Made by a program: the position numbers and the translations under genes. Positions 1-64,000 of a DNA stretch of 64,000 nucleotides are shown one piece after another (positions within the stretch are counted from its first letter, which is position 1; every line of letters starts with the position of its first letter). The notes beneath the pieces are model-generated. The model worked only from the letters and a program-made list of their open reading frames with translations. It was not told where the DNA came from and did not search any database. Source of the DNA: Tropicimonas isoalkanivorans (GTDB taxonomy: Bacteria > Pseudomonadota > Alphaproteobacteria > Rhodobacterales > Rhodobacteraceae); contig NZ_FOLG01000001.1 of the NCBI RefSeq assembly GCF_900112335.1, positions 248,001 to 312,000 on the forward strand, given 5' to 3'.

Positions 1-1317
1 CTGCACGTTGTTGTTGGTGTTCTGGATGTAGGTGAACTGGATGTTCTGCGAGATCGCCTGAACCTTGGCCTCATAGCCGAGCTCGTTCAGGACGTCTTGC
101 AGGTACACCCCGATCGCACGCGAGACGGTGTTGTCTTCGGCAATGATCGTCACTTCCTGCCCGGCCGTGCCGGATTCGGCCACCAGCGCCTTGGCCTTCT
201 CCATGTCCGGCGCGGACCAGGTGTCGCCCCCGCCTGCGGTATAAGGGCAGTAGGGCTCGTAGGAGGGGAACCCCGGCGGCAGGATCTGGCAAGCCGGCTG
301 GGCGAGGTTGCTACCGCCGAAGAGCTTCACGACGGCAGAACGGTCGATGGCATAGTTCACCGCCTGACGCACGCGGACGTCGTCGAAGGGCGCCAGGTTG
401 GTGTTCATCGGCGCGTACCACATCGCCGTCAGTGGATGCACGGACGCCTGGTCGGCGTACGTCGTCCCAATCTCGGCCAGACGGTCCGGCGGGGGCGGGT
501 CGAACATCCAGTCCGCCTGCCCGTTCTGGATCGCCGTGACGGCCGCCTCTTCGGTCAGGCCGAAGTCGTAGTCGATCTCGTCGGGGTATCCGGCCGGCTG
601 TGCCTCGGCGCTCCATTCCTCGAAGTGCGGGTTGCGGACCATCTTGAGCCGCTCGTTGGGATTGTAGCTCTCGATCATGTAGGGCCCCGTGCCCGGAACC
701 GGTTCGGTGCCCATATCCTTGATCGGGGTCTCGGCGGGCAGGATCGCGGCATGCGGAATCGCGATCTTCTGCAGGAATTCGCCGTCCGGCTCGGTCAAAT
801 TGATGGTAATCGTGAAGGCTTCCTCGTCGATCACCACGCCGCCGTCGAGCGTGCAGTCCGCAGGCGCGGCGAGACATTCATCCGCCCCCACGATCCCGTT
901 GTAGAAGGTGCCGGCAGTGGGGCCGGAGACCTTGAAGATCCGCTGGAACGAGGCAAGCACGTCTTCCGGCGTCACGTCGGACCCGTCGGCGAACTTCAGA
1001 CCCTTGCGAAGTTGGAAGGTATAGGTCTTCCCGCCATCCTCGGGCTCCGGAAGCGTTTCCGCGAGGTCGGCGACCACGTCGAAACCGGTCTCGTCCCCTG
1101 CCTTCTTGAAGGTCACGAGGCCGTCGTAGAGGATGTAGTTGATCTGAAAATACTGCAGTGTGTAGTTGATGTGCGGGTCGATCGTTCCCGCCGCGGCCTT
1201 GGCCAGCAGGCGGAGCGTGCCTCCCGGCGTGCCCTGTGCCCCGGCTGGCGCAGCAGTCGCGAAGACCGCCAGCGCGATGCCGGATGTGAGGGCGGCGAAA
1301 GATGTCCTGTTCTTCAT
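1..1317 (-). CDS. Peptide-type ABC transporter substrate-binding protein (SBP family 5), partial
   Basis: Periplasmic binding protein of a dipeptide/oligopeptide/nickel-type ABC importer. The gene starts at the ATG at 1317 and leaves the window at base 1 after 439 codons, so the C-terminus is missing. The N-terminus is a classic Sec signal peptide: Lys-Asn-Arg, a hydrophobic stretch, then an AGA-Q cleavage site near residue 28. Family-5 signatures follow in order: GTIDPHINYTLQYFQI, the KGLKFADGSDVTPEDV block, VPGTGPYMIESYNP and VRQAVNYAIDR. The permease and ATPase genes would be expected beyond the left edge. It is divergent from the LuxR solo at 1640, and such peptide importers accompany PipR-type LuxR solos in other bacteria, so it may bring in the inducer. 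Family assignment is secure; the substrate is inferred. Confidence 0.9.
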   Translation of the reverse strand, partial: MKNRTSFAALTSGIALAVFATAAPAGAQGTPGGTLRLLAKAAAGTIDPHINYTLQYFQINYILYDGLVTFKKAGDETGFDVVADLAETLPEPEDGGKTYTFQLRKGLKFADGSDVTPEDVLASFQRIFKVSGPTAGTFYNGIVGADECLAAPADCTLDGGVVIDEEAFTITINLTEPDGEFLQKIAIPHAAILPAETPIKDMGTEPVPGTGPYMIESYNPNERLKMVRNPHFEEWSAEAQPAGYPDEIDYDFGLTEEAAVTAIQNGQADWMFDPPPPDRLAEIGTTYADQASVHPLTAMWYAPMNTNLAPFDDVRVRQAVNYAIDRSAVVKLFGGSNLAQPACQILPPGFPSYEPYCPYTAGGGDTWSAPDMEKAKALVAESGTAGQEVTIIAEDNTVSRAIGVYLQDVLNELGYEAKVQAISQNIQFTYIQNTNNNVQ

Positions 1318-1451
1318 TCCCATTCCCCTGTTGATGTGCGTGCGCCGCGCGTTCTTTCCCGGCGCGGCTTCATTGTCGTGTCCCGTCAGCGCGAGCAAAG
1401 GCAACTCGGAGCACCGCGAGTGCCGCACCCGCCTTTCACAGACCGCGCGAC

Positions 1452-1464
1452 TACCTTGAAGGTA
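1452..1464. promoter_or_regulatory. Perfect 13-bp dyad between SBP gene and luxR solo
   Basis: TACCTT-G-AAGGTA is a perfect inverted repeat around one central base, lying in the 322-bp divergent gap about 135 bp upstream of the SBP start. It could be an operator for the adjacent LuxR solo or another regulator. No binding protein can be assigned from sequence alone. Confidence 0.35.
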
Positions 1465-1587
1465 TCGGTGCGCCTTTCGGGCTGTATAGCTATGGATTGT
1501 TATAGGTCCGGACAGCCCGTGTGCCGGGACCGCGCCCGTCGTCTGTTTATTGCGCATATGCGGGATCTCTGAGCAGAAATGCCGGGC

Positions 1588-1602
1588 CACAGGGGTCCTG
1601 TG
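1588..1602. promoter_or_regulatory. Lux-box-like dyad upstream of luxR solo
   Basis: CACAGG-GGT-CCTGTG is an inverted repeat (6-bp arms, 3-bp spacer) immediately upstream of a TTGACA hexamer at 1605-1610. If transcription starts near 1640, the dyad is centred near -45, a usual site for a LuxR-type activator. Autoregulation of the LuxR solo or control of the divergent SBP gene is inferred. Confidence 0.4.
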
Positions 1603-1604
1603 AA

Positions 1605-1633
1605 TTGACAAACGCGCTGACGTCCCGAAACCT
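1605..1633 (+). promoter_or_regulatory. Candidate sigma-70 promoter for luxR solo
   Basis: A consensus -35 hexamer TTGACA (1605-1610), a 17-bp spacer and a weak -10 AAACCT (1628-1633) predict a start near 1640. If real, translation would begin downstream at 1685 or 1703 rather than at 1640. Confidence 0.35.
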
Positions 1634-1639
1634 GTCTGC

Positions 1640-2404
1640 ATGGTTCAGGCTGAGATCATCAGGGAAGAAGCGTTCCATCCGGGCATGGCTCTGGAGGAGG
1701 CAATGGACGTCGCGCACCGACTACTGGGGCCGGCTGGCTTCGACATCGCCACCTATGACTATTCCCCCGTTCCGCTGACTCACGATGGGGAGTTCATCCT
1801 GCCGACCGTCTTCAGCCTGAGGGAAACGCCGCGGGACATGGAGCCGCTCTGGTGCAACAGCGGCTATTACAGCCGCGATCCGGTGATGGAGGCCGCGCGC
1901 GAAGTCACACGGCCCTTCACCTGGTCGCACGACGGTCGCCAGAGTGCCGTCATGCAGAAGATCTTGTCCGACCGCCACGCCCCGGTTGTGGAGTATCTTC
2001 TCGACACTGGCATGCGCAGCGGCATCACCGTCCCGATTCGTGGCCCTGGTGGATCCCTCGCGACGTTCAGCGCCATTCGTCTCGGCAGAGCCGACGACGC
2101 GGGCATGGAGGACTACTTGCCTGCCGTTGGGCATCTGGGCCATATCCTTCATGATGCGGTGTTTCCGGGATTCCCCGCCGACGCCCGGCGCACGTCCCAC
2201 GTGAGCTTAACCCCCCGGGAGCGGCAATGCATGATGCTGTGCGCCTCGGGCCTAACCACCAAGCAGATCGCCCACGAGATCGGCCGCTCCGTCCCAACGG
2301 TAACGCTGCATCTGACCTCGGCCGCGAACAAGCTCGGCGCACGGAACAGGGCCCATGCCCTCGCGCTGGCCGCGCACTACCGGCTGCTCGATCTGGACGC
2401 GTAA
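1640..2404 (+). CDS. LuxR-family solo regulator, plant-signal (OryR/PsoR/PipR) subfamily
   Basis: Transcriptional regulator with an N-terminal autoinducer-binding domain (about residues 20-170) and a C-terminal LuxR helix-turn-helix (about 190-250; LTPRERQCMMLCASGLTTKQ and the following recognition helix). Counting back from the conserved Asp of the RDP motif (TraR-type position 70), position 61 is Trp and position 57 is Met, in RDMEPLWCNSGYYSRDPV. This is the W57M/Y61W exchange that defines LuxR solos responding to plant compounds instead of acyl-homoserine lactones. FTWS keeps the Trp-85 equivalent. No luxI gene is visible. The longest ATG frame is given. An in-frame ATG at 1703 has a very strong Shine-Dalgarno (GGAGGAGG, 1693-1700), and ATG 1685 is also possible, giving 233 or 239 residues. 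The neighbour pip gene at 2511 fits the subfamily. Confidence 0.9.
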   Translation: MVQAEIIREEAFHPGMALEEAMDVAHRLLGPAGFDIATYDYSPVPLTHDGEFILPTVFSLRETPRDMEPLWCNSGYYSRDPVMEAAREVTRPFTWSHDGRQSAVMQKILSDRHAPVVEYLLDTGMRSGITVPIRGPGGSLATFSAIRLGRADDAGMEDYLPAVGHLGHILHDAVFPGFPADARRTSHVSLTPRERQCMMLCASGLTTKQIAHEIGRSVPTVTLHLTSAANKLGARNRAHALALAAHYRLLDLDA

Positions 2405-2471
2405 GCGCACGAGACCCCGGCACCCTATAAGATTCCCTAGCTGTCTGCACACATGCCCGCGCTGGTAGGTA

Positions 2472-2491
2472 TCCCAAAACGTCCATTGGGA
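2472..2491. promoter_or_regulatory. 20-bp inverted repeat in the pip leader
   Basis: TCCCAA, 8 bp, TTGGGA forms a 20-bp dyad ending 19 bp before the pip ATG. The length matches a lux box, but a TATAAG -10-like element at 2426-2431 would place it downstream of the transcription start. An mRNA hairpin or a repressor site is therefore as likely as an activator site. Confidence 0.35.
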
Positions 2492-2510
2492 ACCTCACAG
2501 GAGAGCGGAC

Positions 2511-3410
2511 ATGTGCGCCTACGATATTTCGACGGGGATTTCGCCGTACAACGGGTACGAAACCTGGTACCGCATCTGCGGCTCACTGGAGTCTGAAAAA
2601 CTGCCCCTCGTGGTGGTGCACGGCGGGCCGGGGTGTACCCATGACTACGTCGACAGCTTCAAGGCGCTCGCAGAAACCGGGCGGCCGGTCATTCATTACG
2701 ACCAGATTGGCAACGGCAAGTCCACGCACCTCCCCGAAAAGGGCGCGGACTTCTGGACCGTCGATTTCTTCCTTGGCGAACTCGACGCGCTGCTGACGCA
2801 CCTGGGAATCAAGGACCGCTATGCCTACCTCGGCCAAAGCTGGGGCGGGATGCTCGGCGCGGAACACGCAGTTCGCCAACCGGCGGGCCTGAAAGCGCTG
2901 GTGATCGCGAATTCGCCGGCCTCCATGGAGTTGTGGCTGGCGGGCGCAGCAAAGTTGAGAGCCCAGTTGCCAGCCGATGTTCAGGACGCGTTGACGAAAC
3001 ACGAAGTGGCGGGCACGACCGACGACGAGGAATACAAGCGCGCCGAGAAGGTCTTCAACGAGCGGCACGTGTGCCGGGTCGTCCCGATGCCGGCAGAGGT
3101 ACAGGCCACATTCGACGCGATGGAAGCGGACCCGACCGTGTATCACACGATGAATGGCCCGAACGAATTCCACGTGATCGGCACGATGAAGACGTGGTCT
3201 GTCATCGATCGGCTACCAAACATCACCGCGCCGACTCTCGCATTCCGTGGCCATTTTGATGAGGCGACTGAGGAATGCGTCCAGCCTTTCCTCGACCTCA
3301 TTCCCGACGTGACGGGACATGTCTTCCCGAATTCCAGCCACATGCCCCACGTCGAGGAGATGGACGATTGCATGGCGGTCGTGGAGGCTTTTTTGCGGAA
3401 GTACGACTGA
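2511..3410 (+). CDS. pip: Proline iminopeptidase / L-amino-acid amidase-type alpha/beta hydrolase
   Basis: Serine hydrolase of the S33 alpha/beta-hydrolase family, which releases N-terminal proline or other amino acids from small peptides and amides. Visible hallmarks: the oxyanion HGGPG motif (about residues 38-42), YDQIGNGKS, the nucleophile elbow GQSWGG (Ser near residue 110), an acid residue in FRGHFDEA, and the catalytic His in NSSHMPHVEE. At 299 residues it is full length. A good Shine-Dalgarno (AGGAGAG) precedes the ATG. It follows the LuxR solo in the same direction with a 106-bp gap, the order seen for the peptidase gene next to XccR/PsoR/PipR-type regulators. It probably processes the peptide or amide signal or its import product; the substrate is inferred. 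Confidence 0.88.
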   Translation: MCAYDISTGISPYNGYETWYRICGSLESEKLPLVVVHGGPGCTHDYVDSFKALAETGRPVIHYDQIGNGKSTHLPEKGADFWTVDFFLGELDALLTHLGIKDRYAYLGQSWGGMLGAEHAVRQPAGLKALVIANSPASMELWLAGAAKLRAQLPADVQDALTKHEVAGTTDDEEYKRAEKVFNERHVCRVVPMPAEVQATFDAMEADPTVYHTMNGPNEFHVIGTMKTWSVIDRLPNITAPTLAFRGHFDEATEECVQPFLDLIPDVTGHVFPNSSHMPHVEEMDDCMAVVEAFLRKYD

Positions 3411-3602
3411 ACGCGCCTTGGCGGGGCCAGCGCTGACGAGGTTCCGCCGAATGCCGTGGTGGTCCGGTTCGCGGAAAACTCGTCAAGAGGCCATAACCAC
3501 CATCGATGCATCGCACGGCGGCACTCAGAGTCGCCGGCGATCCCCCTGCCCCGAGGCCGGACCTTCGCATCGGACTTGGCGCGCGTCGGCGAGGCCCTCC
3601 GA

Positions 3603-4484
3603 CTACGGCCCGGGTTCGACGAGCGTCTGCAGTGAATCGGCGTCGCGCCGCGGCGGGGCACCGAAGAGCCGCTTGTACTCTCGCGAAAACTGCGACGCGC
3701 TTTGATAGCCGACCGCATACCCCACGGTGGCCGCCTCGGCATTTTCGGTAACTAGGAGGCGTCGTGCCTCATGCAGTCGGATGTGCTTTTGGTACTGAAG
3801 CGGGCTTACGCCGGTGACAGACTTGAAGCGGCGGTGAAACACCGAAACGCTCATGCCCGCCACCTCCGCCATGGCCTCAATGCTCAGATGCTGTGAATAA
3901 CACCGCCGAATAAACGCCATGGCGCGGCGGATATGGGTGAGGCGAGAACTGCAACCGGCGATCTGGCGCAGCAAGGCGCCCTGTGGCCCCATCAGAAGCC
4001 GGAACATCAGTTCGTGTTCGAGATGGGAGGCCATCACCCGTATTTCATCGGGCCTGTCGAGAAGCCCTGCGAACCGTCGCCAGGCCTCGAGCAGGGTCGG
4101 GCCAGCCTTGGAGATACCGAAACCCGACCGGATCGTGGGTTCGACCAGGCCGTCCATATCGAGCAAAATTGTCGAAATGACCGCGGGATCGAGGACGAGG
4201 TTCAGCGACAGATAGGGGGCTTCGGGCAATGCGTCGCACACCTGCCCCATCGCCGCCACCTCCGCGGCCACCACCATGCATTCGCCCTCGCCGTATTCGA
4301 GCATGTCGTCGCCGATCAACGTCCGCTTCCGCCCCTGAACAACGAGGCAGGCCACGGGCTCGTAGATCAAAGCCGTGGCATCGGTTGGGCTGTCGAAGCG
4401 GTAGACGTGAAGCCGTGGCAGCGCCGCGTTCTGGCGGCCAGCGTGGCGCAGGGCAATGGCACGAATGTCGGTCAGATCTGTCAT
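3603..4484 (-). CDS. AraC-family transcriptional regulator (AraC_N type)
   Basis: One-component regulator. Residues about 20-170 form the AraC N-terminal cupin-like domain (ACLVVQGRKRTLIGDDMLEYGEG, read in two parts: ACLVVQGRKR then TLIGDDMLEYGEG). About 190-290 hold two helix-turn-helix motifs, LSIEAMAEVAGMSVSVFHRR and the ATVGYAVGYQSASQFSREYK block. ATG 4484 (MTDLTDIRAI) is preferred over an in-frame ATG five codons upstream. Regulators of this subtype often sit beside and control oxidoreductase genes. Here the divergent neighbour is a broken aldo/keto reductase, so its ancestral target has probably decayed. Confidence 0.88.
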   Translation of the reverse strand: MTDLTDIRAIALRHAGRQNAALPRLHVYRFDSPTDATALIYEPVACLVVQGRKRTLIGDDMLEYGEGECMVVAAEVAAMGQVCDALPEAPYLSLNLVLDPAVISTILLDMDGLVEPTIRSGFGISKAGPTLLEAWRRFAGLLDRPDEIRVMASHLEHELMFRLLMGPQGALLRQIAGCSSRLTHIRRAMAFIRRCYSQHLSIEAMAEVAGMSVSVFHRRFKSVTGVSPLQYQKHIRLHEARRLLVTENAEAATVGYAVGYQSASQFSREYKRLFGAPPRRDADSLQTLVEPGP

Positions 4485-4618
4485 GTCGGGATCCCACAAC
4501 GGTTGCCGCCAAAGGTCAACTGAACGGCAGGATCAGGCAATCATTCGACATCATCGGACATTCAGGCGGCAGGTGCCCTGCCTACATCCCTGGCAATACC
4601 AGCGCAGAGGACATTCCA

Positions 4619-5052
<434 letters not shown>

Positions 5053-5129
5053 TCATGTAGGCCGCCCCTCACCCCTCCCGTCTCAAGCGGCCCCATTGAT
5101 CGCATTCCCGGTTTTGTCCTGCAGCGAAA

Positions 5130-5933
5130 TCACCCGTTCAACCCGCCATCGTCGCGGATCTTGCGGCTGAAAGCGGCGGGCGTCATGCCGTAGGCCGTTT
5201 TGAATTGCCGGTGGAAATGACTGAGGTTGGAGAAGCCCGCCGAAAACGCGGCCTCTGCCACCGACGCGCTTCCGCTTGCCATCAGCCCTGCCGCGCGCTC
5301 CAGCCGCCGCCGGTTGCAGTAGGCCACGAAGCTCGTTCCGGTGTAGCGACGGAACTCCCGCGTCAACAGGCTACGCGACATGCCGAAGTGGCTCGAAACA
5401 GATGCCAAGGTCATGGCCTCGTCCAGATGTTCGTCGATCCAGGCCACGATCGTTGCGATCCGCGCGTCGTAAGCCCCACACGGCGGCAGCGCCGATCGCT
5501 CAATGTGTTGCGCCAGAAGCAGGCCAAGCTTCGCCCAATCGCTGAGGGCGGCCGCAAAATCGAGCCCTTCGTGAATGGTCATGGCAAGCTCAAACACCGC
5601 GCTCTCATCGGTATGGCCAGCGCGCGTCAGCCGATCGCCGGCCGAGGTCAAACGACCGACAAGTTGCGGCGCCAGATAGGCCGAGGCTTCCGACGGCGTG
5701 AAGCAAACAAGCCGTATGTCGATGTCTTCGCCGGGCGACACGAAAAAGCGGTGTTCCACACCGGGCGGCAGAAGCAAAGTGTCGCCGGCCCCAAGCCGGA
5801 CATCGCGCTCACGGGTCGACAGCGTGCCACCGGCTGTCATGACCGTGACGAATTCGTACACGTCGTGGTCATGCCACGGCGACGATTCGGAAAGGGACGC
5901 TCGCAAACACCACATTCTTGTTCGATCCCACAT
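5130..5933 (-). CDS. AraC-family transcriptional regulator (cupin type)
   Basis: A 267-residue regulator with an N-terminal cupin (HDHDVYEFVTVMTAGGTLST, then LGAGDTLLLPPGVEHRF, residues about 20-65). Its C-terminal AraC domain has two helix-turn-helix units (MTLASVSSHFGMSRSLLTRE and VAEAAFSAGFSNLSHFHRQF, about residues 175-260). The start at 5933 leaves 94 bp to the divergent membrane-protein gene at 6028, the natural candidate target. It differs from the AraC protein at 3603 in having the short cupin with metal-ligand-like His residues. The effector is unknown. Confidence 0.88.
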   Translation of the reverse strand: MWDRTRMWCLRASLSESSPWHDHDVYEFVTVMTAGGTLSTRERDVRLGAGDTLLLPPGVEHRFFVSPGEDIDIRLVCFTPSEASAYLAPQLVGRLTSAGDRLTRAGHTDESAVFELAMTIHEGLDFAAALSDWAKLGLLLAQHIERSALPPCGAYDARIATIVAWIDEHLDEAMTLASVSSHFGMSRSLLTREFRRYTGTSFVAYCNRRRLERAAGLMASGSASVAEAAFSAGFSNLSHFHRQFKTAYGMTPAAFSRKIRDDGGLNG

Positions 5934-6027
5934 GTTTCTGCGGCAATCTGCAAAGATTTCATGCTTATAAATAGGATACTAAGCACTCCTGTTGTTTCCG
6001 AATCCACACATCGTCCAAGGAGTGCCG

Positions 6028-6408
6028 ATGTACACTGCCTTCTCCGAAGCCCACCGCGGCTTCGCCATGCTCGGGTGCCTGACCACCGTTCTCTGGGCCC
6101 TCGCCGCCCTCATCCCGACCATCAGACACCGTCCGGCGCCGCGTCTGTGGAGACCCTTGTTCATTGCGGCGATGGCCACCACGGGTCTCTCCGGATTGAC
6201 CGGCCTCGTCGTCCTCTTCTTCGGCGGCTGGCTGTCCTTCATCTTTCCGTGGCTTGGAATTGTTGCCATCGCCCTGCATGGCATGGCCGGCGCGCGTGGC
6301 CGCAAGGCACTGGAAGCCGGCGCGGCGGGACCATTGGCAGTCGCCCTCACCGTCCAGATCCTCGCCCTCGTGGTCGCCTATGCCCTGATGATTGCGAAAC
6401 CCTTCTGA
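6028..6408 (+). CDS. Small integral membrane protein, function unknown
   Basis: Protein of 126 residues with about four hydrophobic segments: AMLGCLTTVLWALAALIPT, a central Gly/Leu/Val-rich helix followed by FFGGWLSFIFPWLGIVAIAL, and ALTVQILALVVAYALMIAKP at the C-terminus. Both ends are probably cytoplasmic. ATG 6028 is chosen because AAGGAG lies five bases upstream; an upstream in-frame ATG at 5992 has no such site. It is divergent from the AraC regulator at 5933 and is probably controlled by it. No family is recognised with confidence. Confidence 0.7.
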   Translation: MYTAFSEAHRGFAMLGCLTTVLWALAALIPTIRHRPAPRLWRPLFIAAMATTGLSGLTGLVVLFFGGWLSFIFPWLGIVAIALHGMAGARGRKALEAGAAGPLAVALTVQILALVVAYALMIAKPF

Positions 6409-6601
6409 TCCGGGTGTCTTTTACGTAGCAAGGATCGCGATCAAGCCGTCTCCCTCGGTCGAGCTGCCTCTCACCACCCAAGCCGGGTAGGTCACAACGC
6501 TGACCCCTGGCTTGGCAACGTCCCGCTGGATTCTGGCACACCAATTCGAAACAGTCTCGCTAGGGGCGGTATGGCTGTCTTTTGTTCCACGCAGACGTGT
6601 G

Positions 6602-7579
6602 TCAATTCCGTGCGGAGAAACGGCTGTCTTCGGTAACCTTCGTGCGTGATTGTGCGCGCAGCGCCGCCCCTTCGCAGATCGGGCCATAGTCACCGGGCTC
6701 GCGGTGCAACGCGAAATTGAACACGTTCTCCCGCAATTCGCGGCATCTGTCGAAATCGATTTCCGCGGTCGCGATTTCGTCGCCCAAGCCCTGCGTCCGG
6801 GCAATGATTTCTCCGGTTGGGGCGATAATGCAGCTGCCACCGATCAAGTCACACCCTTCTTCCCGTCCGGCTTTTGCCGTGCCGATCACCCAGCAACCAT
6901 TGGCATAGGCGCCGGCCTGCATGCTCAAGTGGTTATGAAAATCCTGCAGGTGATCATGTTCCGGGGCCTGCGGGTAGTGGACGGGCGTGTTGTAGCCAAG
7001 CATGACCAGTTCCGCGCCGCGCAGGCCGAGCACGCGGAATGTCTCCGGCCAGCGACGATCATTGCACAGGCACATTCCAAGCGTGCCGCCCATCGCGTCG
7101 AAAACGGGGAACCCGAGATCGCCATGTTCGAAATACCGTTTTTCAAGATGCTGGAACGGGCGCCATTCCTCAGGATTGAAATGGCCCGGAAGATGGACTT
7201 TGCGATATTTGCCCACGATTCTGCCGTCCCGATCCACGATGATCGACGTATTGAAGCGCCGTTTTGTATCCCCCTCGCGGACCAGTTCGGCATAGCCGAG
7301 GTAAAAGCCGATCCCAAGCCGGCGGGCGGCCTCGAAAAGCGGCTCAGTTTCCGGCCCCGGCATTTCGGACTCGAAAAAGCGATCCAGTTCCGCTTCATCC
7401 TCGATGTACCAGCGCGGGAAAAACGTCGTTAGGGCGAGTTCAGGAAACACCACCAACTCCGCACCTCGGCGGTGCGCCTTTTCCAGCAACGCAATGAGGC
7501 GGTTGACGGCGGACGCGCGAGCCTCGGAGCGCGCGATCGGCCCGAGTTGAGCGGTGGCGGCGACGATGGAACGGCTCAT
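6602..7579 (-). CDS. N-carbamoyl-D-amino-acid hydrolase (nitrilase superfamily)
   Basis: Cytoplasmic amidase hydrolysing N-carbamoyl-D-amino acids to the D-amino acid, CO2 and ammonia. The catalytic triad is visible: Glu in FPELALTTFFP (near 46), Lys in GKYRKVHLPG (near 126) and Cys in GMCLCNDRRWPE (near 171). Long stretches resemble the well-known Agrobacterium enzyme (DEAELDRFFESEMPGP, RRFNTSIIVDRDGRIVGKYR, PFQHLEKRYFE, EIATAEIDFDRCRELRE). ATG 7579 (MSRSIVAATAQLGPIARSEA) overlaps the stop of the upstream M20 gene as ATGA, indicating translational coupling. It is the last gene of the transporter-dpaL operon. The C-terminal tail is about 20 residues longer than the classical enzyme. Confidence 0.93.
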   Translation of the reverse strand: MSRSIVAATAQLGPIARSEARASAVNRLIALLEKAHRRGAELVVFPELALTTFFPRWYIEDEAELDRFFESEMPGPETEPLFEAARRLGIGFYLGYAELVREGDTKRRFNTSIIVDRDGRIVGKYRKVHLPGHFNPEEWRPFQHLEKRYFEHGDLGFPVFDAMGGTLGMCLCNDRRWPETFRVLGLRGAELVMLGYNTPVHYPQAPEHDHLQDFHNHLSMQAGAYANGCWVIGTAKAGREEGCDLIGGSCIIAPTGEIIARTQGLGDEIATAEIDFDRCRELRENVFNFALHREPGDYGPICEGAALRAQSRTKVTEDSRFSARN

Positions 7580-8826
7580 GCGGTCTGTCCTTCCGGCTGC
7601 ACCACACAAGCGCGTTCCAACGCCACCTCGGCCAGGAGCCGGACGCCGTTGGCGAGATCTTCTGGTGCGGTAAATTCGTGAATGTTATGGCTGATCCCGC
7701 CCTGCGATGGCACGAAGATCATGGCAGAGGGGCAATTGGGCGCAAACATCTGAGCGTCATGCCCGGCGCCCGACGGCATCTTGCGGTGGCTTAGGCCAAG
7801 CCGGACAGCCCCGGACACAATCTGATCGACGAGATCGGTGTCAAAGGCCACAGGTTCAAAACGGGCAAGTGTTTGACGGGCGAGCGTGCACCCTTCGGCC
7901 GAAGCAAGTTCCTCCGCAGTCTCGAAGAGACGTTTCTCTGCGGCCTTGAGCGTTGCCTCGTCAGTATGGCGTAAGTCCACCGTCAGCACAGCTTGCTCCG
8001 GGACAACATTCACCAGATCCGGCGTGAAAGACATCCGGCCGACTGTGGCCACCTGAGGCGGACCGAAGTCGCGGGCGATCGCGCGGGCTTCCGTGGCGAT
8101 GGCGGCGGCAACGGCCCCGGCGTCACGGCGCAGTGCCATCGGAGTGGTGCCCGCGTGGGACGATCGGCCGGAGATTGTGAACTCGGTCCATGAAATGCCC
8201 TGAACCCCCGTGACGACCCCGATTTCCAGACATTCGCTTTCCAAAACCGGACCCTGCTCGATGTGCAACTCCAGATAGGCCGACGGCGTCAACGCCCCAA
8301 CGGGTTCCGATCCCCGGGCACCAATGGCATCGAGCGCGTCGCCGACGCTTTTTCCATCAATGCCGACCTTGCCGAGCATCTCTCCAAGCTCCAACCCACC
8401 CTGGCTTACGCCGGACCCCATCATGTCGGGTGCGAAACGTGCGCCCTCCTCGTTGGTGAAGAACGCCACAGCGAGCGGATACTCGGTGTCGATCCCCGCG
8501 TCGATCACGCTCTCGATCACCTCAAGGCCCCCCAACACACCCAGGACACCATCATAAAGGCCACCGGTTGCAACGGTGTCGATATGCGACCCCAGGACCA
8601 GCGGTGGCAAGTGCTTACGTCCCCTGCGAATGGCCCAGGTGTTGCCAATGACGTCGGTGTGAATTTCCAGTCCGAGTGTGCGGAACCAACCGGTCACCAG
8701 CGCCCGGCCCTCCGCGTCCTCGGCGCTCAGGGCCAGCCGCTTGCAACCGCCGCCGGGAAGGGCACCGATACGCCCAAGCTGATCGATCCGGGAGAGGAGC
8801 CGTTCGGTGTTGATGTGAACGTTCAT
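7576..8826 (-). CDS. M20-family Zn amidohydrolase (N-carbamoyl-L-amino-acid hydrolase / allantoate amidohydrolase type)
   Basis: 416-residue dinuclear-metal hydrolase of the HyuC/AmaB/AllC group, acting on ureido or carbamoyl substrates. Metal ligands are visible in VLGSHIDTVATGGLYDGVLG, FTNEEGARFAPDMMGSG, LELHIEQGPVLE and, near the C-terminus, GGISHNIHEFT. SSHAGTTPMALRRDAG forms the dimerisation-domain hinge. The ATG at 8826 overlaps the dpaL stop (ATGA), and the gene's own stop overlaps the D-carbamoylase start. Pairing with a diaminopropionate ammonia-lyase and a D-carbamoylase suggests removal of a carbamoyl group from an amino-acid derivative. Sequence reading cannot separate L-carbamoylase, beta-ureidopropionase and allantoate amidohydrolase. 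Confidence 0.9.
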   Translation of the reverse strand: MNVHINTERLLSRIDQLGRIGALPGGGCKRLALSAEDAEGRALVTGWFRTLGLEIHTDVIGNTWAIRRGRKHLPPLVLGSHIDTVATGGLYDGVLGVLGGLEVIESVIDAGIDTEYPLAVAFFTNEEGARFAPDMMGSGVSQGGLELGEMLGKVGIDGKSVGDALDAIGARGSEPVGALTPSAYLELHIEQGPVLESECLEIGVVTGVQGISWTEFTISGRSSHAGTTPMALRRDAGAVAAAIATEARAIARDFGPPQVATVGRMSFTPDLVNVVPEQAVLTVDLRHTDEATLKAAEKRLFETAEELASAEGCTLARQTLARFEPVAFDTDLVDQIVSGAVRLGLSHRKMPSGAGHDAQMFAPNCPSAMIFVPSQGGISHNIHEFTAPEDLANGVRLLAEVALERACVVQPEGQTA

Positions 8827-10073
8827 GCAGCGGCCCTCACCTCGTCCGCAGTTTTCCCGACCAGTTCAGTATAAAGTTCGGGGTCAGTGTCGGCCTCGGT
8901 GCCGAAGACCAGCACGCGGGAGGTTTCATCTATTCCGAGTGCCTCCCGAGCTGGAGCATGGTTCGCAGCCGAAAGAAATGCCGCCAGCCCGGCAACGGCG
9001 GATTCGCCGGCCACCACAGGCGGATCCCCCGACAACGGCCGCGCCAGGCGGCGCATCATCGCAACCGCGTCAGCGTCCGCCACGGAGGCCACAGCGAAGC
9101 ACAAGGGTTTGAGAACGTCCCAGGCAAGCACCGACACCTCGCCGCAGGCAAGCCCGGCCATCAGGGTATCTAGCTCGCCCTCAACAGCTGTTGGCGTTCC
9201 GGCGCGGATGGTCTCCAGCCAACACGCGCTGTCCTCTGGATCGGCCAGAATGAAACGGGGCGCCGCGCCGGAACCGTACCGGCGACGCATCTGGGCTGCC
9301 ACCGCCGCGGCGACACCACCGACACCCGTCTGCAGGAAGACATGCGTCGGCGCCTCGCCCAACTGTTCCGCAGCCTCGGCCGCCATCACCTCGTAGCCCT
9401 GCATCACGTCTTTCGGGATCTCCGTGTAGCCGGGATAGGACGTATCGGAGACCACGAACCAGCCCTCGGCACGTGCCGTTTTGTCGGCCTCCCGCACGCT
9501 GTCATCGTAGTTGCCAGCGCATCGGCGGACGTCGGCTCCGAATGCTTCGATGGCCGTCTTGCGCCCCTCCGAAACGGTCCCGTGGATGAAGATCACGCAG
9601 TTGCACCCAAACGTCTGTGCGCCCCATGCCACCGAACGGCCGTGGTTGCCATCGGTCGCACAGCAGACGGTGACATCAGAGATCACGTCGGCATGGGTGC
9701 CATCGAGGATATCGTCCACACTCGGCTCGTCTATCCCCTTGCGGGTGGCTATTTCACGCGCGAGCAGACGCAGCACCGCATAGGCACCTCCAAGTGCCTT
9801 GAAACTGCCGAGCCCAAAACGCCCGCCCTCGTCCTTGTAGTGCAACGTGGCAACCCCCGCCTCCGCCGCTATCCCCGGAAGCGCCAGGAGCGGCGTTGGA
9901 GCGTAACCAGGCCAAGCGGAAATGGTCCGGTGTGCGGTGGAAAAGCCCGCATCGCTCAGAACCGCCGCCTGCGTCGCGTCGTAGGGCGCGTGGGGGTCGA
10001 AATGGCGGTTGAACACAACTTCCGTGGTTGCCTCGTGTCCGAGGGTGTTCGCGTACTTGATCGAATCCTGCAT
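8823..10073 (-). CDS. dpaL: Diaminopropionate ammonia-lyase
   Basis: PLP enzyme converting 2,3-diaminopropionate to pyruvate plus two ammonia. The PLP lysine is in FGLGSFKALGGAYAV (near residue 75), the substrate/PLP loop is CCATDGNHGRSVAWGAQ, the phosphate-binding loop is QTGVGGVAAAVAAQ, and the C-terminal VFGTEADTDPELY is typical of YgeX/DpaL. At 416 residues it is slightly longer than the usual 400. The start at 10073 (MQDSIKYANTLG) is chosen; an open frame continues upstream to 10901 but is antisense-like overlap of the permease gene. It is downstream of the permease with a 14-bp gap and overlaps the M20 gene. It makes central carbon and ammonium from the imported compound. Confidence 0.93.
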   Translation of the reverse strand: MQDSIKYANTLGHEATTEVVFNRHFDPHAPYDATQAAVLSDAGFSTAHRTISAWPGYAPTPLLALPGIAAEAGVATLHYKDEGGRFGLGSFKALGGAYAVLRLLAREIATRKGIDEPSVDDILDGTHADVISDVTVCCATDGNHGRSVAWGAQTFGCNCVIFIHGTVSEGRKTAIEAFGADVRRCAGNYDDSVREADKTARAEGWFVVSDTSYPGYTEIPKDVMQGYEVMAAEAAEQLGEAPTHVFLQTGVGGVAAAVAAQMRRRYGSGAAPRFILADPEDSACWLETIRAGTPTAVEGELDTLMAGLACGEVSVLAWDVLKPLCFAVASVADADAVAMMRRLARPLSGDPPVVAGESAVAGLAAFLSAANHAPAREALGIDETSRVLVFGTEADTDPELYTELVGKTADEVRAAA

Positions 10074-10087
10074 AGTGTCCTGCTTGA

Positions 10088-10861
10088 TCAGTCGTTGCGC
10101 CCCGAGCGGCGGCGAATGCTCTCCGCCAGAACCACCAGGGCGATATTTCCCAGCACGATCAGAACCGCGAGTGCATTCAGGCTGGGCGAAAGGTTGAAAC
10201 GGAAATCGGAAGCAACGAGCACCGAGAGCGGCTGTTCGCGCCCCGAAAGGAAGGCCGTCATCACGTACTCCGATGAGGAAAGCACGAAGGCAATGACCCA
10301 ACTCGCCAGAAGCCCGTTGCTCATCAGTGGGAGCACCACCCTGCGAAAGCTTGACCAACCCGAAGCGCCGAGATCGGCCGCCGCGTCGATCAGCTGTCTG
10401 TCGATCCGGATCAGGACCGAGGCGATGATCAGAGTGGAGAACGGTAGAATGATGATCGATTGCCCGGCGATAACTGTCCACAGCGAACGATCGATCCCCA
10501 CCTCCTTGAACAGGATGAGTTGCGACACGGCGAGGATCAGGCGTGGTACGAGGAACGGCATGAGCAGAATGGCGACGAAGAGCCCCCTCCCCCGCATCGG
10601 GTAGAGCGTGAGCACCAGCGCGGCGATCGCGCCGAAGACGGTCACGAGGATCGCCACCGGGAAGGCAACCGAAAGCGTGGTGAGGAACCCGCCGCCGAGA
10701 CGACCGTCGGACAGGATCGCCCCATACCATTCGGTGGTGAAACCACGGAGGGGGAATGCCATGACGTCGGACGCGTTCAACGAGAACAGAAGTATCATGG
10801 CGATCGGCAGGTACATGAAACCGAAGACGAGCCAGACCCAGAGAGTTGCGAGCCGTGACAT
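10088..10861 (-). CDS. ABC transporter permease, spermidine/putrescine (PotC) type
   Basis: 257-residue inner-membrane permease with about six helices (VWLVFGFMYLPIAMILLFSL first). The coupling EAA loop reads LIDAAADLGASGWSSFRRVVLPLMSNG. ATG 10861 (MSRLATLWVW) overlaps the stop of the preceding permease by one base (TGATG). The product pairs with the permease at 10861-11724, the ATPase at 11724-12827 and the binding protein at 12829. The family usually carries polyamines, but relatives import amino acids, opines and thiamine. The adjacent dpaL suggests a diamino-acid derivative as cargo, which is inferred. Confidence 0.9.
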   Translation of the reverse strand: MSRLATLWVWLVFGFMYLPIAMILLFSLNASDVMAFPLRGFTTEWYGAILSDGRLGGGFLTTLSVAFPVAILVTVFGAIAALVLTLYPMRGRGLFVAILLMPFLVPRLILAVSQLILFKEVGIDRSLWTVIAGQSIIILPFSTLIIASVLIRIDRQLIDAAADLGASGWSSFRRVVLPLMSNGLLASWVIAFVLSSSEYVMTAFLSGREQPLSVLVASDFRFNLSPSLNALAVLIVLGNIALVVLAESIRRRSGRND

Positions 10862-11724
10862 CAGGCGCCGTCCGAAACCAGAGTGGCTCGGCGGATCGCA
10901 AGCGCGCCCGCTCCGAAACAGAACATCAGGATCGCCAGCATGGTCCACGCTATGGCCGAGCCGAGCGGCCAGTCGAACGCGGTGCCGAACAGATCGTTGA
11001 CAGCCGATATGATCGTGACGCCCGAAGCGCCGCCCAACAATTGCGGGGTCAGATAGTCCCCTGCAACCATGACGAAGACCATCAGCCCTCCCGCAATCAG
11101 ACCGGGCACGGTGAGCGGCAATGTTACCCGCCGGAAACGATCCACGGCTGGGGCGCCGAGATCGGCCGCCGCCTCGATCCAGGCGTCATCGAGACTCTCA
11201 AAGGCGAGCCAAAGACCAATGACCATGAACGGGAGGTAGTTGTAGGTGAGCGCGATATGGGTTGCGAGCGGGCTGAAGAGCAGCCCTGCCAGCGGCTCCG
11301 TCGTCACACCCAACCACATGAGAGTGCGGTTGATCGCACCTTCCGCCCCCAGGAGCACCCGCCAGGCGAACACGCGAACGAGGTCGCCCGAATAGAGCGG
11401 CACCAGCAGCAGCGTCAGCAATGTGGACTTTGCCGTCGTAACCCGCTTGGCAATGAACCATGCAACCGGGTAGCCGATGATGGCAGTGATCGCGACGACG
11501 AGCATCGCCGAGCCGAAGGCGCGCGCAATAAGGTTCCGGTACGTCTCTGACCCGGCGATCTTGGCATAGTTGGCAAAGGTCGGCTCGCGCGAGATGGCGA
11601 CGAAGTCGACCTGGAAGAAGCTGTACGCGAACAGGATCAGCAGCGGCGCCACGCAAAGCGCGAAGAGAGCCGCGACGACGGGCAGCGACAACCAATTTCC
11701 GATCCGTCCAGGCAGTACGGCCAT
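10861..11724 (-). CDS. ABC transporter permease, spermidine/putrescine (PotB) type
   Basis: 287-residue inner-membrane permease. It opens with an N-terminal helix VVAALFALCVAPLLILFAYS and carries the EAA loop WIEAAADLGAPAVDRFRRVT. VRVFAWRVLLGAEGAIN and MVAGDYLTPQLLGG are typical of PotB/PotH proteins. The start chosen is ATG 11724 ([11 protein letters not shown]), which overlaps the ATPase stop as TGATG; the longer upstream frame is antisense overlap. Together with the PotC-like gene it forms the channel of the importer. Confidence 0.9.
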   Translation of the reverse strand: MAVLPGRIGNWLSLPVVAALFALCVAPLLILFAYSFFQVDFVAISREPTFANYAKIAGSETYRNLIARAFGSAMLVVAITAIIGYPVAWFIAKRVTTAKSTLLTLLLVPLYSGDLVRVFAWRVLLGAEGAINRTLMWLGVTTEPLAGLLFSPLATHIALTYNYLPFMVIGLWLAFESLDDAWIEAAADLGAPAVDRFRRVTLPLTVPGLIAGGLMVFVMVAGDYLTPQLLGGASGVTIISAVNDLFGTAFDWPLGSAIAWTMLAILMFCFGAGALAIRRATLVSDGA

Positions 11725-12827
11725 CAGGCCGCCCTTTGGTCGGCGGCGGCGGCCCATGCCCGGGCCGGATCGAAGCTCACATGGACGTCGGTTCCCGGCG
11801 GCGGCGGAGACGAGGTTGCCGTGACTTGCACCAGTTGTCCGGCGATCTCGCATTCCACGATCCAGTCGGAGCCGCGGAAGACACAATGCGTCACACGGGC
11901 TGGAATGCCGGCATCCGCCAGCGACAGGTTCTCGGGTCGCAGGCACAGCACCGCGGGCGCGCCACCGGTGAGCGTCGCTACGCCGTGAACCCTGTGCTTG
12001 CCAAGCGGCGTGTCGAGCGTGACCTCATCGCCATTTCGCTCCAGGGTCAGTGCCGGAACGCAGGCCGCTCCACCGATGAAGTCTGCAACGTAAGCGGTGC
12101 GTGGCCGGGCGTAGATATCTTCCGGTCTGCCCTGTTGCTCGATCCGGCCGTCACGCATGACGATGATCCGGTCAGAGAGCGCAAAGGCCTCTTCTTGATC
12201 GTGGGTCACGTGGAGAAATGACATGCCGAGGCGGCGTTGAAGATCCTTGAGTTCGATCTGCATATCCTTGCGCATCCGTCGGTCGAGAGCCGACAAGGGT
12301 TCATCAAGCAGCAGCAAACGTGGTGCGTTGACAATCGCACGCGCAAGCGCAACCCGCTGCTGTTGCCCTCCAGACAACTGGCGCGGCCGACGGTCCGCCA
12401 TCGCGTCCATCTGGACGATTTCCAACGCATGCAGAGCGCGGGGACGGATTTCGGACCTGGGAATTTCCCGATAGCTCAGTCCGAAGGCAACGTTCTCCAC
12501 CACGGACAGGTGAGGAAACAGCGCATAGTTCTGGAACACGGTATTGATCGGCCGTTTCGCGGCGGGGATCTCGTCGAGACGTGCGCCATCGAGGGTCAGG
12601 GCACCGGACGTCACCTCCTCGAACCCACCGATCATCCGCAGGATGGAGGTTTTGCCGCATCCCGAAGGGCCAAGCAGGGTGACGTAGCTGTTCTCGGCCA
12701 GCGCGAAATCAACGCCGGATACGGCTTCAACCTTGCCGTAGCTCTTGTATAGCCCCTTGGCCTCAAGAAGCGGCCGCCGGGGACGGCCGCTCTCCTCCGA
12801 TTCAGCCCGACGTTCAGGCGTCGTCAT
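11724..12827 (-). CDS. ABC transporter ATP-binding protein, spermidine/putrescine (PotA) type
   Basis: 367-residue ATPase that powers the PotB/PotC-like permeases. The nucleotide-binding domain occupies about residues 20-255: Walker [11 protein letters not shown]-loop [12 protein letters not shown], signature [14 protein letters not shown], Walker [13 protein letters not shown], and H-loop His in [12 protein letters not shown]-terminal TOBE domain (about 285-360, [14 protein letters not shown]) is the regulatory part typical of this group. It is separated from the upstream binding-protein gene by a single base, so all genes of the importer are expressed as one unit. Confidence 0.93.
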
Positions 12828-12828
12828 C

Positions 12829-13896
12829 TCAGCTTGCCTTCACTTCGTTCCACAGCGCCACCCAGTCGTTGTACCGCGGCGGATTCTTCTTCCAGACGAA
12901 GCTGTCCATGATCGAAAGATCCTTGATGAAGATCTTCTCCTGCTCTTCGTCGCTCAGCATGTCGCGGGCGGCGGAGGTGGATTGCGCATACGGGCCGCCC
13001 AAGGCGAGCATTTTGCCGTATTCCGGGCCGAGCAGGTAGTCGACCAGCTTGAACGTCGCGTCGAGCCGCTCGCCCTGCACGCCCTTGGGCACGGCGATCG
13101 TATCGCACCAGCCGATCACGCCCTCTTTGGGTTTGGCCATTCCCATGTCGATCCCCTTGGCGCGCAGATCATAGTAGGGCGGCACCCAGGAGAAGGCGCA
13201 GACGACCTCGCCGGTCGCAAACAGGTTGGTCAGGTCGCCGATGGAATTCCAATACGTGCGAAGCTTGGACTTCTGGATCATCAAGACCCGTTTCACCTCG
13301 GCAAGCTGGGCGTCGTCGAGGTCGAACATCTCGCTCTCGGGAATACCGAGATACATGGCGGCAATCATGATTCCTTCGAGCGCGTAGTCGCGCATCGCAA
13401 GCTTGCCGTTGTATTTGTCACCTTCAAAGAAAACCGACCAGTCCGGCTCTTCGTCCATCAAGTCCGCGCGATACACGATCGGATTGATGCCCCAGTAGAA
13501 CGGAATGCCGTAGGTCTCGCCATTGACCTTGCCCAGTTGCGTTTTCTTGAACGTGTCGTAAAGCAGCGACGCGTTCGGCACCTTGTCGAAATCGATCGGC
13601 TGAAGCAGGTCCGACGCAGTGTAGAACTCCACTTTGTCGAGTCCGGGCGTGATCAGATCGACCGAGTTTGCGCCGCCAGCCCGCAGCTTGGCAAACTGTT
13701 CGTCATCGGTCCCGATGAATGTCTTGGTAAGGGACACATCATTGGCAGCCAGGAAGGGAGCGAGGTAGTCGTCCTTTGCAAGGTTTTCCCAGGTCATCCA
13801 GAGGATGTCCGTTGCGGCGAGCGCGCGAGAAGCGGGACCGAACGCCCCGAGAGCGGCGCCGGCAAGGGTAGTTTTCAGAAGGTCTCGGCGGTACAT
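12829..13896 (-). CDS. Polyamine-type ABC transporter substrate-binding protein (PotD-like)
   Basis: 355-residue periplasmic binding protein and first gene of the operon. The N-terminus MYRRDLLKTTLAGAALGAFG followed by ALA-A looks like a twin-arginine signal (RRDLLK), so export may occur folded through Tat. Typical PotD-family blocks are LWMTWENLAKDDYLAPF, DLITPGLDKVEFY, YGIPFYWGINPIVY and FSWVPPYYDLRAKG. An AAAGGA-type ribosome site precedes the ATG. The 199-bp gap to the divergent RpiR gene carries repeated CATGAAAAT motifs, probably the operon control region. The ligand cannot be read from sequence; the operon suggests a carbamoyl- or diamino-acid. Confidence 0.9.
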   Translation of the reverse strand: MYRRDLLKTTLAGAALGAFGPASRALAATDILWMTWENLAKDDYLAPFLAANDVSLTKTFIGTDDEQFAKLRAGGANSVDLITPGLDKVEFYTASDLLQPIDFDKVPNASLLYDTFKKTQLGKVNGETYGIPFYWGINPIVYRADLMDEEPDWSVFFEGDKYNGKLAMRDYALEGIMIAAMYLGIPESEMFDLDDAQLAEVKRVLMIQKSKLRTYWNSIGDLTNLFATGEVVCAFSWVPPYYDLRAKGIDMGMAKPKEGVIGWCDTIAVPKGVQGERLDATFKLVDYLLGPEYGKMLALGGPYAQSTSAARDMLSDEEQEKIFIKDLSIMDSFVWKKNPPRYNDWVALWNEVKAS

Positions 13897-13945
13897 GGGC
13901 GGTCCTTTCTATCTGTCACAGGAGGATCGAGCGTCTCCATGGTTG

Positions 13946-13985
13946 CATGAAAATGAATTTTCACCTACAACTAAATCATGAAAAT
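13946..13985. promoter_or_regulatory. Candidate RpiR operator (CATGAAAAT repeats and TGAAAA/TTTTCA dyad)
   Basis: CATGAAAAT occurs twice (13946-13954 and 13977-13985), 31 bp apart, about three helical turns on one face of the DNA. The first copy is part of an inverted repeat TGAAAA-TGAA-TTTTCA (13948-13963). The element lies between the divergent binding-protein gene and rpiR-type gene. RpiR regulators commonly bind A/T-rich TGAAA-type dyads, so control by the neighbour is likely but inferred. Confidence 0.5.
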
Positions 13986-14095
13986 CCGCGTGCATTCTTT
14001 CCGTGCCCAATGCGTCATCTGCCGCAGCGTGTCTTTTGTCAGGTTTTCAGCACCTTTCGAAACGGCGCGCCCCAGAAGAAGAACTCATTCCGACA

Positions 14096-14995
14096 ATGAC
14101 TGAAGACGTCACGCCTGACAGCGACTCCCGCTCTGGATCACTTCTGCGCCGGCTTCACGAAGCCTACGCGTCATTACCCGAGAGCGAACGGCGGGTCGCC
14201 GACACGATCCTGAACACACCGTCGGAAATGCCTGTCTGGACGGCCACTGAACTTGCCGGGCACGCCCGGGTCTCGAACGCAACCGTGAGCCGATTGGTAC
14301 AGCGGATAGGCTATCGCAGTTTTGAGGAAGCGCGGCAGCACGCACGCGCTCTACGCGAAACCGGATCACCTCTTTACATGAGGGACCCGGACAGCCTGGG
14401 CGGATGCGACGAGGCGCATATGGATCTGTTGCGCTCCGAGGTCAGCATCATCGAGGAGACGCTCTCAAAGTTGGACAACGCTGTGCTCCATGATGCCGCC
14501 ACCGCGCTCGCCAAGGCGAGGAAAGTGCGGCTTCTGGGATATCGGAACAGCCGCTTCCTGTCGGACTATCTAACAGCACAGCTCGCGCAGCTTCGCCACG
14601 ACGTTGCGCCCTTGGTGCTCGACGGACAAACCATGTCAGAGGGTATCGCCGGTCTCGGACCCCAAGACGTTGCTGTGCTCGTAGGATTCCGGCGTCGACC
14701 GGCAAAGTTCACTGAAATCGTCCGGCTGATCGCCGCGCGTGGCGCCAAAGTACTGTTGGTCGCCGACAAAGACTTGCGCGAAGCCCCAGCTTTCGCAACC
14801 TGGACCTTCATCTGCGCGGTTCAGACGCCTCTACCAATCGACTCGTATGCAGGCGCACTCTCGCTCGTCAGAAAACTGGCGATCGAAACGACAGCCGCTC
14901 TTGGAGATGCCGGTCTTCATCATTTGAACGATGTCGAGACGTTGCGAGAACATTTGGGCGAACTCGAGGCCGGACCTTCGGAGCATTCGAAATAG
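14096..14995 (+). CDS. RpiR-family transcriptional regulator (HTH plus SIS domain)
   Basis: 299-residue regulator. The N-terminal RpiR helix-turn-helix spans about residues 14-90 (SLPESERRVADTILNTPSEM, then LAGHARVSNATVSRLVQRIG). A C-terminal SIS domain spans about 115-270 (LAKARKVRLLGYRNSRFLSD, and IAARGAKVLLVADKD). SIS domains usually sense phosphosugars, but RpiR proteins next to amino-acid or polyamine transporters sense other metabolites. ATG 14096 (MTEDVTPDSD) is chosen; an in-frame ATG at 14003 would add 31 non-homologous residues across the probable promoter. It is divergent from the transporter-dpaL operon and is its likely regulator. Confidence 0.9.
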   Translation: MTEDVTPDSDSRSGSLLRRLHEAYASLPESERRVADTILNTPSEMPVWTATELAGHARVSNATVSRLVQRIGYRSFEEARQHARALRETGSPLYMRDPDSLGGCDEAHMDLLRSEVSIIEETLSKLDNAVLHDAATALAKARKVRLLGYRNSRFLSDYLTAQLAQLRHDVAPLVLDGQTMSEGIAGLGPQDVAVLVGFRRRPAKFTEIVRLIAARGAKVLLVADKDLREAPAFATWTFICAVQTPLPIDSYAGALSLVRKLAIETTAALGDAGLHHLNDVETLREHLGELEAGPSEHSK

Positions 14996-15060
14996 AGAGC
15001 CACGTGTCTGACACCACGGTATGTTGGCGCGATCCTTTCAGTTGATTGGACGGAGGCACC

Positions 15061-15168
15061 ATGGGTCGAGTTCGTCCCGGCTGCACCACGCACACGCACC
15101 CCTTCAGAGCAGCAAAACAACGATTGCGGGCTTCGCGCGCTAAACTGTGCCGCGAGCCCGCGACCTGA
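15061..15168 (+). CDS. Possible small ORF, 35 residues, basic
   Basis: An ATG with a good Shine-Dalgarno (CGGAGG, seven bases upstream) opens a 35-codon frame, MGRVRPGCTTHTHPFRAAKQ followed by a basic tail and TGA. It lies in the 402-bp gap between the RpiR gene and the molybdenum hydroxylase operon and overlaps the hairpin at 15125-15162. No family is recognised. It may be a chance frame; the ribosome site is the only support. Confidence 0.2.
   Translation: MGRVRPGCTTHTHPFRAAKQRLRASRAKLCREPAT
15125..15162. terminator. Hairpin downstream of the rpiR-type gene
   Basis: A GC-rich inverted repeat (GCGGGCTTCGCG, about 14-base loop, CGCGAGCCCGC with one bulge) lies 130 bp after the rpiR-type stop. 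It is followed only by a weak CCTTTTA tract, so termination is possible but uncertain. Apart from this hairpin and the small ORF, the gap 14996-15397 shows nothing recognisable. Confidence 0.3.
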
Positions 15169-15397
15169 AGTTACCTTTTACTTCCAATGATCTGCGCGTC
15201 TGACCTGTCCTTGGTTTAGGATTAGCCTGTTCTCCGCGCGAGGTGACAGGCGGCGAAGTGAACCCCTCTCCGCGAAGCGCAGATCGTTGCCTACCTGAAG
15301 GAGCACCAAACAACCATGGCGTGAGCGCGACGCGCGAAATGATTTGGTTCTTTGGCGCGCCGGTCCATATCGTAGTCCTCCCGGCAAGGAGAGAGCG

Positions 15398-15901
15398 ATG
15401 AGCGAGACGATCACTGTCAACGGCGTCAGCCAACCACTGCCCGATGACGTCCGAGTATCGCTTCTGGATTTCCTGAGGCAGCATCTCGGGCTGACCGGCA
15501 CGAAGAAGGGTTGCGATCACGGCCAGTGCGGGGCCTGCACAGTTCTTGTGGATGGTTTCAGGATCAACAGCTGCCTGACCCTCGCCGCAATGCACGCGGA
15601 CCAGGAAGTGACGACGATAGAGGGGCTCGGCACGCCCGAAGACCCGTCGGCTCTGCAGCGGGCTTTCGTCGAACATGACGCCTTCCAATGCGGCTACTGC
15701 ACGCCGGGCCAGATCTGTTCTGCGACCGCGCTCTTAGAGGAAATTCGCTCCGAATGGCCGAGCGACGCGAGCGACGACCTTGCCGCGCCGACCCTGACCG
15801 ACGAGGAGATCAGGGAAAGGATGAGCGGCAACCTCTGCCGCTGCGGCGCGTACGCCAACATCCTGGCGGCGATCCGTCAGGTTGCGGAGGAAGACGCATG
15901 A
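15398..15901 (+). CDS. Molybdenum hydroxylase small subunit, 2x[2Fe-2S] (PaoA/XdhA-like)
   Basis: 167-residue electron-transfer subunit of a xanthine-oxidase-family enzyme. The plant-type ferredoxin motif KKGCDHGQCGACTVLVDG with a distant Cys (NSCLTL) binds one cluster; the helical motif CGYCTPGQICSA ... SGNLCRCGAYANI binds the second. ATG 15398 has AAGGAGA nearby. Unlike E. coli PaoA there is no Tat signal, so this enzyme is probably cytoplasmic. It overlaps the FAD subunit by ATGA and is the first gene of the five-gene operon that ends at 20438. Confidence 0.92.
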   Translation: MSETITVNGVSQPLPDDVRVSLLDFLRQHLGLTGTKKGCDHGQCGACTVLVDGFRINSCLTLAAMHADQEVTTIEGLGTPEDPSALQRAFVEHDAFQCGYCTPGQICSATALLEEIRSEWPSDASDDLAAPTLTDEEIRERMSGNLCRCGAYANILAAIRQVAEEDA

Positions 15902-16881
15902 GGCCGTTCGACTACATCCGCGCCACCGACCCAACCGACGCAGCCGAGCGGACTTCCGCCCCGGGAGCGATGGCCATCGCGGGCGGCACCAACCTGATTG
16001 ATCTGATGAAGCTGCAGGTTGAGACACCGGATACGCTGGTCGATGTCGGTCGCCTTGATATGGGGTCGATCGAGGAAGCGGGCGATGGCCTGCGCATTGG
16101 CGCGCTTGTCACCAACACCGCCACTGCGGTTCATCCAAAGGTGCGTGCCGACTATCCGGTGCTTGCGCGGGCAATCCTTGCGGGCGCCACGCAACAGCTG
16201 CGCAACAAGGCGACAACTGCCGGCAATCTCTGCCAGCGAACGCGCTGCACCTACTTCACCAACATCGACCAGCCCTGCAACAAGCGTGCGCCGGGCTCCG
16301 GCTGCGGGGCAATGGGAGGCGTTGCACGGCTCCATGCAATTCTCGGCACCAGCGACCAGTGTATCGCAACCTACCCCGGCGACATGGCCGTGGCGATGGC
16401 AGCGCTGGACGCACATGTTCATATCCAGGGCGGACGCGGCGGTGATCGGCAGGTGCCCGTCCGCGAGTTCCACCGCCTTCCGGGAGAAACGCCTTGGCAG
16501 GACAATGTTCTGGAGAGCGGTGAGATCATCACAGCGGTGACGCTGCCGCTCCCAGTCAAGGGCAAGCAGATCTACCGCAAGGTGCGCGAGCGTTCGTCCT
16601 ATGCCTTCGCGCTGGTCTCCATCGCCGCGATCGTGGCGATGGACGGCGGCCGGATCGCCCGGGCCGACCTCGCCTTCGGGGGGCTGGCGCACAAGCCGTG
16701 GCACGATCCACGTCTGGCCGACCTCCTGGTCGGTGAGGCACCGTCGCCCGCCCTTTTCGAAAAGGCGGCGGATGTGCTTCTCGACGAGGCAGACGCCCGC
16801 GGCGGAAGCGAATTCAAGATACCCCTAGCGCGCCGGACCCTGACCGCCGTGCTGACCGAGGCAACGGAGACCCGCACATGA
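15898..16881 (+). CDS. Molybdenum hydroxylase FAD subunit with PaoB-type 4Fe-4S insertion
   Basis: 327-residue FAD-binding subunit (CO-dehydrogenase/xanthine-dehydrogenase medium chain). FAD loops: AIAGGTNLIDLMKLQVETPD and TTAGNLCQRTRC. The segment CQRTRCTYFTNIDQPCNKRA, ending in GSGC, carries four Cys in the arrangement of the extra [4Fe-4S] cluster of PaoB/YagS, seen in only part of the family. Start at 15898 overlaps the small-subunit stop (ATGA). The context supports a heterotrimeric PaoABC-like aldehyde oxidoreductase rather than true xanthine dehydrogenase; the substrate is unknown. Confidence 0.92.
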   Translation: MRPFDYIRATDPTDAAERTSAPGAMAIAGGTNLIDLMKLQVETPDTLVDVGRLDMGSIEEAGDGLRIGALVTNTATAVHPKVRADYPVLARAILAGATQQLRNKATTAGNLCQRTRCTYFTNIDQPCNKRAPGSGCGAMGGVARLHAILGTSDQCIATYPGDMAVAMAALDAHVHIQGGRGGDRQVPVREFHRLPGETPWQDNVLESGEIITAVTLPLPVKGKQIYRKVRERSSYAFALVSIAAIVAMDGGRIARADLAFGGLAHKPWHDPRLADLLVGEAPSPALFEKAADVLLDEADARGGSEFKIPLARRTLTAVLTEATETRT

Positions 16882-19067
16882 CCGCGCATCTCAAGCAGGA
16901 CGGCCCAGTCGACCGGGCGCATCTCGACGGAATGCAACAAGGGCTTCTCGGCAAGGCCGTGCCCCGCATCGAGGGATACGCAAAGGTCACGGGGACCGCG
17001 ACCTATGCCGCGGAATACGACGTCGCCGACCCGGCCGAAGGCGTCCTCGTCACCGCGACGATCACGAAGGGCAAGGTTACCTACATCGACAACGACGCGG
17101 CGCTGGCCATGCCCGGCGTCCTTGCCGTGATCGCCGACGCGCGGATGACGACCCGCCCCGCGCAGGGGACGGCGGGCGAAGCGCCGGAGCAGGAACCGCA
17201 GAGCGTTTCCTATTGGGGCCAGCCCATCGCCGTCGTGGTGGCCGAGACCTTTGAAGAGGCGCGCAATGCGGCGAAACATCTGGTCGTCGCCTACGAAGCG
17301 GATGCGGACGTGGACCTCGACCCAGCCGCCGCACAACCAGAGCCGCAGGATGGTCAGGCCGTCGAGATGGGCGATTTGACCGCGGCGATGGACGCGGCGA
17401 CCCATAGCGTCGATCTGACCATCGAGACCGACGGCCACGCCTCCGCGGCGATGGAACCGCATGCCGCAATCGCGGATTGGGACGGCGACAATCTCACCGT
17501 CCGTGCGTCGTTGCAAATGCTGAACTACAATATCGCCGAACTGGCCGATGCACTGGGGGTAGAGGAAGACAATGTCCGTCTGATTTCCCGATACGTCGGA
17601 GGCGGTTTCGGGTCCAAGCTGGGTATCAGCGAGGAGGTGGTCGCTGCCGCCCTCGCCGCGCGCCAGCTTGGGCGTCCGGTGCGTGTGGTAATGTCCCGCC
17701 AACAGGTGTTCCAGTGCATCATGCGCCGATCCGAAACCCATCAGCGCTTGCAGCTCGCCTGCGACGCCGAAGGTCGCCTGACGGCCTTTGGCCATCACGC
17801 CCGTGTCTCGAACCTTCCGGGCGAGAGCTTTGCCGAGCCGGTCCTGCAATCGTCGCATTTTCTATACGGGGCGGAGAACAGGTCCTTGGGCATGGATCTC
17901 GTTCGCATCCACAGAATGACTGCCGGATCGGTCCGCGCGCCGGGGGAGGCTGTGGGTATGCCCGCGCTCGAGATGGCGATGGACGAACTGGCGGAAAAGG
18001 CGGGGATCGACCCTGTCGCGTTCCGCCTGCGCAACATTCCCGGAGAAAACCCGGAGGAGGACCTGCCATTTACCTCGCACACCCTCGCCGACTGTCTGCG
18101 CCAAGGGGCGGAGGCTTTCGGCTGGGACGACGGCCCCCGCCGGCCGCGTATGCGGCGCGAGGGTGACTGGTGGATCGGAACCGGAATGGCCAGCGCTGCC
18201 CGCGTCCACAACGTGAGTGAGGCCAAGGCTCGGGTGCGCCTCACCGCCGAGGGTCGCGCGGTCGTCCAGACCGACATGACCGACCTCGGCACCGGCACTT
18301 ACACCATCCTCGCCCAGATCGCAGGGGAGATGCTGGGCCTGCCAATCGACCGGGTAACGGTCGAGCTTGGCGACACCAACCACCCACGCGGTCCGGGGTC
18401 GGGCGGAAGCTGGGGTGCGGCCTCCATCGGTTCTGCCGTGTATCTGGCATGCAAGGCGCTGCGCGAAGAAATTGCACGGCGCGCCAACACCGGAGAGGCG
18501 GAGTTGGGACTAAAGGACGGTGCAGTCGCGGGGGGCAGGACGCTTGTCGATCTCCTCGGGGGCGAGGCGCTGGAGGAGGTCGGCCATTACGAGCCCGGCG
18601 ACAACCAGGATGCGTGGACGGCCTCGGGGTTCGGCGCCTTTTTCGCGCAGGTCCGCGTCAATCACTGGACCGGCGAGGCGCGCGTCGACCGGATGCTCGG
18701 CGCTTTCGGCTTCGGGCGGGTGCTGAACGAAAAGACCGCGCGCTCGCAATGCCTGGGCGGCATCACCTGGAGCATCGGCGCGGCTTTGACCGAGGCCTTG
18801 CACTTCGACCCGCGGGACGGCCATCTCGCGAACCCGGATCTCGCGGAGTACCACGTCCCCGTACATCGGGACGTCCAAGATGTCGAAGTGCTGATGCTGG
18901 AGGAGCGCGATCCCTTGGCAAGCGCGATTCAGGCCAAGGGCATCGGCGAACTCGGTATGTGCGGGGGCGCGGGCGCCATCGCGAACGCGGTCTACAACGC
19001 CTGCGGTGCGCGGCTCCGTGAGCTGCCGATGACGCCGGACCGCATTCTCGCCGCGCTTCCTGAATGA
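16878..19067 (+). CDS. Molybdenum hydroxylase large subunit, Mo-MCD binding (PaoC-like)
   Basis: 729-residue catalytic subunit. Cofactor-binding signatures: SRYVGGGFGSKLGISEEVVA, the GSVRAPGEAVGMPALEMAMD block, GTGTYTILAQIAGEMLGLP, and GPGSGGSWGAASIGSAVYLA. The C-terminal KGIGELGMCGGAGAIANAVY carries the base Glu essential in the family. The length equals that of E. coli PaoC. It overlaps both neighbours by ATGA. Presence of MocA and XdhC downstream implies the cytosine-dinucleotide form of molybdopterin. It probably oxidises an aldehyde or N-heterocycle; the upstream catabolic operon hints at a nitrogen compound but gives no proof. Confidence 0.92.
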   Translation: MTAHLKQDGPVDRAHLDGMQQGLLGKAVPRIEGYAKVTGTATYAAEYDVADPAEGVLVTATITKGKVTYIDNDAALAMPGVLAVIADARMTTRPAQGTAGEAPEQEPQSVSYWGQPIAVVVAETFEEARNAAKHLVVAYEADADVDLDPAAAQPEPQDGQAVEMGDLTAAMDAATHSVDLTIETDGHASAAMEPHAAIADWDGDNLTVRASLQMLNYNIAELADALGVEEDNVRLISRYVGGGFGSKLGISEEVVAAALAARQLGRPVRVVMSRQQVFQCIMRRSETHQRLQLACDAEGRLTAFGHHARVSNLPGESFAEPVLQSSHFLYGAENRSLGMDLVRIHRMTAGSVRAPGEAVGMPALEMAMDELAEKAGIDPVAFRLRNIPGENPEEDLPFTSHTLADCLRQGAEAFGWDDGPRRPRMRREGDWWIGTGMASAARVHNVSEAKARVRLTAEGRAVVQTDMTDLGTGTYTILAQIAGEMLGLPIDRVTVELGDTNHPRGPGSGGSWGAASIGSAVYLACKALREEIARRANTGEAELGLKDGAVAGGRTLVDLLGGEALEEVGHYEPGDNQDAWTASGFGAFFAQVRVNHWTGEARVDRMLGAFGFGRVLNEKTARSQCLGGITWSIGAALTEALHFDPRDGHLANPDLAEYHVPVHRDVQDVEVLMLEERDPLASAIQAKGIGELGMCGGAGAIANAVYNACGARLRELPMTPDRILAALPE

Positions 19068-19897
19068 GGGGCGAGCCGCATCCGCGCCCGGTCGACCCCG
19101 ACCATGCCGCTCTGGCCGTGGCCTGCGAGCCCGGGGTGGCGCTCTGCACCATCGTCGGGATCGACGGCGCCTTCTCCCGGCGGATCGGGGCGCAACTGGC
19201 GATCCGCCCCGACGGTATCACGGCAGGAGATTTCGCCGACAATTGCCTAGAGCGCCAGCTGGTCACGGATGTCGGCGAGTTGACGGCTCCAGAGGTGCGG
19301 CGCTACGGGCGCGGGTCCGAGAAGATCGATTTCCGTCTCCCTTGCGGCGGCGGCCTCGACATCCTGCTCGACCCATTGCCGGACAGGGACGCGGTGCGGC
19401 GGGCGATGGACGATCTCCATGCGCGGCGCCCCACTCGCCTCGACCTTCCCGGACTGCCATACCGGGAATTCTTGCCGGCCTTGCGTTTGCGCCTGTTTGG
19501 CAAAGGTCCCGAAATGACCGCCGTCGCGGACCTCGCGCGGATGATGGACATCGAGATTCAGGTCCTATCGACCGACACCCTCTCTTTCGGCCGTCCGAGC
19601 GCTCTGCCAAAGGCCGACCCGTGGACCGCCATCCTGCTGCTGTTCCACGATCATGACTGGGAGATCGCACTTATCGAGGAAGCCATGTCGAGCGAGGCGT
19701 TCTACATCGGCGCGCAAGGAAGCCGGGCGACCCACGACCGACGCCTGGCTGATCTCTCTACCCGGGGCGTCGTTGTCGACGAGCGGCTCGGGAGTCCAGT
19801 CGGTGTCATCCCGTCCTGCAAGACGCCACGACTGTTCGCTCTTTCGACTTTGACGGAAGTCGTGGCGGCCTACGATCGCCTTCGCGATGACGCCTGA
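19064..19897 (+). CDS. XdhC/CoxI-family molybdenum cofactor insertion chaperone (PaoD-like)
   Basis: 277-residue maturation factor that holds and sulfurates the cofactor before inserting it into the hydroxylase. The N-terminal XdhC_CoxI segment contains CTIVGIDGAFSRRIGAQLAI and DFRLPCGGGLDIL (about residues 26-105). The C-terminal Rossmann part shows LRLFGKGPEMTAVADLARMM and FYIGAQGSRATHDRRLADL. Start overlaps the large-subunit stop (ATGA) and its end overlaps mocA-type gene by 11 bp, so it is made together with the enzyme it serves. Confidence 0.88.
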   Translation: MRGEPHPRPVDPDHAALAVACEPGVALCTIVGIDGAFSRRIGAQLAIRPDGITAGDFADNCLERQLVTDVGELTAPEVRRYGRGSEKIDFRLPCGGGLDILLDPLPDRDAVRRAMDDLHARRPTRLDLPGLPYREFLPALRLRLFGKGPEMTAVADLARMMDIEIQVLSTDTLSFGRPSALPKADPWTAILLLFHDHDWEIALIEEAMSSEAFYIGAQGSRATHDRRLADLSTRGVVVDERLGSPVGVIPSCKTPRLFALSTLTEVVAAYDRLRDDA

Positions 19898-20438
19898 CCG
19901 ACGGGTGGCGTTGATCCTCCTCGCGGCAGGGAGGAGCAGCCGGTTTGGGTCGGACAAGCTGAATGCGATGATCGATGGCCGGTCGGTGCTGTCCCTTTCG
20001 ATGGAGGCCGCCGCCGGGGCCGATGTCGCCTCCCGCTTCCTCGTCCGGCCGACGAACGCACCTGATCCTCGCGTTCCGGCCGGCTGGAAGATTGTCGAGA
20101 CGCCCATCCCTTCGGACGGCATCGCCGCGTCGATCCGGACCGGTGTAGCCGCCGCGAGGGACCACAGCCACGCGCTCATCGCCCTTGGTGACATGCCTTT
20201 CATGACCCCCAACTTCCTGACGAAGCTGGCGCACCAGGAAGGACCCACGTTCTCTTGCCATCCCGACGGTCGCTTCGGCTGCCCGGCGATCTTCCCCGCC
20301 GCTGGCTTCCCGGCTCTCTTGGCGCTGCAAGGGGACAGGGGCGCGGCCGCGCGGGACTGGCCCGAAGCCAGCGCGATCTCCCCGGATAATCCCGACATGC
20401 TACGTGACATCGACCGTCCAAGCGACCTTTGCCTCTGA
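19887..20438 (+). CDS. Molybdenum cofactor cytidylyltransferase-type NTP transferase (MocA/MobA-like)
   Basis: 183-residue nucleotidyltransferase. The N-terminal LLAAGRSSRFGSDKL is the nucleotide-binding loop of MobA/MocA proteins, and ALGDMPFMTP carries the conserved acidic Mg site. Its place at the end of a xanthine-oxidase-family operon points to MocA (CTP to molybdopterin cytosine dinucleotide) rather than MobA (GTP). Starts 11 bp inside the XdhC-type gene. The 231 bp to the convergent cysG hold only a weak inverted repeat (20570-20576/20595-20601). Confidence 0.85.
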   Translation: MTPDRRVALILLAAGRSSRFGSDKLNAMIDGRSVLSLSMEAAAGADVASRFLVRPTNAPDPRVPAGWKIVETPIPSDGIAASIRTGVAAARDHSHALIALGDMPFMTPNFLTKLAHQEGPTFSCHPDGRFGCPAIFPAAGFPALLALQGDRGAAARDWPEASAISPDNPDMLRDIDRPSDLCL

Positions 20439-20669
20439 GAGCGCGCTGGTTATCGAACCGGAGGGCGCAATCAGGCCAAGTCGAAGGCCCCGAGAGTGCC
20501 ATTGCCACGCCGGCCCCGAACCAAACCATTCGTCGCGTTTCGCGCGGATCCCGGCAGCACGTATGGGAGCGAGCCGCTTCCACTATTACCGGACCGGCTC
20601 GTAGCCGATCTTGGTGCCGCGCTTGTGCCCCCATCACCCTTCGAAAGCCTTCGAGAACACCGTTCAGTG

Positions 20670-22061
20670 TCAGGCCGCCTGCAGATTTTTCGCCTTTTCG
20701 CTTCGTGCGAGTGACTTGGGGTAGCGCACCATCAGAAGCGCAGGGCTCGTGATGGCGCCGTCCTGGATGCTCTCGGCCAGGCGATCCAAGGTCGTGGAAA
20801 CAACTCTCTGCCGCTCGGTGGAGACCGAGGCGACGATGTCCACCTGGCATTCCGCCGGCGCTCCCGCATCCATCAGGTCTTGCTGGACCCGTGCCGCCTT
20901 CTCGACCGCCATGTAGAACGCGATGGACGTGCCGGGGCGGGCGAGCAAGGCCCGGTCGGGCTCGGCATCACCGGGACGGCATGTTCCGGTTGTGATGACG
21001 AAGGTATCGGTCTCCCCGCGCTCCGTGAGGGGGCGGCTCATGGCGGCAGCAGCGGCGGAAGCAGCCGTGATGCCGGGAACGAGTTCAACCTCGATCCCCG
21101 CGGCGCGGGCTGCAGCGAGTTCTTCGCAGGCGCGACCGAAGACGGACGGGTCACCGGACTTCAACCGCACGACATGCTGACCCTGCGCCGCAGCGGCCAC
21201 GATCATCCGGTCGATCTTTTCCTGTGGCCAGGCGCAGGCGCCGAGCTCCTTGCCGACATAAATGCGCTCCGCATCGCGGCGCGCCAGTTCCAGAACGTCC
21301 GGGTCCACGAGCCGGTCGTAGAAAATGACATCCGCTTCCTGCAAGCGTTGGACGGCACGCAGCGTCAGCAGGTCCCGGGCGCCCGGACCTGCGCCGACAA
21401 GGCTGATGATCCCCGCGCAGGACGTGCCCGGTGCACCAGCCTCGATCGCCTGTTTGAGGGCGCGCACTGCGTCGCGTTCGGATCCGGCCGCGTGCAACCG
21501 CCGCGGGGTCGACTCGAAGACCCATCGCCAGAACGCGCGCCGCCGCGTTGACGGCACGCGGGTGGCGACGGCTTCCCGCAGGCGGCCGGCCGTGGCGGCG
21601 AGGTCTCCCAGTCGCGGCTCGAGCATCGCCTCCACCTTGGTCTTGATCTGGCGGGCAAGCACCGGTGCCGTGCCCTCGGTGCCGATTGCCACCACCACGG
21701 GATCGCGGTCGACAATCGACGGCGTGAGGGCATCGCACAGCGCCGGCTGGTCGACCACATTGACCAGGGCTCCCGCCGCCTTGGCCAGCGTGTGCAGGGA
21801 CCGATCCGCGCCGGGGCAGCCCGTGGCAATGAATACCAGTGCCGCCGAAGCGAATGTTCCGGGGGAAACCGGCCCTGCGACATGCTGCGCGCGCCCCTCC
21901 ACGACCAATGCCGCGAGCTCCGCATCAAGGTCTGGGGCAAGCAGCGTGAGCCGCGCTTCGGTCTTCAGGATCAGGCGGGCTTTCTGTGCTGCCTGTTCGC
22001 CACCGCCAGCGATGATGACCTCTCGTCCGGAAAGCTGCAGGAACATGGGAAACGCTTTCAT
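20670..22061 (-). CDS. cysG: Siroheme synthase CysG (methyltransferase/dehydrogenase/ferrochelatase)
   Basis: 463-residue trifunctional enzyme. The N-terminal NAD-dependent precorrin-2 dehydrogenase/ferrochelatase has FLQLSGREVIIAGGGEQAAQ and NVVDQPALCDALTPSIVDRD. The C-terminal uroporphyrinogen-III methyltransferase (from about 220) shows VGAGPGARDLLTLRAVQRLQ, YVGKELGACAWPQEKIDRMI, LKSGDPSVFGRACEEL and VPGITAASAAAAA. It is the last gene of the nitrate assimilation cluster, 11 bp after the TrpD2-like gene, and supplies siroheme to NirB. Confidence 0.95.
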   Translation of the reverse strand: MKAFPMFLQLSGREVIIAGGGEQAAQKARLILKTEARLTLLAPDLDAELAALVVEGRAQHVAGPVSPGTFASAALVFIATGCPGADRSLHTLAKAAGALVNVVDQPALCDALTPSIVDRDPVVVAIGTEGTAPVLARQIKTKVEAMLEPRLGDLAATAGRLREAVATRVPSTRRRAFWRWVFESTPRRLHAAGSERDAVRALKQAIEAGAPGTSCAGIISLVGAGPGARDLLTLRAVQRLQEADVIFYDRLVDPDVLELARRDAERIYVGKELGACAWPQEKIDRMIVAAAAQGQHVVRLKSGDPSVFGRACEELAAARAAGIEVELVPGITAASAAAAAMSRPLTERGETDTFVITTGTCRPGDAEPDRALLARPGTSIAFYMAVEKAARVQQDLMDAGAPAECQVDIVASVSTERQRVVSTTLDRLAESIQDGAITSPALLMVRYPKSLARSEKAKNLQAA

Positions 22062-22072
22062 TTCGTTCTCCT

Positions 22073-23044
22073 TCAGGCCGCGCGGACGTCGTGACGGGTG
22101 ATCCAGAGATGCAGGGCCAGGCTGGCGGCGTCTGCATGGCCGGCGGTGTCGAGCGCGAGCGCAGCGGTGCCGGTGACGATGGCTTCTTCGAACGGCGCGG
22201 AAACGTCACCGCGCCAAAGCCGGTCGAGGTCGGCAGGTTCGGAGAGGCTGCCGGCGAGCCGGCGCGCTTCATCCACGAGAGGCGGGGCATTGCCGCCCCA
22301 GGCCGCGCCGCCCCGCAGACCGAAAAGCGCGATATCCTTCGACGGATGTCGCTCGAACTCGCCGCCACCGCCCTTGATTATGGTGACGTCTCGCTCGCCC
22401 AGCATTCCTGCGGCGTCCGCCTGCAGGTCCCTGTAGGGGGGATGAAAGACGCCTTGCACCGAGGCCGCGGCGCCGGCGGGGTTCATCACCCGCAGAACGG
22501 TATTGACCGCCGAGCGCAGGCCGAGCACGTCGCGCAGTCGCAGGAGGTCCAGCGCGCGCGGCGCGATAGCCTCCAGCGGCAGATAGGCGATTGCGTCGCG
22601 ATCAAGCACCATTGCGGCCTCGTCCCCGTCGCGCGCGACCGAGATCCCGGCGTGCGGCAGGGCGTCTCGTACCGAAGCGCCGGGCAATTGATGCGAGTTC
22701 CAGCCGTGGATCAGCACGGGCGTGCCGGCCATCGCGACCAGCCGCGCCGAGAGCAGGAACCATGGCAGCCCGCGTGACCGGCCAGCGGCGTAGCTCGGCC
22801 AGTCGAGCGCCGGGCGCGGCCTTGGCCAGGGCGGGAGTGTGGCCCGCACGGCATCGGCGAAGCCGGCAACCTCCGCAGGGGTTTCGCCGCGATAGCGCAT
22901 CAGCATCAGCAAGGCGCCGACTGCCTCCGGAGCGGTCTCGCCGGCAAGGATCGCCCGCATGGCGTCCTGCGCCTCCTCCCGGGTCAGCGACCGGCCGCGC
23001 GACGGCCCGCGCCCCATAGCGTGGATGTAGGGGGCGAGGCTCAT
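22073..23044 (-). CDS. TrpD2/YbiB-like glycosyltransferase family 3 protein
   Basis: 323-residue protein of the anthranilate phosphoribosyltransferase fold. N-terminal helical part: RSLTREEAQDAMRAILAGET, then LLMLMRYRGETPAEVAGFAD. Further on there are LRLRDVLGLRSAVNTVLRVM and TIIKGGGGEFERHP. The canonical TrpD glycine loop (GTGGD) is not found at the expected place, so it is not the tryptophan enzyme; the related E. coli YbiB binds nucleic acid. Start at 23044 overlaps the nasA stop (ATGA), firmly inside the nitrate operon. Its role there is not established. Confidence 0.8.
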   Translation of the reverse strand: MSLAPYIHAMGRGPSRGRSLTREEAQDAMRAILAGETAPEAVGALLMLMRYRGETPAEVAGFADAVRATLPPWPRPRPALDWPSYAAGRSRGLPWFLLSARLVAMAGTPVLIHGWNSHQLPGASVRDALPHAGISVARDGDEAAMVLDRDAIAYLPLEAIAPRALDLLRLRDVLGLRSAVNTVLRVMNPAGAAASVQGVFHPPYRDLQADAAGMLGERDVTIIKGGGGEFERHPSKDIALFGLRGGAAWGGNAPPLVDEARRLAGSLSEPADLDRLWRGDVSAPFEEAIVTGTAALALDTAGHADAASLALHLWITRHDVRAA

Positions 23045-25665
23045 TCGGCGGCCCTCGGCGCGGCGGCGTTGGCCAGCAGTGCGGCGAGTTCCGGGCGGCA
23101 GGAGCCGCAACTCGTGCCGGCCTGCAAGACCGCGCCGATCTCTTCCACGCTGGTAAGACCACCGGTTCGGATCGCCGAAAGGATCGTATTCACACCCACG
23201 TCGAAGCAGGCACAGACGGTCGCTCCGGGATCGGGGCGGTCGGCACCGGGGCGACCGGCGAGCACCGTTCCGGCATCGCTCTCTCCAATCCGCCCGGTAA
23301 TATGGGCACGCGCAACGGCCACCGGATCGGGAGCGGCGTAGAGCGTTGCCACCACGCGACCCGAGTCCAGCAGCGCCACGCGTGCGACGCCCCGATGCGC
23401 GTCAATGACCGACACCGCGTCGGCATCCGACCGGTCGAACAGATCGCGCGCGAACTGCTCCCAGTCCTGCGGTACGGCCGCGTCGGCCAGCTCTGCGCGC
23501 CATCCGGTCTTGGTGCGCGCCTTCGCCCAATAGGCGGTGCGAGGCCGGATTTCTCCCCCGGCGACCGCAAAGCCGTACCACGCCGCCGAGAACGGCGCGA
23601 CCGAGACCGCCGCCGCCTTGCTTTCCGGCTGCCCGGAGATCGGGTCGACCTCGGACGGCACGAGGGCGTCGATGCGGGCCTGCGATGCGCTCTCCGACGT
23701 CCAATGCATCGGCGCGAAAACCTCGCCCGGCCGCACGCGATCGGTGGTCACGACACGCAGCAGCGCTCGGCCGAGAGGGCTCGTCACCTCGGCGATGGTG
23801 GCCGGCTGAAGACCCAGTACGGCCGCATCCTCGGGGTGGATCTCCAGGTAGGGCTCGCCCATGTGCTGGCTCAGGCGTGGCGACTTCGCGGTGCGGGTCA
23901 TCGTGTGCCAGTGATCGCGCACCCGACCGGTGTTGAAGCGGAACGGGAACGCGGCCGTTGTGTCCGCCGCCGGCCCGCGCCGCTTGAGCGGCAGCATTTG
24001 TCCACGCCCGCTTTCGGTGAAGAAGCCGCCATCGGCAAAGAAGCGGCCACCGGCACGCACCGTCGTCAGCGGCCAGACCGTGGGCGCCAGCGCGTCGTAC
24101 TCGGCAGTGCTTAAATCCACGAGACCTGAAATGTCGAAATCGCGCCCAAACCGGCCCGCGATGCCCGAGAGCGCGGCGTATTCGCGGAAGATTTCGGCTG
24201 GCCCGTCGTAGTCGAACTGCGCCGCCCATCCCAGACGCCCGGCGACGTCGCACAGGATCCGCCAGTCCGCGCGGGGGCCGTCAGGCGCGGTCGCAAAGGG
24301 GCGCTGGCGGCTGATGCAGCGTTCGGAATTGGTGACGGTGCCGTCCTTTTCCCCCCACGCCATGGCCGGCAGGACGACATCGGCACGCCGCGCGGTGTCG
24401 GTGGCCGCAGTGACGTCCGAAACGACGACGAACTCGCAGGCCTCGATTGCCGTACACACAGCATCCGCCTCCGGCATGGAGACGGCCGGGTTGGTGTGGA
24501 TGATCCAGAGCGCCTTGATCCCCCCCTCCCCCGCCGCGCGGAACATGTCCACCGCTTTCAATCCGGGCACCGACGGTATCGCCGGTGCGTTCCAGAAATC
24601 ACGGACTGCCGCTCGGTGCTCGGAATTCTCGAGGTCGAGATGGCACGCCAGCATGTTGGCCAGCCCCCCCACCTCGCGCCCTCCCATCGCGTTGGGCTGG
24701 CCAGTAACCGAGAAAGGCCCCATGCCGGGGCGGCCGATCCGCCCTGTGGCCAGATGGCAGTTCAGGATCGCATTCACCTTGTCGGTGCCCGAGGAGGACT
24801 GGTTCACACCCTGCGAGAATACGGTGACCGTCTTTTCGGTGCGGACCCACAGGTCGAAGAACTCCCGCAGGAGTTGCGGTGGCAGGCCGGTGACCGACAG
24901 ATCCTCGCTGCGCGCCGCGGAGAGCGCCACTTCGAAGCCCTCGACGTGACGCGCGACATACGCGGCGTCCACCGCGCCCTTTTCGGCAATCCATGCGAGC
25001 AAGCCATTGAAAAGCGCCACGTCACCTGCTGGCGCGATTTGCAGGTGAAGATCCGCAATATCGCATGTGGCCGTGCGACGGGGGTCGATATTCACGACCT
25101 TCATGAACGGGCGCGCCTTTTTTGCCGCCACGATGCGCTGGTACAGCACCGGGTGGCACCAGGCGAGGTTGGAGCCGACGAGCACCACCAGATCGGCCTC
25201 TTCGAGATCCATGTATTGCCCCGGCACCGTGTCGGTACCAAACGCGCGCTTGTGACCTGCAACGGAGGACGACATGCAGAGCCGCGAGTTGGTGTCGATA
25301 TTGGCCGAGCCGATGAACCCCTTCATCAGCTTGTTGGCGACGTAGTAGTCCTCGGTCAGCAACTGGCCCGAGACGTAAAAGCCCACGCTGTCCGGTCCAT
25401 GCTGGTCAATCGCGTCCCTGAACCGGCTGGCCACAAGGTCGAGCGCCGCATTCCAGCCGGTCGGCGCCCCCCCGACGCGCGGGGTCAGCAACCGGTCCTC
25501 CAGTCCAAGGGTTTCGGCCAGAGCCGATCCCTTGGAGCAGAGCCGGCCGAGATTGGCCGGATGTGATGGATCGCCGTGGACGGACCATCCGCCGCTGGCC
25601 GCGGGCTTTGCGATCACACCGCAGCCGACCCCGCAATAGGGGCACGTGGTGCGGACCTCGGTCAT
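23041..25665 (-). CDS. nasA: Assimilatory nitrate reductase catalytic subunit
   Basis: 874-residue cytoplasmic Mo-bis-MGD enzyme reducing nitrate to nitrite. The N-terminal [4Fe-4S] motif is TTCPYCGVGCGVIAKP with the fourth Cys in NLGRLCSKGSALAETLG. The molybdopterin domain includes NIDTNSRLCMSSSVAGHKRA and FSVTGQPNAMGGREVGGLAN. A C-terminal BFD-like [2Fe-2S] domain (about 805-865; TVCACFDVGVNTILSAIRTG, then QAGTSCGSCRPELAALL) replaces a separate electron carrier, as in other proteobacterial NasA. No signal peptide. ATGA overlaps with neighbours on both sides (nirD upstream, TrpD2-like downstream). Confidence 0.95.
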   Translation of the reverse strand: MTEVRTTCPYCGVGCGVIAKPAASGGWSVHGDPSHPANLGRLCSKGSALAETLGLEDRLLTPRVGGAPTGWNAALDLVASRFRDAIDQHGPDSVGFYVSGQLLTEDYYVANKLMKGFIGSANIDTNSRLCMSSSVAGHKRAFGTDTVPGQYMDLEEADLVVLVGSNLAWCHPVLYQRIVAAKKARPFMKVVNIDPRRTATCDIADLHLQIAPAGDVALFNGLLAWIAEKGAVDAAYVARHVEGFEVALSAARSEDLSVTGLPPQLLREFFDLWVRTEKTVTVFSQGVNQSSSGTDKVNAILNCHLATGRIGRPGMGPFSVTGQPNAMGGREVGGLANMLACHLDLENSEHRAAVRDFWNAPAIPSVPGLKAVDMFRAAGEGGIKALWIIHTNPAVSMPEADAVCTAIEACEFVVVSDVTAATDTARRADVVLPAMAWGEKDGTVTNSERCISRQRPFATAPDGPRADWRILCDVAGRLGWAAQFDYDGPAEIFREYAALSGIAGRFGRDFDISGLVDLSTAEYDALAPTVWPLTTVRAGGRFFADGGFFTESGRGQMLPLKRRGPAADTTAAFPFRFNTGRVRDHWHTMTRTAKSPRLSQHMGEPYLEIHPEDAAVLGLQPATIAEVTSPLGRALLRVVTTDRVRPGEVFAPMHWTSESASQARIDALVPSEVDPISGQPESKAAAVSVAPFSAAWYGFAVAGGEIRPRTAYWAKARTKTGWRAELADAAVPQDWEQFARDLFDRSDADAVSVIDAHRGVARVALLDSGRVVATLYAAPDPVAVARAHITGRIGESDAGTVLAGRPGADRPDPGATVCACFDVGVNTILSAIRTGGLTSVEEIGAVLQAGTSCGSCRPELAALLANAAAPRAAE

Positions 25666-25994
25666 GCGGCGCCCCGCGCCGCGAACCGGCTACCGTCGAG
25701 CAGGAGCCGCCCCGCCTCCACCCGCACCGGATAGGTCTCGATCACGCCCTCGTCTGCGCCCTGCGCCTTTCCCGTCTCCAGCGAGTAGACCATGTTGTGC
25801 AGCGGGCACGTGACCTTGCGATCATGCACGATCCCCTCCGACAGCGGGCCGCCCTTGTGCGGGCAGCGGTCGGAGGTGGCGAAGACCTCGTCGGGGCCGG
25901 TGCGGAACACCGCCACACACCCATCGCGAGTCTTCACGATACGACTCCCCCGCACAGGGATCTCGTCGACGGCGCCAATATCAATCCAGTTCAT
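25662..25994 (-). CDS. nirD: Nitrite reductase [NAD(P)H] small subunit, Rieske-like
   Basis: 110-residue small subunit of assimilatory nitrite reductase. It has a Rieske fold with both ligand pairs preserved: Cys-x-His in SDRCPHKGGPLSEG and Cys-x2-His in VTCPLHNMVYSLETG. E. coli NirD lacks these residues, so this version may hold a [2Fe-2S] cluster. ATG 25994 overlaps the nirB stop (ATGA); its own stop overlaps nasA. A longer upstream frame is an antisense artefact of nirB. Confidence 0.93.
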   Translation of the reverse strand: MNWIDIGAVDEIPVRGSRIVKTRDGCVAVFRTGPDEVFATSDRCPHKGGPLSEGIVHDRKVTCPLHNMVYSLETGKAQGADEGVIETYPVRVEAGRLLLDGSRFAARGAA

Positions 25995-28432
25995 TCCGCA
26001 GCCTCCACGTTGAGGTCCGCAAGGGGGTGGAACCGCCTTGCCGTGTCGGGCTTCGCGTGTTCGGCCCAGGGATCTTTTCGATAAACGGATTGCGAAATCT
26101 CGAACCGGTCGATCAGGCCCGCACGGATCTCGGCATCGGCAAGCTGATCGCGGACCCAGTCGAGACCGACCTTGCCAATCCACTTGTAGGGCCGGTCGAG
26201 ATATTTGGCGCTTTCCCTGTAAAGCTGGACAAAGGCGGTCACGATGGCGATCGCCTCCTCCTCGGTCGCAACCTTGGCGAGCGGTTCGGTCTCCCGCACG
26301 TCCATGCCCGCCGCCCCGCCGACGCCGATCTCGTAGCCGGACTCCACGCAGACGATACCCACATCCTTGCACGTCGCTTCCGCGCAGTTGCGCGGACAGC
26401 CGGAGACGCCGAGCTTGACCTTATGCGGCGTCCACGATCCCCAAAGGACCTTTTCCAGCTTTATCCCCAGACCGGTCGAATCCTGGGTGCCGAACCGGCA
26501 CCAGTCCGAACCGACGCAGGTCTTCACGGTGCGCAGCCCCTTCGTATAGGCATGCCCGGAAACCATCCCCGCCTGGTTCAGGTCGTACCAGATCGCCGGC
26601 AGATCTTCCTTCCGCACGCCAAGAAGGTCTATCCGCTGGCCGCCAGTTACCTTCACCGTCGGCACGCCGTATTTTTCCGCCGCGTCGGCAAGGGCGCGGA
26701 GTTCGGCAGGCGTGGTAATGCCCCCCCACATGCGCGGCATCACCGAATAGGTGCCATCCTTCTGGATGTTGGCATGATTGCGCTCGTTGACGAACCGGCT
26801 CTGCGGGTCGTCGGCATAGTCCAGCGGCCAGTCGGCCAGCAGGTAGAAGTTGATCGCCGGGCGGCAGACGTGGCAGCCGTTCGGCGTCGTCCAGCCCAGC
26901 TCCTGCCAGACGGCGGGCTGGGACTTCAGCTCCCTGGACTTGATCAGGCGTCGCACGTCCTCGTGCGTCAGGTCAGTGCAACCGCAGACGGGTTGGGCGG
27001 CAGGCGAGGCGTAGGCATCGCCCATTGTCACCGCCAGGACCTGTTCGACGAGCCCCGTGCAGGTTCCGCAGGAGGCGCTGGCCTTGGTCACGGCACGGAT
27101 GTCGGACAGACTGGCCGCGCCGCCGTCGATAGCCTCCACGATCCGGCCCTTGCAGACGCCGTTGCAGCCGCAGATCTCCGCCTCAGGCGGTAATGCTGCA
27201 ACGGCTGCCAGAGGGTCCGCGGCGGCACCGCCACCCCCCTGGAACGCAGGCCCGAAGATCAGAGTGTCGCGCATTTCCTCGATGTCGGTGCCGTCCTTGA
27301 TCAGGCCGAAGAACCAGGTCGAATCCGACGTGTCGCCATACATGACGGCCCCGACCAGACGGTCGTCCTCGATCACCAGCCGTTTGTAGATGCCGCGCGC
27401 GGGGTCGCGGTAGACGATGTCTTCCCGCATCTCTCCAGCCGTGAAATCACCGGCCGAGAACAAGTCGCACCCGGTGACTTTCAGCTTAGTGGAAAGCTCC
27501 TTTACCCGAAAGGCGTCATCCTCCCCCATCAGGGTTTTCGCCAGCACTTTCGCCTGATCGTAGAGCGGCGCGACGAGGCCAAAGAGGGTCCCGTCGAACT
27601 CGACGCATTCGCCCACGGCGAAGATATCCGGATCGCTGGTGCGCATCTGGGCATCGACCTTGATTGCCCGGCCCGTCTCCAGCCCCGCCGCCTGTCCCAG
27701 ATGCGTGGCGGGCCGGATGCCGACCGCCATGACCACGATGTCGGAGGAGAGCGTCGTCCCGTCCTCCAGAACCACCCGCTCGACACGGCCGTTCCCTTCG
27801 ATGGCTTTGGTATTGGCGCTGGTAATGACGCGGATGCCGCGATTTTCAAGGTCCTTCTTCAGCAGGTATCCCGCTGTCTCGTCGAGCTGCCGATCCATCA
27901 GGTGGCCGGTGTTGTGCAGCACCGTCACCTCCATTCCGCGCAGCCGCAGCCCGGCGGCCGCTTCAAGCCCCAGCAGACCGCCGCCGATGACCACGGCGCT
28001 GGCCCCGGGCGTACCGGCGGCCTCGATCATCGCCGCGGTGTCCTCCAGGTCGCGATAGGCGACAACACCCGGCAGATCGTGGCCCGGAAATGGAATGATG
28101 AAGGGGTTGGAGCCGGTGGCGAGGATCAGCTTGTCGTAGGCCACCTCGCCCCCGGCGGAGGTCACCACCTTGCGAGACCGGTCTATGCCGGTCACCCGTT
28201 CCCCGAAGCGGCACGCGACGCCGTGCTCGGCATACCAGGCGTCGTCATGGGTGACGATCTCGGCATAACTCTTCTCGCCCGACAGCACGGGTGAGAGCAT
28301 GATGCGGTTGTAGTTGCCGCGCGGTTCGGCATTGAACAGCGTGACTTCGAAGGCGCCGGGGGCGGCGTCGAACAGGTGCTCCAACACTCGGCCCGAGGCC
28401 ATACCGGCACCGATGACGACAAGTCGTGTCAT
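25991..28432 (-). CDS. nirB: Nitrite reductase [NAD(P)H] large subunit
   Basis: 813-residue enzyme reducing nitrite to ammonium with NAD(P)H. The N-terminal FAD domain has VIGAGMASGRVLEHLFDAAP and the NAD-binding loop VVIGGGLLGLEAAAGLRLRG. The central BFD-like [2Fe-2S] region shows EICGCNGVCKGRIVEAIDGG and CGTCTGLVEQ. The C-terminal sulfite/nitrite reductase domain carries the siroheme/[4Fe-4S] Cys residues (TCVGSDWCRFGTQD and SGCPRNCAEATCKD). ATG 28432 (MTRLVVIGAG) is preferred to an ATG six codons earlier. It is 14 bp downstream of the GAF-protein gene and overlaps nirD. Confidence 0.95.
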   Translation of the reverse strand: MTRLVVIGAGMASGRVLEHLFDAAPGAFEVTLFNAEPRGNYNRIMLSPVLSGEKSYAEIVTHDDAWYAEHGVACRFGERVTGIDRSRKVVTSAGGEVAYDKLILATGSNPFIIPFPGHDLPGVVAYRDLEDTAAMIEAAGTPGASAVVIGGGLLGLEAAAGLRLRGMEVTVLHNTGHLMDRQLDETAGYLLKKDLENRGIRVITSANTKAIEGNGRVERVVLEDGTTLSSDIVVMAVGIRPATHLGQAAGLETGRAIKVDAQMRTSDPDIFAVGECVEFDGTLFGLVAPLYDQAKVLAKTLMGEDDAFRVKELSTKLKVTGCDLFSAGDFTAGEMREDIVYRDPARGIYKRLVIEDDRLVGAVMYGDTSDSTWFFGLIKDGTDIEEMRDTLIFGPAFQGGGGAAADPLAAVAALPPEAEICGCNGVCKGRIVEAIDGGAASLSDIRAVTKASASCGTCTGLVEQVLAVTMGDAYASPAAQPVCGCTDLTHEDVRRLIKSRELKSQPAVWQELGWTTPNGCHVCRPAINFYLLADWPLDYADDPQSRFVNERNHANIQKDGTYSVMPRMWGGITTPAELRALADAAEKYGVPTVKVTGGQRIDLLGVRKEDLPAIWYDLNQAGMVSGHAYTKGLRTVKTCVGSDWCRFGTQDSTGLGIKLEKVLWGSWTPHKVKLGVSGCPRNCAEATCKDVGIVCVESGYEIGVGGAAGMDVRETEPLAKVATEEEAIAIVTAFVQLYRESAKYLDRPYKWIGKVGLDWVRDQLADAEIRAGLIDRFEISQSVYRKDPWAEHAKPDTARRFHPLADLNVEAAE

Positions 28433-28446
28433 GTCCAATCCTTCCC

Positions 28447-29409
28447 TCACAGATACCAGGCGACCACGTGCGCCAGGTCGTCGCCGCGCCAGATCGGCAG
28501 CGCGACCATCGAGCGGTAGCCCGCCGGCAGGCCCACTCCGTCAGTCTTCACGAATGGGAGGCCAGAGCCGAGCACCTGGCCGATCGGCCCTTGCCAGGCC
28601 GTCGCCGTCTTCGGAGAGACGGGCGGATTTTCCTCCGCCCAGAGCGGGCCCTCACGTTCGCAGATCCCATCGGTCAACGTCGCCTCGCGGGGGCTGCCCG
28701 CTCTCGCGGCGCGCGCCTCCCAGATCTCGAAACGGCGGGCGATTGGGGTGCCGCGCGCGGAGAGCAGCGTCAGCACGAACGTAGCGCCATCGGGGGCGGG
28801 CATCGGCAGGCCGATCCCGGTCGAGAGCCCCGCCTTCTCCGCGCTGTCGGCCCGGACGAACCGGTATCCGGAACCGAGGTCGCGCATGAGGATCGGCGTT
28901 CCAGCCGCCCAGACACCCCCCGGCAGCCCCTGACCACGGGGGAAGTGGGTGTGTTGCGACACCCATTCGAAGTGCTTCGCGGCGCCGTAATAGCCGTCCT
29001 CGAGCCGAAGGACGCCGTCCGTCTCCTTCCAGACCTCTATCGCGCCGGTGCGAGCATCGTCGTCGCCGCACAGCACAACCAGGACCGCCTTCAAAACCTT
29101 CCCGGCAAAGACAGGCACCGCCACGGCACTGGTCAGTCCGGCCTCTTTCGCGGCCTCGGTCCGCTTGAAGTAGGAGCCGTCGAAGGCCTTCAGCACAATC
29201 GGGCGTCCTTCCGCCCAGGCCTTGCCGGGCAGGCCCTCGCCGCGCGCAAAGCTTTCCTTGTGGGACGCCGCCGCGAAGGCATCGAGATTGCCGTAATTGC
29301 CCTTTTCCAGCACCAGGCGGTCGCCGTCGGGAACCCAGACCTCGGCCACCTGGATAAACGTCATCGTGGCCGGATCCATCACATCGTTCATGGGGGATAC
29401 TCCGTTCAT
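28447..29409 (-). CDS. Tandem GAF-domain protein within the nitrate assimilation operon
   Basis: About 320 residues with two clear GAF repeats: GEGLPGKAWAEGRPIVLKAF to VFAGKVLKAVLVVLCGDDD (about 55-125), and GQGLPGGVWAAGTPILMRDL to ATFVLTLLSARG (about 165-240). A weaker third unit lies at the C-terminus (GPIGQVLGSGLPFVKTDGVG to DDLAHVVAWYL). There is no catalytic or DNA-binding domain. ATG 29409 is used; a GTG at 29418 overlapping the nrtCD stop, or ATG 29391 with a GGAG site, are alternatives. Its place between transporter and nitrite reductase genes suggests sensing or modulation. The nitrate-binding GAF protein NreA is a precedent, but the link is inferred. Confidence 0.75.
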   Translation of the reverse strand: MNGVSPMNDVMDPATMTFIQVAEVWVPDGDRLVLEKGNYGNLDAFAAASHKESFARGEGLPGKAWAEGRPIVLKAFDGSYFKRTEAAKEAGLTSAVAVPVFAGKVLKAVLVVLCGDDDARTGAIEVWKETDGVLRLEDGYYGAAKHFEWVSQHTHFPRGQGLPGGVWAAGTPILMRDLGSGYRFVRADSAEKAGLSTGIGLPMPAPDGATFVLTLLSARGTPIARRFEIWEARAARAGSPREATLTDGICEREGPLWAEENPPVSPKTATAWQGPIGQVLGSGLPFVKTDGVGLPAGYRSMVALPIWRGDDLAHVVAWYL

Positions 29410-29414
29410 GGCGC

Positions 29415-31112
29415 TCACGCGGCCGCCTGTTTCGGGGATGCCTGCTTGTCGGCCTTCGCTTTCGGCGTCGCGCCGTGCTCGTATTCTTCGAGGAAGGACA
29501 AAACCTGCTCGCGGTAGAGGTAGTAGTCTGGGTGCTCCAGCAGCGCCTTGCGCGTGCGTGGGCGCGGCAGGTCAACTTCGACGATGCGGCCAATGGTGGC
29601 CTGCGGGCCGTTGGTCATCATCACCACCCGGTCAGCCAGCAGGATCGCCTCGTCCACATCATGGGTGACGCAGACGGCGGTGACCTTGGTCCGCGACCAG
29701 ACCTCCATCAGGACCTCCTGCAGCTCCCAGCGGGTCAAGCTGTCGAGCATTCCGAACGGTTCATCGAGCAGGAGAAGTTTGGGCGAGAGGGCGAAGGCGC
29801 GGGCGATACCGACGCGTTGCTTCATGCCGTTGGAAAGCGACGAGGCGGGCTTGTCCATGCTGTCGCCGAGGCCCACGCGCTCCAGATAGTATTCCACCAC
29901 GTCCTGCCGTTCCGCGCGGCTGGCACGGGGATAGACCTTGTCGACGCCTACCGAGACGTTTTCCTTCGCCGTCAACCAGGGGAAGAGCGACGGCGACTGG
30001 AAGACGACCGCCCGCTCCGGGTCCGCCCCGAAGACGCCACGGCCGTCGAGATTGATGACGCCCTTCGAAATGTCGTTGAGACCGGCGGCCATCGTCAGCA
30101 CCGTGGACTTCCCGCAGCCCGAATGGCCGATCAGCGAGATGAACTCGCCTTTGTCCATCTTGAGGTTGAAATCTTCCACCACGGTGAGCGGCCCCTTGGG
30201 GGTGGGGTAGATCTTGTGAATCTGCGAGAACTCCAGGTACTTGTCGGTCCGGCTTGAGCCTTGCGCTTCGCTCAGCGCGGCCGGGACCGGCTCGTTGTGG
30301 ATGGCCGTGACCGTCGGAACCGCCTTGGTCTCCTCGGATCGGGACTGGATGCCGGCGTCCATCAGGTACTTGGTCACCGCTCCGCGCAGGCGTTTGAACT
30401 CCGGGTCGTGGTTCATCGCACCGCGGTCGCGCGGCCGGGGGATGGAGACGCGGAATTCCTCGCCAAGTGTCCCATCAGGGTTGAGCGCGATGATCCGGTC
30501 CGCCAGCACGATGGCCTCGTCCACATCATTGGTGATGAGAACGCAGGTCTTCTTGTCAGCTTCCCAGATATGCTCGATCTCGTCGGCGAGATTGGCCCGG
30601 GTCAGCGCATCGAGCGAAGACAGCGGTTCGTCGAGCAGCAGAAGCTCGGGCGACATGGCGAGCGCGCGGGCGACGTTCACCCGCTGGCGCATTCCTCCCG
30701 ACAGCTCGGCCGGACGGCGGCCCGCCGCGTGCGAAAGGCCCACCATCTTCACGTATTTGGCGACCAGCGCCTCCTTCTCCACCTTGGGCATGGCAGGGAA
30801 GACGGTGTCCACGGCGAGCTTTACGTTGCCAGTGACCGTGAGCCACGGCATCAGGGAGTAGTTCTGAAAGATGACCCCGCGCTCACGGCCGGGCCCGGTG
30901 ATCGGCGCGCCCTTGAAGGTGACCTCCCCCTTTGTGGGAAACTCAAGCCCCGCCATGAGGTTGATCAGGGTCGTCTTGCCCGTGCCGGAGAACCCGAGGA
31001 GGACGAGGAACTCGCCATCCCGCACGTCGAGATCGATGTTCCGCAGGACGTCCGTCTTTGCCGTGCCTTCCCCGAAGGACTTGGAGACGTTGCTGAATTT
31101 GAGAATGCTCAT
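29415..31112 (-). CDS. Nitrate ABC transporter, two fused ATPase domains (NrtC/NrtD-type)
   Basis: About 565 residues holding two complete ABC domains in one chain. Domain 1 (about 3-235): Walker A LLGFSGTGKTTL, signature LSGGMRQRVNVARA, Walker [13 protein letters not shown]. Domain 2 (about 290-525): LIGHSGCGKSTV, LSNGMKQRVGIARA, LLLLDEPFGMLD. The H-loop of domain 2 is normal (CVTHDVDEA), whereas domain 1 has Asn instead of His (LITNDVDEA), so the two ATP sites are probably unequal. Cyanobacterial transporters use two separate proteins. ATG 31112 is used; a GTG at 31121 overlaps the permease stop and may be the coupled start. Confidence 0.9.
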   Translation of the reverse strand: MSILKFSNVSKSFGEGTAKTDVLRNIDLDVRDGEFLVLLGFSGTGKTTLINLMAGLEFPTKGEVTFKGAPITGPGRERGVIFQNYSLMPWLTVTGNVKLAVDTVFPAMPKVEKEALVAKYVKMVGLSHAAGRRPAELSGGMRQRVNVARALAMSPELLLLDEPLSSLDALTRANLADEIEHIWEADKKTCVLITNDVDEAIVLADRIIALNPDGTLGEEFRVSIPRPRDRGAMNHDPEFKRLRGAVTKYLMDAGIQSRSEETKAVPTVTAIHNEPVPAALSEAQGSSRTDKYLEFSQIHKIYPTPKGPLTVVEDFNLKMDKGEFISLIGHSGCGKSTVLTMAAGLNDISKGVINLDGRGVFGADPERAVVFQSPSLFPWLTAKENVSVGVDKVYPRASRAERQDVVEYYLERVGLGDSMDKPASSLSNGMKQRVGIARAFALSPKLLLLDEPFGMLDSLTRWELQEVLMEVWSRTKVTAVCVTHDVDEAILLADRVVMMTNGPQATIGRIVEVDLPRPRTRKALLEHPDYYLYREQVLSFLEEYEHGATPKAKADKQASPKQAAA

Positions 31113-31117
31113 CGCCG

Positions 31118-32203
31118 TCACCGGTTATTGGAGTATGTGAAAAGGGATTGCAGCGCGAACATCAGCCGATCGAGAAGAAAGCCGATGATGCCGATGGTGA
31201 AGACCGCCACCATGATCTTGGCGAGCGACTGGCTGGAGCCGTTCTGAAACTCGTCCCAGACGAATTTCCCCAGTCCCGGGTTCTGCGCCAGCATTTCGGC
31301 CGCGATCAGCACCATCCAGCCCACTCCGAGCGACAGACGCAGACCGGTGAAGATCAGCGGCAGCGCGGAAGGCAGCACCAGCCGGGTGATCTTGCTCCAG
31401 GTCGACATCTTCAGGACCTTGGAGACGTTCACCAGGTCCTTGTCGATGGAAGCGACGCCGAGGGAGGTGTTAATCAGCGTCGGCCAAAGCGAGCAGAGCG
31501 TGACGGTGATGGCCGAGATGAGGAAGGATTTCGTGAAGAGCCCATCATTCGTTGTGTAGGTGGCCGAAACCACCATGGTCACGATCGGCAGCCAGGCGAG
31601 CGGGCTCACAGGCTTGAAGATCTGAACCAGCGGGTTGATCGCGGCGTCGGCAATGCGGGAGAGGCCCGCGGCGATGCCGACCGGTACGGCGACCAAGGTC
31701 CCGATCAGAAAGCCGAAGAAGACGGTCCGGATCGAGGTCCAGATCTGGTCGTAGTAGGTCGACTTGCCGGTGTAGTCGCGCCATTTGACCTTGTCGCCCT
31801 TGCCGGCGGCTTCCAGTTTGGCGTTGCGCTCATTCTGGCGCTCATAGAAGGCCGCTTCCTTCTGGCGTTCGCGGATCGCGTCCTCGTTCAGGTTGACCGC
31901 CTGTTCCCAGACTTGCGCCGGGCCGGGGACGGCGCCGAGCGACGTCTGCACCTGCGGGGCAAGCGTGGCCCAGAGGGTCAGGAAGGCGGCGATGGCAACC
32001 ACGGGCACGCCGAGCAGCAGCCAGATCTCCTTCAGCTGCGCCTTCGGGTTGTCACCGGCGAGCGCCTTCAGGAGAGGCGTCATGAAGGAGAGACCGAGCA
32101 CCTTGAACCAGGAATCGGCCTTGTTGATGCGGGTGAAGATCCTGGCTTTGCGGGCCTCTCGGGCGGCCTCGCGGCTCAGGCTCTCGGGGTCGATGGCGGT
32201 CAT
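31118..32203 (-). CDS. nrtB: Nitrate ABC transporter permease
   Basis: 361-residue inner-membrane permease of the nitrate/sulfonate/bicarbonate group. After an N-terminal cytoplasmic part comes one helix (LLLGVPVVAIAAFLTLWATL) and then a charged stretch of about 70 residues (RERQKEAAFYERQNERNAKL ...). The five-helix permease core begins at SIRTVFFGFLIGTLVAVPVG. The EAA-type loop is VSKVLKMSTWSKITRLVLPS, followed by FTGLRLSLGVGWMVLIAAEM. It is about 80 residues longer than classical NrtB because of the N-terminal extension and charged insert. Lies 136 bp downstream of nrtA. Confidence 0.92.
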   Translation of the reverse strand: MTAIDPESLSREAAREARKARIFTRINKADSWFKVLGLSFMTPLLKALAGDNPKAQLKEIWLLLGVPVVAIAAFLTLWATLAPQVQTSLGAVPGPAQVWEQAVNLNEDAIRERQKEAAFYERQNERNAKLEAAGKGDKVKWRDYTGKSTYYDQIWTSIRTVFFGFLIGTLVAVPVGIAAGLSRIADAAINPLVQIFKPVSPLAWLPIVTMVVSATYTTNDGLFTKSFLISAITVTLCSLWPTLINTSLGVASIDKDLVNVSKVLKMSTWSKITRLVLPSALPLIFTGLRLSLGVGWMVLIAAEMLAQNPGLGKFVWDEFQNGSSQSLAKIMVAVFTIGIIGFLLDRLMFALQSLFTYSNNR

Positions 32204-32339
32204 GGTCAGAGTCCTCGGTAGGGTTTCTGGCGGCATGGCGGGGAGGACGCGCGCTCCCTGCCGGAGCATCGCCTCACCCGCCGTCCCGGTCCCGGCCCCC
32301 GGAAAGGCGGGCCGGCGCCGTCGCTTGCTTTTCTTGGGG

Positions 32340-33707
32340 TCAGCCTTCGACCTGGTTGCCGACGACCTTCTGGTCGCCCTTCAGGCCGATCGGCAGGCTC
32401 TCGAGATAGGCGTTGGGCTGACGGCCGTCGTAGGGGATGCCGTCGATGATGTCCCCCGCCGGGGTCGGCTCCTTGTAGCCGTCCGTTTCGAAGTCGAAAT
32501 CGGCCTCGGTCGCGTAGCCATCGTCGATCAGGCTTTCGGCGGCGACGAGGTAGATGTCGGGCCGGTAGACCGACTTCGCCACCTCGTCGTACCAGCTGTC
32601 CGGCTTGGCCTCGGCGATCTGGCCCCAGCGACGCATCTGGGTCAGATACCACACGGCGTCGGAGTAATAGGGATAGGTCGCATTGTAGCGGAAGAAGACG
32701 TTGAAATCGGGCACCTCACGCTTGTCACCCTTTTCGTACTCGAAGGTGCCGGTCATGGAGTTGGCGATGACATCGTAATCGGCCCCGACGTATTCGGAAC
32801 GGCTGAGGATCTCTACCGCTTCCTCGCGGTTGGCGTTGTCATTCTCGTCGAGCCACATCGCGGCGCGGATGAGCGCCTTCGTGATGGCGACGGTCGTGTT
32901 TGGGTTTTCTTCCTGGAAGGCGGCGGACAGACCGAAGACCTTCTCAGGGTTGTTCTTCCACAGCTCGTAGTCGGTGATGACCGGAACGCCGATGCCCATG
33001 AAAACGGCCTGCTGGTTCCACGGCTCACCGACGCAATAGCCATAGATGGTACCGGCTTCGAGCGTGGCGGGCATCTGGGGCGGCGGCGTCACCGAAAGCA
33101 GAACCTCCGCGTCGATCTGGCCGGTCACGTCCTCGGGGCTGTAATAGCCGGGCTTGATCCCGCCCGCGGCGAGCCAGTAGCGCAGCTCGTAGTTGTGGGT
33201 GGAGACAGGGAACACCATGCCCATGTTGAACGGCTTGCCCTCGGCGCGGTAGCTGTCGACGATCGGCTTCAGCGCGGCCGCCGAGATCGGGTGGACGGGC
33301 TTGCCGTCTTCGCCGACGGGAATGTTCGGCTTCATCTGATCCCAGATTTCGTTCGACACGGTGATGCCGTTGCCGTTCAGATCCATCGAGAACGGCGTGA
33401 TGATATGCGCCTCTGTGCCGAAGCCGATGGTGGCGGCAAGCGGCTGGCCCGCGAGCATGTGCGCGCCGTCAAGCTGTCCGCCAATCACGCCGTCAAGCAG
33501 CACTTTCCAGTTGGCCTGCGCCTCGAGCGTGACGAAAAGACCTTCGTCCTCGAAGTAGCCCATCTCATAGGCCACGGCCAAAGGCGCCATATCGGTCAAC
33601 TTGATGAAGCCAAAGGTCAGTTCATCCTTTTCCACATCCAGCATTTCCGCCGCAGCGGGCAGCGTGAGGGCCGACGTGGCGAGAAGCAGTGCGATGGTCT
33701 TGTTCAT
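32340..33707 (-). CDS. nrtA: Nitrate ABC transporter substrate-binding protein
   Basis: 455-residue periplasmic nitrate-binding protein of the CmpA/NrtA family. A Sec signal peptide ([21 protein letters not shown]) is followed by [60 protein letters not shown] and [19 protein letters not shown] 33707 is the true start; the open frame upstream crosses the terminator and leader. It is the first gene behind the NasT-controlled leader, so its expression should depend on antitermination. Confidence 0.93.
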
Positions 33708-33744
33708 GTCGGTGTCATCCTGTCTCTGGCCCGGGAGGGGACCG

Positions 33745-33803
33745 AAAAAACAAAAAAAGCCGCTGACCGTCCCTGCCGGAGGTGGCAAGGGGGTCGAGCG
33801 GCT
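33745..33803 (-). terminator. Intrinsic terminator in the nas operon leader
   Basis: On the minus strand a stem of about 20 bp with internal mismatches (5' arm 33803-33784, AGCCGCTCGACCCCCTTGCC; loop ACCTCC; 3' arm 33777-33758) is followed at once by seven T, G, six T. It ends 38 bases before the nrtA ATG. Its 5' arm includes half the loop and the 3' arm of the last ANTAR-type hairpin (33795-33810), so the two structures exclude each other, as expected for NasT antitermination. Confidence 0.85.
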
Positions 33804-33861
33804 GTGCTCGGATACCCGCAACATTGAGGGTGAATTCTGGAAACGGGACGCCATTGCCCCG
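33795..33861 (-). ncRNA. ANTAR-type leader RNA (hexaloop hairpins), NasT target
   Basis: Minus-strand RNA folds into hairpins with six-base loops that have A at position 1 and G at position 4, the signature recognised by ANTAR proteins. P1: CGGGGC-AAUGGC-GUCCCG (33861-33844). A middle one: ACCCUC-AAUGUU-GCGGGU with one U-C mismatch (33831-33814). P2: CGAGC-ACAGCC-GCUCG (33810-33795). P2 overlaps the terminator stem. NasT (35158-35742) encoded just upstream is the expected ligand. Known ANTAR targets have two hairpins; the third, middle candidate is unusual. Functional role inferred. Confidence 0.8.
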
Positions 33862-33870
33862 TGCCTTGAG

Positions 33871-33899
33871 GTTTTGCCGCCGCGGCGATTGCCTGTCAA
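33871..33899 (-). promoter_or_regulatory. Candidate promoter for the nrtA operon leader
   Basis: Minus strand: -35 TTGACA (33899-33894), 17-bp spacer, weak -10 CAAAAC (33876-33871). Transcription would start near 33864, immediately before the first hexaloop hairpin at 33861. A sigma-54 -24/-12 pair, usual for nas promoters in some alphaproteobacteria, was not found here. Confidence 0.35.
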
Positions 33900-33958
33900 C
33901 GAATGCCGGCGGATCTGAGGGCATAGAGGGCCCTTCCGACGGGATTTCTGCCGCGGTG

Positions 33959-33972
33959 CAGAAAATTCTGCC
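33959..33972. repeat. Inverted repeat just after the nasS stop
   Basis: GCAGAA-AA-TTCTGC, a 14-bp dyad 11 bases downstream of the nasS coding end and upstream of the nrtA promoter candidate. It is too tight for an RNA hairpin loop, so if functional it is more likely a protein-binding site. No binding protein can be assigned. Confidence 0.3.
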
Positions 33973-33982
33973 TGAATTTCGT

Positions 33983-35161
33983 TCAGCTTTCCCCGTTCGG
34001 ATCAAAAATGAATCCGTCGAAGAACGCGTCAGGTTCGAGAATCAGCTTCCCCGATTCCGAGGCGACGGCGGTTTTCTGGCCAAGCGCACCTTCAACCTTG
34101 TCCGTCGCACCGGGAATCTCGGCGCCCAGGTCGCGCAGGTTGCGGCGGAATAGGTCCGTCCGAAAAATTGCGCGCCCCGCCTCCGCGGATTCCGCGCCAT
34201 CGAGGCCAGAGCGCTCGGCCAAAGACCGAGCGATCAGCGCGCCGTGCGACCGCCACGGATACGCCGCAGCCCCACGGTGAAACAGCAGATAGTTTTCGAC
34301 CGCGCGTATCTCAGCCCGAGGAGAGATCACCAGCCTTCCGCTCAGGGACCGTTCGATCACTTCCGCGGGCACATTCAGATACTCACGGCGGGCCAGCAGT
34401 TCTGAAGCCGTCGAGTGGTTTTCCGGTTGGTCAAGCCACTTGCTCGCGCGCCAGAGCGCCCGCATCAACCGCCGGGCAAGCTCGGGTTCCGCCTCCGCCC
34501 AATCGTGCCGCACCGCGAGGACCTTCTCCGGCGCAAAGGCGCGGATCGCCGAGGTCGGCAACAACAGTTCGCCCACGCCGTTCTCCACAGCCATCGACCC
34601 CCACGGTGCGCCGACACAGAAGGCATCGATCTCCCCGGCGGCCATGGCCTGCGCCATCAATGGCGGCGGTACCGTGACCACCCGAAGCGCCTGTGGCGCC
34701 GCTACGCCGAGGGCACCGAGCCAGTGGTAGAGGAGTTCTGCGTGCATGGAGAAGGGAAAGGGCACGCCGATCCGCGGCTCCTCCCGCGCAGCGGCCAGAA
34801 GCGCTCGCCCGGCGACCGCGGCATCGGCAAAGTCGAAACGATAGCCGGCCGCCCGCATCCGCTGTGCCAACTCGCCAGAGACCCCGATCGCATTGCCGTT
34901 GACCGAGAGTACCGAAAGCACGTCGATGCGTGCGGCGACGCCGCCAAGGCCAAGCGCCATCGCCACCGGCATCGCCGAAAGCATGTGCGCCGCGTCGACC
35001 CGGCCAAGGATGAGCATGTCGCGCAAAGTGGCCCAACTCGGTGCCGCATGCAGGCGCAGCGCAAGCCCCTCCTCCTCGGCAAACCCGATCTCATGCGCGA
35101 CGACGAACGGCGCAGCATCGACCAGCGGGATAAACCCTGCCTCCAGCAGCGCGGTGCTCAT
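33983..35161 (-). CDS. nasS: NasS nitrate/nitrite sensor (NrtA-like, cytoplasmic)
   Basis: 392-residue homologue of the nitrate-binding protein NrtA without a signal peptide (starts [20 protein letters not shown]), so it stays in the cytoplasm. Matching blocks: [40 protein letters not shown] and [20 protein letters not shown]. In Paracoccus and Azotobacter, NasS sequesters NasT without nitrate or nitrite and releases it when the ligand binds. ATG 35161 overlaps the nasT stop (ATGA), giving equimolar production. The open frame continues to 35815 only as an out-of-frame shadow of nasT. Confidence 0.92.
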
Positions 35162-35742
35162 GACAACAGCCCTGCCGTCGTGACCAAAGCTTCTGCCACG
35201 TCCACGACCTTGCGGCCCTGGTCCATCGCCGTCTTGCGCAAAAGCGCATAGGCCGCGTCCTCGTCCACGCCGCGCGCCTTCATCAACAGGCCTTTTGCGC
35301 GGTCGATTACCTTGCGCTCCTCCAGAGCGCGCTTGGTGGCTTCCAGCTCGAGCCGGATCCGGTGAAACATGTGGAACCGCGCGATTGCCGCATCCATGAT
35401 CGGCTTGATCCGCTCCGGCCGGAGGCCATCGACCACATAAGCCGAAACGCCGGCCTCGATGGCCTCCCGCGTCAGGCTGTCGTCGGACCGGTCGACAAAC
35501 ATCGCAACCGGCCGTTCGAGCGGGCCGGAAGCGAGCGTGAGTTCCTCCAGGATATCGCGCGAGGGGCTGGAGACATCGATGAGCACGATGTCTGGGTTCA
35601 GGTTGGAGACATGTCGCGCAAGGCCGGTCATCTCGGCAATGACCGAAACCTTGTGATCCCCGGCGCCCCGCAAGCTGTCGACGATCAGAATCGCGCGTTC
35701 GCGATCCGGTTCCACGACAACGATGGAGAGCTTCTGCGACAT
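35158..35742 (-). CDS. nasT: NasT ANTAR-domain antiterminator
   Basis: 194-residue protein with a pseudo-receiver N-terminus (SIVVVEPDRERAILIVDSLR, DIVLIDVSSPSRDILEEL) and a C-terminal ANTAR RNA-binding domain (about 130-190: LEERKVIDRAKGLLMKARGV, then DEDAAYALLRKTAMDQGRKV). It is released from NasS by nitrate and binds hexaloop hairpins in the nas leader to prevent termination. The leader at 33795-33861 and terminator at 33745-33803 match that mechanism. It is the first gene of the cluster, and 640 bp without a gene lie upstream. Confidence 0.95.
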   Translation of the reverse strand: MSQKLSIVVVEPDRERAILIVDSLRGAGDHKVSVIAEMTGLARHVSNLNPDIVLIDVSSPSRDILEELTLASGPLERPVAMFVDRSDDSLTREAIEAGVSAYVVDGLRPERIKPIMDAAIARFHMFHRIRLELEATKRALEERKVIDRAKGLLMKARGVDEDAAYALLRKTAMDQGRKVVDVAEALVTTAGLLS

Positions 35743-36382
35743 ACGGGTTGCCCGGTCTGATCATGGCTGTGGCGGGTGCGAGGCGCCATGCAGAAAGAGC
35801 GATGTCGGCGGGCACTGACCACAGCAGAGGGCAATCTCACCGCTTGGAAACGCACGCACCGGTGTGATTGCCGGAAAGACCGGCAGGGTAGCTCAAATCT
35901 TATTCGCTTGGCGAAAGTGGGAGGCATAAGACAGCTTGGTACCGGTCACAGGTCCACCAGTCGTCCTGCCCGTTTCTCAGACAACTCTGGAATCGGCACC
36001 AATGCGCGCCAAAAAAACGAATTTCCTTGTTCTTTCCCTGTAATCCAGCGAACCGGCCGCAAACCGACCCCAGCCAAATGACCGACAGAGACGTTCGCTG
36101 GACTCGCCCGCGAGCCGAGCGGCATCAGCCGTCTCTCTCCATGGAGCGACGGCGCAAGCCGCGCAGAACGCGTTCGAATTCCGGGGAAATGGGCCGGGAC
36201 TGTCGAAGACTGGGGTGGCTGGCGGGCCGAAGTCGATGAAACCGAGAACTACACCTACGCTATAGCACTCTACATTGAGGCACGGACGAAATTCAGACTT
36301 CTGCTGCAGCGTTTACGGCCCAGTTTTCTCGGGAAAGCAGCGCCGCCGATTTGAATGCGACGCATAGGATTTCCGCGCAATA
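35743..36382. other. 640-bp gap without a gene, probable nasT promoter region
   Basis: No coding frame with family resemblance or a ribosome site is seen on either strand. The part next to nasT (about 35743-35900) should hold its promoter. An imperfect dyad CGCACC-GGTGTG at 35855-35866 recalls NtrC half-sites but lacks the proper spacing. A run of seven A at 36011-36017 and otherwise mixed sequence follow. Confidence 0.4.
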
Positions 36383-37590
36383 TCAACTGAGCATTCTCTT
36401 TACCGCGCTCAATAGAAACTCGTCCTGGTAATGACCCGCGACGAAGGATAGTCCGACCGGACAATCATCCACTGTCATCACCGGGGCAGAGACTTCCGGC
36501 AAGCGTGCCACACCGGACAACGCGGTGATGGTCATCGTCGGATCATAGAAGTCCATCACCGCTTCGAGCGTATTCAGGGACCCTTTCAGGGGAGCGATTT
36601 TCGGCGTCGTAGGAAAACAGATCACCGTTTCCGGAGTGAAAAAGGCGTTGATCTGCCTGAAGAGGCTTTCACATCTCGCTATGTTGTCCAGCGCCGCGAT
36701 GCGGTCGAACTTCTGGACGTTTCCGTAGGCCATTGAGAACGTGATGCCGAGCTCGGGCTTGCAAGCTTCGATCCAGTTGCCGACCGTGCTCTGAAATTCG
36801 GCGGTTTGCAGATCACGCAATCCATTCAGGTTGCAGACCTTCAGTTCGCATGCCCCCCCCCGACGATCTCGGAAAATCTTACAGGCTCGACCTCAATGCC
36901 GGTGTTCTCTGCTATTCGGTCGAATGCGCGGTTAACTTCGCCTCGAATGGCGGCATCTGCGATCTCCAGCGCATCCTGCAAGACGAGGATGCGCCGTGGC
37001 GATGGCATTGATGATGCGGGAGCGTTCAGCAAGACGCGCGTCGCCGCATCGAGCACCTCTAACCGATCCGCCAGCACGCCTACGGTGCTGACGCTTGGCT
37101 GAAATGGCAAAACGCCAGCCTCGGAAATCCGATGAAGGGAGGGACGCATCCCCCAAAGACCGCAAAGGCTCGCCGGAACACGGATAGAACCTCCCGCGTC
37201 CGTGCGAAGAGAAAAATCCGCAAGACCATTCGCGACGGAAGCAGCCGAGCCGCTGGAGGAGCCACCGGGGACGCGATCCGGTGCTTTCGCGTTTCGGGGG
37301 GTGCCAAAATAGAAGCTCTCCCCGTCGAGGCTATACGTGAACTCATCCGCCACGACCTTGCCGACGCAACGCGATCCGGAAGCAAGCAGTTGGTCGACGC
37401 AGAGCGCGTTGTGAACCGGCGCGGGATGTGCGTACCGCTAGGCGGGGCTTCCATAGGACGTCTTATGTCCCGCAAGGTCGATGTTATCTTTCACGGTGAA
37501 GCGAAGCCCGTCCAGCGAACCGCTACGTACGGGCGCGAGGTCAACTTGCTCGACCAGTGCGCCGGATGGGTCTGTTGGACAGTGAGGCAT
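36383..37590 (-). pseudogene. Amidase (amidase-signature family), disrupted
   Basis: Reconstructed protein of about 400 residues from ATG 37590 (MPHCPTDPSGALVEQVDLAP). The catalytic Lys is in FTVKDNIDLAGHKTSYGSPA and the Ser-cis-Ser-Lys signature in VPGGSSSGSAASVANGLADF with DAGGSIRVPAS. Two lesions break it. A TAG stop (37438-37440) follows GSPA, where the family usually has Trp, so TGG to TAG is likely. A frameshift near a run of nine C (36853-36861) breaks it again: the first frame ends at 36841 and the C-terminal part (MRDLQTAEFQ to KRMLS) continues in another frame to 36383. All remaining motifs are well conserved, so inactivation seems recent. Confidence 0.85.
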
Positions 37591-37887
37591 ATCGTCTATT
37601 TCCTGGCGCGAATCTGAACGGTTTTTCGGGTAGTTCTACACCGCCGGGTCGAGACGATCACGCTCGTCTGTCACAATTTCCCGGAATCTGAGACAAGCTC
37701 AGCGCCTCTATAACCTGTTGAAGGAGACACCAGTCTGAACGATATACGTCCGCAAAGGGGGCAGAAGCGGGCGCCGGGTTCCTGAGATTTGTAGGGCTGT
37801 AGCGTAAAAACTGCGTCTTGCCATCCCGCCCGGTGGAATGCAGTAATCGGCGGCAATATCGCGCCATAGAGGGCAATCAGCGGTGTA
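37591..37887. other. Gap of about 300 bp without a gene
   Basis: Between the amidase pseudogene and tRNA-Ser there is no supported coding frame. I looked for a duplicated tRNA 3' end or integrase remnant that would mark an attachment site and saw none. Confidence 0.4.
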
Positions 37888-37977
37888 TGGCGGAGAGACA
37901 GGGATTCGAACCCTGGAGACGGTTTCCCGCCTACACACTTTCCAGGCGTGCGCCTTCGACCACTCGGCCACCTCTCC
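37888..37977 (-). tRNA. tRNA-Ser (anticodon GGA)
   Basis: 90-nt class II tRNA on the minus strand. The acceptor stem GGAGAGG pairs with CTCTCC before G and an encoded CCA (37888-37890). The D-arm shows GGCCGAGTGGTCGAAGGC, the anticodon loop is CUGGAAA with GGA at 37943-37941, then a long variable arm (GGGAAACC region), and the T-loop is GGTTCGAATCC. It reads UCC and UCU serine codons. Confidence 0.95.
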
Positions 37978-38046
37978 GGTGGGCGAGGGTTTAGCCGCAA
38001 CCCGGGGAGACATGCAAGCGGATATCGCATCGTTTTTCCATCGATA

Positions 38047-38766
38047 TCACCCCGCGAGGTGAAGGGTCACCCGACGGTTGCGGGCGCCCTTCTTTTCGAC
38101 CTTGCCGATGCGGATCTGGCCGATCTCTCCGGTCTTGGCGACGTGGGTTCCGCCGCAGGGTTGCAGATCCACTTCCGCCGATCCGCGCCCGATACGGATC
38201 AGCCGCACCCGCCCCTGCCCGCGCGGCGGCTGTACCGACATGGTCTTGACCAGCCCGGGGTTCGCGGCGAGCTCCGCGTCGGTGATCCAGTCCTCGCTCA
38301 CCGGCAGATCCCGGTCGATGAGCGCTTGTAACGCCGCCTCAACGGCTGACTTGTCCTCGAGAGCCTCCGGCATGTCGAAGTCGAGGCGGCCCTTCTCCGA
38401 GCCGATCGCCCCGCCGGAGACCGGCAGCGGGATGACCACGGAGAGCAGGTGAAGGGCGGTGTGGACGCGCATATGGCGGTAGCGTCGTTCCCAGTCGAGC
38501 GATTGGCGCAGGGCGGTGCGGACGGGTGGCAGGGCTGCGGGCTCGGCGGGGATCAGGACAATCTCGCCCCCCTCCCCCTTGACCGTGGTCGCGATGGGGA
38601 GGGCCCTGTCCCGCCAGAACAACGTCCCGCTGTCGCCCGGCTGCCCGCCGCCGGTTGGGTAGAAGATGGTCGCGTCGAGCACGATTCCACCCTCCGGCGT
38701 CTGCGCAACCACCGTGCCGATGGACTCTCGGGCATAGGGGTCCTGGCGGAACAGCATTTCGGTCAT
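38047..38766 (-). CDS. Alanyl-tRNA editing protein AlaX-type
   Basis: 239-residue stand-alone editing domain that deacylates mischarged Ser- or Gly-tRNA(Ala). Zn ligands: HxxxH in RVHTALHLLSVV (about residue 101) and Cys-x3-His in QPCGGTHVAKTGEIG (about 205). ATIFYPTGGGQPGDSG is the typical N-terminal block. Starts inside the mscS-type stop (ATGA), so it is translated from the same mRNA as the channel. It lies just upstream of tRNA-Ser on the same strand. Confidence 0.92.
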   Translation of the reverse strand: MTEMLFRQDPYARESIGTVVAQTPEGGIVLDATIFYPTGGGQPGDSGTLFWRDRALPIATTVKGEGGEIVLIPAEPAALPPVRTALRQSLDWERRYRHMRVHTALHLLSVVIPLPVSGGAIGSEKGRLDFDMPEALEDKSAVEAALQALIDRDLPVSEDWITDAELAANPGLVKTMSVQPPRGQGRVRLIRIGRGSAEVDLQPCGGTHVAKTGEIGQIRIGKVEKKGARNRRVTLHLAG

Positions 38767-41276
38767 AGGTCATCCTCCGACGGAGCGTCCAGTTCCGCGC
38801 CGGTCCTGTCGGGCGGTGGCGCCGGGGCGGCTGCCCCCTGTGGCGGGGGCGTCTGCCCCTGTGCGGGGGCAGCGGCCGGGCGGTGGGCAAGGCTGGCGGC
38901 CAGTACGTCCGGGTTGCGGAGCCAGATATCGCGCTGCGCGAAGGGAATCTCGATACCCTCCTCCGCGAACCGCTCGGCAATGCGATGATTCAATTCCGTC
39001 CGGGCATTCAGGCCGAAATTGATGTCGCGCAGGATCACCCGCATCTCGAATTCGAGCGCGTCCGCGCCGAACCCCTGGAACACGATCAGCGGCGGAGGAT
39101 TGACGATCACCAGCGGGTGCTCGTCGGCGATCTCCGCGAGGATCGCGGCCACCTTCCGCGTGTCGGAGCCATAGGCCACGCCCACATTCAATATTACCCG
39201 TCCGCTGAGGTTGCTGCGCGTCCAGTTGGTGAACTGGCTGGTCACGAAATCTGAGTTCGGAACGACGATGTCCGTGCGGTCGAAGGTCTCCACCGTGGTC
39301 GCACGGACCGAGATGCGCCGAACGGTGCCCATGACCCCGCCGACCTCCACCCAGTCGCCCTCCGTCACAGGCCTCTCGATCAACAGGATCAGGCCGGAGA
39401 CGAAGTTGGAGACGATGTTCTGCAGTCCGAAGCCGACCCCGACGGACAAGGCACCGGCCACGATGGCGAGGTTGCTGAGGTCAAGACCTGCTGTCGCCAC
39501 CGCAACCATGCCGGACAGGGCGATGCCGACATACCCCAGGCCTGCGTTGACCGCCTTCTGTGCTCCCGGATCGAGCGAAGTGCGGGGCAGTACGGAGCTT
39601 CCGACCGCGCCTTGCAGGAGCCGCGTGATCAGGAACCCGGCACCGAACACCGCCAGGAGGACCACGACGACGGAGGGCGAGATGTTGACCCCCCCGATCG
39701 AGAAACCGTCGTTCAGGGTCGTCCACAACTCGTCGAAGTCCGCCCACCGCGCTCCCCAGATCAGCCCGAAGAGCGGCAGGGAGGCGAGCACGATCCCGAA
39801 ATTCGCGAGAACGGCGAACAGCCCGTCGCCGTCCTTTTCCCGATGCCCGAACAGCCTGAACAGCCCCGAGGACAGCCGTTGAAGGAACGCCACGAGCGCG
39901 AACAGCAACAGGGACAGCGAGGGCGAGAGCGTGGCGTAGACGCCCGCGAGGATGAAGCCGGCCGCAGCTACGACCGGGCCGGCGATGGCAAAGATACGGA
40001 TCGCATAGCCGAGAAAACGGTCGAGCTGGCTGAAGAAGTGGCGCTCGGCGGAGAATTCCCCCTGCTCTTCGCCCTCCTCCTGCACATCGCCCTGCATTCC
40101 GCTCGCCATGATCAGGCGGCCCATGTTCTCAAGGCAGATCCCGGTCAGCAAAATCATCGGGAAAACCAGGACGGACACTGTGGCGCTTTGCAGATCGAAC
40201 AGCTGCCGGGACGTTTCGATCATGACCGCGAAAGCGAAAAGCAGGCCCAGGCCATGCCCGTAGAACCTGCCACGGACCCGCTGGCGCGCGGAGAGGTTCA
40301 GATTTGCGGGCCAATTGTCCTGCTTGGGAAAGCTCTGCCTCGCGATCCAGCGCGTCAGGAAGAATGCCATGCCGGCGATTGCCAGCGCATCCAGAAGGCC
40401 CTCGCCGCCCGGACCGAAAAAGCCCGTCAGCCGCAACGCCAGACTCAGCGCCGTAATCCCAATGGACGGCAAGATGAATTGCGCCAGCGACAGGATCATT
40501 GCCACGACGAACACCTGGTCGCTGCGGTCCCGGTGCGCGACGAGCCGATTGATGACGCCGTGGAAAATCTGCCGCCCGAACGCCAGCAACAACAGCGCGA
40601 GAGAGACGAGCAACGCGATTTGCGGCAGGTTGTTGAGAAACACCGTACGTTGGCTGTCTGACTTCAGCGACGCACCGACCTCGTCGACCAGACCTCGCAC
40701 GACCTCGTTCAGATCCCCCAGAGCGACGCGCACATTGACCGGGTTCAGCGGCGAGGGCCAGCGCTCGAGCAGCCGGTCTCTCTGCCGCTCACGGATAAGC
40801 TTGTCGATCCTTGTAATCAGACCCTGCGCACGCGCATAGGCCTCCTCGGCGCGGCGGACGGGCGTCACCAACCGTTGATACTCGTCGTTCAGCTCCTGCC
40901 GGCGCGCGGCGATCTCCTCGCTTTCGGTCTCGCCGTTCTCGGGCGGCGGGCCCAGGGCGTCGATCCGGCTCTTGAGCGTCTTTATCGGCTCGGCGTCACG
41001 CTTCTGTGCTTCCTGAAACCGGGCCCGCCAGCCGACAAGCTGAAGGCGCAGGGTCTCATAGGCCTCGGTCGACGCCTTCGCCCGCTCGATGGACTGATCA
41101 GCTCGATTGGCGACCCGGTCCCATGCGGAATACTCTTCCTCGGTCAGCGCCGCGCCCGGCCCCTCCTGCGCCCAGGCAGCGACAGACCATGCGACTGCGG
41201 ATGGACCATCCGGCCGGGGACCGGCCCAGATCGCAGCTGCCACCACCACCAGCAGTCCGGCCAGCAGACGGCGCAT
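38763..41276 (-). CDS. Large mechanosensitive channel (MscS family with DUF3772 periplasmic domain)
   Basis: 837-residue inner-membrane protein. It has a signal peptide (MRRLLAGLLVVVAAAIWAGP), a coiled periplasmic domain of about 200 residues (DUF3772-like, ANRADQSIERAKASTEAYET), then about eleven membrane helices. The MscS pore and cytoplasmic beta domain follow from about residue 590 (VGVGFGLQNIVSNFVSGLIL, ERPVTEGDWVEVGGVMGTV, TTVETFDRTDIVVPNSDFVT). A Pro/Ala-rich tail ends the protein. It opens under hypo-osmotic tension. ATG 41276 is chosen 2 bp after the cysK stop at 41279; alaX follows with ATGA overlap. Confidence 0.92.
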   Translation of the reverse strand: MRRLLAGLLVVVAAAIWAGPRPDGPSAVAWSVAAWAQEGPGAALTEEEYSAWDRVANRADQSIERAKASTEAYETLRLQLVGWRARFQEAQKRDAEPIKTLKSRIDALGPPPENGETESEEIAARRQELNDEYQRLVTPVRRAEEAYARAQGLITRIDKLIRERQRDRLLERWPSPLNPVNVRVALGDLNEVVRGLVDEVGASLKSDSQRTVFLNNLPQIALLVSLALLLLAFGRQIFHGVINRLVAHRDRSDQVFVVAMILSLAQFILPSIGITALSLALRLTGFFGPGGEGLLDALAIAGMAFFLTRWIARQSFPKQDNWPANLNLSARQRVRGRFYGHGLGLLFAFAVMIETSRQLFDLQSATVSVLVFPMILLTGICLENMGRLIMASGMQGDVQEEGEEQGEFSAERHFFSQLDRFLGYAIRIFAIAGPVVAAAGFILAGVYATLSPSLSLLLFALVAFLQRLSSGLFRLFGHREKDGDGLFAVLANFGIVLASLPLFGLIWGARWADFDELWTTLNDGFSIGGVNISPSVVVVLLAVFGAGFLITRLLQGAVGSSVLPRTSLDPGAQKAVNAGLGYVGIALSGMVAVATAGLDLSNLAIVAGALSVGVGFGLQNIVSNFVSGLILLIERPVTEGDWVEVGGVMGTVRRISVRATTVETFDRTDIVVPNSDFVTSQFTNWTRSNLSGRVILNVGVAYGSDTRKVAAILAEIADEHPLVIVNPPPLIVFQGFGADALEFEMRVILRDINFGLNARTELNHRIAERFAEEGIEIPFAQRDIWLRNPDVLAASLAHRPAAAPAQGQTPPPQGAAAPAPPPDRTGAELDAPSEDDL

Positions 41277-41278
41277 CG

Positions 41279-42313
41279 TCACGCCTCCGCGAAAACAACC
41301 GGAAGCTCGCGAGCCGAGCCGGCGAGCCAATGCGGGACCGGCAGCGCCTTCGACCGGAGAAAGTCCGGGTTATAGAGCTTCGACTGGTAGCGCGTGCCGT
41401 AGTCGCAGAGCACCGTCACGATCCTGTGCCCCGGGCCCATTTCGCGCGCCATTCGGATCGCCCCCGCAATGTTGATGCCGGAAGAGCCGCCAAGGCAGAG
41501 CCCCTCGTTCTCCAGAAGGTCGAACAGGATCGGCAGCGCCTCATCGTCCGGGATCTGGAACGCGGTGTCCGGTGTGAATCCCTCGAGATTAGCGGTTATC
41601 CGCCCCTGCCCGATCCCTTCGGTGATCGAATTGCCCTCCGGCGACGCGGTGCCCGTCTCGAAGAGCGAGAACATGCCGGAGCCCATCGGATCGGCCAGGC
41701 CCACCTTCACACCCTTGGGTTGCAATGCCGCGCCCACGCCGGCAAGCGTGCCGCCGGTCCCAACGGCACAGATAAAGCCGTCCACCTGGCCCTCCGTCTG
41801 CGCCCAGATCTCGGGGCCGGTGCCTTCCACATGGGCCTGCCGGTTGGCCGTGTTGTCGAACTGGTTGGCCCATATCGCTCCGTTTGGATCGGTGCGGTTG
41901 ATCTCCTCGGCCAGCCGACCGGAGTACTTCACGTAGTTGTTCGGGTTCTTGTAGGGCACCGCCGGCACCTCCACGAGTTCCGCGCCCGCCAGCCGGATCA
42001 TGTCCTTCTTTTCCTGGCTCTGCGTCTCGGGAATGACGATCACCGTCCTGAACCCCATCGACGCGCCCACCAGCGCCAGCCCGATCCCGGTATTGCCGGC
42101 GGTCCCTTCCACGATGGTGCCGCCCGGCCGCAATGCCCCCTTCGCCACCGCATCGCGGATGATGAAAAGCGCCGCGCGGTCCTTCACTGACTGGCCGGGA
42201 TTCAGGAACTCCGCCTTGCCGAATATTTCGCACCCCGAGGTCTCGCTCGCCGCCCGAAGCCGGATCAGCGGGGTGTTTCCCACGGCGTCCGCGAGGTCGG
42301 TCCTGATATCCAT
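41279..42313 (-). CDS. cysK: Cysteine synthase A
   Basis: 344-residue PLP enzyme making cysteine from O-acetylserine and sulfide. The PLP lysine is in NPGQSVKDRAAL, the Asn loop is EGTAGNTGIGLALVG and the phosphate loop is VGTGGTLAGVG. The C-terminus is about 25 residues longer than E. coli CysK. The order trgA-trgB-cysK matches the Rhodobacter tellurite-resistance locus, where cysK contributes to resistance through sulfur metabolism. Confidence 0.93.
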   Translation of the reverse strand: MDIRTDLADAVGNTPLIRLRAASETSGCEIFGKAEFLNPGQSVKDRAALFIIRDAVAKGALRPGGTIVEGTAGNTGIGLALVGASMGFRTVIVIPETQSQEKKDMIRLAGAELVEVPAVPYKNPNNYVKYSGRLAEEINRTDPNGAIWANQFDNTANRQAHVEGTGPEIWAQTEGQVDGFICAVGTGGTLAGVGAALQPKGVKVGLADPMGSGMFSLFETGTASPEGNSITEGIGQGRITANLEGFTPDTAFQIPDDEALPILFDLLENEGLCLGGSSGINIAGAIRMAREMGPGHRIVTVLCDYGTRYQSKLYNPDFLRSKALPVPHWLAGSARELPVVFAEA

Positions 42314-42364
42314 TGGTGTGCTCCCGTTCTGGCTGGCCCCTTGCTAGCCGAGGCGGGAGCGGAG

Positions 42365-43483
42365 TCAACTGCCCGAGCGCAGCCCCTCGCGCAACCGTGC
42401 GAGGTGCAGAAGCAGCAGGATCAGCGGACCCACGTTGATCTCGCCGCTTTCCACCAACTCCATCGCCCGATCGAAGGCGATGACGTGACTGCGAATGTCC
42501 TCGCCCTCGCTTTCCAAGCCGGCCACGCCCGCCACGTCGTCCGGCAAATCGGCCGTGGCGATATAGCCGAAGAGGTATTCGCTCTTCGCACCCGGCGTCG
42601 GGTAGTACTGCGCCACAAGATGAAGGTCCTTCAGCGCGAGTCCCGCTTCCTCCAAAGCCTCGCGCCGTGCACTTTCCTCGGGCGCTTCCCCTCCATCGAT
42701 CCGGCCGGCGATCGGCTCCAACATCCAGGGCTGCGAGTCGCCGCGGGCATACGGCCCGGCGCGGAACTGCTCAATGAGCAGCACCCGGTCCCTCTCGGGG
42801 TCGTAAGGCAGCACCGTTACCGCGTCCGCCGAGATGAAGGCGGTCCGGTTCAACGCCTCCCCCTGCTCGCCGGAGAACTTTCGGTGGGTGATGTCGTACT
42901 CCTCGACCGAGAAGAACTGCGAGTAGACAAGGTTGCGGCGGGCCAACTGCACGTCGCCCGGTCCCGCCCTGCGGCGCAGCGTCGTTGGCGCCGATTTCCG
43001 CGCATTCAACCGCGCCTGCGCCCTGGCCCGCAGTGGCCCGCGCCGCCGGGCCACGTCCGCCGCGGGGCGCTTGTCCTTGTCGGCCAGGATCTCCTCGGCT
43101 GTCAGGCAGGCAAGCGGTCCCCACCGTTTCGCCCAAGCGTCCGTGTCCCACGGCTCGCCGGGGGTGAAGCCGGTGTCGGGCAACAGGTACCAGCGAGCTT
43201 GGACAGGGCCATCGTCCGTAAGAACGCACTCCGTCGCCGGCTGGTAGCCCAAACCACATTCGTAGTAGTCCAACCGCGCAAGCGCATCCGTGGCGAGGTC
43301 CGCAATCAGTACGCCCTGCGCCACCGCGCCCGGCCGTTTCACGATCATGGGGAAACTCTCCCCCACCACGCTCACGACCGCGTGGTCCTGCAGGCGGGCG
43401 GGCGTGGTCTCTCTGTCCTCCCCCAACACCACGGCACGAAGCGGCGCATGGCACAGCGTGCCATAGAGAAAGACATCCGTCAT
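42365..43483 (-). CDS. trgB: TrgB-like fusion: gamma-glutamylcyclotransferase-like domain plus NUDIX hydrolase
   Basis: 372-residue two-domain protein. Residues 1-120 are AIG2/GGCT-like (VFLYGTLCHAPLRAVVLGED, LDYYECGLGYQPATE). About 200-360 form a NUDIX domain of ADP-ribose pyrophosphatase type, with the box GRIDGGEAPEESARREALEE followed by AGL. It probably cleaves ADP-ribose or a related nucleotide diphosphate. The gene is named for the second gene of the tellurite-resistance locus trgAB-cysK, whose order and neighbours are identical here. Confidence 0.88.
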   Translation of the reverse strand: MTDVFLYGTLCHAPLRAVVLGEDRETTPARLQDHAVVSVVGESFPMIVKRPGAVAQGVLIADLATDALARLDYYECGLGYQPATECVLTDDGPVQARWYLLPDTGFTPGEPWDTDAWAKRWGPLACLTAEEILADKDKRPAADVARRRGPLRARAQARLNARKSAPTTLRRRAGPGDVQLARRNLVYSQFFSVEEYDITHRKFSGEQGEALNRTAFISADAVTVLPYDPERDRVLLIEQFRAGPYARGDSQPWMLEPIAGRIDGGEAPEESARREALEEAGLALKDLHLVAQYYPTPGAKSEYLFGYIATADLPDDVAGVAGLESEGEDIRSHVIAFDRAMELVESGEINVGPLILLLLHLARLREGLRSGS

Positions 43484-43505
43484 GAATTAGCCCCCGGCGG
43501 TCAGA

Positions 43506-43949
43506 TCAGGCCCAGCGTTCCGACGCCCATTCCGCCAGGAAGGCAGCGAGAATCCCCCCGACCAGAAGAACGATCGGCATCTGGAGATCCGTTAGCATCA
43601 ATTGGAAATAGTCCGCAATGAGCACCATCATCGCCGCCAGCGCGTCCATGGGACCTTCATAACGCATTCCCATTGACCGCTTGAGCATCTCGTAGCAGGA
43701 CCAGATCAGCAGCGCATAGAACAAGGCGACCGCGATGGTCCGCACACCCGAACCGGCAGCGGAATAGTACCCCCGTCCGGCCAACCGCCCCATGATCATC
43801 CAGCCGCAAAATATGCCGACGAGCGTGTTGATCGGACTCAGCAGACCGGACTGCGTGCCATCCGGCAAAAGCGTCTTGTAGATTTCCGAGGCGAAGAACG
43901 CCACGAAACCGAAGGCTATAGCGGCAAAAAGCTTGGCGGCAGTGGGCAT
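43506..43949 (-). CDS. trgA: TrgA-like tellurite-resistance membrane protein
   Basis: 147-residue membrane protein with about four helices (LFAAIAFGFVAFFASEIYKT, SPINTLVGIFCGWMIMGRLA, TIAVALFYALLIWSCYEMLK, QMPIVLLVGGILAAFLAEWA). First gene of the trgA-trgB-cysK set, 22 bp from trgB. The context and topology support TrgA; the biochemical function is unknown. Confidence 0.85.
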   Translation of the reverse strand: MPTAAKLFAAIAFGFVAFFASEIYKTLLPDGTQSGLLSPINTLVGIFCGWMIMGRLAGRGYYSAAGSGVRTIAVALFYALLIWSCYEMLKRSMGMRYEGPMDALAAMMVLIADYFQLMLTDLQMPIVLLVGGILAAFLAEWASERWA

Positions 43950-43979
43950 GCTCCGTCAGGCTCCCTTCTACAATGCTAC

Positions 43980-45191
43980 TCAGACGGTGCGATTGACCGT
44001 GATCTGCGTTACATCACAGTTTCGGGACCAAAATGAGGCAGCGCAGGCACAAAGGTAAAACTCCCACATCCGGCGGAACCGCTCGTCGAACCCAAGCGCT
44101 GAGATCTCGTCCCACCTGTCGGTGAAGGTCTTGTGCCAGCTCCTCAGGGTACGACTGTAACTCTCACCGAACTCGATCGACCCGAGCACCTGCAACCCGG
44201 CACGCTCCACCTCCGCGCGCAGCACCAACGGGCTTGGCAGCATCCCCCCGGGAAAGATGTACTTCTGAATGAAATCAACGCCTTTGCGGTAGATCTCGAA
44301 ACGGCGGTCCTGCACCGTAATGATCTGCAACGTCGCATTCCGCCCCGGTTTCAGACAGCCCCGCAAGGTATTGAAATAGGTGGGCCAATACTTCTCCCCA
44401 ACCGCCTCGAACATCTCGATGGACGCGACGCCGTCATACTGCCCCTGTTCGTCGCGATAATCCTGCATCCGGATATCGACGCGTTCCTGCAGCCCTGCCC
44501 GCGCCATGCGGGCCTGAGCGTAATCATGCTGCTCCCGACTGATCGTGAGCCCGGTGACCCTCAGCCCCCGTTCCCGGGCGGCGTACTCTGCGAACCCGCC
44601 CCAGCCGCACCCGATCTCCAGCACGTGATCGCCCGGCTGCGCGCCCATGCCGTCGATCAGGCTCGCGTACTTGGCCGTCTGGGCCTCCTCCAGGCTCTCC
44701 GTGCCATGCTCGAAACGGGCCGAGGAATAGGTCATCGTGTTGTCCAGCCAAAGCCGGTAGAACTCATTGCCCAGGTCGTAGTGATAGGAGATGTTCCGCT
44801 TCGCCTGCGCACGGCTGTTGTCCCGCAGCCGATGACGAAGCCGCTCGTAAAGGCGCACGAGCGCCATGCCACGAAACTCGTCATAGATCTCGTCCTCGGC
44901 GGCATGGACGTAATCTAGGAACGCCTGCAGGTCCGGCGTCGTCCACCACTTGTCGAGATAGGCCTCGCAGAACCCCAGGTCCCCCTCCCGCACCAAGCGA
45001 GCGAAGATGTCCGGATTGACGACATTCAGCCGCGCCATGGGCCCCGGCAAGTGCCCCGCCGCCCGAAACACCCTTCCGTCCGGCAGCGCGATATCGAGCT
45101 GCCCTTTCGGCGCCAGCGAGGCGCGGTCGAAAACATGGGCGAAGTAGCGCGGCAACTGTCCTTCGCCCGCGGTCGTGGTCTTGATCGACAT
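43980..45191 (-). CDS. cfa: Cyclopropane-fatty-acyl-phospholipid synthase
   Basis: 403-residue SAM-dependent enzyme that adds a methylene group to unsaturated membrane acyl chains. N-terminal part VFDRASLAPKGQLDIALPDG; bicarbonate/lipid site region SYHYDLGNEFYRLWLDNTMT; SAM motif VLEIGCGWGGFAEYAARERG; IEMFEAVGEKYWPTYFNTLR; and FIQKYIFPGGMLPSP. ATG 45191 (MSIKTTTAGEG) is chosen over a longer upstream frame. It is about 30 bp upstream of trgA, so may share its mRNA. Confidence 0.93.
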   Translation of the reverse strand: MSIKTTTAGEGQLPRYFAHVFDRASLAPKGQLDIALPDGRVFRAAGHLPGPMARLNVVNPDIFARLVREGDLGFCEAYLDKWWTTPDLQAFLDYVHAAEDEIYDEFRGMALVRLYERLRHRLRDNSRAQAKRNISYHYDLGNEFYRLWLDNTMTYSSARFEHGTESLEEAQTAKYASLIDGMGAQPGDHVLEIGCGWGGFAEYAARERGLRVTGLTISREQHDYAQARMARAGLQERVDIRMQDYRDEQGQYDGVASIEMFEAVGEKYWPTYFNTLRGCLKPGRNATLQIITVQDRRFEIYRKGVDFIQKYIFPGGMLPSPLVLRAEVERAGLQVLGSIEFGESYSRTLRSWHKTFTDRWDEISALGFDERFRRMWEFYLCACAASFWSRNCDVTQITVNRTV

Positions 45192-45355
45192 GGTCCCGGT
45201 TCCCCCATCTTTCCTGACCCGGACGGCATCTGCCCGCCAAGCCATGACCGCATGTTCCAATCCGCGGCCGGACAGGGTCAAGCCCCCTTCCCTTACATCA
45301 CCCGTCGCATCGGCGAACCGCCCGCCGAATGAACGCCGCCCCGTCTTCTTGTTGG

Positions 45356-45378
45356 AAAAAATACCCCCCGCCGGAGGC
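45356..45378 (-). terminator. Intrinsic terminator after photolyase gene
   Basis: Minus strand GCCTCCGGCGGGGGG followed by TATTTTTT: a short GC hairpin (CCTCC-GGC-GGGGG with wobble) and T-tract, about 40 bases after the photolyase stop. This form is common downstream of Rhodobacterales genes. Confidence 0.75.
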
Positions 45379-45402
45379 ACGATCTTTCGCCCGAAAGATC
45401 GT
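45379..45402. repeat. Perfect hairpin beside the photolyase terminator
   Basis: ACGATCTTTCG-CC-CGAAAGATCGT: 11-bp perfect arms in the photolyase 3' untranslated region, immediately before the T-tract terminator. Probably strengthens termination or protects the mRNA end. Confidence 0.5.
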
Positions 45403-45413
45403 TCTTATTGCCA

Positions 45414-46838
45414 TCAATCCTTAACTGCACCGTAGGCGTCGAGTGCCCGTTCCCGCCCCTCGGACAATCCCACGATAGGCTTGTCCGGATAGGCGTCCTC
45501 CGGTGCCCGTGCCCAACGTCGCGGGATCGCCTCGAAATAGTCCAGCGCCGTCTCCGGCGGATCGTCCTGCCCTTCCGCGATCCAGCGTCGGACATAGGCG
45601 CCCTCTGGGTCGAATTTCTCCTGCTGCGTCTCCGGGTTGAACACTCGGAAGAACGGCGAGGCGTCCGGTCCGGACCCCGCCACCCATTGCCACCCCATTG
45701 CGTTCGACGCAGCGTCCCGGTCGATCAGATGCGCGTCGAACCAGTGCTGGCCTACACGCCAATGCACCATCAAGTGCTTCGTCAGGTAGGACGCCGTTAT
45801 CATCCGGGCGCGGTTGTGCATCGTGCCTGTGACCTGCATCTCCCGCATCCCCGCATCGACCAGCGGCACGCCCGTCCGCGCCTGCTTCCACGCCTTGACC
45901 TCGGCCTTGCGCTCGTCGTCTTCCCAGGGGAAGGCGTCCCATTTTTCGCGCCAATTCCGATCCAGAATGCGCGGGGTGTGGTACGCCAGATGCCAGGCGA
46001 ACTCGCGCCAGGCCAGTTCGCTCAGGAACGTCTCCGCCCCGGTGCTCCCCTCGTGCAGCGCGCGCATCCCGGCGTGCCAGATCGTCCTCGGGCCAATCTC
46101 ACCCGTCGTCAGGAAAACGCTCATCCCTGACGTGCCGGCCTCCGCCAGTCGATCACGGCCAGCCTTGTAGTCGTCGATCCCCTCCTCGAGAAACGCAGCC
46201 AGCCTGTCGCCCGCCGCGTCCTCTCCGATTTCAGCGTAACGCTCGACGACCGCCGCACCGCGGTTCATCGCCCGGCCGAGGTCCCAGTCATCGAGCGCCT
46301 CGCTCTCCGGCCATGTGTCGGGCGCAGGGATCTGCTTGGGCGCGGAGGACGGGGCGGCAACGTCCCGCTTTTTCACCGTGCGCCAGAACGGGGAGTAGAC
46401 CTTGTACGGGCCGCCATCCTTCGTCTCCACCTCCCATGGCTCGAAGAGCAACGTCCCGGAGAAGCTCTTTGCATCGATTCCCTTGGCCTTCAGGCCCTCC
46501 TTCACCCCGCTGTCGCGCGCAATGGACTCCGGGTCATAGAGGCGCGTCCAGAAGACCTGCTTCGCGCCGGTCGTCTCCACCAACCCGGCAAGCACATCGA
46601 GGGGATCGCCGCTGCGCAGGATCAAGCGAGATCCCTTAGCTTCCAGCGTCTTGCCGAACACTTCCAGCCCCCGTCCCAGTCGCCATTTCGGCGCGGCCCC
46701 GAGCCCATCCAGCAAGCTGTCACGGATATAAACCGGAATGACCGGCGCGCCGCTCTCGCAGGCCGCGGAAAGCGCGGGCGCGTCGCTCAGACGGAGGTCG
46801 CGCCGCAGCCAGAGAAGGATCGGTGGGGTGTCGGACAT
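45414..46838 (-). CDS. phrB: Deoxyribodipyrimidine photo-lyase (class I CPD type)
   Basis: 474-residue light-dependent DNA repair enzyme. The N-terminal antenna-chromophore domain is ILLWLRRDLRLSDAPALSAA to about 130. The C-terminal FAD domain (from about 200) has LSELAWREFAWHLAYHTPRI, then NRARMITASYLTKHLMVHWR, and MGWQWVAGSGPDASPFFRVF. The two Trp-rich motifs are typical of class I photolyases. ATG 46838 (MSDTPPILLW) is chosen. Alternatively it could be a closely related cryptochrome, but the motif set favours repair. Confidence 0.92.
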   Translation of the reverse strand: MSDTPPILLWLRRDLRLSDAPALSAACESGAPVIPVYIRDSLLDGLGAAPKWRLGRGLEVFGKTLEAKGSRLILRSGDPLDVLAGLVETTGAKQVFWTRLYDPESIARDSGVKEGLKAKGIDAKSFSGTLLFEPWEVETKDGGPYKVYSPFWRTVKKRDVAAPSSAPKQIPAPDTWPESEALDDWDLGRAMNRGAAVVERYAEIGEDAAGDRLAAFLEEGIDDYKAGRDRLAEAGTSGMSVFLTTGEIGPRTIWHAGMRALHEGSTGAETFLSELAWREFAWHLAYHTPRILDRNWREKWDAFPWEDDERKAEVKAWKQARTGVPLVDAGMREMQVTGTMHNRARMITASYLTKHLMVHWRVGQHWFDAHLIDRDAASNAMGWQWVAGSGPDASPFFRVFNPETQQEKFDPEGAYVRRWIAEGQDDPPETALDYFEAIPRRWARAPEDAYPDKPIVGLSEGRERALDAYGAVKD

Positions 46839-46916
46839 GGGCTCTCCCTGTTTGGACAGAGGATCTAGCCGGGCCGTCCCGCCGGGCAAGTCTGCCGGCG
46901 CTGCCGGCCCGCCCCC

Positions 46917-48143
46917 CTACAGCACCGCATCGAGCGCCGCGATCAGCCGATTGACCTCGTCGCGGGTCGTATAATGCACGAAACTCAGGCGCAGGACATC
47001 CTTGGCGGGATCGACACCCATCGCTTTCAGCGGCCGCACGGCATAGAAGTTACCGCCCCCCGCCATTATGCCATGCCCCGAAAGCTCCGCCGCGACGTCC
47101 TCTCCCGGCCGATCGAGCGCCAGGGCGACCGTCGGCGCACGCCCATCCGCCGCCGACGGGCCGAGCAGGCGCACATCGTTCCGCCCCGCAACATAGTCGA
47201 GGAGCGGCTGCAAAAGCTCGGTTTCATGCGCCCGCATCAGCCGCTGTACGGCCACTCCCGTTTCCACCGGCGTCTTGCAGGAAATGCCGTGATGCGCCGC
47301 CAGCGCCTCCACATAGTCCACCATGCCCGCGCAGGCCGCTACCTGTGCATGATCCGGTCCGGCCGGCGTAAACCGCTTGTAGAGCGTGTCGCCGTTGAAG
47401 AAATGTCCCTGGTTGGGCAACTCGAATCCGAATTGCCGGCGGATCACCATGATCCCCTGGTGGGGTCCATAGGTCTTGTAGCTGGAAAACAGGTAGACAT
47501 CGGCCCCGAGCACCCCCACGTCGGGCAGCCCGTGCGGGGCGAAGGAGACGCCATCGACGCATGTGAAGGCCCCATCGGCATGGGCCAGCGCGGTGATCGC
47601 CGCGACGTCGTTGATCTCCCCCACCACGTTGGAGCAATGCGGGAAGCAGACCAGCCGCACGTGGCCGTCGGCCAGCAGCGGCTCCAGCTGTTCCGGATCG
47701 AGTCGGCCGGTCTGCCGGTCGATCCGCCATTCGCGGACCTCGATCCCCTCGTCGGCCAGCCGCCGCCAGGGCCCGGAATTGGCCTCGTGGTCCTGATCGG
47801 TCACCACCACCGCCTCCCCCGGGGTGAGCCACAGCCGCACCGCATTGGCCAGCACGAAGGTATTGGCGGAGGTCGACGGGCCGAAGCTCAACTCGTCCGA
47901 GCCCACCCCGAGCAGGGCCGCTAGACGCGCGCGCGCCTCGTCCATCTCCGCGCCCGCTGCTTCCGCAGCGGCGTAGGGGGCATAGGGCTGAACCTTTCGC
48001 TGGTGATAAAACCGGGTGAGACGGTCGATCACCTGACGACAGGTATAGGACCCGCCGGCATTCTCGAAAAACACCTGCCCCTCGAGCGTCGGTTCGGAAA
48101 AGGCCGGAAACTGTTGCCGGACGAAATCAACATCGAGTGCCAT
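46917..48143 (-). CDS. Class V aminotransferase, cysteine desulfurase-like
   Basis: 408-residue PLP protein of the NifS/SufS fold: FFENAGGSYTCRQVIDRLTR, TDQDHEANSGPWRRLADEGI, and the PLP lysine in LFSSYKTYGPHQG (near residue 227). In true desulfurases a mobile loop near residue 360 carries the catalytic Cys. Here the corresponding region SGHGIMAGGGNFYAVRPL has none, so persulfide formation is unlikely by the usual route. It may instead be a racemase, lyase or epimerase of the CsdA-like branch. It stands alone between the photolyase and the BCCT gene. Confidence 0.8.
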   Translation of the reverse strand: MALDVDFVRQQFPAFSEPTLEGQVFFENAGGSYTCRQVIDRLTRFYHQRKVQPYAPYAAAEAAGAEMDEARARLAALLGVGSDELSFGPSTSANTFVLANAVRLWLTPGEAVVVTDQDHEANSGPWRRLADEGIEVREWRIDRQTGRLDPEQLEPLLADGHVRLVCFPHCSNVVGEINDVAAITALAHADGAFTCVDGVSFAPHGLPDVGVLGADVYLFSSYKTYGPHQGIMVIRRQFGFELPNQGHFFNGDTLYKRFTPAGPDHAQVAACAGMVDYVEALAAHHGISCKTPVETGVAVQRLMRAHETELLQPLLDYVAGRNDVRLLGPSAADGRAPTVALALDRPGEDVAAELSGHGIMAGGGNFYAVRPLKAMGVDPAKDVLRLSFVHYTTRDEVNRLIAALDAVL

Positions 48144-48174
48144 CGAAACTTCCCCTGCCGTATCTGCGCGACAA

Positions 48175-48215
48175 AAAAGGACAAAGGGCGGCGATGCGCA
48201 AGCACCGCCGCCCTT
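48175..48215 (-). terminator. Intrinsic terminator after BCCT transporter gene
   Basis: Inverted repeat AAGGGCGGCG (48184-48193) / CGCCGCCCTT (48206-48215) with a 12-base loop. On the minus strand it is followed by TGTCC and six T. It lies 25 bp after the BCCT stop. Confidence 0.8.
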
Positions 48216-48239
48216 CTAACCGTCAAAGCTCCCGTCAGG

Positions 48240-49874
<1,635 letters not shown>

Positions 49875-49918
49875 ATTAATATCTTTCCCCCGTTTCTTGA
49901 CCCGTTCGTCGAGCCTTG

Positions 49919-50335
49919 TCAGATCCGTACGACAAGCACGGATGATTTTGCATGCGCCGCCAGGGTGCCGCCGTTGGATGGCCAGACATAATCCATGAGG
50001 TTCGGAATATGGCTCGCCACGACGATCAGGTCCGCCTCCAACTCGGAGGCCGCCCGGATCAGGGCAGGATCCAGGTCTATTGCGGGGTCATGCGTTTCCA
50101 GTGCGAAGTATCCCGTCTCGATGCCCGCAACGCGCGCCTGCTCGGCAGCGAACTCCTTCAGCCGCTCCCGAAACTCCTGGGGCGTATGCGCCAGTTTGCT
50201 CGGAAGAGCCGTCGTAACTCCGACATAGATCACCGGGATCGAATAGAGTTTCCCAAGATCTGCCGCGCAGGTCAGCGCCTTTTCCAGACGATTTACATGC
50301 GCAAGATCGACCGGCACCATGATGCGGGTGAACAT
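49919..50335 (-). CDS. Universal stress protein (UspA family)
   Basis: 138-residue protein starting MFTRIMVPVDLAH with the UspA fold: ALTCAADLGKLYSIPVIYVG and a C-terminal ELEADLIVVASHIPNLMDYV, then GGTLAAHAKSSVLVVRI. The ATP-binding G-x2-G-x9-G(S/T) motif is only partly kept (SNGGTLAAHAKSS). It lies upstream of the BCCT gene by 44 bp on the same strand; USP genes often accompany osmotic stress transporters, so the two may be co-transcribed. Confidence 0.88.
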   Translation of the reverse strand: MFTRIMVPVDLAHVNRLEKALTCAADLGKLYSIPVIYVGVTTALPSKLAHTPQEFRERLKEFAAEQARVAGIETGYFALETHDPAIDLDPALIRAASELEADLIVVASHIPNLMDYVWPSNGGTLAAHAKSSVLVVRI

Positions 50336-50566
50336 CTTCGCCTCCGTGATTTCCCGCACACCGCCAGAGGCATGACATTCCCGGCCACCGGGCAACGTCA
50401 CGCAAACATGTGCGGTTTTCCCAGTTCAAGCGGCCGCCTTCTCGCGCGGGCCACCTCCTACGGGCTCCATTCTAAAGCAGCAACCGAAAAAAGCGACCCC
50501 GCAGACCGGACTGAAGCCAGGCCGACCGCCATCTGTTCAGTGCGGCAGCCCTCCCGGACGGCTGCG

Positions 50567-51553
50567 TCAGGCGTTTACATCGACCAGGACACGGCCGCGA
50601 ACCTTGCCCTTGAGGATGTCTGCGCCAAGCTTGGGCAGGTCCTCCAACGTCGCCTCGACCATCATCCCCTGCAGTCGGTCCATCGGCAGATCGGATGCGA
50701 TGCGCGCCCACGCCCGCTGCCGGTTCTCGAAGGGTTGCATGACGGAATCGATGCCCAGCAGGTTCACGCCGCGCAGGATGAAGGGTGTCACCTTCGCGGG
50801 CAGATCCGCCCCGCCCGCAAGCCCAACCGACGCAACGGATGCGCCGTATTTCATCTGCCCCAGCACCCGCGCCAGCATCGGTCCGCCCACCGCGTCGATG
50901 CAGCCCGCCCAGCTTTCCTTTTCAAGCGGCTTCTTCACCGTTTCGGCCAAGTCGTCCCGTGTAATGAGCTTTTGGGCGCCCAGCAGCGACAGGTACTGCG
51001 ACTGCTCCGGACGGCCCGTGACCGCAGCGACCTCGTAGCCGAGGTTGGACAGGATCGCAGTCGCCACGGACCCCACGCCGCCGGTGGCGCCCGTCACAAG
51101 GACCTCGCCGTTCTCCGGGCGCAGACCGTGGTTCTGCAGCGCCATGATGGCCAGCATCGCGGTCAAACCAGCGGTTCCCACCGCCATCGCCTGTTTCGTG
51201 GTCAGCCCCTCGGGCAGCGGCACCAGCCAGTCGGCCTTCACCCGGGCCTTCTCGGCGTAGCCACCCCAGTGCACCTCCCCGACCCTCCAGCCGGTCAGCA
51301 CCACCTTGTCGCCGGGCTTGTACCGGTCGTCCTCGCTCGACTTGACCGTCCCGGCAAAGTCTATGCCCGGCACATGCGGATAGGTTCTCACCAGCCCGGC
51401 CCCGGGCCCGATGCAGAGCCCATCCTTGTAGTTCAGCGTCGAGTATTCCACCCGAACGGTCACCTCGCCCTCCGGCAGGCGGCTCTCATCGATTTCCTGA
51501 ACGGAAGCGCTCGTCTTGCCGTCCTCAGACTTTTCCACGATTAGCGCGCGCAT
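50567..51553 (-). CDS. acuI: Acrylyl-CoA reductase (AcuI/YhdH-type MDR oxidoreductase)
   Basis: 328-residue NADPH-dependent medium-chain reductase. N-terminal catalytic domain: STLNYKDGLCIGPGAGLVRT and HVPGIDFAGTV. Nucleotide-binding loop: VTGATGGVGSVATAILSNLG. GWRVGEVHWGGYAEKARVKA and MQPFENRQRAWARIASDLP are typical of the AcuI group, which reduces acryloyl-CoA to propionyl-CoA in dimethylsulfoniopropionate and 3-hydroxypropionate metabolism. No Zn-ligand Cys set. Single gene; no dddL/dddP neighbour is visible. Confidence 0.9.
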   Translation of the reverse strand: MRALIVEKSEDGKTSASVQEIDESRLPEGEVTVRVEYSTLNYKDGLCIGPGAGLVRTYPHVPGIDFAGTVKSSEDDRYKPGDKVVLTGWRVGEVHWGGYAEKARVKADWLVPLPEGLTTKQAMAVGTAGLTAMLAIMALQNHGLRPENGEVLVTGATGGVGSVATAILSNLGYEVAAVTGRPEQSQYLSLLGAQKLITRDDLAETVKKPLEKESWAGCIDAVGGPMLARVLGQMKYGASVASVGLAGGADLPAKVTPFILRGVNLLGIDSVMQPFENRQRAWARIASDLPMDRLQGMMVEATLEDLPKLGADILKGKVRGRVLVDVNA

Positions 51554-51594
51554 TGCCTTCCTCCTTGTTGATTGGGCCGAGTGTGGAGGCGGTC

Positions 51595-52101
51595 TTAGAT
51601 CACCTCCGGCATGAAGGCCAGATCAGTGGGCGCGGGATGCGCGCCGGCGGCGGTCAGCATGGCGTGGATCTGGCCGCGGTGGTGGACCTGATGATTGAAC
51701 AGGTGCGCGACGCAAACGGCGATGGGCTTGCGTTGCTCGCGCCCGGTGCTCCCCGACATCCAGGTCAGATCGCCCCGCAGCGCTGCGGGGCGCAGGTTGC
51801 GCGCCCAGAGCACCAGCCGTGCGTCGGCACGGGTTCGATCGGCCTTCCAGGCCGCAAGGGTCGGGTACAGGGCCACGCTTTCGGAAATGCCGCCGTCCGG
51901 GCGCACCCAGCCGTCTATCCGCGCCATCCAGAGCCGGTCAGCCCAGAGCAGATGGTTGAGCGTGGCGAAGATCGAGCCGAAGTGGGCGCCACGGTCGCGC
52001 GTCACCTCGTCCTCGTCCAGAGCTTCAACCGTCTCTGTCAGCGCCTTGTTCTGCCACGCATTGTAGCGCGCCATGAGCTGAACGTATTCGACAGATATCA
52101 C
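51595..52101 (-). CDS. DinB-family protein
   Basis: 168-residue four-helix bundle protein with the three metal-binding His: FATLNHLLWADRLWMARID (near 49), and HLFNHQVHHRGQIHAMLTAA (near 133 and 137). The start at 52101 is GTG (translated MISVEYVQLMARYNAWQNKA), which gives the usual family N-terminus; the next ATG would cut into helix 1. Function of this group is unknown, often thiol-dependent transferase or damage-induced. It lies 41 bp upstream of acuI on the same strand. Confidence 0.82.
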   Translation of the reverse strand: MISVEYVQLMARYNAWQNKALTETVEALDEDEVTRDRGAHFGSIFATLNHLLWADRLWMARIDGWVRPDGGISESVALYPTLAAWKADRTRADARLVLWARNLRPAALRGDLTWMSGSTGREQRKPIAVCVAHLFNHQVHHRGQIHAMLTAAGAHPAPTDLAFMPEVI

Positions 52102-52190
52102 CCGCCTGTCCCCTTGCTGCGGCCCGGTCCACGCAAGCGTCGCCGGTGCGCGGGCGTCCTGTCAATGGAAAGCGCGCGGATGGGGCGTGG

Positions 52191-53168
52191 TCAGCCGCTG
52201 CCGATCAGGATGCCCGCCGCCAGGACCAGCCCGCCGCCGAGCACGACCTGTGACGCCGCGCGCCAGAACGGCGTCTGCATGAACCGCTTCTGAATCCAGG
52301 CGATAGCCCAGAGCTCAACGAAGACCACGCAGATTGCGATAATGGTGGCGGTCCAGAAATGCGGGATCAGGTAGGGAAGCGCGTGGCCCAGCCCGCCGAG
52401 CGTGGTCATTACCCCGGATGCGATCCCCCGCTTCAGCGGGCTGCCACGGCCAGACAGTTCTCCATCGTCCGACGCGGCTTCGGTGAACCCCATGGAGATG
52501 CCCGCCCCGACCGAAGCCGCGAGGCCCACCAGGAACGTGCTCCACGTATCGCCGGTGGCGAAGGCCGCTGCGAAAATCGGCGCCAGCGTCGAGACGGACC
52601 CGTCCATCAGTCCCGCGAGCCCCGGCTGAACCCATGTCAGCACGAACTGGCGATGGGCATGGTGGTCCTCGGCGCTTACCGCCTGTTCCGTCAAGTGCTG
52701 TTCCGTCAGGTCGCCCGCCACGGTCTCGTGCCCCGCCTCGGCCGCAGCCAGATCGCCCAGCAGTTGGCGCGTCGCCGCATCGGTGACCCGCGCAGCGGCG
52801 GCTTCGTAGTACCGGCGCGCCTCGTATTCCATGTCCGCAGCGATGGTGCGGATGCGCTCCAGCGGCAAATGCTCCATGAGCCATACCGGCTGGCGGGCGT
52901 AGAAGCCGGCCACGTGTTCCCGGCGGATCAGCGGGATTGTTTCCCCGAACCGGCTGCGAAACATGTCGATCAGCCGTTTGCGGTGCCCGTCTTCCTCCTC
53001 CGCCATACCGTCGAACACAGCGGCAGTCGCCGGGTAGTCCTGACGAAGGCGTGCGGCGAAGTTGCGGTAAATCTGCGCGTCGTCCTCCTCCGAGGAGATC
53101 GCCAGCGCAAGGACTTCCGCCTCGCTGAGATCGTGAAAACGCTTTCGGTTTGATATCAGGGAGCGCAT
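52191..53168 (-). CDS. mbfA: Membrane-bound ferritin MbfA (ferritin-like plus VIT1 domain)
   Basis: 325-residue iron exporter/storage protein. The N-terminal ferritin-like (rubrerythrin) domain has the iron-binding glutamate/His motifs ISSEEDDAQIYRNFA, MAEEEDGHRKRLIDMF and DLAAAEAGHETVAGDL (residues 1-155). The C-terminal VIT1/CCC1 membrane domain starts at about 180 (GLAGLMDGSVSTLAPIFAAA, then GLAASVGAGISMGFTEAASD). ATG 53168 (MRSLISNRKRF) is chosen. MbfA protects alphaproteobacteria against excess iron and peroxide. An Irr-type operator sits 17 bp upstream. Confidence 0.92.
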   Translation of the reverse strand: MRSLISNRKRFHDLSEAEVLALAISSEEDDAQIYRNFAARLRQDYPATAAVFDGMAEEEDGHRKRLIDMFRSRFGETIPLIRREHVAGFYARQPVWLMEHLPLERIRTIAADMEYEARRYYEAAAARVTDAATRQLLGDLAAAEAGHETVAGDLTEQHLTEQAVSAEDHHAHRQFVLTWVQPGLAGLMDGSVSTLAPIFAAAFATGDTWSTFLVGLAASVGAGISMGFTEAASDDGELSGRGSPLKRGIASGVMTTLGGLGHALPYLIPHFWTATIIAICVVFVELWAIAWIQKRFMQTPFWRAASQVVLGGGLVLAAGILIGSG

Positions 53169-53184
53169 GCGGCCGGCTCTTTCA

Positions 53185-53203
53185 GTTTGGAACAGTTCTA
53201 AAC
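53185..53203 (-). promoter_or_regulatory. Irr box (iron control element) upstream of mbfA
   Basis: GTTTGGAAC-A-GTTCTAAAC is a 19-bp inverted repeat with a single mismatch, matching the TTTAGAA-type iron control element bound by Irr in alphaproteobacteria. It overlaps the expected core promoter, fitting Irr repression of mbfA under low iron, which is known for mbfA in Bradyrhizobium and Agrobacterium. Confidence 0.75.
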
Positions 53204-53376
53204 TAGTATTTGCCCCCACCGGCGCAAGCCCCCAAACCGCCGGAATTGCCGCACAGGGCGGCTTCGGCACGCGGGCCAAGGGGCGCGGGTTCAGCGCCAC
53301 CGCGCCCGTTCAACACCGCAAAATTCAGCAGTTCCCACTTCCAATCCCGCGGCGGGCGGCCTATTTATACGATGTT

Positions 53377-53692
53377 CCTTCGGGGACTATGGCGATAAAC
53401 GCGCTCGTAATAAGCGGCTCGGACCCGGGGGCGGTACCCGGCGGCTCCACCAAATATCCCGCATTGGGGGATCAGGGGGCCGAAACAGGATCGACGGACG
53501 TCTAAAGGGGTTAGCTTTTGCCCGGTGAGGTACCACCGTTATCGGTCCAAGCATGATAGTTGCCAATGACAACCGTGCTCCGGTGGCCGTTGCTGCGTAA
53601 GCAGTAACCAAACCGAAATCTTAAGCCCAGGCCTCTAGCAAGGTCTGGCGGGGTTCGCAGGCACCTGGCAACAGAAGCCTGCACTTCCTTCC
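53377..53692 (+). ncRNA. ssrA: tmRNA, circularly permuted two-piece (alpha type)
   Basis: The acceptor piece comes first and ends at 53452 with GGCTCCACCA; its T-arm is CCGGG-GGCGGTA-CCCGG. After a 23-base intervening stretch the coding piece begins at 53476 with GGGGCCGAAACAGGATCGAC. GGGGCCG pairs with CGGCTCC, including the G3-U70 alanine identity pair. The tag frame (GCC at 53562 to TAA at 53600) gives, with the first Ala, AANDNRAPVAVAA, ending in the ClpXP-recognised AA. Outer ends are approximate: a TTTATA -10-like box at 53364 fits a start near 53377, and the PK-like CAGGC/GCCTG helix ends near 53682. It rescues stalled ribosomes. Confidence 0.92.
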
Positions 53693-53810
53693 CCCATATT
53701 TAATCTAGAACCGCCGCGCCGTGCCGAATGGACCTTCGGGCTAGCTTCGCATGCGTTTAGCCATTGTTCAGCATCTCCGGGTAGCTTTCCCGCAAAACGG
53801 GAGTCGAACC

Positions 53811-54239
53811 ATGAGTTGCAAGGTCAAGTTGCTGCAGCAGTTTTACGATCGCATCTGGGTCGCAGGTGCGGTCGGGGAGATCGATCGGTTCTTCAACACG
53901 CAGGTTGAGGCCAGCGGGCTGATGCACGAGCTGGAATTGACAGCGGTCGAGTTCCACGATTTCGCTGTTGCGCTGCAGGAGATCATGGAGGTCTCGCAGG
54001 TGACACTTGAGAAGACCATCGAGCAGGGCGAATGGGTGTCGGCAATGGGCACGTTCGAAGCCACGCTCAGGGCATCCGGTCGCACGATAACAGGCTCCGG
54101 CATGCTCATGGCCAGGATCGTCGACGATCGCATCGTCGAGGCGTTCAACTGCGTCGATTTCCTCAGTTTGTTCGAGAAATCCGGCCTGTTGCCGGAGAAT
54201 GCGCTCGCCCTCGGGATGGCCGGTCACCGGTTCACGTAA
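53811..54239 (+). CDS. SnoaL-like / NTF2-fold protein
   Basis: 142-residue protein (MSCKVKLLQQFYDRIWVAGA) whose pattern fits the SnoaL-like ester cyclase fold: an N-terminal helix pair, HELELTAVEFHDFAVALQEI and a C-terminal beta sheet (WVSAMGTFEATLRASGRTIT, then MARIVDDRIVEAFNCVDFLS). ATG 53811 is chosen; a longer frame from 53751 lacks conservation signs. It lies between ssrA and sspB, but nothing ties it to trans-translation. Function unknown. Confidence 0.7.
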   Translation: MSCKVKLLQQFYDRIWVAGAVGEIDRFFNTQVEASGLMHELELTAVEFHDFAVALQEIMEVSQVTLEKTIEQGEWVSAMGTFEATLRASGRTITGSGMLMARIVDDRIVEAFNCVDFLSLFEKSGLLPENALALGMAGHRFT

Positions 54240-54445
54240 GGCCGCGACGCGACCTGAAGCCCAGGCGGGACCGAAACTCTGGCGCTCAGGTGTCGCCCCG
54301 CATCAACGACCGGCCGTCGCGGACGACGACGCGGCGCCTGAATCCGCATCCATTTCCGGCGTCTGGCCGATGGCATCGGAGGGGGTATCATTCGACCGCG
54401 AATTGCCTATGCTTACGGCAAAACCACGTGGAGACTACGACGCCC

Positions 54446-54940
54446 ATGTCGCAAACCATCGACTATGGCAAGCTGATGCACAGGGCCATGCGCAGCCTGA
54501 TTCAGGAGGTTCTTGGCCAGGTGGCGACCCATGGTTTGCCAGGCCAGCACCATTTCTTTATCACCTTCGACACCACTCATCCGGACGTCGAGATCGCCGC
54601 ATGGTTGCGCGACCGCTATCCGGAAGAGATGACGGTGGTCCTGCAGCATTGGTTCGACAATCTCGAGGTCACCGACCAGGGATTCTACATTACGCTGAAC
54701 TTCGGAGACACGCCGGAGCCGCTCTACATTCCCTATGACGCAATCGCCACCTTCGTCGATCCGTCAGTAGAATTCGGGCTGCGCTTCGAGACTGCCTCGT
54801 CCGACGACGACGAGGAGGCGGTCGACGAAGATGGCGCGGAAGAGGACGTCCCCGAGGCCCCTCTCGCCGAAGATCTGGACCCCGACACCGCTTCCCCCAG
54901 CGAAGCCGAGATCGTCAGCCTGGATTCCTTCCGGAAGTAA
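54446..54940 (+). CDS. sspB: SspB-type ClpXP adaptor (alphaproteobacterial form)
   Basis: 164-residue adaptor that hands ssrA-tagged proteins to ClpXP. The SspB-alpha core (about residues 1-115) shows MHRAMRSLIQEVLGQVATHG, GQHHFFITFDTTHPDVEI and TLNFGDTPEPLYIPYDAIAT. A Glu/Asp-rich linker follows, and the C-terminus IVSLDSFRK is the ClpX-binding XB motif. The gene is 0.75 kb downstream of ssrA, which encodes the AANDN tag start recognised by this type of adaptor. ATG 54446 is chosen on homology-type N-terminus (MSQTIDYGKL). Confidence 0.9.
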   Translation: MSQTIDYGKLMHRAMRSLIQEVLGQVATHGLPGQHHFFITFDTTHPDVEIAAWLRDRYPEEMTVVLQHWFDNLEVTDQGFYITLNFGDTPEPLYIPYDAIATFVDPSVEFGLRFETASSDDDEEAVDEDGAEEDVPEAPLAEDLDPDTASPSEAEIVSLDSFRK

Positions 54941-55100
54941 CGGCGGTTAGCAGCCGACGACCTGACGGCTCGCCGGGCGCAGGCGTGGCCTGTGGCGCGT
55001 CTCCTGCGCCAATTGGCCCGCCCTCCGGCGGCTTTGGCACAGTTGCCCACTTCGGAGCCGACCGCTAAACCGCCGTCAGCTAACCCGGAGGATTCCTGCG

Positions 55101-56501
<1,401 letters not shown>

Positions 56502-56531
56502 CGTTCGATAGGTTCGACGCAGAACGAGAGA

Positions 56532-56560
56532 GGGCCGCCCGAGGGCGGCCCTTTGTTGTG
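56532..56560 (+). terminator. Intrinsic terminator after fumC
   Basis: GGGCCGCCC (56532-56540), GA, GGGCGGCCC (56543-56551) followed by TTTGTTGTG, 31 bp after the fumC stop. It sits between convergent fumC and the gntP-type gene and may serve both. Confidence 0.8.
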
Positions 56561-56592
56561 TCAGTGGCTTTCAGGCCGGGGCCGTCAAGCGG

Positions 56593-57948
56593 TTAGAGCA
56601 GCACGAGGCTCAGCACGTAAACCAACGCCATCGCGGTGACGCCCTGCACGAGAGTCGCCATGGTCTGGGCGCGATAGGCCAGCCCAACGCTCATGCGACT
56701 GAACTGCGAGACGACCCAGAAGAAGCTGTCGTTGGCGTGTGATACGGTCATCGCGCCCGCGCCAATCGCCATCACTGTCAACACCCCGCCCATTTCGGTA
56801 TCCAGCCCCAACTGCGGCAGCAGCGGCGCGACGAGCGCGGAGGTCGTGACCAGCGCCACCGTCGAGGAGCCTTGCGCCGATTTCAGTGCTGCGGCGACGA
56901 TGAAGGGCATGAAGACGCCCACACCAAGCCCCGAAAGAGTGGTGCCGAGGAATTCGCCGAGCGGCGTGGCCTTGAGGACCGCCCCGAAGGCGCCACCGGC
57001 GCCGGTGATCAGCAGGATCGGTGCCGCCGCGACGATGCCCTCGCTGATGCGCTCGCTGAACTCCGCAATCTTGCTGTCGGATTTGAGCAGCCGCATGGAG
57101 AGAAAGAGGCCGATGACCAGGGCGGTCAGTGGCTGGCCGAGGAAGGCGAGCGCCTGATAGACGACGCCCTCGCCCACCGGCTGGCTTGGGAAGTTGGCGA
57201 TGGAGCCGAGGCAGATCAGGCCGATCGGCACAAGGATCGGGGCGAAGGCCTGACCCGCGGAGGGAAGCGTGCCGTAAGACGCTTTCAGAGCGGCCCAGTC
57301 GTGGTGGACTGTCTCACTGGCCTCGTCCACGAGGTCCGGTTCCACATTCGCAAACAGGCGCGCCCACAGCATACCGGCCGCGGCCGCCACCGCGGCGACA
57401 ACGGCCCCGACGGCAATTACCAGCCCGAGGTTGTTCTCGAGCCCGAGGTTGCCGGCCGCTGCGATCGGCCCCGGGGTCGGCGGCACGAAGGTGTGGGTGG
57501 CGTAAAGGCCGGTGGCAAGCGCCACGCTCATGGCAACGCTCGACGTCTTGAGCCGCGTGGCGAGCGACTCCTTGAGCGAGTTCAGGATCACGAAGCCCGA
57601 GTCGCAGAACACGGGGATCGACACGATATAGCCGATGATGCTCATGGTCAGGGTCGGGAAACGTTCGCCCAGGACACGGATCACGCTGTCAGCCATGGTG
57701 ATTGCCGCGCCACTCTTTTCCAGAATGATGCCGATGATCGTGCCCAGGACGATCACGAGGCCGATATAGCCGAGGATGCCGCCAAAGCCGCTGGTGATGG
57801 TCTTGGCGATGTCGGCAAGCGGCAAGCCGTAGGCGAAGGCCGCGAGGAACGCGGCGATCAGCAAGGCAAGGAAGGGGTGAACCTTGAACGTGGTCGTGGC
57901 GATCACGATGAACGCGATCACGACCAGCAGGATCAAGACCAGTAGCAT
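56593..57948 (-). CDS. GntP-family permease (gluconate / sugar-acid:H+ symporter)
   Basis: 451-residue transporter with 12-14 helices. Family blocks: FGGILGYIGLVIVLGTIIGI, PVFCDSGFVILNSLKESLA, THTFVPPTPGPIAAAGNLGL and ALKSAQGSSTVALVTTSALV, and AIGAGAMTVSHANDSFFWVV. It imports gluconate or a related hydroxy acid. ATG 57948 has a strong GGAGGAAAA site. No kinase or dehydrogenase gene for the sugar acid lies nearby, so the substrate stays open. Confidence 0.92.
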   Translation of the reverse strand: MLLVLILLVVIAFIVIATTTFKVHPFLALLIAAFLAAFAYGLPLADIAKTITSGFGGILGYIGLVIVLGTIIGIILEKSGAAITMADSVIRVLGERFPTLTMSIIGYIVSIPVFCDSGFVILNSLKESLATRLKTSSVAMSVALATGLYATHTFVPPTPGPIAAAGNLGLENNLGLVIAVGAVVAAVAAAAGMLWARLFANVEPDLVDEASETVHHDWAALKASYGTLPSAGQAFAPILVPIGLICLGSIANFPSQPVGEGVVYQALAFLGQPLTALVIGLFLSMRLLKSDSKIAEFSERISEGIVAAAPILLITGAGGAFGAVLKATPLGEFLGTTLSGLGVGVFMPFIVAAALKSAQGSSTVALVTTSALVAPLLPQLGLDTEMGGVLTVMAIGAGAMTVSHANDSFFWVVSQFSRMSVGLAYRAQTMATLVQGVTAMALVYVLSLVLL

Positions 57949-58378
57949 ATTTTCCTCCAGTGCGCTGGTTCGATGGTGTTGGGATGGGGGGGGTCCGCAG
58001 CGTATGGACCTTCCATGTCGCCAGCTTTGATGGCGCGTGAGGAGACGGAGGAAGGAACGCGTGGCATGGGTGCCGAATGCTGCTGTCGGGGGATCGGTGG
58101 CACGCGGGACTCCGCCCAGCAATGTGCCAAAGTGCGCGGCATCGACGTGCGAACCGTGACGGGGTGTTCTGCCTATCCGGTCCCGGATCGTGCCGGCTCA
58201 CCCACTTTGCAAATGGACCATAAAGCGTTGAAGTTGCGGGGGCGATCAGCGCTCCGACCGCATCCGCACTGACGGCAACGCCTGCGGCATTATGCCGACA
58301 CCCTCCGCCCCGGCGGGCCCACCTCCACGTATGCCCGCCGCCCTTCCCCGACTCTCGCAGCGCCGCTATCATGGGGCC
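57949..58378. other. 430-bp divergent gap
   Basis: Contains the promoters of the GntP-type permease (minus) and the DUF4169 gene (plus). No coding frame or RNA gene is supported. A run of seven G near 57986 is the only simple-sequence feature. Confidence 0.4.
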
Positions 58379-58573
58379 ATGTCGTCGCCCGTGAATCTCA
58401 ACCGCTTTCGGAAGCAGAAGGCCCGCCAGCAGGCTCGCGAACAGGCGGACCGCAACGCCGTTCTGCATGGTCTGCCAAAGAGCGAGAAGCTCCGCGCCAA
58501 GGCGGAGGCAGAGCGTGTCGCCCGACTGCATGACGGCAGCCGCAGGACCCCCTCCGACGCCGCCGACGACTAG
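58379..58573 (+). CDS. DUF4169-family small basic protein
   Basis: 64-residue highly charged protein, MSSPVNLNRFRKQKARQQAR and continuing with DRNAVLHGLPKSEKLRAKAE, matching the DUF4169 pattern common in Rhodobacterales. ATG 58379 is chosen, not the upstream in-frame ATG at 58292, because the family begins at MSxPVNLNRFRK. It is found in the same neighbourhood as the ribbon-helix-helix gene at 59404. Function unknown; composition suggests nucleic-acid binding. Confidence 0.75.
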   Translation: MSSPVNLNRFRKQKARQQAREQADRNAVLHGLPKSEKLRAKAEAERVARLHDGSRRTPSDAADD

Positions 58574-58717
58574 GGCATTTTCGTCACATCACCCTCGCGC
58601 CTCGCGCGGCACGCTTGCGCCAAGGACTCCATGAGCCGATTCTGAACTCAGAAAAACGGGGCGCAAGGCGCCTGCGCCGCAACGACGGCGACGAGCAGAA
58701 ATGGACAGCAGACGGGC

Positions 58718-59407
58718 ATGGAAAACGCCCCGCGAACGGCCTTTTCACGGGCGCGCCCTGTGGCGCGCACGTCTTTCGGGCAAGCGACCCTGGTGTTGCA
58801 GCCCGAGCAGTTATTGCAGCCCCCGGACCCGTTTCAAAGCCCGGGCGCGTGGCTCATTGCGGCCGTGGCCGCGGAAACCCGCATCATGACCCCGACTGGC
58901 CCCTGCCCTGCTGGACGGCTCCAGCCCAGCGATTTTGTCCAGACGATCGACCACGGCCCTGTGCCCGTGCTCTGGTCGGGCCGTCGCACCGTCAGCGCGC
59001 GGCAGGTCGCGGCGTGCCCGCAGCTTGGCCCAATCTTGGTTCCCCGCGCCGCCTTCGGAGGAGGCACCCCGCGCCGGCCGGTCAGACTGTCGCCGCGTGC
59101 GGGCGTTCTGCTGTCGCCGGACAATGCCCCGGACGGCGTGCTCGTCCCCGCGGGCGACCTCTGTGGACATGCGGGTATCGCACCCACCCCGGCCGAGGCG
59201 GTGACCTATGTGCAGCTTCTGCTCGAGCGCCACGCGGTCATCGCGGCCGATGGCCTGCCGGTGGAGAGCTTTCACCCCGGTTGGCTGGACGACGGCCCCT
59301 GGAACAGCCGCCTGCGTGCCGAAGTGATCGCGGTGCTGCCGGACCTGGAGCATGGGCCAGACCTCTACGGCCCGGATGTCCGCCCGCGGGTGCAGCGGGC
59401 GCGATGA
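58718..59407 (+). CDS. Hint (hedgehog/intein-like) domain protein, nucleophile missing
   Basis: 229-residue protein. Residues about 45-190 are a Hint_2-type domain: ETRIMTPTGPCPAGRLQPSD then FVQTIDHGPVPVLWSGRRTV, VRLSPRAGVLLSPDNAPDGV and LLERHAVIAADGLPVESFHP. In active Hint proteins a Cys starts the domain (CFxxGTxI); here the equivalent position in AAVAAETRI is Ala, so autoprocessing is unlikely. No secreted adhesin or toxin part is attached. Stop overlaps the ribbon-helix-helix gene (ATGA). An ATG at 58703 or 58718 can start it. Confidence 0.75.
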   Translation: MENAPRTAFSRARPVARTSFGQATLVLQPEQLLQPPDPFQSPGAWLIAAVAAETRIMTPTGPCPAGRLQPSDFVQTIDHGPVPVLWSGRRTVSARQVAACPQLGPILVPRAAFGGGTPRRPVRLSPRAGVLLSPDNAPDGVLVPAGDLCGHAGIAPTPAEAVTYVQLLLERHAVIAADGLPVESFHPGWLDDGPWNSRLRAEVIAVLPDLEHGPDLYGPDVRPRVQRAR

Positions 59408-59646
59408 GCCGGCCGGTCAAACGTTCGCTCACCCTGTCAGGCCACCGCACCAGCGTGTCGCTGGAAGAGCCCTTCTGGCAGGCCTTCCGCGAGATCGCGC
59501 GGGACCGCGGCCAGCCGATCAATGCACTCGCCGCCGAAATCGACCGCGAGCGCGGGCTGGAGACCGGCCTTGCCTCCGCGATCCGGCTGTTCGTTCTGTC
59601 AGACTATCGCGCCCGGCTTGGGCTGGATCAGGCGCCCCGCACCTGA
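59404..59646 (+). CDS. Ribbon-helix-helix domain protein
   Basis: 80-residue protein, RSLTLSGHRTSVSLEEPFWQ (beta strand then helix A) and PINALAAEIDRERGLETGLA with a C-terminal helix SAIRLFVLSDYRARL. This is the RHH_4-like fold widespread in alphaproteobacteria, probably DNA binding. It starts within the stop of the Hint protein gene, so the two are translationally coupled. Target unknown. It is convergent with napC across 38 bp. Confidence 0.8.
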   Translation: MSRPVKRSLTLSGHRTSVSLEEPFWQAFREIARDRGQPINALAAEIDRERGLETGLASAIRLFVLSDYRARLGLDQAPRT

Positions 59647-59684
59647 TCCGCGCCCACCGGTCCGGTCTGCGCGAATTGCCCGAT

Positions 59685-60404
59685 TTACTCCGACGAGCCC
59701 GACAGATACCTGCGGATTGCGCTGCCGAGGGCCTGCGTATCCAGAATGCCGCTTTCCGACACCGGACCAGAAGCGCCATCGCCGGCCAACTCGTCCGCGA
59801 TACGCCTGTATTCCTCCAGATACCCCGCCGGCAGGCCGTGCGCGATGCCCTGGTGGCAGTCGATGCAGGTCATGCCCTCGTCGATCGCCTTCTGGTGCTC
59901 TGACGCGGCGCGGTTTTCCTGGATCGTGAAATCCATGTACTCGAAAGCATGGCAGTTCCGGCATTCGCGGCTGTCGGATGCCTTCATCTTGGTCCAGACC
60001 GAGCTGGCCATGTGCAGACGGCGTTCGTCGTATTTCTCGTCGGTGTCGATGGTTCCCATGATCTCGTGGTAGAGGTCCTTGGTCGCCATGATCTTGGCCT
60101 TCACCTTGTACTGCCACTCATGCGGCACGTGGCACTCCGGACAGGTCGCCCGCACCCCAGAGTGATTGCTGTAGTGAACCGTCTCCGTGTACTCGTCGAA
60201 GTTCTTCGTCATCGTGTGGCAGGAGGTGCAGAATTCTTCGGAATTCGTCATCTCAAGCGACCAGTGGAATCCGCCCCAGAACAGGATTCCCGCCAGGAAG
60301 CCTGCGATCAGCAGAAAGCCGAGACTGAAGACACCGCTGGGGCTCCAAATTCCATTCCAGATGCGTCGAATAAGGCCGGGGCGCTTGCCGTCATGCTCTG
60401 CCAT
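59685..60404 (-). CDS. napC: Tetraheme cytochrome c NapC/NirT family
   Basis: 239-residue membrane-anchored quinol dehydrogenase passing electrons to NapB-NapA. One N-terminal helix (FSLGFLLIAGFLAGILFWGG) precedes four CxxCH heme sites: EFCTSCHTM, ATCPECHVP, RECRNCHAF and MTCIDCHQG. The pattern of distal His residues (HMASS, HYSNHSG) fits NapC. Last gene of the nap operon; 27 bp after napB. Confidence 0.94.
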   Translation of the reverse strand: MAEHDGKRPGLIRRIWNGIWSPSGVFSLGFLLIAGFLAGILFWGGFHWSLEMTNSEEFCTSCHTMTKNFDEYTETVHYSNHSGVRATCPECHVPHEWQYKVKAKIMATKDLYHEIMGTIDTDEKYDERRLHMASSVWTKMKASDSRECRNCHAFEYMDFTIQENRAASEHQKAIDEGMTCIDCHQGIAHGLPAGYLEEYRRIADELAGDGASGPVSESGILDTQALGSAIRRYLSGSSE

Positions 60405-60431
60405 CGCTCTTTTCCTTATCTTTCTGCGCGC

Positions 60432-60872
60432 TCAGCGCCCGGTGGATGGCTGGAAGGTGTTCTCCACCAGTTCCGGCGCATTTGCCTGCGGCACGTGGCA
60501 CTGGTTGCAGAACCAGCGAGTGCCGGCGACGTGGTCCATCTCCACCCCGTTCCGGTCGAGGTAATGAGTCATCGAGAGCGTAGGCGCGCCGCGGTCACCG
60601 GCGTTCGTCCAGTCGTGGCAGCTCAGGCACTGGTTCGCCCGCATGTCGATCTGGTACTGGTCGATTGAATGGGGAATGAGCGGCGGCTGCTGGCGGTATT
60701 CGCGGTTGAACCGCTGCGTTTCCTGCTGAAACACCTGCTCCAGGGGCACCTGTTCGTCGACTCCCCCGCCGCGCAAGGTGGAGAGCCCCCCGGCCGATTG
60801 TGCCAGGCCGACGCCAACCAGGGACAGGGTGGTCGCCAGGGCAAGGGCACCTGCAAGGATCGGCTTCTTCAT
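60432..60872 (-). CDS. napB: Diheme cytochrome c NapB, nitrate reductase small subunit
   Basis: 146-residue periplasmic electron-transfer subunit. Signal peptide MKKPILAGALALATTLSLVG up to GLA-Q; two heme motifs QCLSCHDW and FCNQCHVP; and the conserved IPHSIDQYQIDMRANQ region with the axial His. It partners NapA. Starts 21 bp after napH on the same strand. Confidence 0.94.
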   Translation of the reverse strand: MKKPILAGALALATTLSLVGVGLAQSAGGLSTLRGGGVDEQVPLEQVFQQETQRFNREYRQQPPLIPHSIDQYQIDMRANQCLSCHDWTNAGDRGAPTLSMTHYLDRNGVEMDHVAGTRWFCNQCHVPQANAPELVENTFQPSTGR

Positions 60873-60893
60873 CGTGGTTCTCCGTTGCTCAGT

Positions 60894-61817
60894 TCACGCT
60901 GCTGTCTGTTCGCGCGGCTCGACCTGCGAGTCCGCTTTGGGCGGGGTTTCGACATGGTGGTCGAAACGATGGGTAAAGGCGAAGACGTCTACCGAGCAGA
61001 CGTCGATGCACCGCCCGCAGTTGGTGCAGTTGGGCGAGAGGATCAGCGGCGAGCCGTCCCCGCGGGCCTTGAGAGCGGGCGAAATGACCTGGTTTTCCGG
61101 GCAGACCGCGTAGCAGTCCATGCAGTCGTCACAGGCGCCGCGGCGGAGCGCGGACACCCGCAGAAGGCTTTTCGCGCCCACCAGCGAGTAGAACGCACCC
61201 ACTGGGCAAACATGTCCACACCAGCCGCGCCGGGCTACGAGAAGGTCGAACACGAACACGGCGAGCACCATGCCCCAGACCCAGCCCATGCCGAAAATGA
61301 GCCCGCGGTGAACCATGGTGACCGGATTGACCACCTCCCAGGCAATCGTACCGGTGAGCGTGGAGACGACAAGAACCGTGCCCAGCAGCCAATAACGGAA
61401 GGAGCGCTTCGGCTGCCAGCCTTTCTGGATTCCAAGCTTGTCATGGAGCCAATGCGCGGCGTCGGTGACGGGATTGATCGGGCAGACCCAGGAGCAATAG
61501 ACCCGACCGCCGATCAGCGCATAGGCCACCAACACGATAAGCCCGCCTATCAGAGCGGTTGCCTCCGGCCAGTGACCGGCGGCCATCATCTGGCCGAGGA
61601 TCAGCGGATCGTTCAGCGGCAGGACCCTGAACGTTTCCGAGCCCGCGAGCGTGCCCTTGACCCACCAGATACCGAACCACGGCCCCATGAGGAACAGAAC
61701 GAGGAAGAAGACCTGGCTCGACCGGCGCCAGATCAGGTAGCGGTTCGCACCGTACCAGCCCTTCACGCGCCGCGCTTCCTGGCCGGGTGGGAGGTGGACC
61801 TTGCCGGTGGCGCTCAT
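60894..61817 (-). CDS. napH: Quinol dehydrogenase membrane component NapH
   Basis: 307-residue membrane ferredoxin-type protein with about four helices. Cys motifs at helix ends [13 protein letters not shown] and [13 protein letters not shown]; two C-terminal [4Fe-4S] clusters in [15 protein letters not shown] and [19 protein letters not shown]. Together with NapG it forms an alternative electron route from quinol to NapA. ATG 61817 overlaps the napG stop (ATGA). Confidence 0.93.
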
Positions 61818-62674
61818 TGCCCCGTCCCTCCCGGCACCTGGAAGATCGGCCGGAAGCCGCCCGCGCTGCCGTCCACGCCGCCGAGACCCGGCTCGAACCC
61901 ACCCGGAGCGGCGAGGTTATCGGTGCCCGGCCCCGGCAGGCGGTCCGGCAGGTCGATAATGCCTTCGACCACGGGCGCGCCCTTGGCGTCCTTCTCCTCC
62001 CAGCCCTTACGGTAATGCTCGGCGGGCGCGCCACGGGCGAGCCGGACCGGCAGGACTTTGATCGCTGCCTCCGGCAAAACGCATTTCTTCTCGCAGATGC
62101 CGCAGCCGGTGCAGGCGTCTGCGTGGACGGTGGGGGCGAAGATGGCGTGATGGCCCGAGCGCTCGTTGTGGCGCATCTCCAGCGTGATCGCCTCGTCGAT
62201 CATCGGGCAGACCCGGTAGCAGACATCGCACCGCAGTCCGAGGAAGTTCAGGCAGTTCTCCTGATCGACGAGCACCGCCGTGCCCATCTTTGCGTTCTCG
62301 ATATCGGTAAGGCTCTTGTCCAGCGCCCCCGTCGGGCAGGCGGCGACGCAGGGAATATCGTCACACATCTCGCAGGGGATCTCGCGAGCGGTGAAAAAAG
62401 GCGTGCCAGTGGCCGGGCCGTTCTGGCCGAGGTCGGCCAGAACCAGCGTGTCATACGGGCAATCGCGCACGCAGAGGCCGCAACGGATACAGGCGGCGAG
62501 GAAATCGTCCTCGCCGAGCGCACCCGGTGGGCGGATCGCCTGGTCCGGAAGCGCCTTGGCCTCTCGCGCCACATAGGCCAGGAGCGATCCCGCGACCGCA
62601 CAGCCCGCCGCCATGCGGGCGCTGTCGGTCAGGAACCGACGGCGATCGACCTTATGTGGCTTGGCGGCGGCCAT
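61814..62674 (-). CDS. napG: Ferredoxin-type protein NapG (Tat-exported)
   Basis: 286-residue periplasmic iron-sulfur protein. A twin-arginine signal ([20 protein letters not shown]) is followed by four [4Fe-4S] sites: [43 protein letters not shown] and [18 protein letters not shown]. It couples to NapH. Lies 29 bp after napA on the same strand. Confidence 0.93.
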
Positions 62675-62703
62675 GGCGTGCTCCCGGGTTCAGGCGTTTG
62701 GGC

Positions 62704-64000
62704 TCAGGCCCGTTCCACCTTGCAGGCGCATTTCTTGAAATCGGTCTCTTTCGACAGCGGGCAGGTCGCGTCGAGTGTCAGCTTGTTGGTCAGCTGCCCC
62801 TCGTCGAACCAGGGCATGAAGACCAGCCCGCGCGGCACCTTATTGCGGCCACGGGTCTCCAGCCGGCTCAGCACCTCGCCCCGGCGGGTGGAAATCGAGA
62901 TCTCCTGCCCGCGCCGAAGGCCGCGATCGCGCGCGTCGTCGGGGTGCATGAACACCACCGCCGCCGGATAGGACCGGTGCAGTTCCGGCACCCTGCGGGT
63001 CATGGAGCCGGAGTGCCAATGCTCCAGAACGCGCCCGGTGCAGAGCCAGAGATCGTATTCCTCGTCCGGCACCTCGACCGGCGCCTCGTAGGGGGCGAAG
63101 ATGATCTTGGCGCGGCCGTCCTTGTGGCCGTAGAACTTCACGCCCTCGCCTTCCTTCACGTAGGGGTCATAGCCCTCCCGGAAGCGATAGAGCGTCTCCT
63201 GCCCGTCCACCACCGGCCAGCGCAGGCCGCGGGCCTGGTGGTACATCTCGAACGGGGCGAGGTCGTGGGCATGGCCCCGGCCGAAGGACGCGTATTCCTC
63301 GAACAGCCCCTTCTGGACGTAGTAGCCGAAGTGCTCGCTCTCGTCGTTGTCGAAACCCTCGGCCACCTCGGAGACGGGGAACTTGTTGACCACGCCGTTC
63401 TCGAAAAGCACCTCGTAGAGCGTCTTGCCTGCGTGTTCGGGCATGGTAGCAACCAATTCCTCGCCCCAGGCCTCCTCTACCGTGAACCGCTTGGCAAACT
63501 CCATCACCTGCCAGACGTCCGATTTCGCCTCGCCCGGCGCCTTCACCTGCTGGCGCCAGAACTGCGTCCGGCGCTCGGCGTTGCCGTAGGCGCCTTCCTT
63601 TTCCACCCACATGGCGGTGGGCAGGATCAGGTCCGCCGCGAGACCAGTGACGGTCGGATAGGGGTCCGAGACGGTGATGAACGTCTCGGAGTTCCGATAC
63701 CCGGGGAACCCCTCCTCGTTCATGTTGGGCGCGGCCTGAAGGTTGTTGTTGCACTGCACCCAGTGGCACTTCAACTCGCCGTCCTTGAGCTTGCGGTGTT
63801 GCAGCACCGCGTGGAAGCCAGGCTTGGGCGGGATCGTGCCCTCGGGGATGTTCCAGGCCGTCTCGCAGATCTTCCGATGCTCGTCGTTGGCCACCACCAT
63901 GTCGGCGGGCAGCCGGTGAGCGAAGGTGCCGACTTCGCGCGCGGTGCCGCAGGCGGAGGGCTGGCCGGTCAGCGAGAACGGCGAGTTGCCGGGCTCGGAA
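62704..64000 (-). CDS. napA: Periplasmic nitrate reductase catalytic subunit NapA, partial
   Basis: The C-terminal 432 codons of NapA, continuing past the right edge. Visible: [100 protein letters not shown] and [20 protein letters not shown]. These are the substrate funnel and molybdopterin-binding C-terminal domain of the Mo-bis-MGD periplasmic enzyme. The N-terminal [4Fe-4S] site and Tat signal are outside the window, as are napD/napF if present. Ends with a C-x-C pair ([10 protein letters not shown]). Confidence 0.95.

Follow-up and report, generated by a model that had tools for sequence, protein, structure and literature searches.

A LuxR-type regulator gene with no adjacent luxI, lying between a peptidase gene and a divergent transporter gene, raises the question of which compound its product might sense and which genes it might control. 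We analyzed such a locus at the left end of a 64,000-nucleotide stretch of Tropicimonas isoalkanivorans DNA (the window), where the original prediction had proposed a receptor of the kind that answers to plant compounds. Published work is cited throughout from excerpts of the papers named.

A LuxR solo between pip and an importer operon

The locus comprises the following features, the last two of which lie outside the window and are given, like the end of the first, in the coordinates of locus L008:

1..1323, minus strand: gene for an SBP_bac_5 solute-binding protein, probably starting at 1323, with about 345 more bases past the left edge (L008 13656-15323)
1459..1464, minus strand: TACCTT, candidate -10 hexamer for the importer operon, spaced 23 bases downstream of the dyad and fitting TANNNT
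1488..1507, minus strand: dyad ACCTATAACAATCCATAGCT, a candidate LuxR operator for the importer operon, in the divergent gap and facing the importer
1640..2404, plus strand: PAB-type LuxR solo, assigned by Autoind_bind and GerE domains, Met/Trp at TraR positions 57/61, clade and fold match
2423..2442, plus strand: dyad CCCTATAAGATTCCCTAGCT, a candidate LuxR operator for pip, its center 78.5 bases before the pip ATG
2466..2471, plus strand: TAGGTA, candidate -10 hexamer for pip, spaced 23 bases downstream of the dyad and missing the strict TANNNT
2511..3410, plus strand: pip, proline iminopeptidase-family hydrolase, assigned by the TIGR01250 profile and the nearest solved chain, 7a6g
L008 12545-13585 and about 11571-12557: two permease genes (BPD_transp_1, one with OppC_N)
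L008 10574-11581 and 9564-10577: two ATPase genes (ABC_tran plus oligo_HPY)

The luxR reading frame encodes 254 residues, and its Autoind_bind (85 bits) and GerE (54.9 bits) domains both exceed the cut-off in a domain profile search. A phmmer alignment to TraR (1h0m), anchored by a common D-P-V and by the Trp at position 85, places M67 and W71 on TraR W57 and Y61, and a multiple alignment also gives Met57 and Trp61. The original prediction had claimed Met and Trp for these two positions, and the alignments bear this out, placing that pair there and not the canonical Trp/Tyr. In TraR numbering the protein also carries Val101 and Leu105, as PAB (OryR/PipR-type) members do. It thereby matches the PAB specificity patch of Gln73, Val101 and Leu/Met105 except at position 73, where it has Met; the excerpted source describes this patch as highly conserved without using it to define the group (PMC7301841). 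The predicted structure of the protein (pLDDT 91.8) finds full-length LuxR-type receptors as its top fold matches, with 2q0o the best (E 2.6e-13, TM 0.46-0.49).

To the right of luxR, the predicted flanking proline iminopeptidase gene is confirmed: its product scores 251.7 bits against a TIGR01250 cut-off of 167.65, and the closest solved chain, 7a6g, is a 'Putative Proline iminopeptidase' (418 bits). The divergent gene to the left matches SBP_bac_5 with 228.6 bits for the portion within the window, in agreement with the anticipated peptide-type ABC binding protein, and the top solved match of its product is by name a peptide ABC transporter binding protein (206.7 bits). Extension leftward, which had been suggested as a check, located the two permease and two ATPase genes directly past the left edge, where a lack of transporter genes had been named as grounds for doubt. 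Read leftward and all in one direction, the order of binding protein, permease, permease, ATPase and ATPase makes up a complete five-gene peptide-type ABC importer.

Kinship of the LuxR protein and exchange of importers

We drew LuxR relatives from three sources: 394 genomes of the family (nine matches at 1e-30, own genome counted), plasmids (153 records, all below 60% identity, from which six regions were taken) and GTDB contigs (the best 80 of 247). After removal of L026, which is the same locus as L011, this gave 94 distinct loci; they were picked for their likeness to the window, and counts among them are not natural frequencies. Positions 57/61 hold Met/Trp in 76 of these loci, Trp/Trp in 15 (all Pseudomonas) and Leu/Trp in three, and a pip match is present in 93, the lone exception being L029, where the contig ends. 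A close LuxR copy (at least 60% identity) occurs in 4 of the 394 family genomes, own counted, and the single further genome shown as belonging to the same genus lacks one. Farther out from the cassette, the AraC gene on the right has a match in one of four genomes, where the matching contigs are not the one with luxR; a search for the sugar-transport gene on the left, run without a positive control, matched none of four.

The LuxR tree comprised 63 PAB rows, from which 31 more near-copies had been removed, and eight contrast rows: TraR twice, LasR and QscR stretches, and four other LuxR proteins of the T. isoalkanivorans genome. Among those four, only L001 is known to adjoin a luxI. A phylogeny had been put forward as a check on the assignment, and in this one, which holds a Kosakonia relative (L079) within the PAB clade but not OryR, XccR or NesR themselves, the window's LuxR groups with the PAB solos. 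The split between the 63 PAB rows and the eight others is supported at 97/97, with a long-branch warning for the eight. The sister of the window's LuxR is that of genome G255 (100/98), next to which stand a MAG, Cohaesibacter and a Rhodobacteraceae MAG (100/95), followed farther out by G239 (100/98) and then Oceanicella (99/95). This branch sits within a larger one that also holds Mesorhizobium and Aureimonas (100/99).

While the window's luxR has no adjacent luxI, the 4.98-Mb genome is not itself luxI-free: it has seven Autoind_bind matches and two LuxI matches, the latter on contigs C30 and C31 and not on that of the window. We rule out AHL receptor identity for the protein on its residues, which are not Trp57/Tyr61, and on its PAB clade. 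A reading in which it hears the genome's own LuxI enzymes can point to those two matches, but with Val/Leu at 101/105 as well as Met/Trp at 57/61, and with the luxI genes on other contigs, we consider it extremely improbable. The predicted protein is a PAB (OryR/PipR-type) solo encoded beside pip and a peptide-type importer. Its Rhodobacterales setting is already known and not new, because a 2015 survey places Rhodobacter and Citreicella, together with Mesorhizobium, in the XccR/OryR group with W57M and Y61W (PMC4338825, excerpt); Rhodobacter is also listed in 'subgroup 0' in the excerpted 2023 review (PMC10134790).

The importer sets this locus apart. Its binding protein matches AapF, the importer protein of PipR that has been solved, with only 51.9 bits, as against 762.6 bits for a Rahnella one. 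At 40% identity, the 88 binding proteins recovered from the loci fall into a set of 61 that holds the AapF-like Rahnella protein, a set of 24 that holds the window's, and three single proteins; the window's binding protein is 60-88% identical to members of its own set and 22-27% identical to the AapF-type set. Judged by its predicted binding protein, the importer here is not of PipR's type. In the literature searched, with subscription papers outside its scope, we found no description of two importer types for PAB circuits.

Placed on a 60-row LuxR tree, importer type changes four times, with at least three of these changes forced by well-supported branches, and a tree constrained to hold the 16 window-type LuxR proteins together (L014 left out) was rejected (p-AU 0.0002). 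Two near LuxR kin of the window, L028 and L029, have AapF-type importers, and L027 has a third kind. Because the LuxR tree needs several type changes and the importers of L027-L029 differ from that of the window, the sequences indicate that importers have been exchanged under a retained sensor and pip. Residue 73 is Met in all seven rows of the window's LuxR branch and Gln in the remaining 87 of the 94 loci. Importer type cannot be read from it, since L028 and L029 combine Met73 with AapF-type importers and Mesorhizobium combines Gln73 with the window's type. Overall, the locus is a real, complete PAB circuit, and its novelty is its importer.

Comparison with known systems leads to the same distinction. 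OryR, XccR, NesR and PsrR, the Met57/Trp61 PAB solos, resemble the window's LuxR in these two residues, an adjacent pip, conserved pocket positions and a dyad before pip, and differ from it in having Gln rather than Met at position 73 and an importer of a different type. The PipR/Aap system of Pseudomonas sp. GM79 likewise has a LuxR solo, pip and a five-gene importer, with a dyad-to-pip distance of about 71.5 bases in the excerpted account (PMC4981722) versus 78.5 in the window. The original prediction went too far, however, in describing the same three-part layout for both. PipR has Trp57 (PMC4981722, PMC7301841; excerpts) where the window's LuxR has Met57, an extra peptidase gene, aapA (alanine aminopeptidase), lies between pipR and the transporter genes (PMC4981722), and the importer there is of the AapF type, unlike the binding protein here. 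The parallel with the Pseudomonas PipR circuit is loose. In gene order, the loci that closely match the window's are those of 12 Mesorhizobium-group members and of Oceanicella sp. SM1341: ATPase, ATPase, permease, permease and binding protein genes are divergent from luxR-pip in 12/12 Mesorhizobium-group loci and in L026. In the Mesorhizobium and Oceanicella loci the binding protein is 74-80% and LuxR 55-64% identical to the window's, with Gln73 in 12/12 Mesorhizobium-group loci versus Met73 in the window.

Paired dyads flanking luxR

Each of the two gaps flanking luxR contains one 20-base dyad, and both have the form ACCTAT-N9-TAGCT. A search for perfect dyads had first given scattered candidates; the recurrent ACCTAT...TAGCT was then picked by eye and counted against shuffled sequences. 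Among the 76 luxR-pip gaps, 36 hold a match scoring at least 9/10, where shuffled sequences give 0.68 with a maximum of 3; of the 94 stretches 5' of luxR, 75 do, where shuffling gives 1.56 with a maximum of 5. In both comparisons the shuffles overstate independence because the consensus was picked after viewing the same data and the loci are related. The other 19 of the 94 loci, including the near kin L027 and L028, have no dyad at score 9 before luxR.

On the pip side, 37 of the 39 sites have a TANNNT hexamer 21-23 bases behind the dyad, as do 51 of the 85 on the other side, and at other spacings it occurs at no more than 2/39 and 6/85 per set of three offsets. The spacing gives the dyad independent support. 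The window's own pip-side TAGGTA is one of the two misses among the 39 pip-side sites. Given the hexamer spacing, the dyad would lie at about -43 to -45 relative to where transcription begins. A dyad at such a distance has the geometry of LuxR-type activators that overlap the -35 element.

A strict form of the pattern, allowing at most one mismatch, is found at two places in the whole 4.98-Mb genome, both adjoining luxR, with no third (reversed control, 1); having been built from these and related sites, it matches them by construction, and looser targets elsewhere would escape it. In genomes G255, G263 and G239 it is found at two, two and one places, all beside luxR (reversed controls 0-2 each), which means that in 4/4 genomes with a close LuxR (2, 2, 2 and 1 places, own included) every place adjoins luxR. 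It has no match in G046 or G007 (reversed controls 0-2 each). Across the whole window the loose score gives three hits at two places, as against a shuffled mean of 1.2 and a maximum of 4; this number is not above chance, and the evidence is therefore the position of the dyads, not their number.

The 'pip box' printed for Kosakonia KO348 in the excerpted paper (PMC7301841) resembles a stretch of K. oryzendophytica L079 that overlaps the hexamer, downstream of the dyad. We offer only as a suggestion that the dyad may be a better operator candidate than the printed box.

A proposed circuit and the compound it may sense

The sequence itself shows the genes, pocket residues, kinship, two dyads and non-AapF importer; that a ligand binds, that the dyads serve as operators, that genes are activated with feedback, and what the compound is, we infer as follows. 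The binding protein would catch a small compound other than an AHL, perhaps a peptide or an amine derivative; the OppBCDF-like importer would bring it in, and LuxR would bind it. The ligand-bound LuxR would then bind the dyad before pip and the dyad before the importer operon and activate both. The extra importer would close a positive feedback loop, and Pip, by trimming or destroying the compound, may end the signal. We consider it probable that the locus is a PAB-type cassette in which an imported non-AHL compound acts through LuxR and the two dyads to raise both importer and Pip. In the excerpted account of PipR from Pseudomonas GM79, the system requires the importer and an inverted repeat upstream of pipA, and the response is stronger when the peptidase is lost (PMC4981722). 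We count against a circuit in which LuxR activates pip the excerpted report from Kosakonia, where no PsrR-dependent pip activity was found (PMC7301841).

The same genes could serve a circuit that mainly senses and scavenges oligopeptides, including proline-containing ones, with no host signaling. The peptide-type importer with oligo_HPY ATPases, the iminopeptidase gene and the peptide-named solved match of the binding protein (206.7 bits) would all suit such a food sensor, and in the excerpted work PipR responds to peptone and a tripeptide (PMC4981722). However, SBP family proteins bind non-peptides as well, and the strongest known PipR ligand is an ethanolamine derivative (PMC10134790, PMC7301841; excerpts). 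We regard this reading as a serious possibility that falls short of probable.

Whether the ligand is instead a plant- or alga-specific signal, coming from a photosynthetic host with which the bacterium lives, bears on the association that the original prediction had read from the locus. The best-studied family members respond to plant material (PMC10134790, PMC4981722; excerpts), and the relatives include rhizobia and isolates named after leaf or root. Several carriers, though, are named for water or salt (Oceanicella, Cohaesibacter haloalkalitolerans, Zavarzinia aquatilis and Salinicola aestuarinus), and few genera of the family are carriers, with a close copy in 4/394 genomes, own included. 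Moreover, PipR's response to peptone and a tripeptide (PMC4981722, excerpt) extends beyond plant material, and its importer differs from the one here. A receptor dedicated to plant or algal signals seems unlikely on this evidence. With water- and salt-named organisms among the carriers, plant or algal association is not established, though this bacterium may live in one. The literature searched gave no habitat for these strains of the nearest named carriers. The circuit calls into question the practice of inferring 'plant association' from gene presence alone.

Within the probable PAB-type cassette, the importer may be informative about the compound. PipR's ligand does not fit all PAB members. 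As excerpted from the 2023 review, a protein closely homologous to the importer of HEHEAA fails to bind that compound (PMC10134790). We tentatively propose, at a little under an even chance, that PAB circuits are a fixed sensor-operator-peptidase core with varied importers. On this proposal the Rhodobacterales/Mesorhizobium/Aurantimonadaceae branch, whose binding protein is unlike the AapF type, would hear another class of compound, perhaps a non-plant one, through a closed circuit that targets only its own importer and pip. If the importer was exchanged while sensor, operator and peptidase stayed, importer type would be a handle on the compound that each branch senses, and the two-dyad signature would make a ready reporter.

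Distant relatives of the LuxR solo

At L014, a locus in another genome (G046), the LuxR protein is distant (~33% identical) with Met/Trp at TraR positions 57/61, and the adjoining gene encodes a binding protein belonging to the same type as the window's own (60%). No dyad of the putative LuxR operator form ACCTAT-N9-TAGCT was found at L014 at score 9 (9 of 10 scored bases). The window-type importer and a PAB-type LuxR were perhaps paired independently here.

L015, L016 and L017, from other genomes of the family, represent a divergent branch of this protein family: their LuxR proteins are short, carry Leu/Trp at positions 57/61 and are adjoined by a pip-like gene, and no binding-protein match lies within these loci, all of which are short.

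Other genes in the window and genome

Near the LuxR locus, two adjoining genes perhaps form a small amide-degrading cluster:
6602-8826, minus strand, carbon-nitrogen hydrolase gene and M20-family peptidase/amidase gene

On another contig of the same genome (C31, ~140,872-142,642; L005, L007 and L025), a LuxI match has two LuxR-domain genes nearby; this cluster is quorum-sensing-like and separate from the window's LuxR solo locus.

The window also holds a tmRNA gene call:
53357-53691, tmRNA, tag ANDNRAPVAVAA
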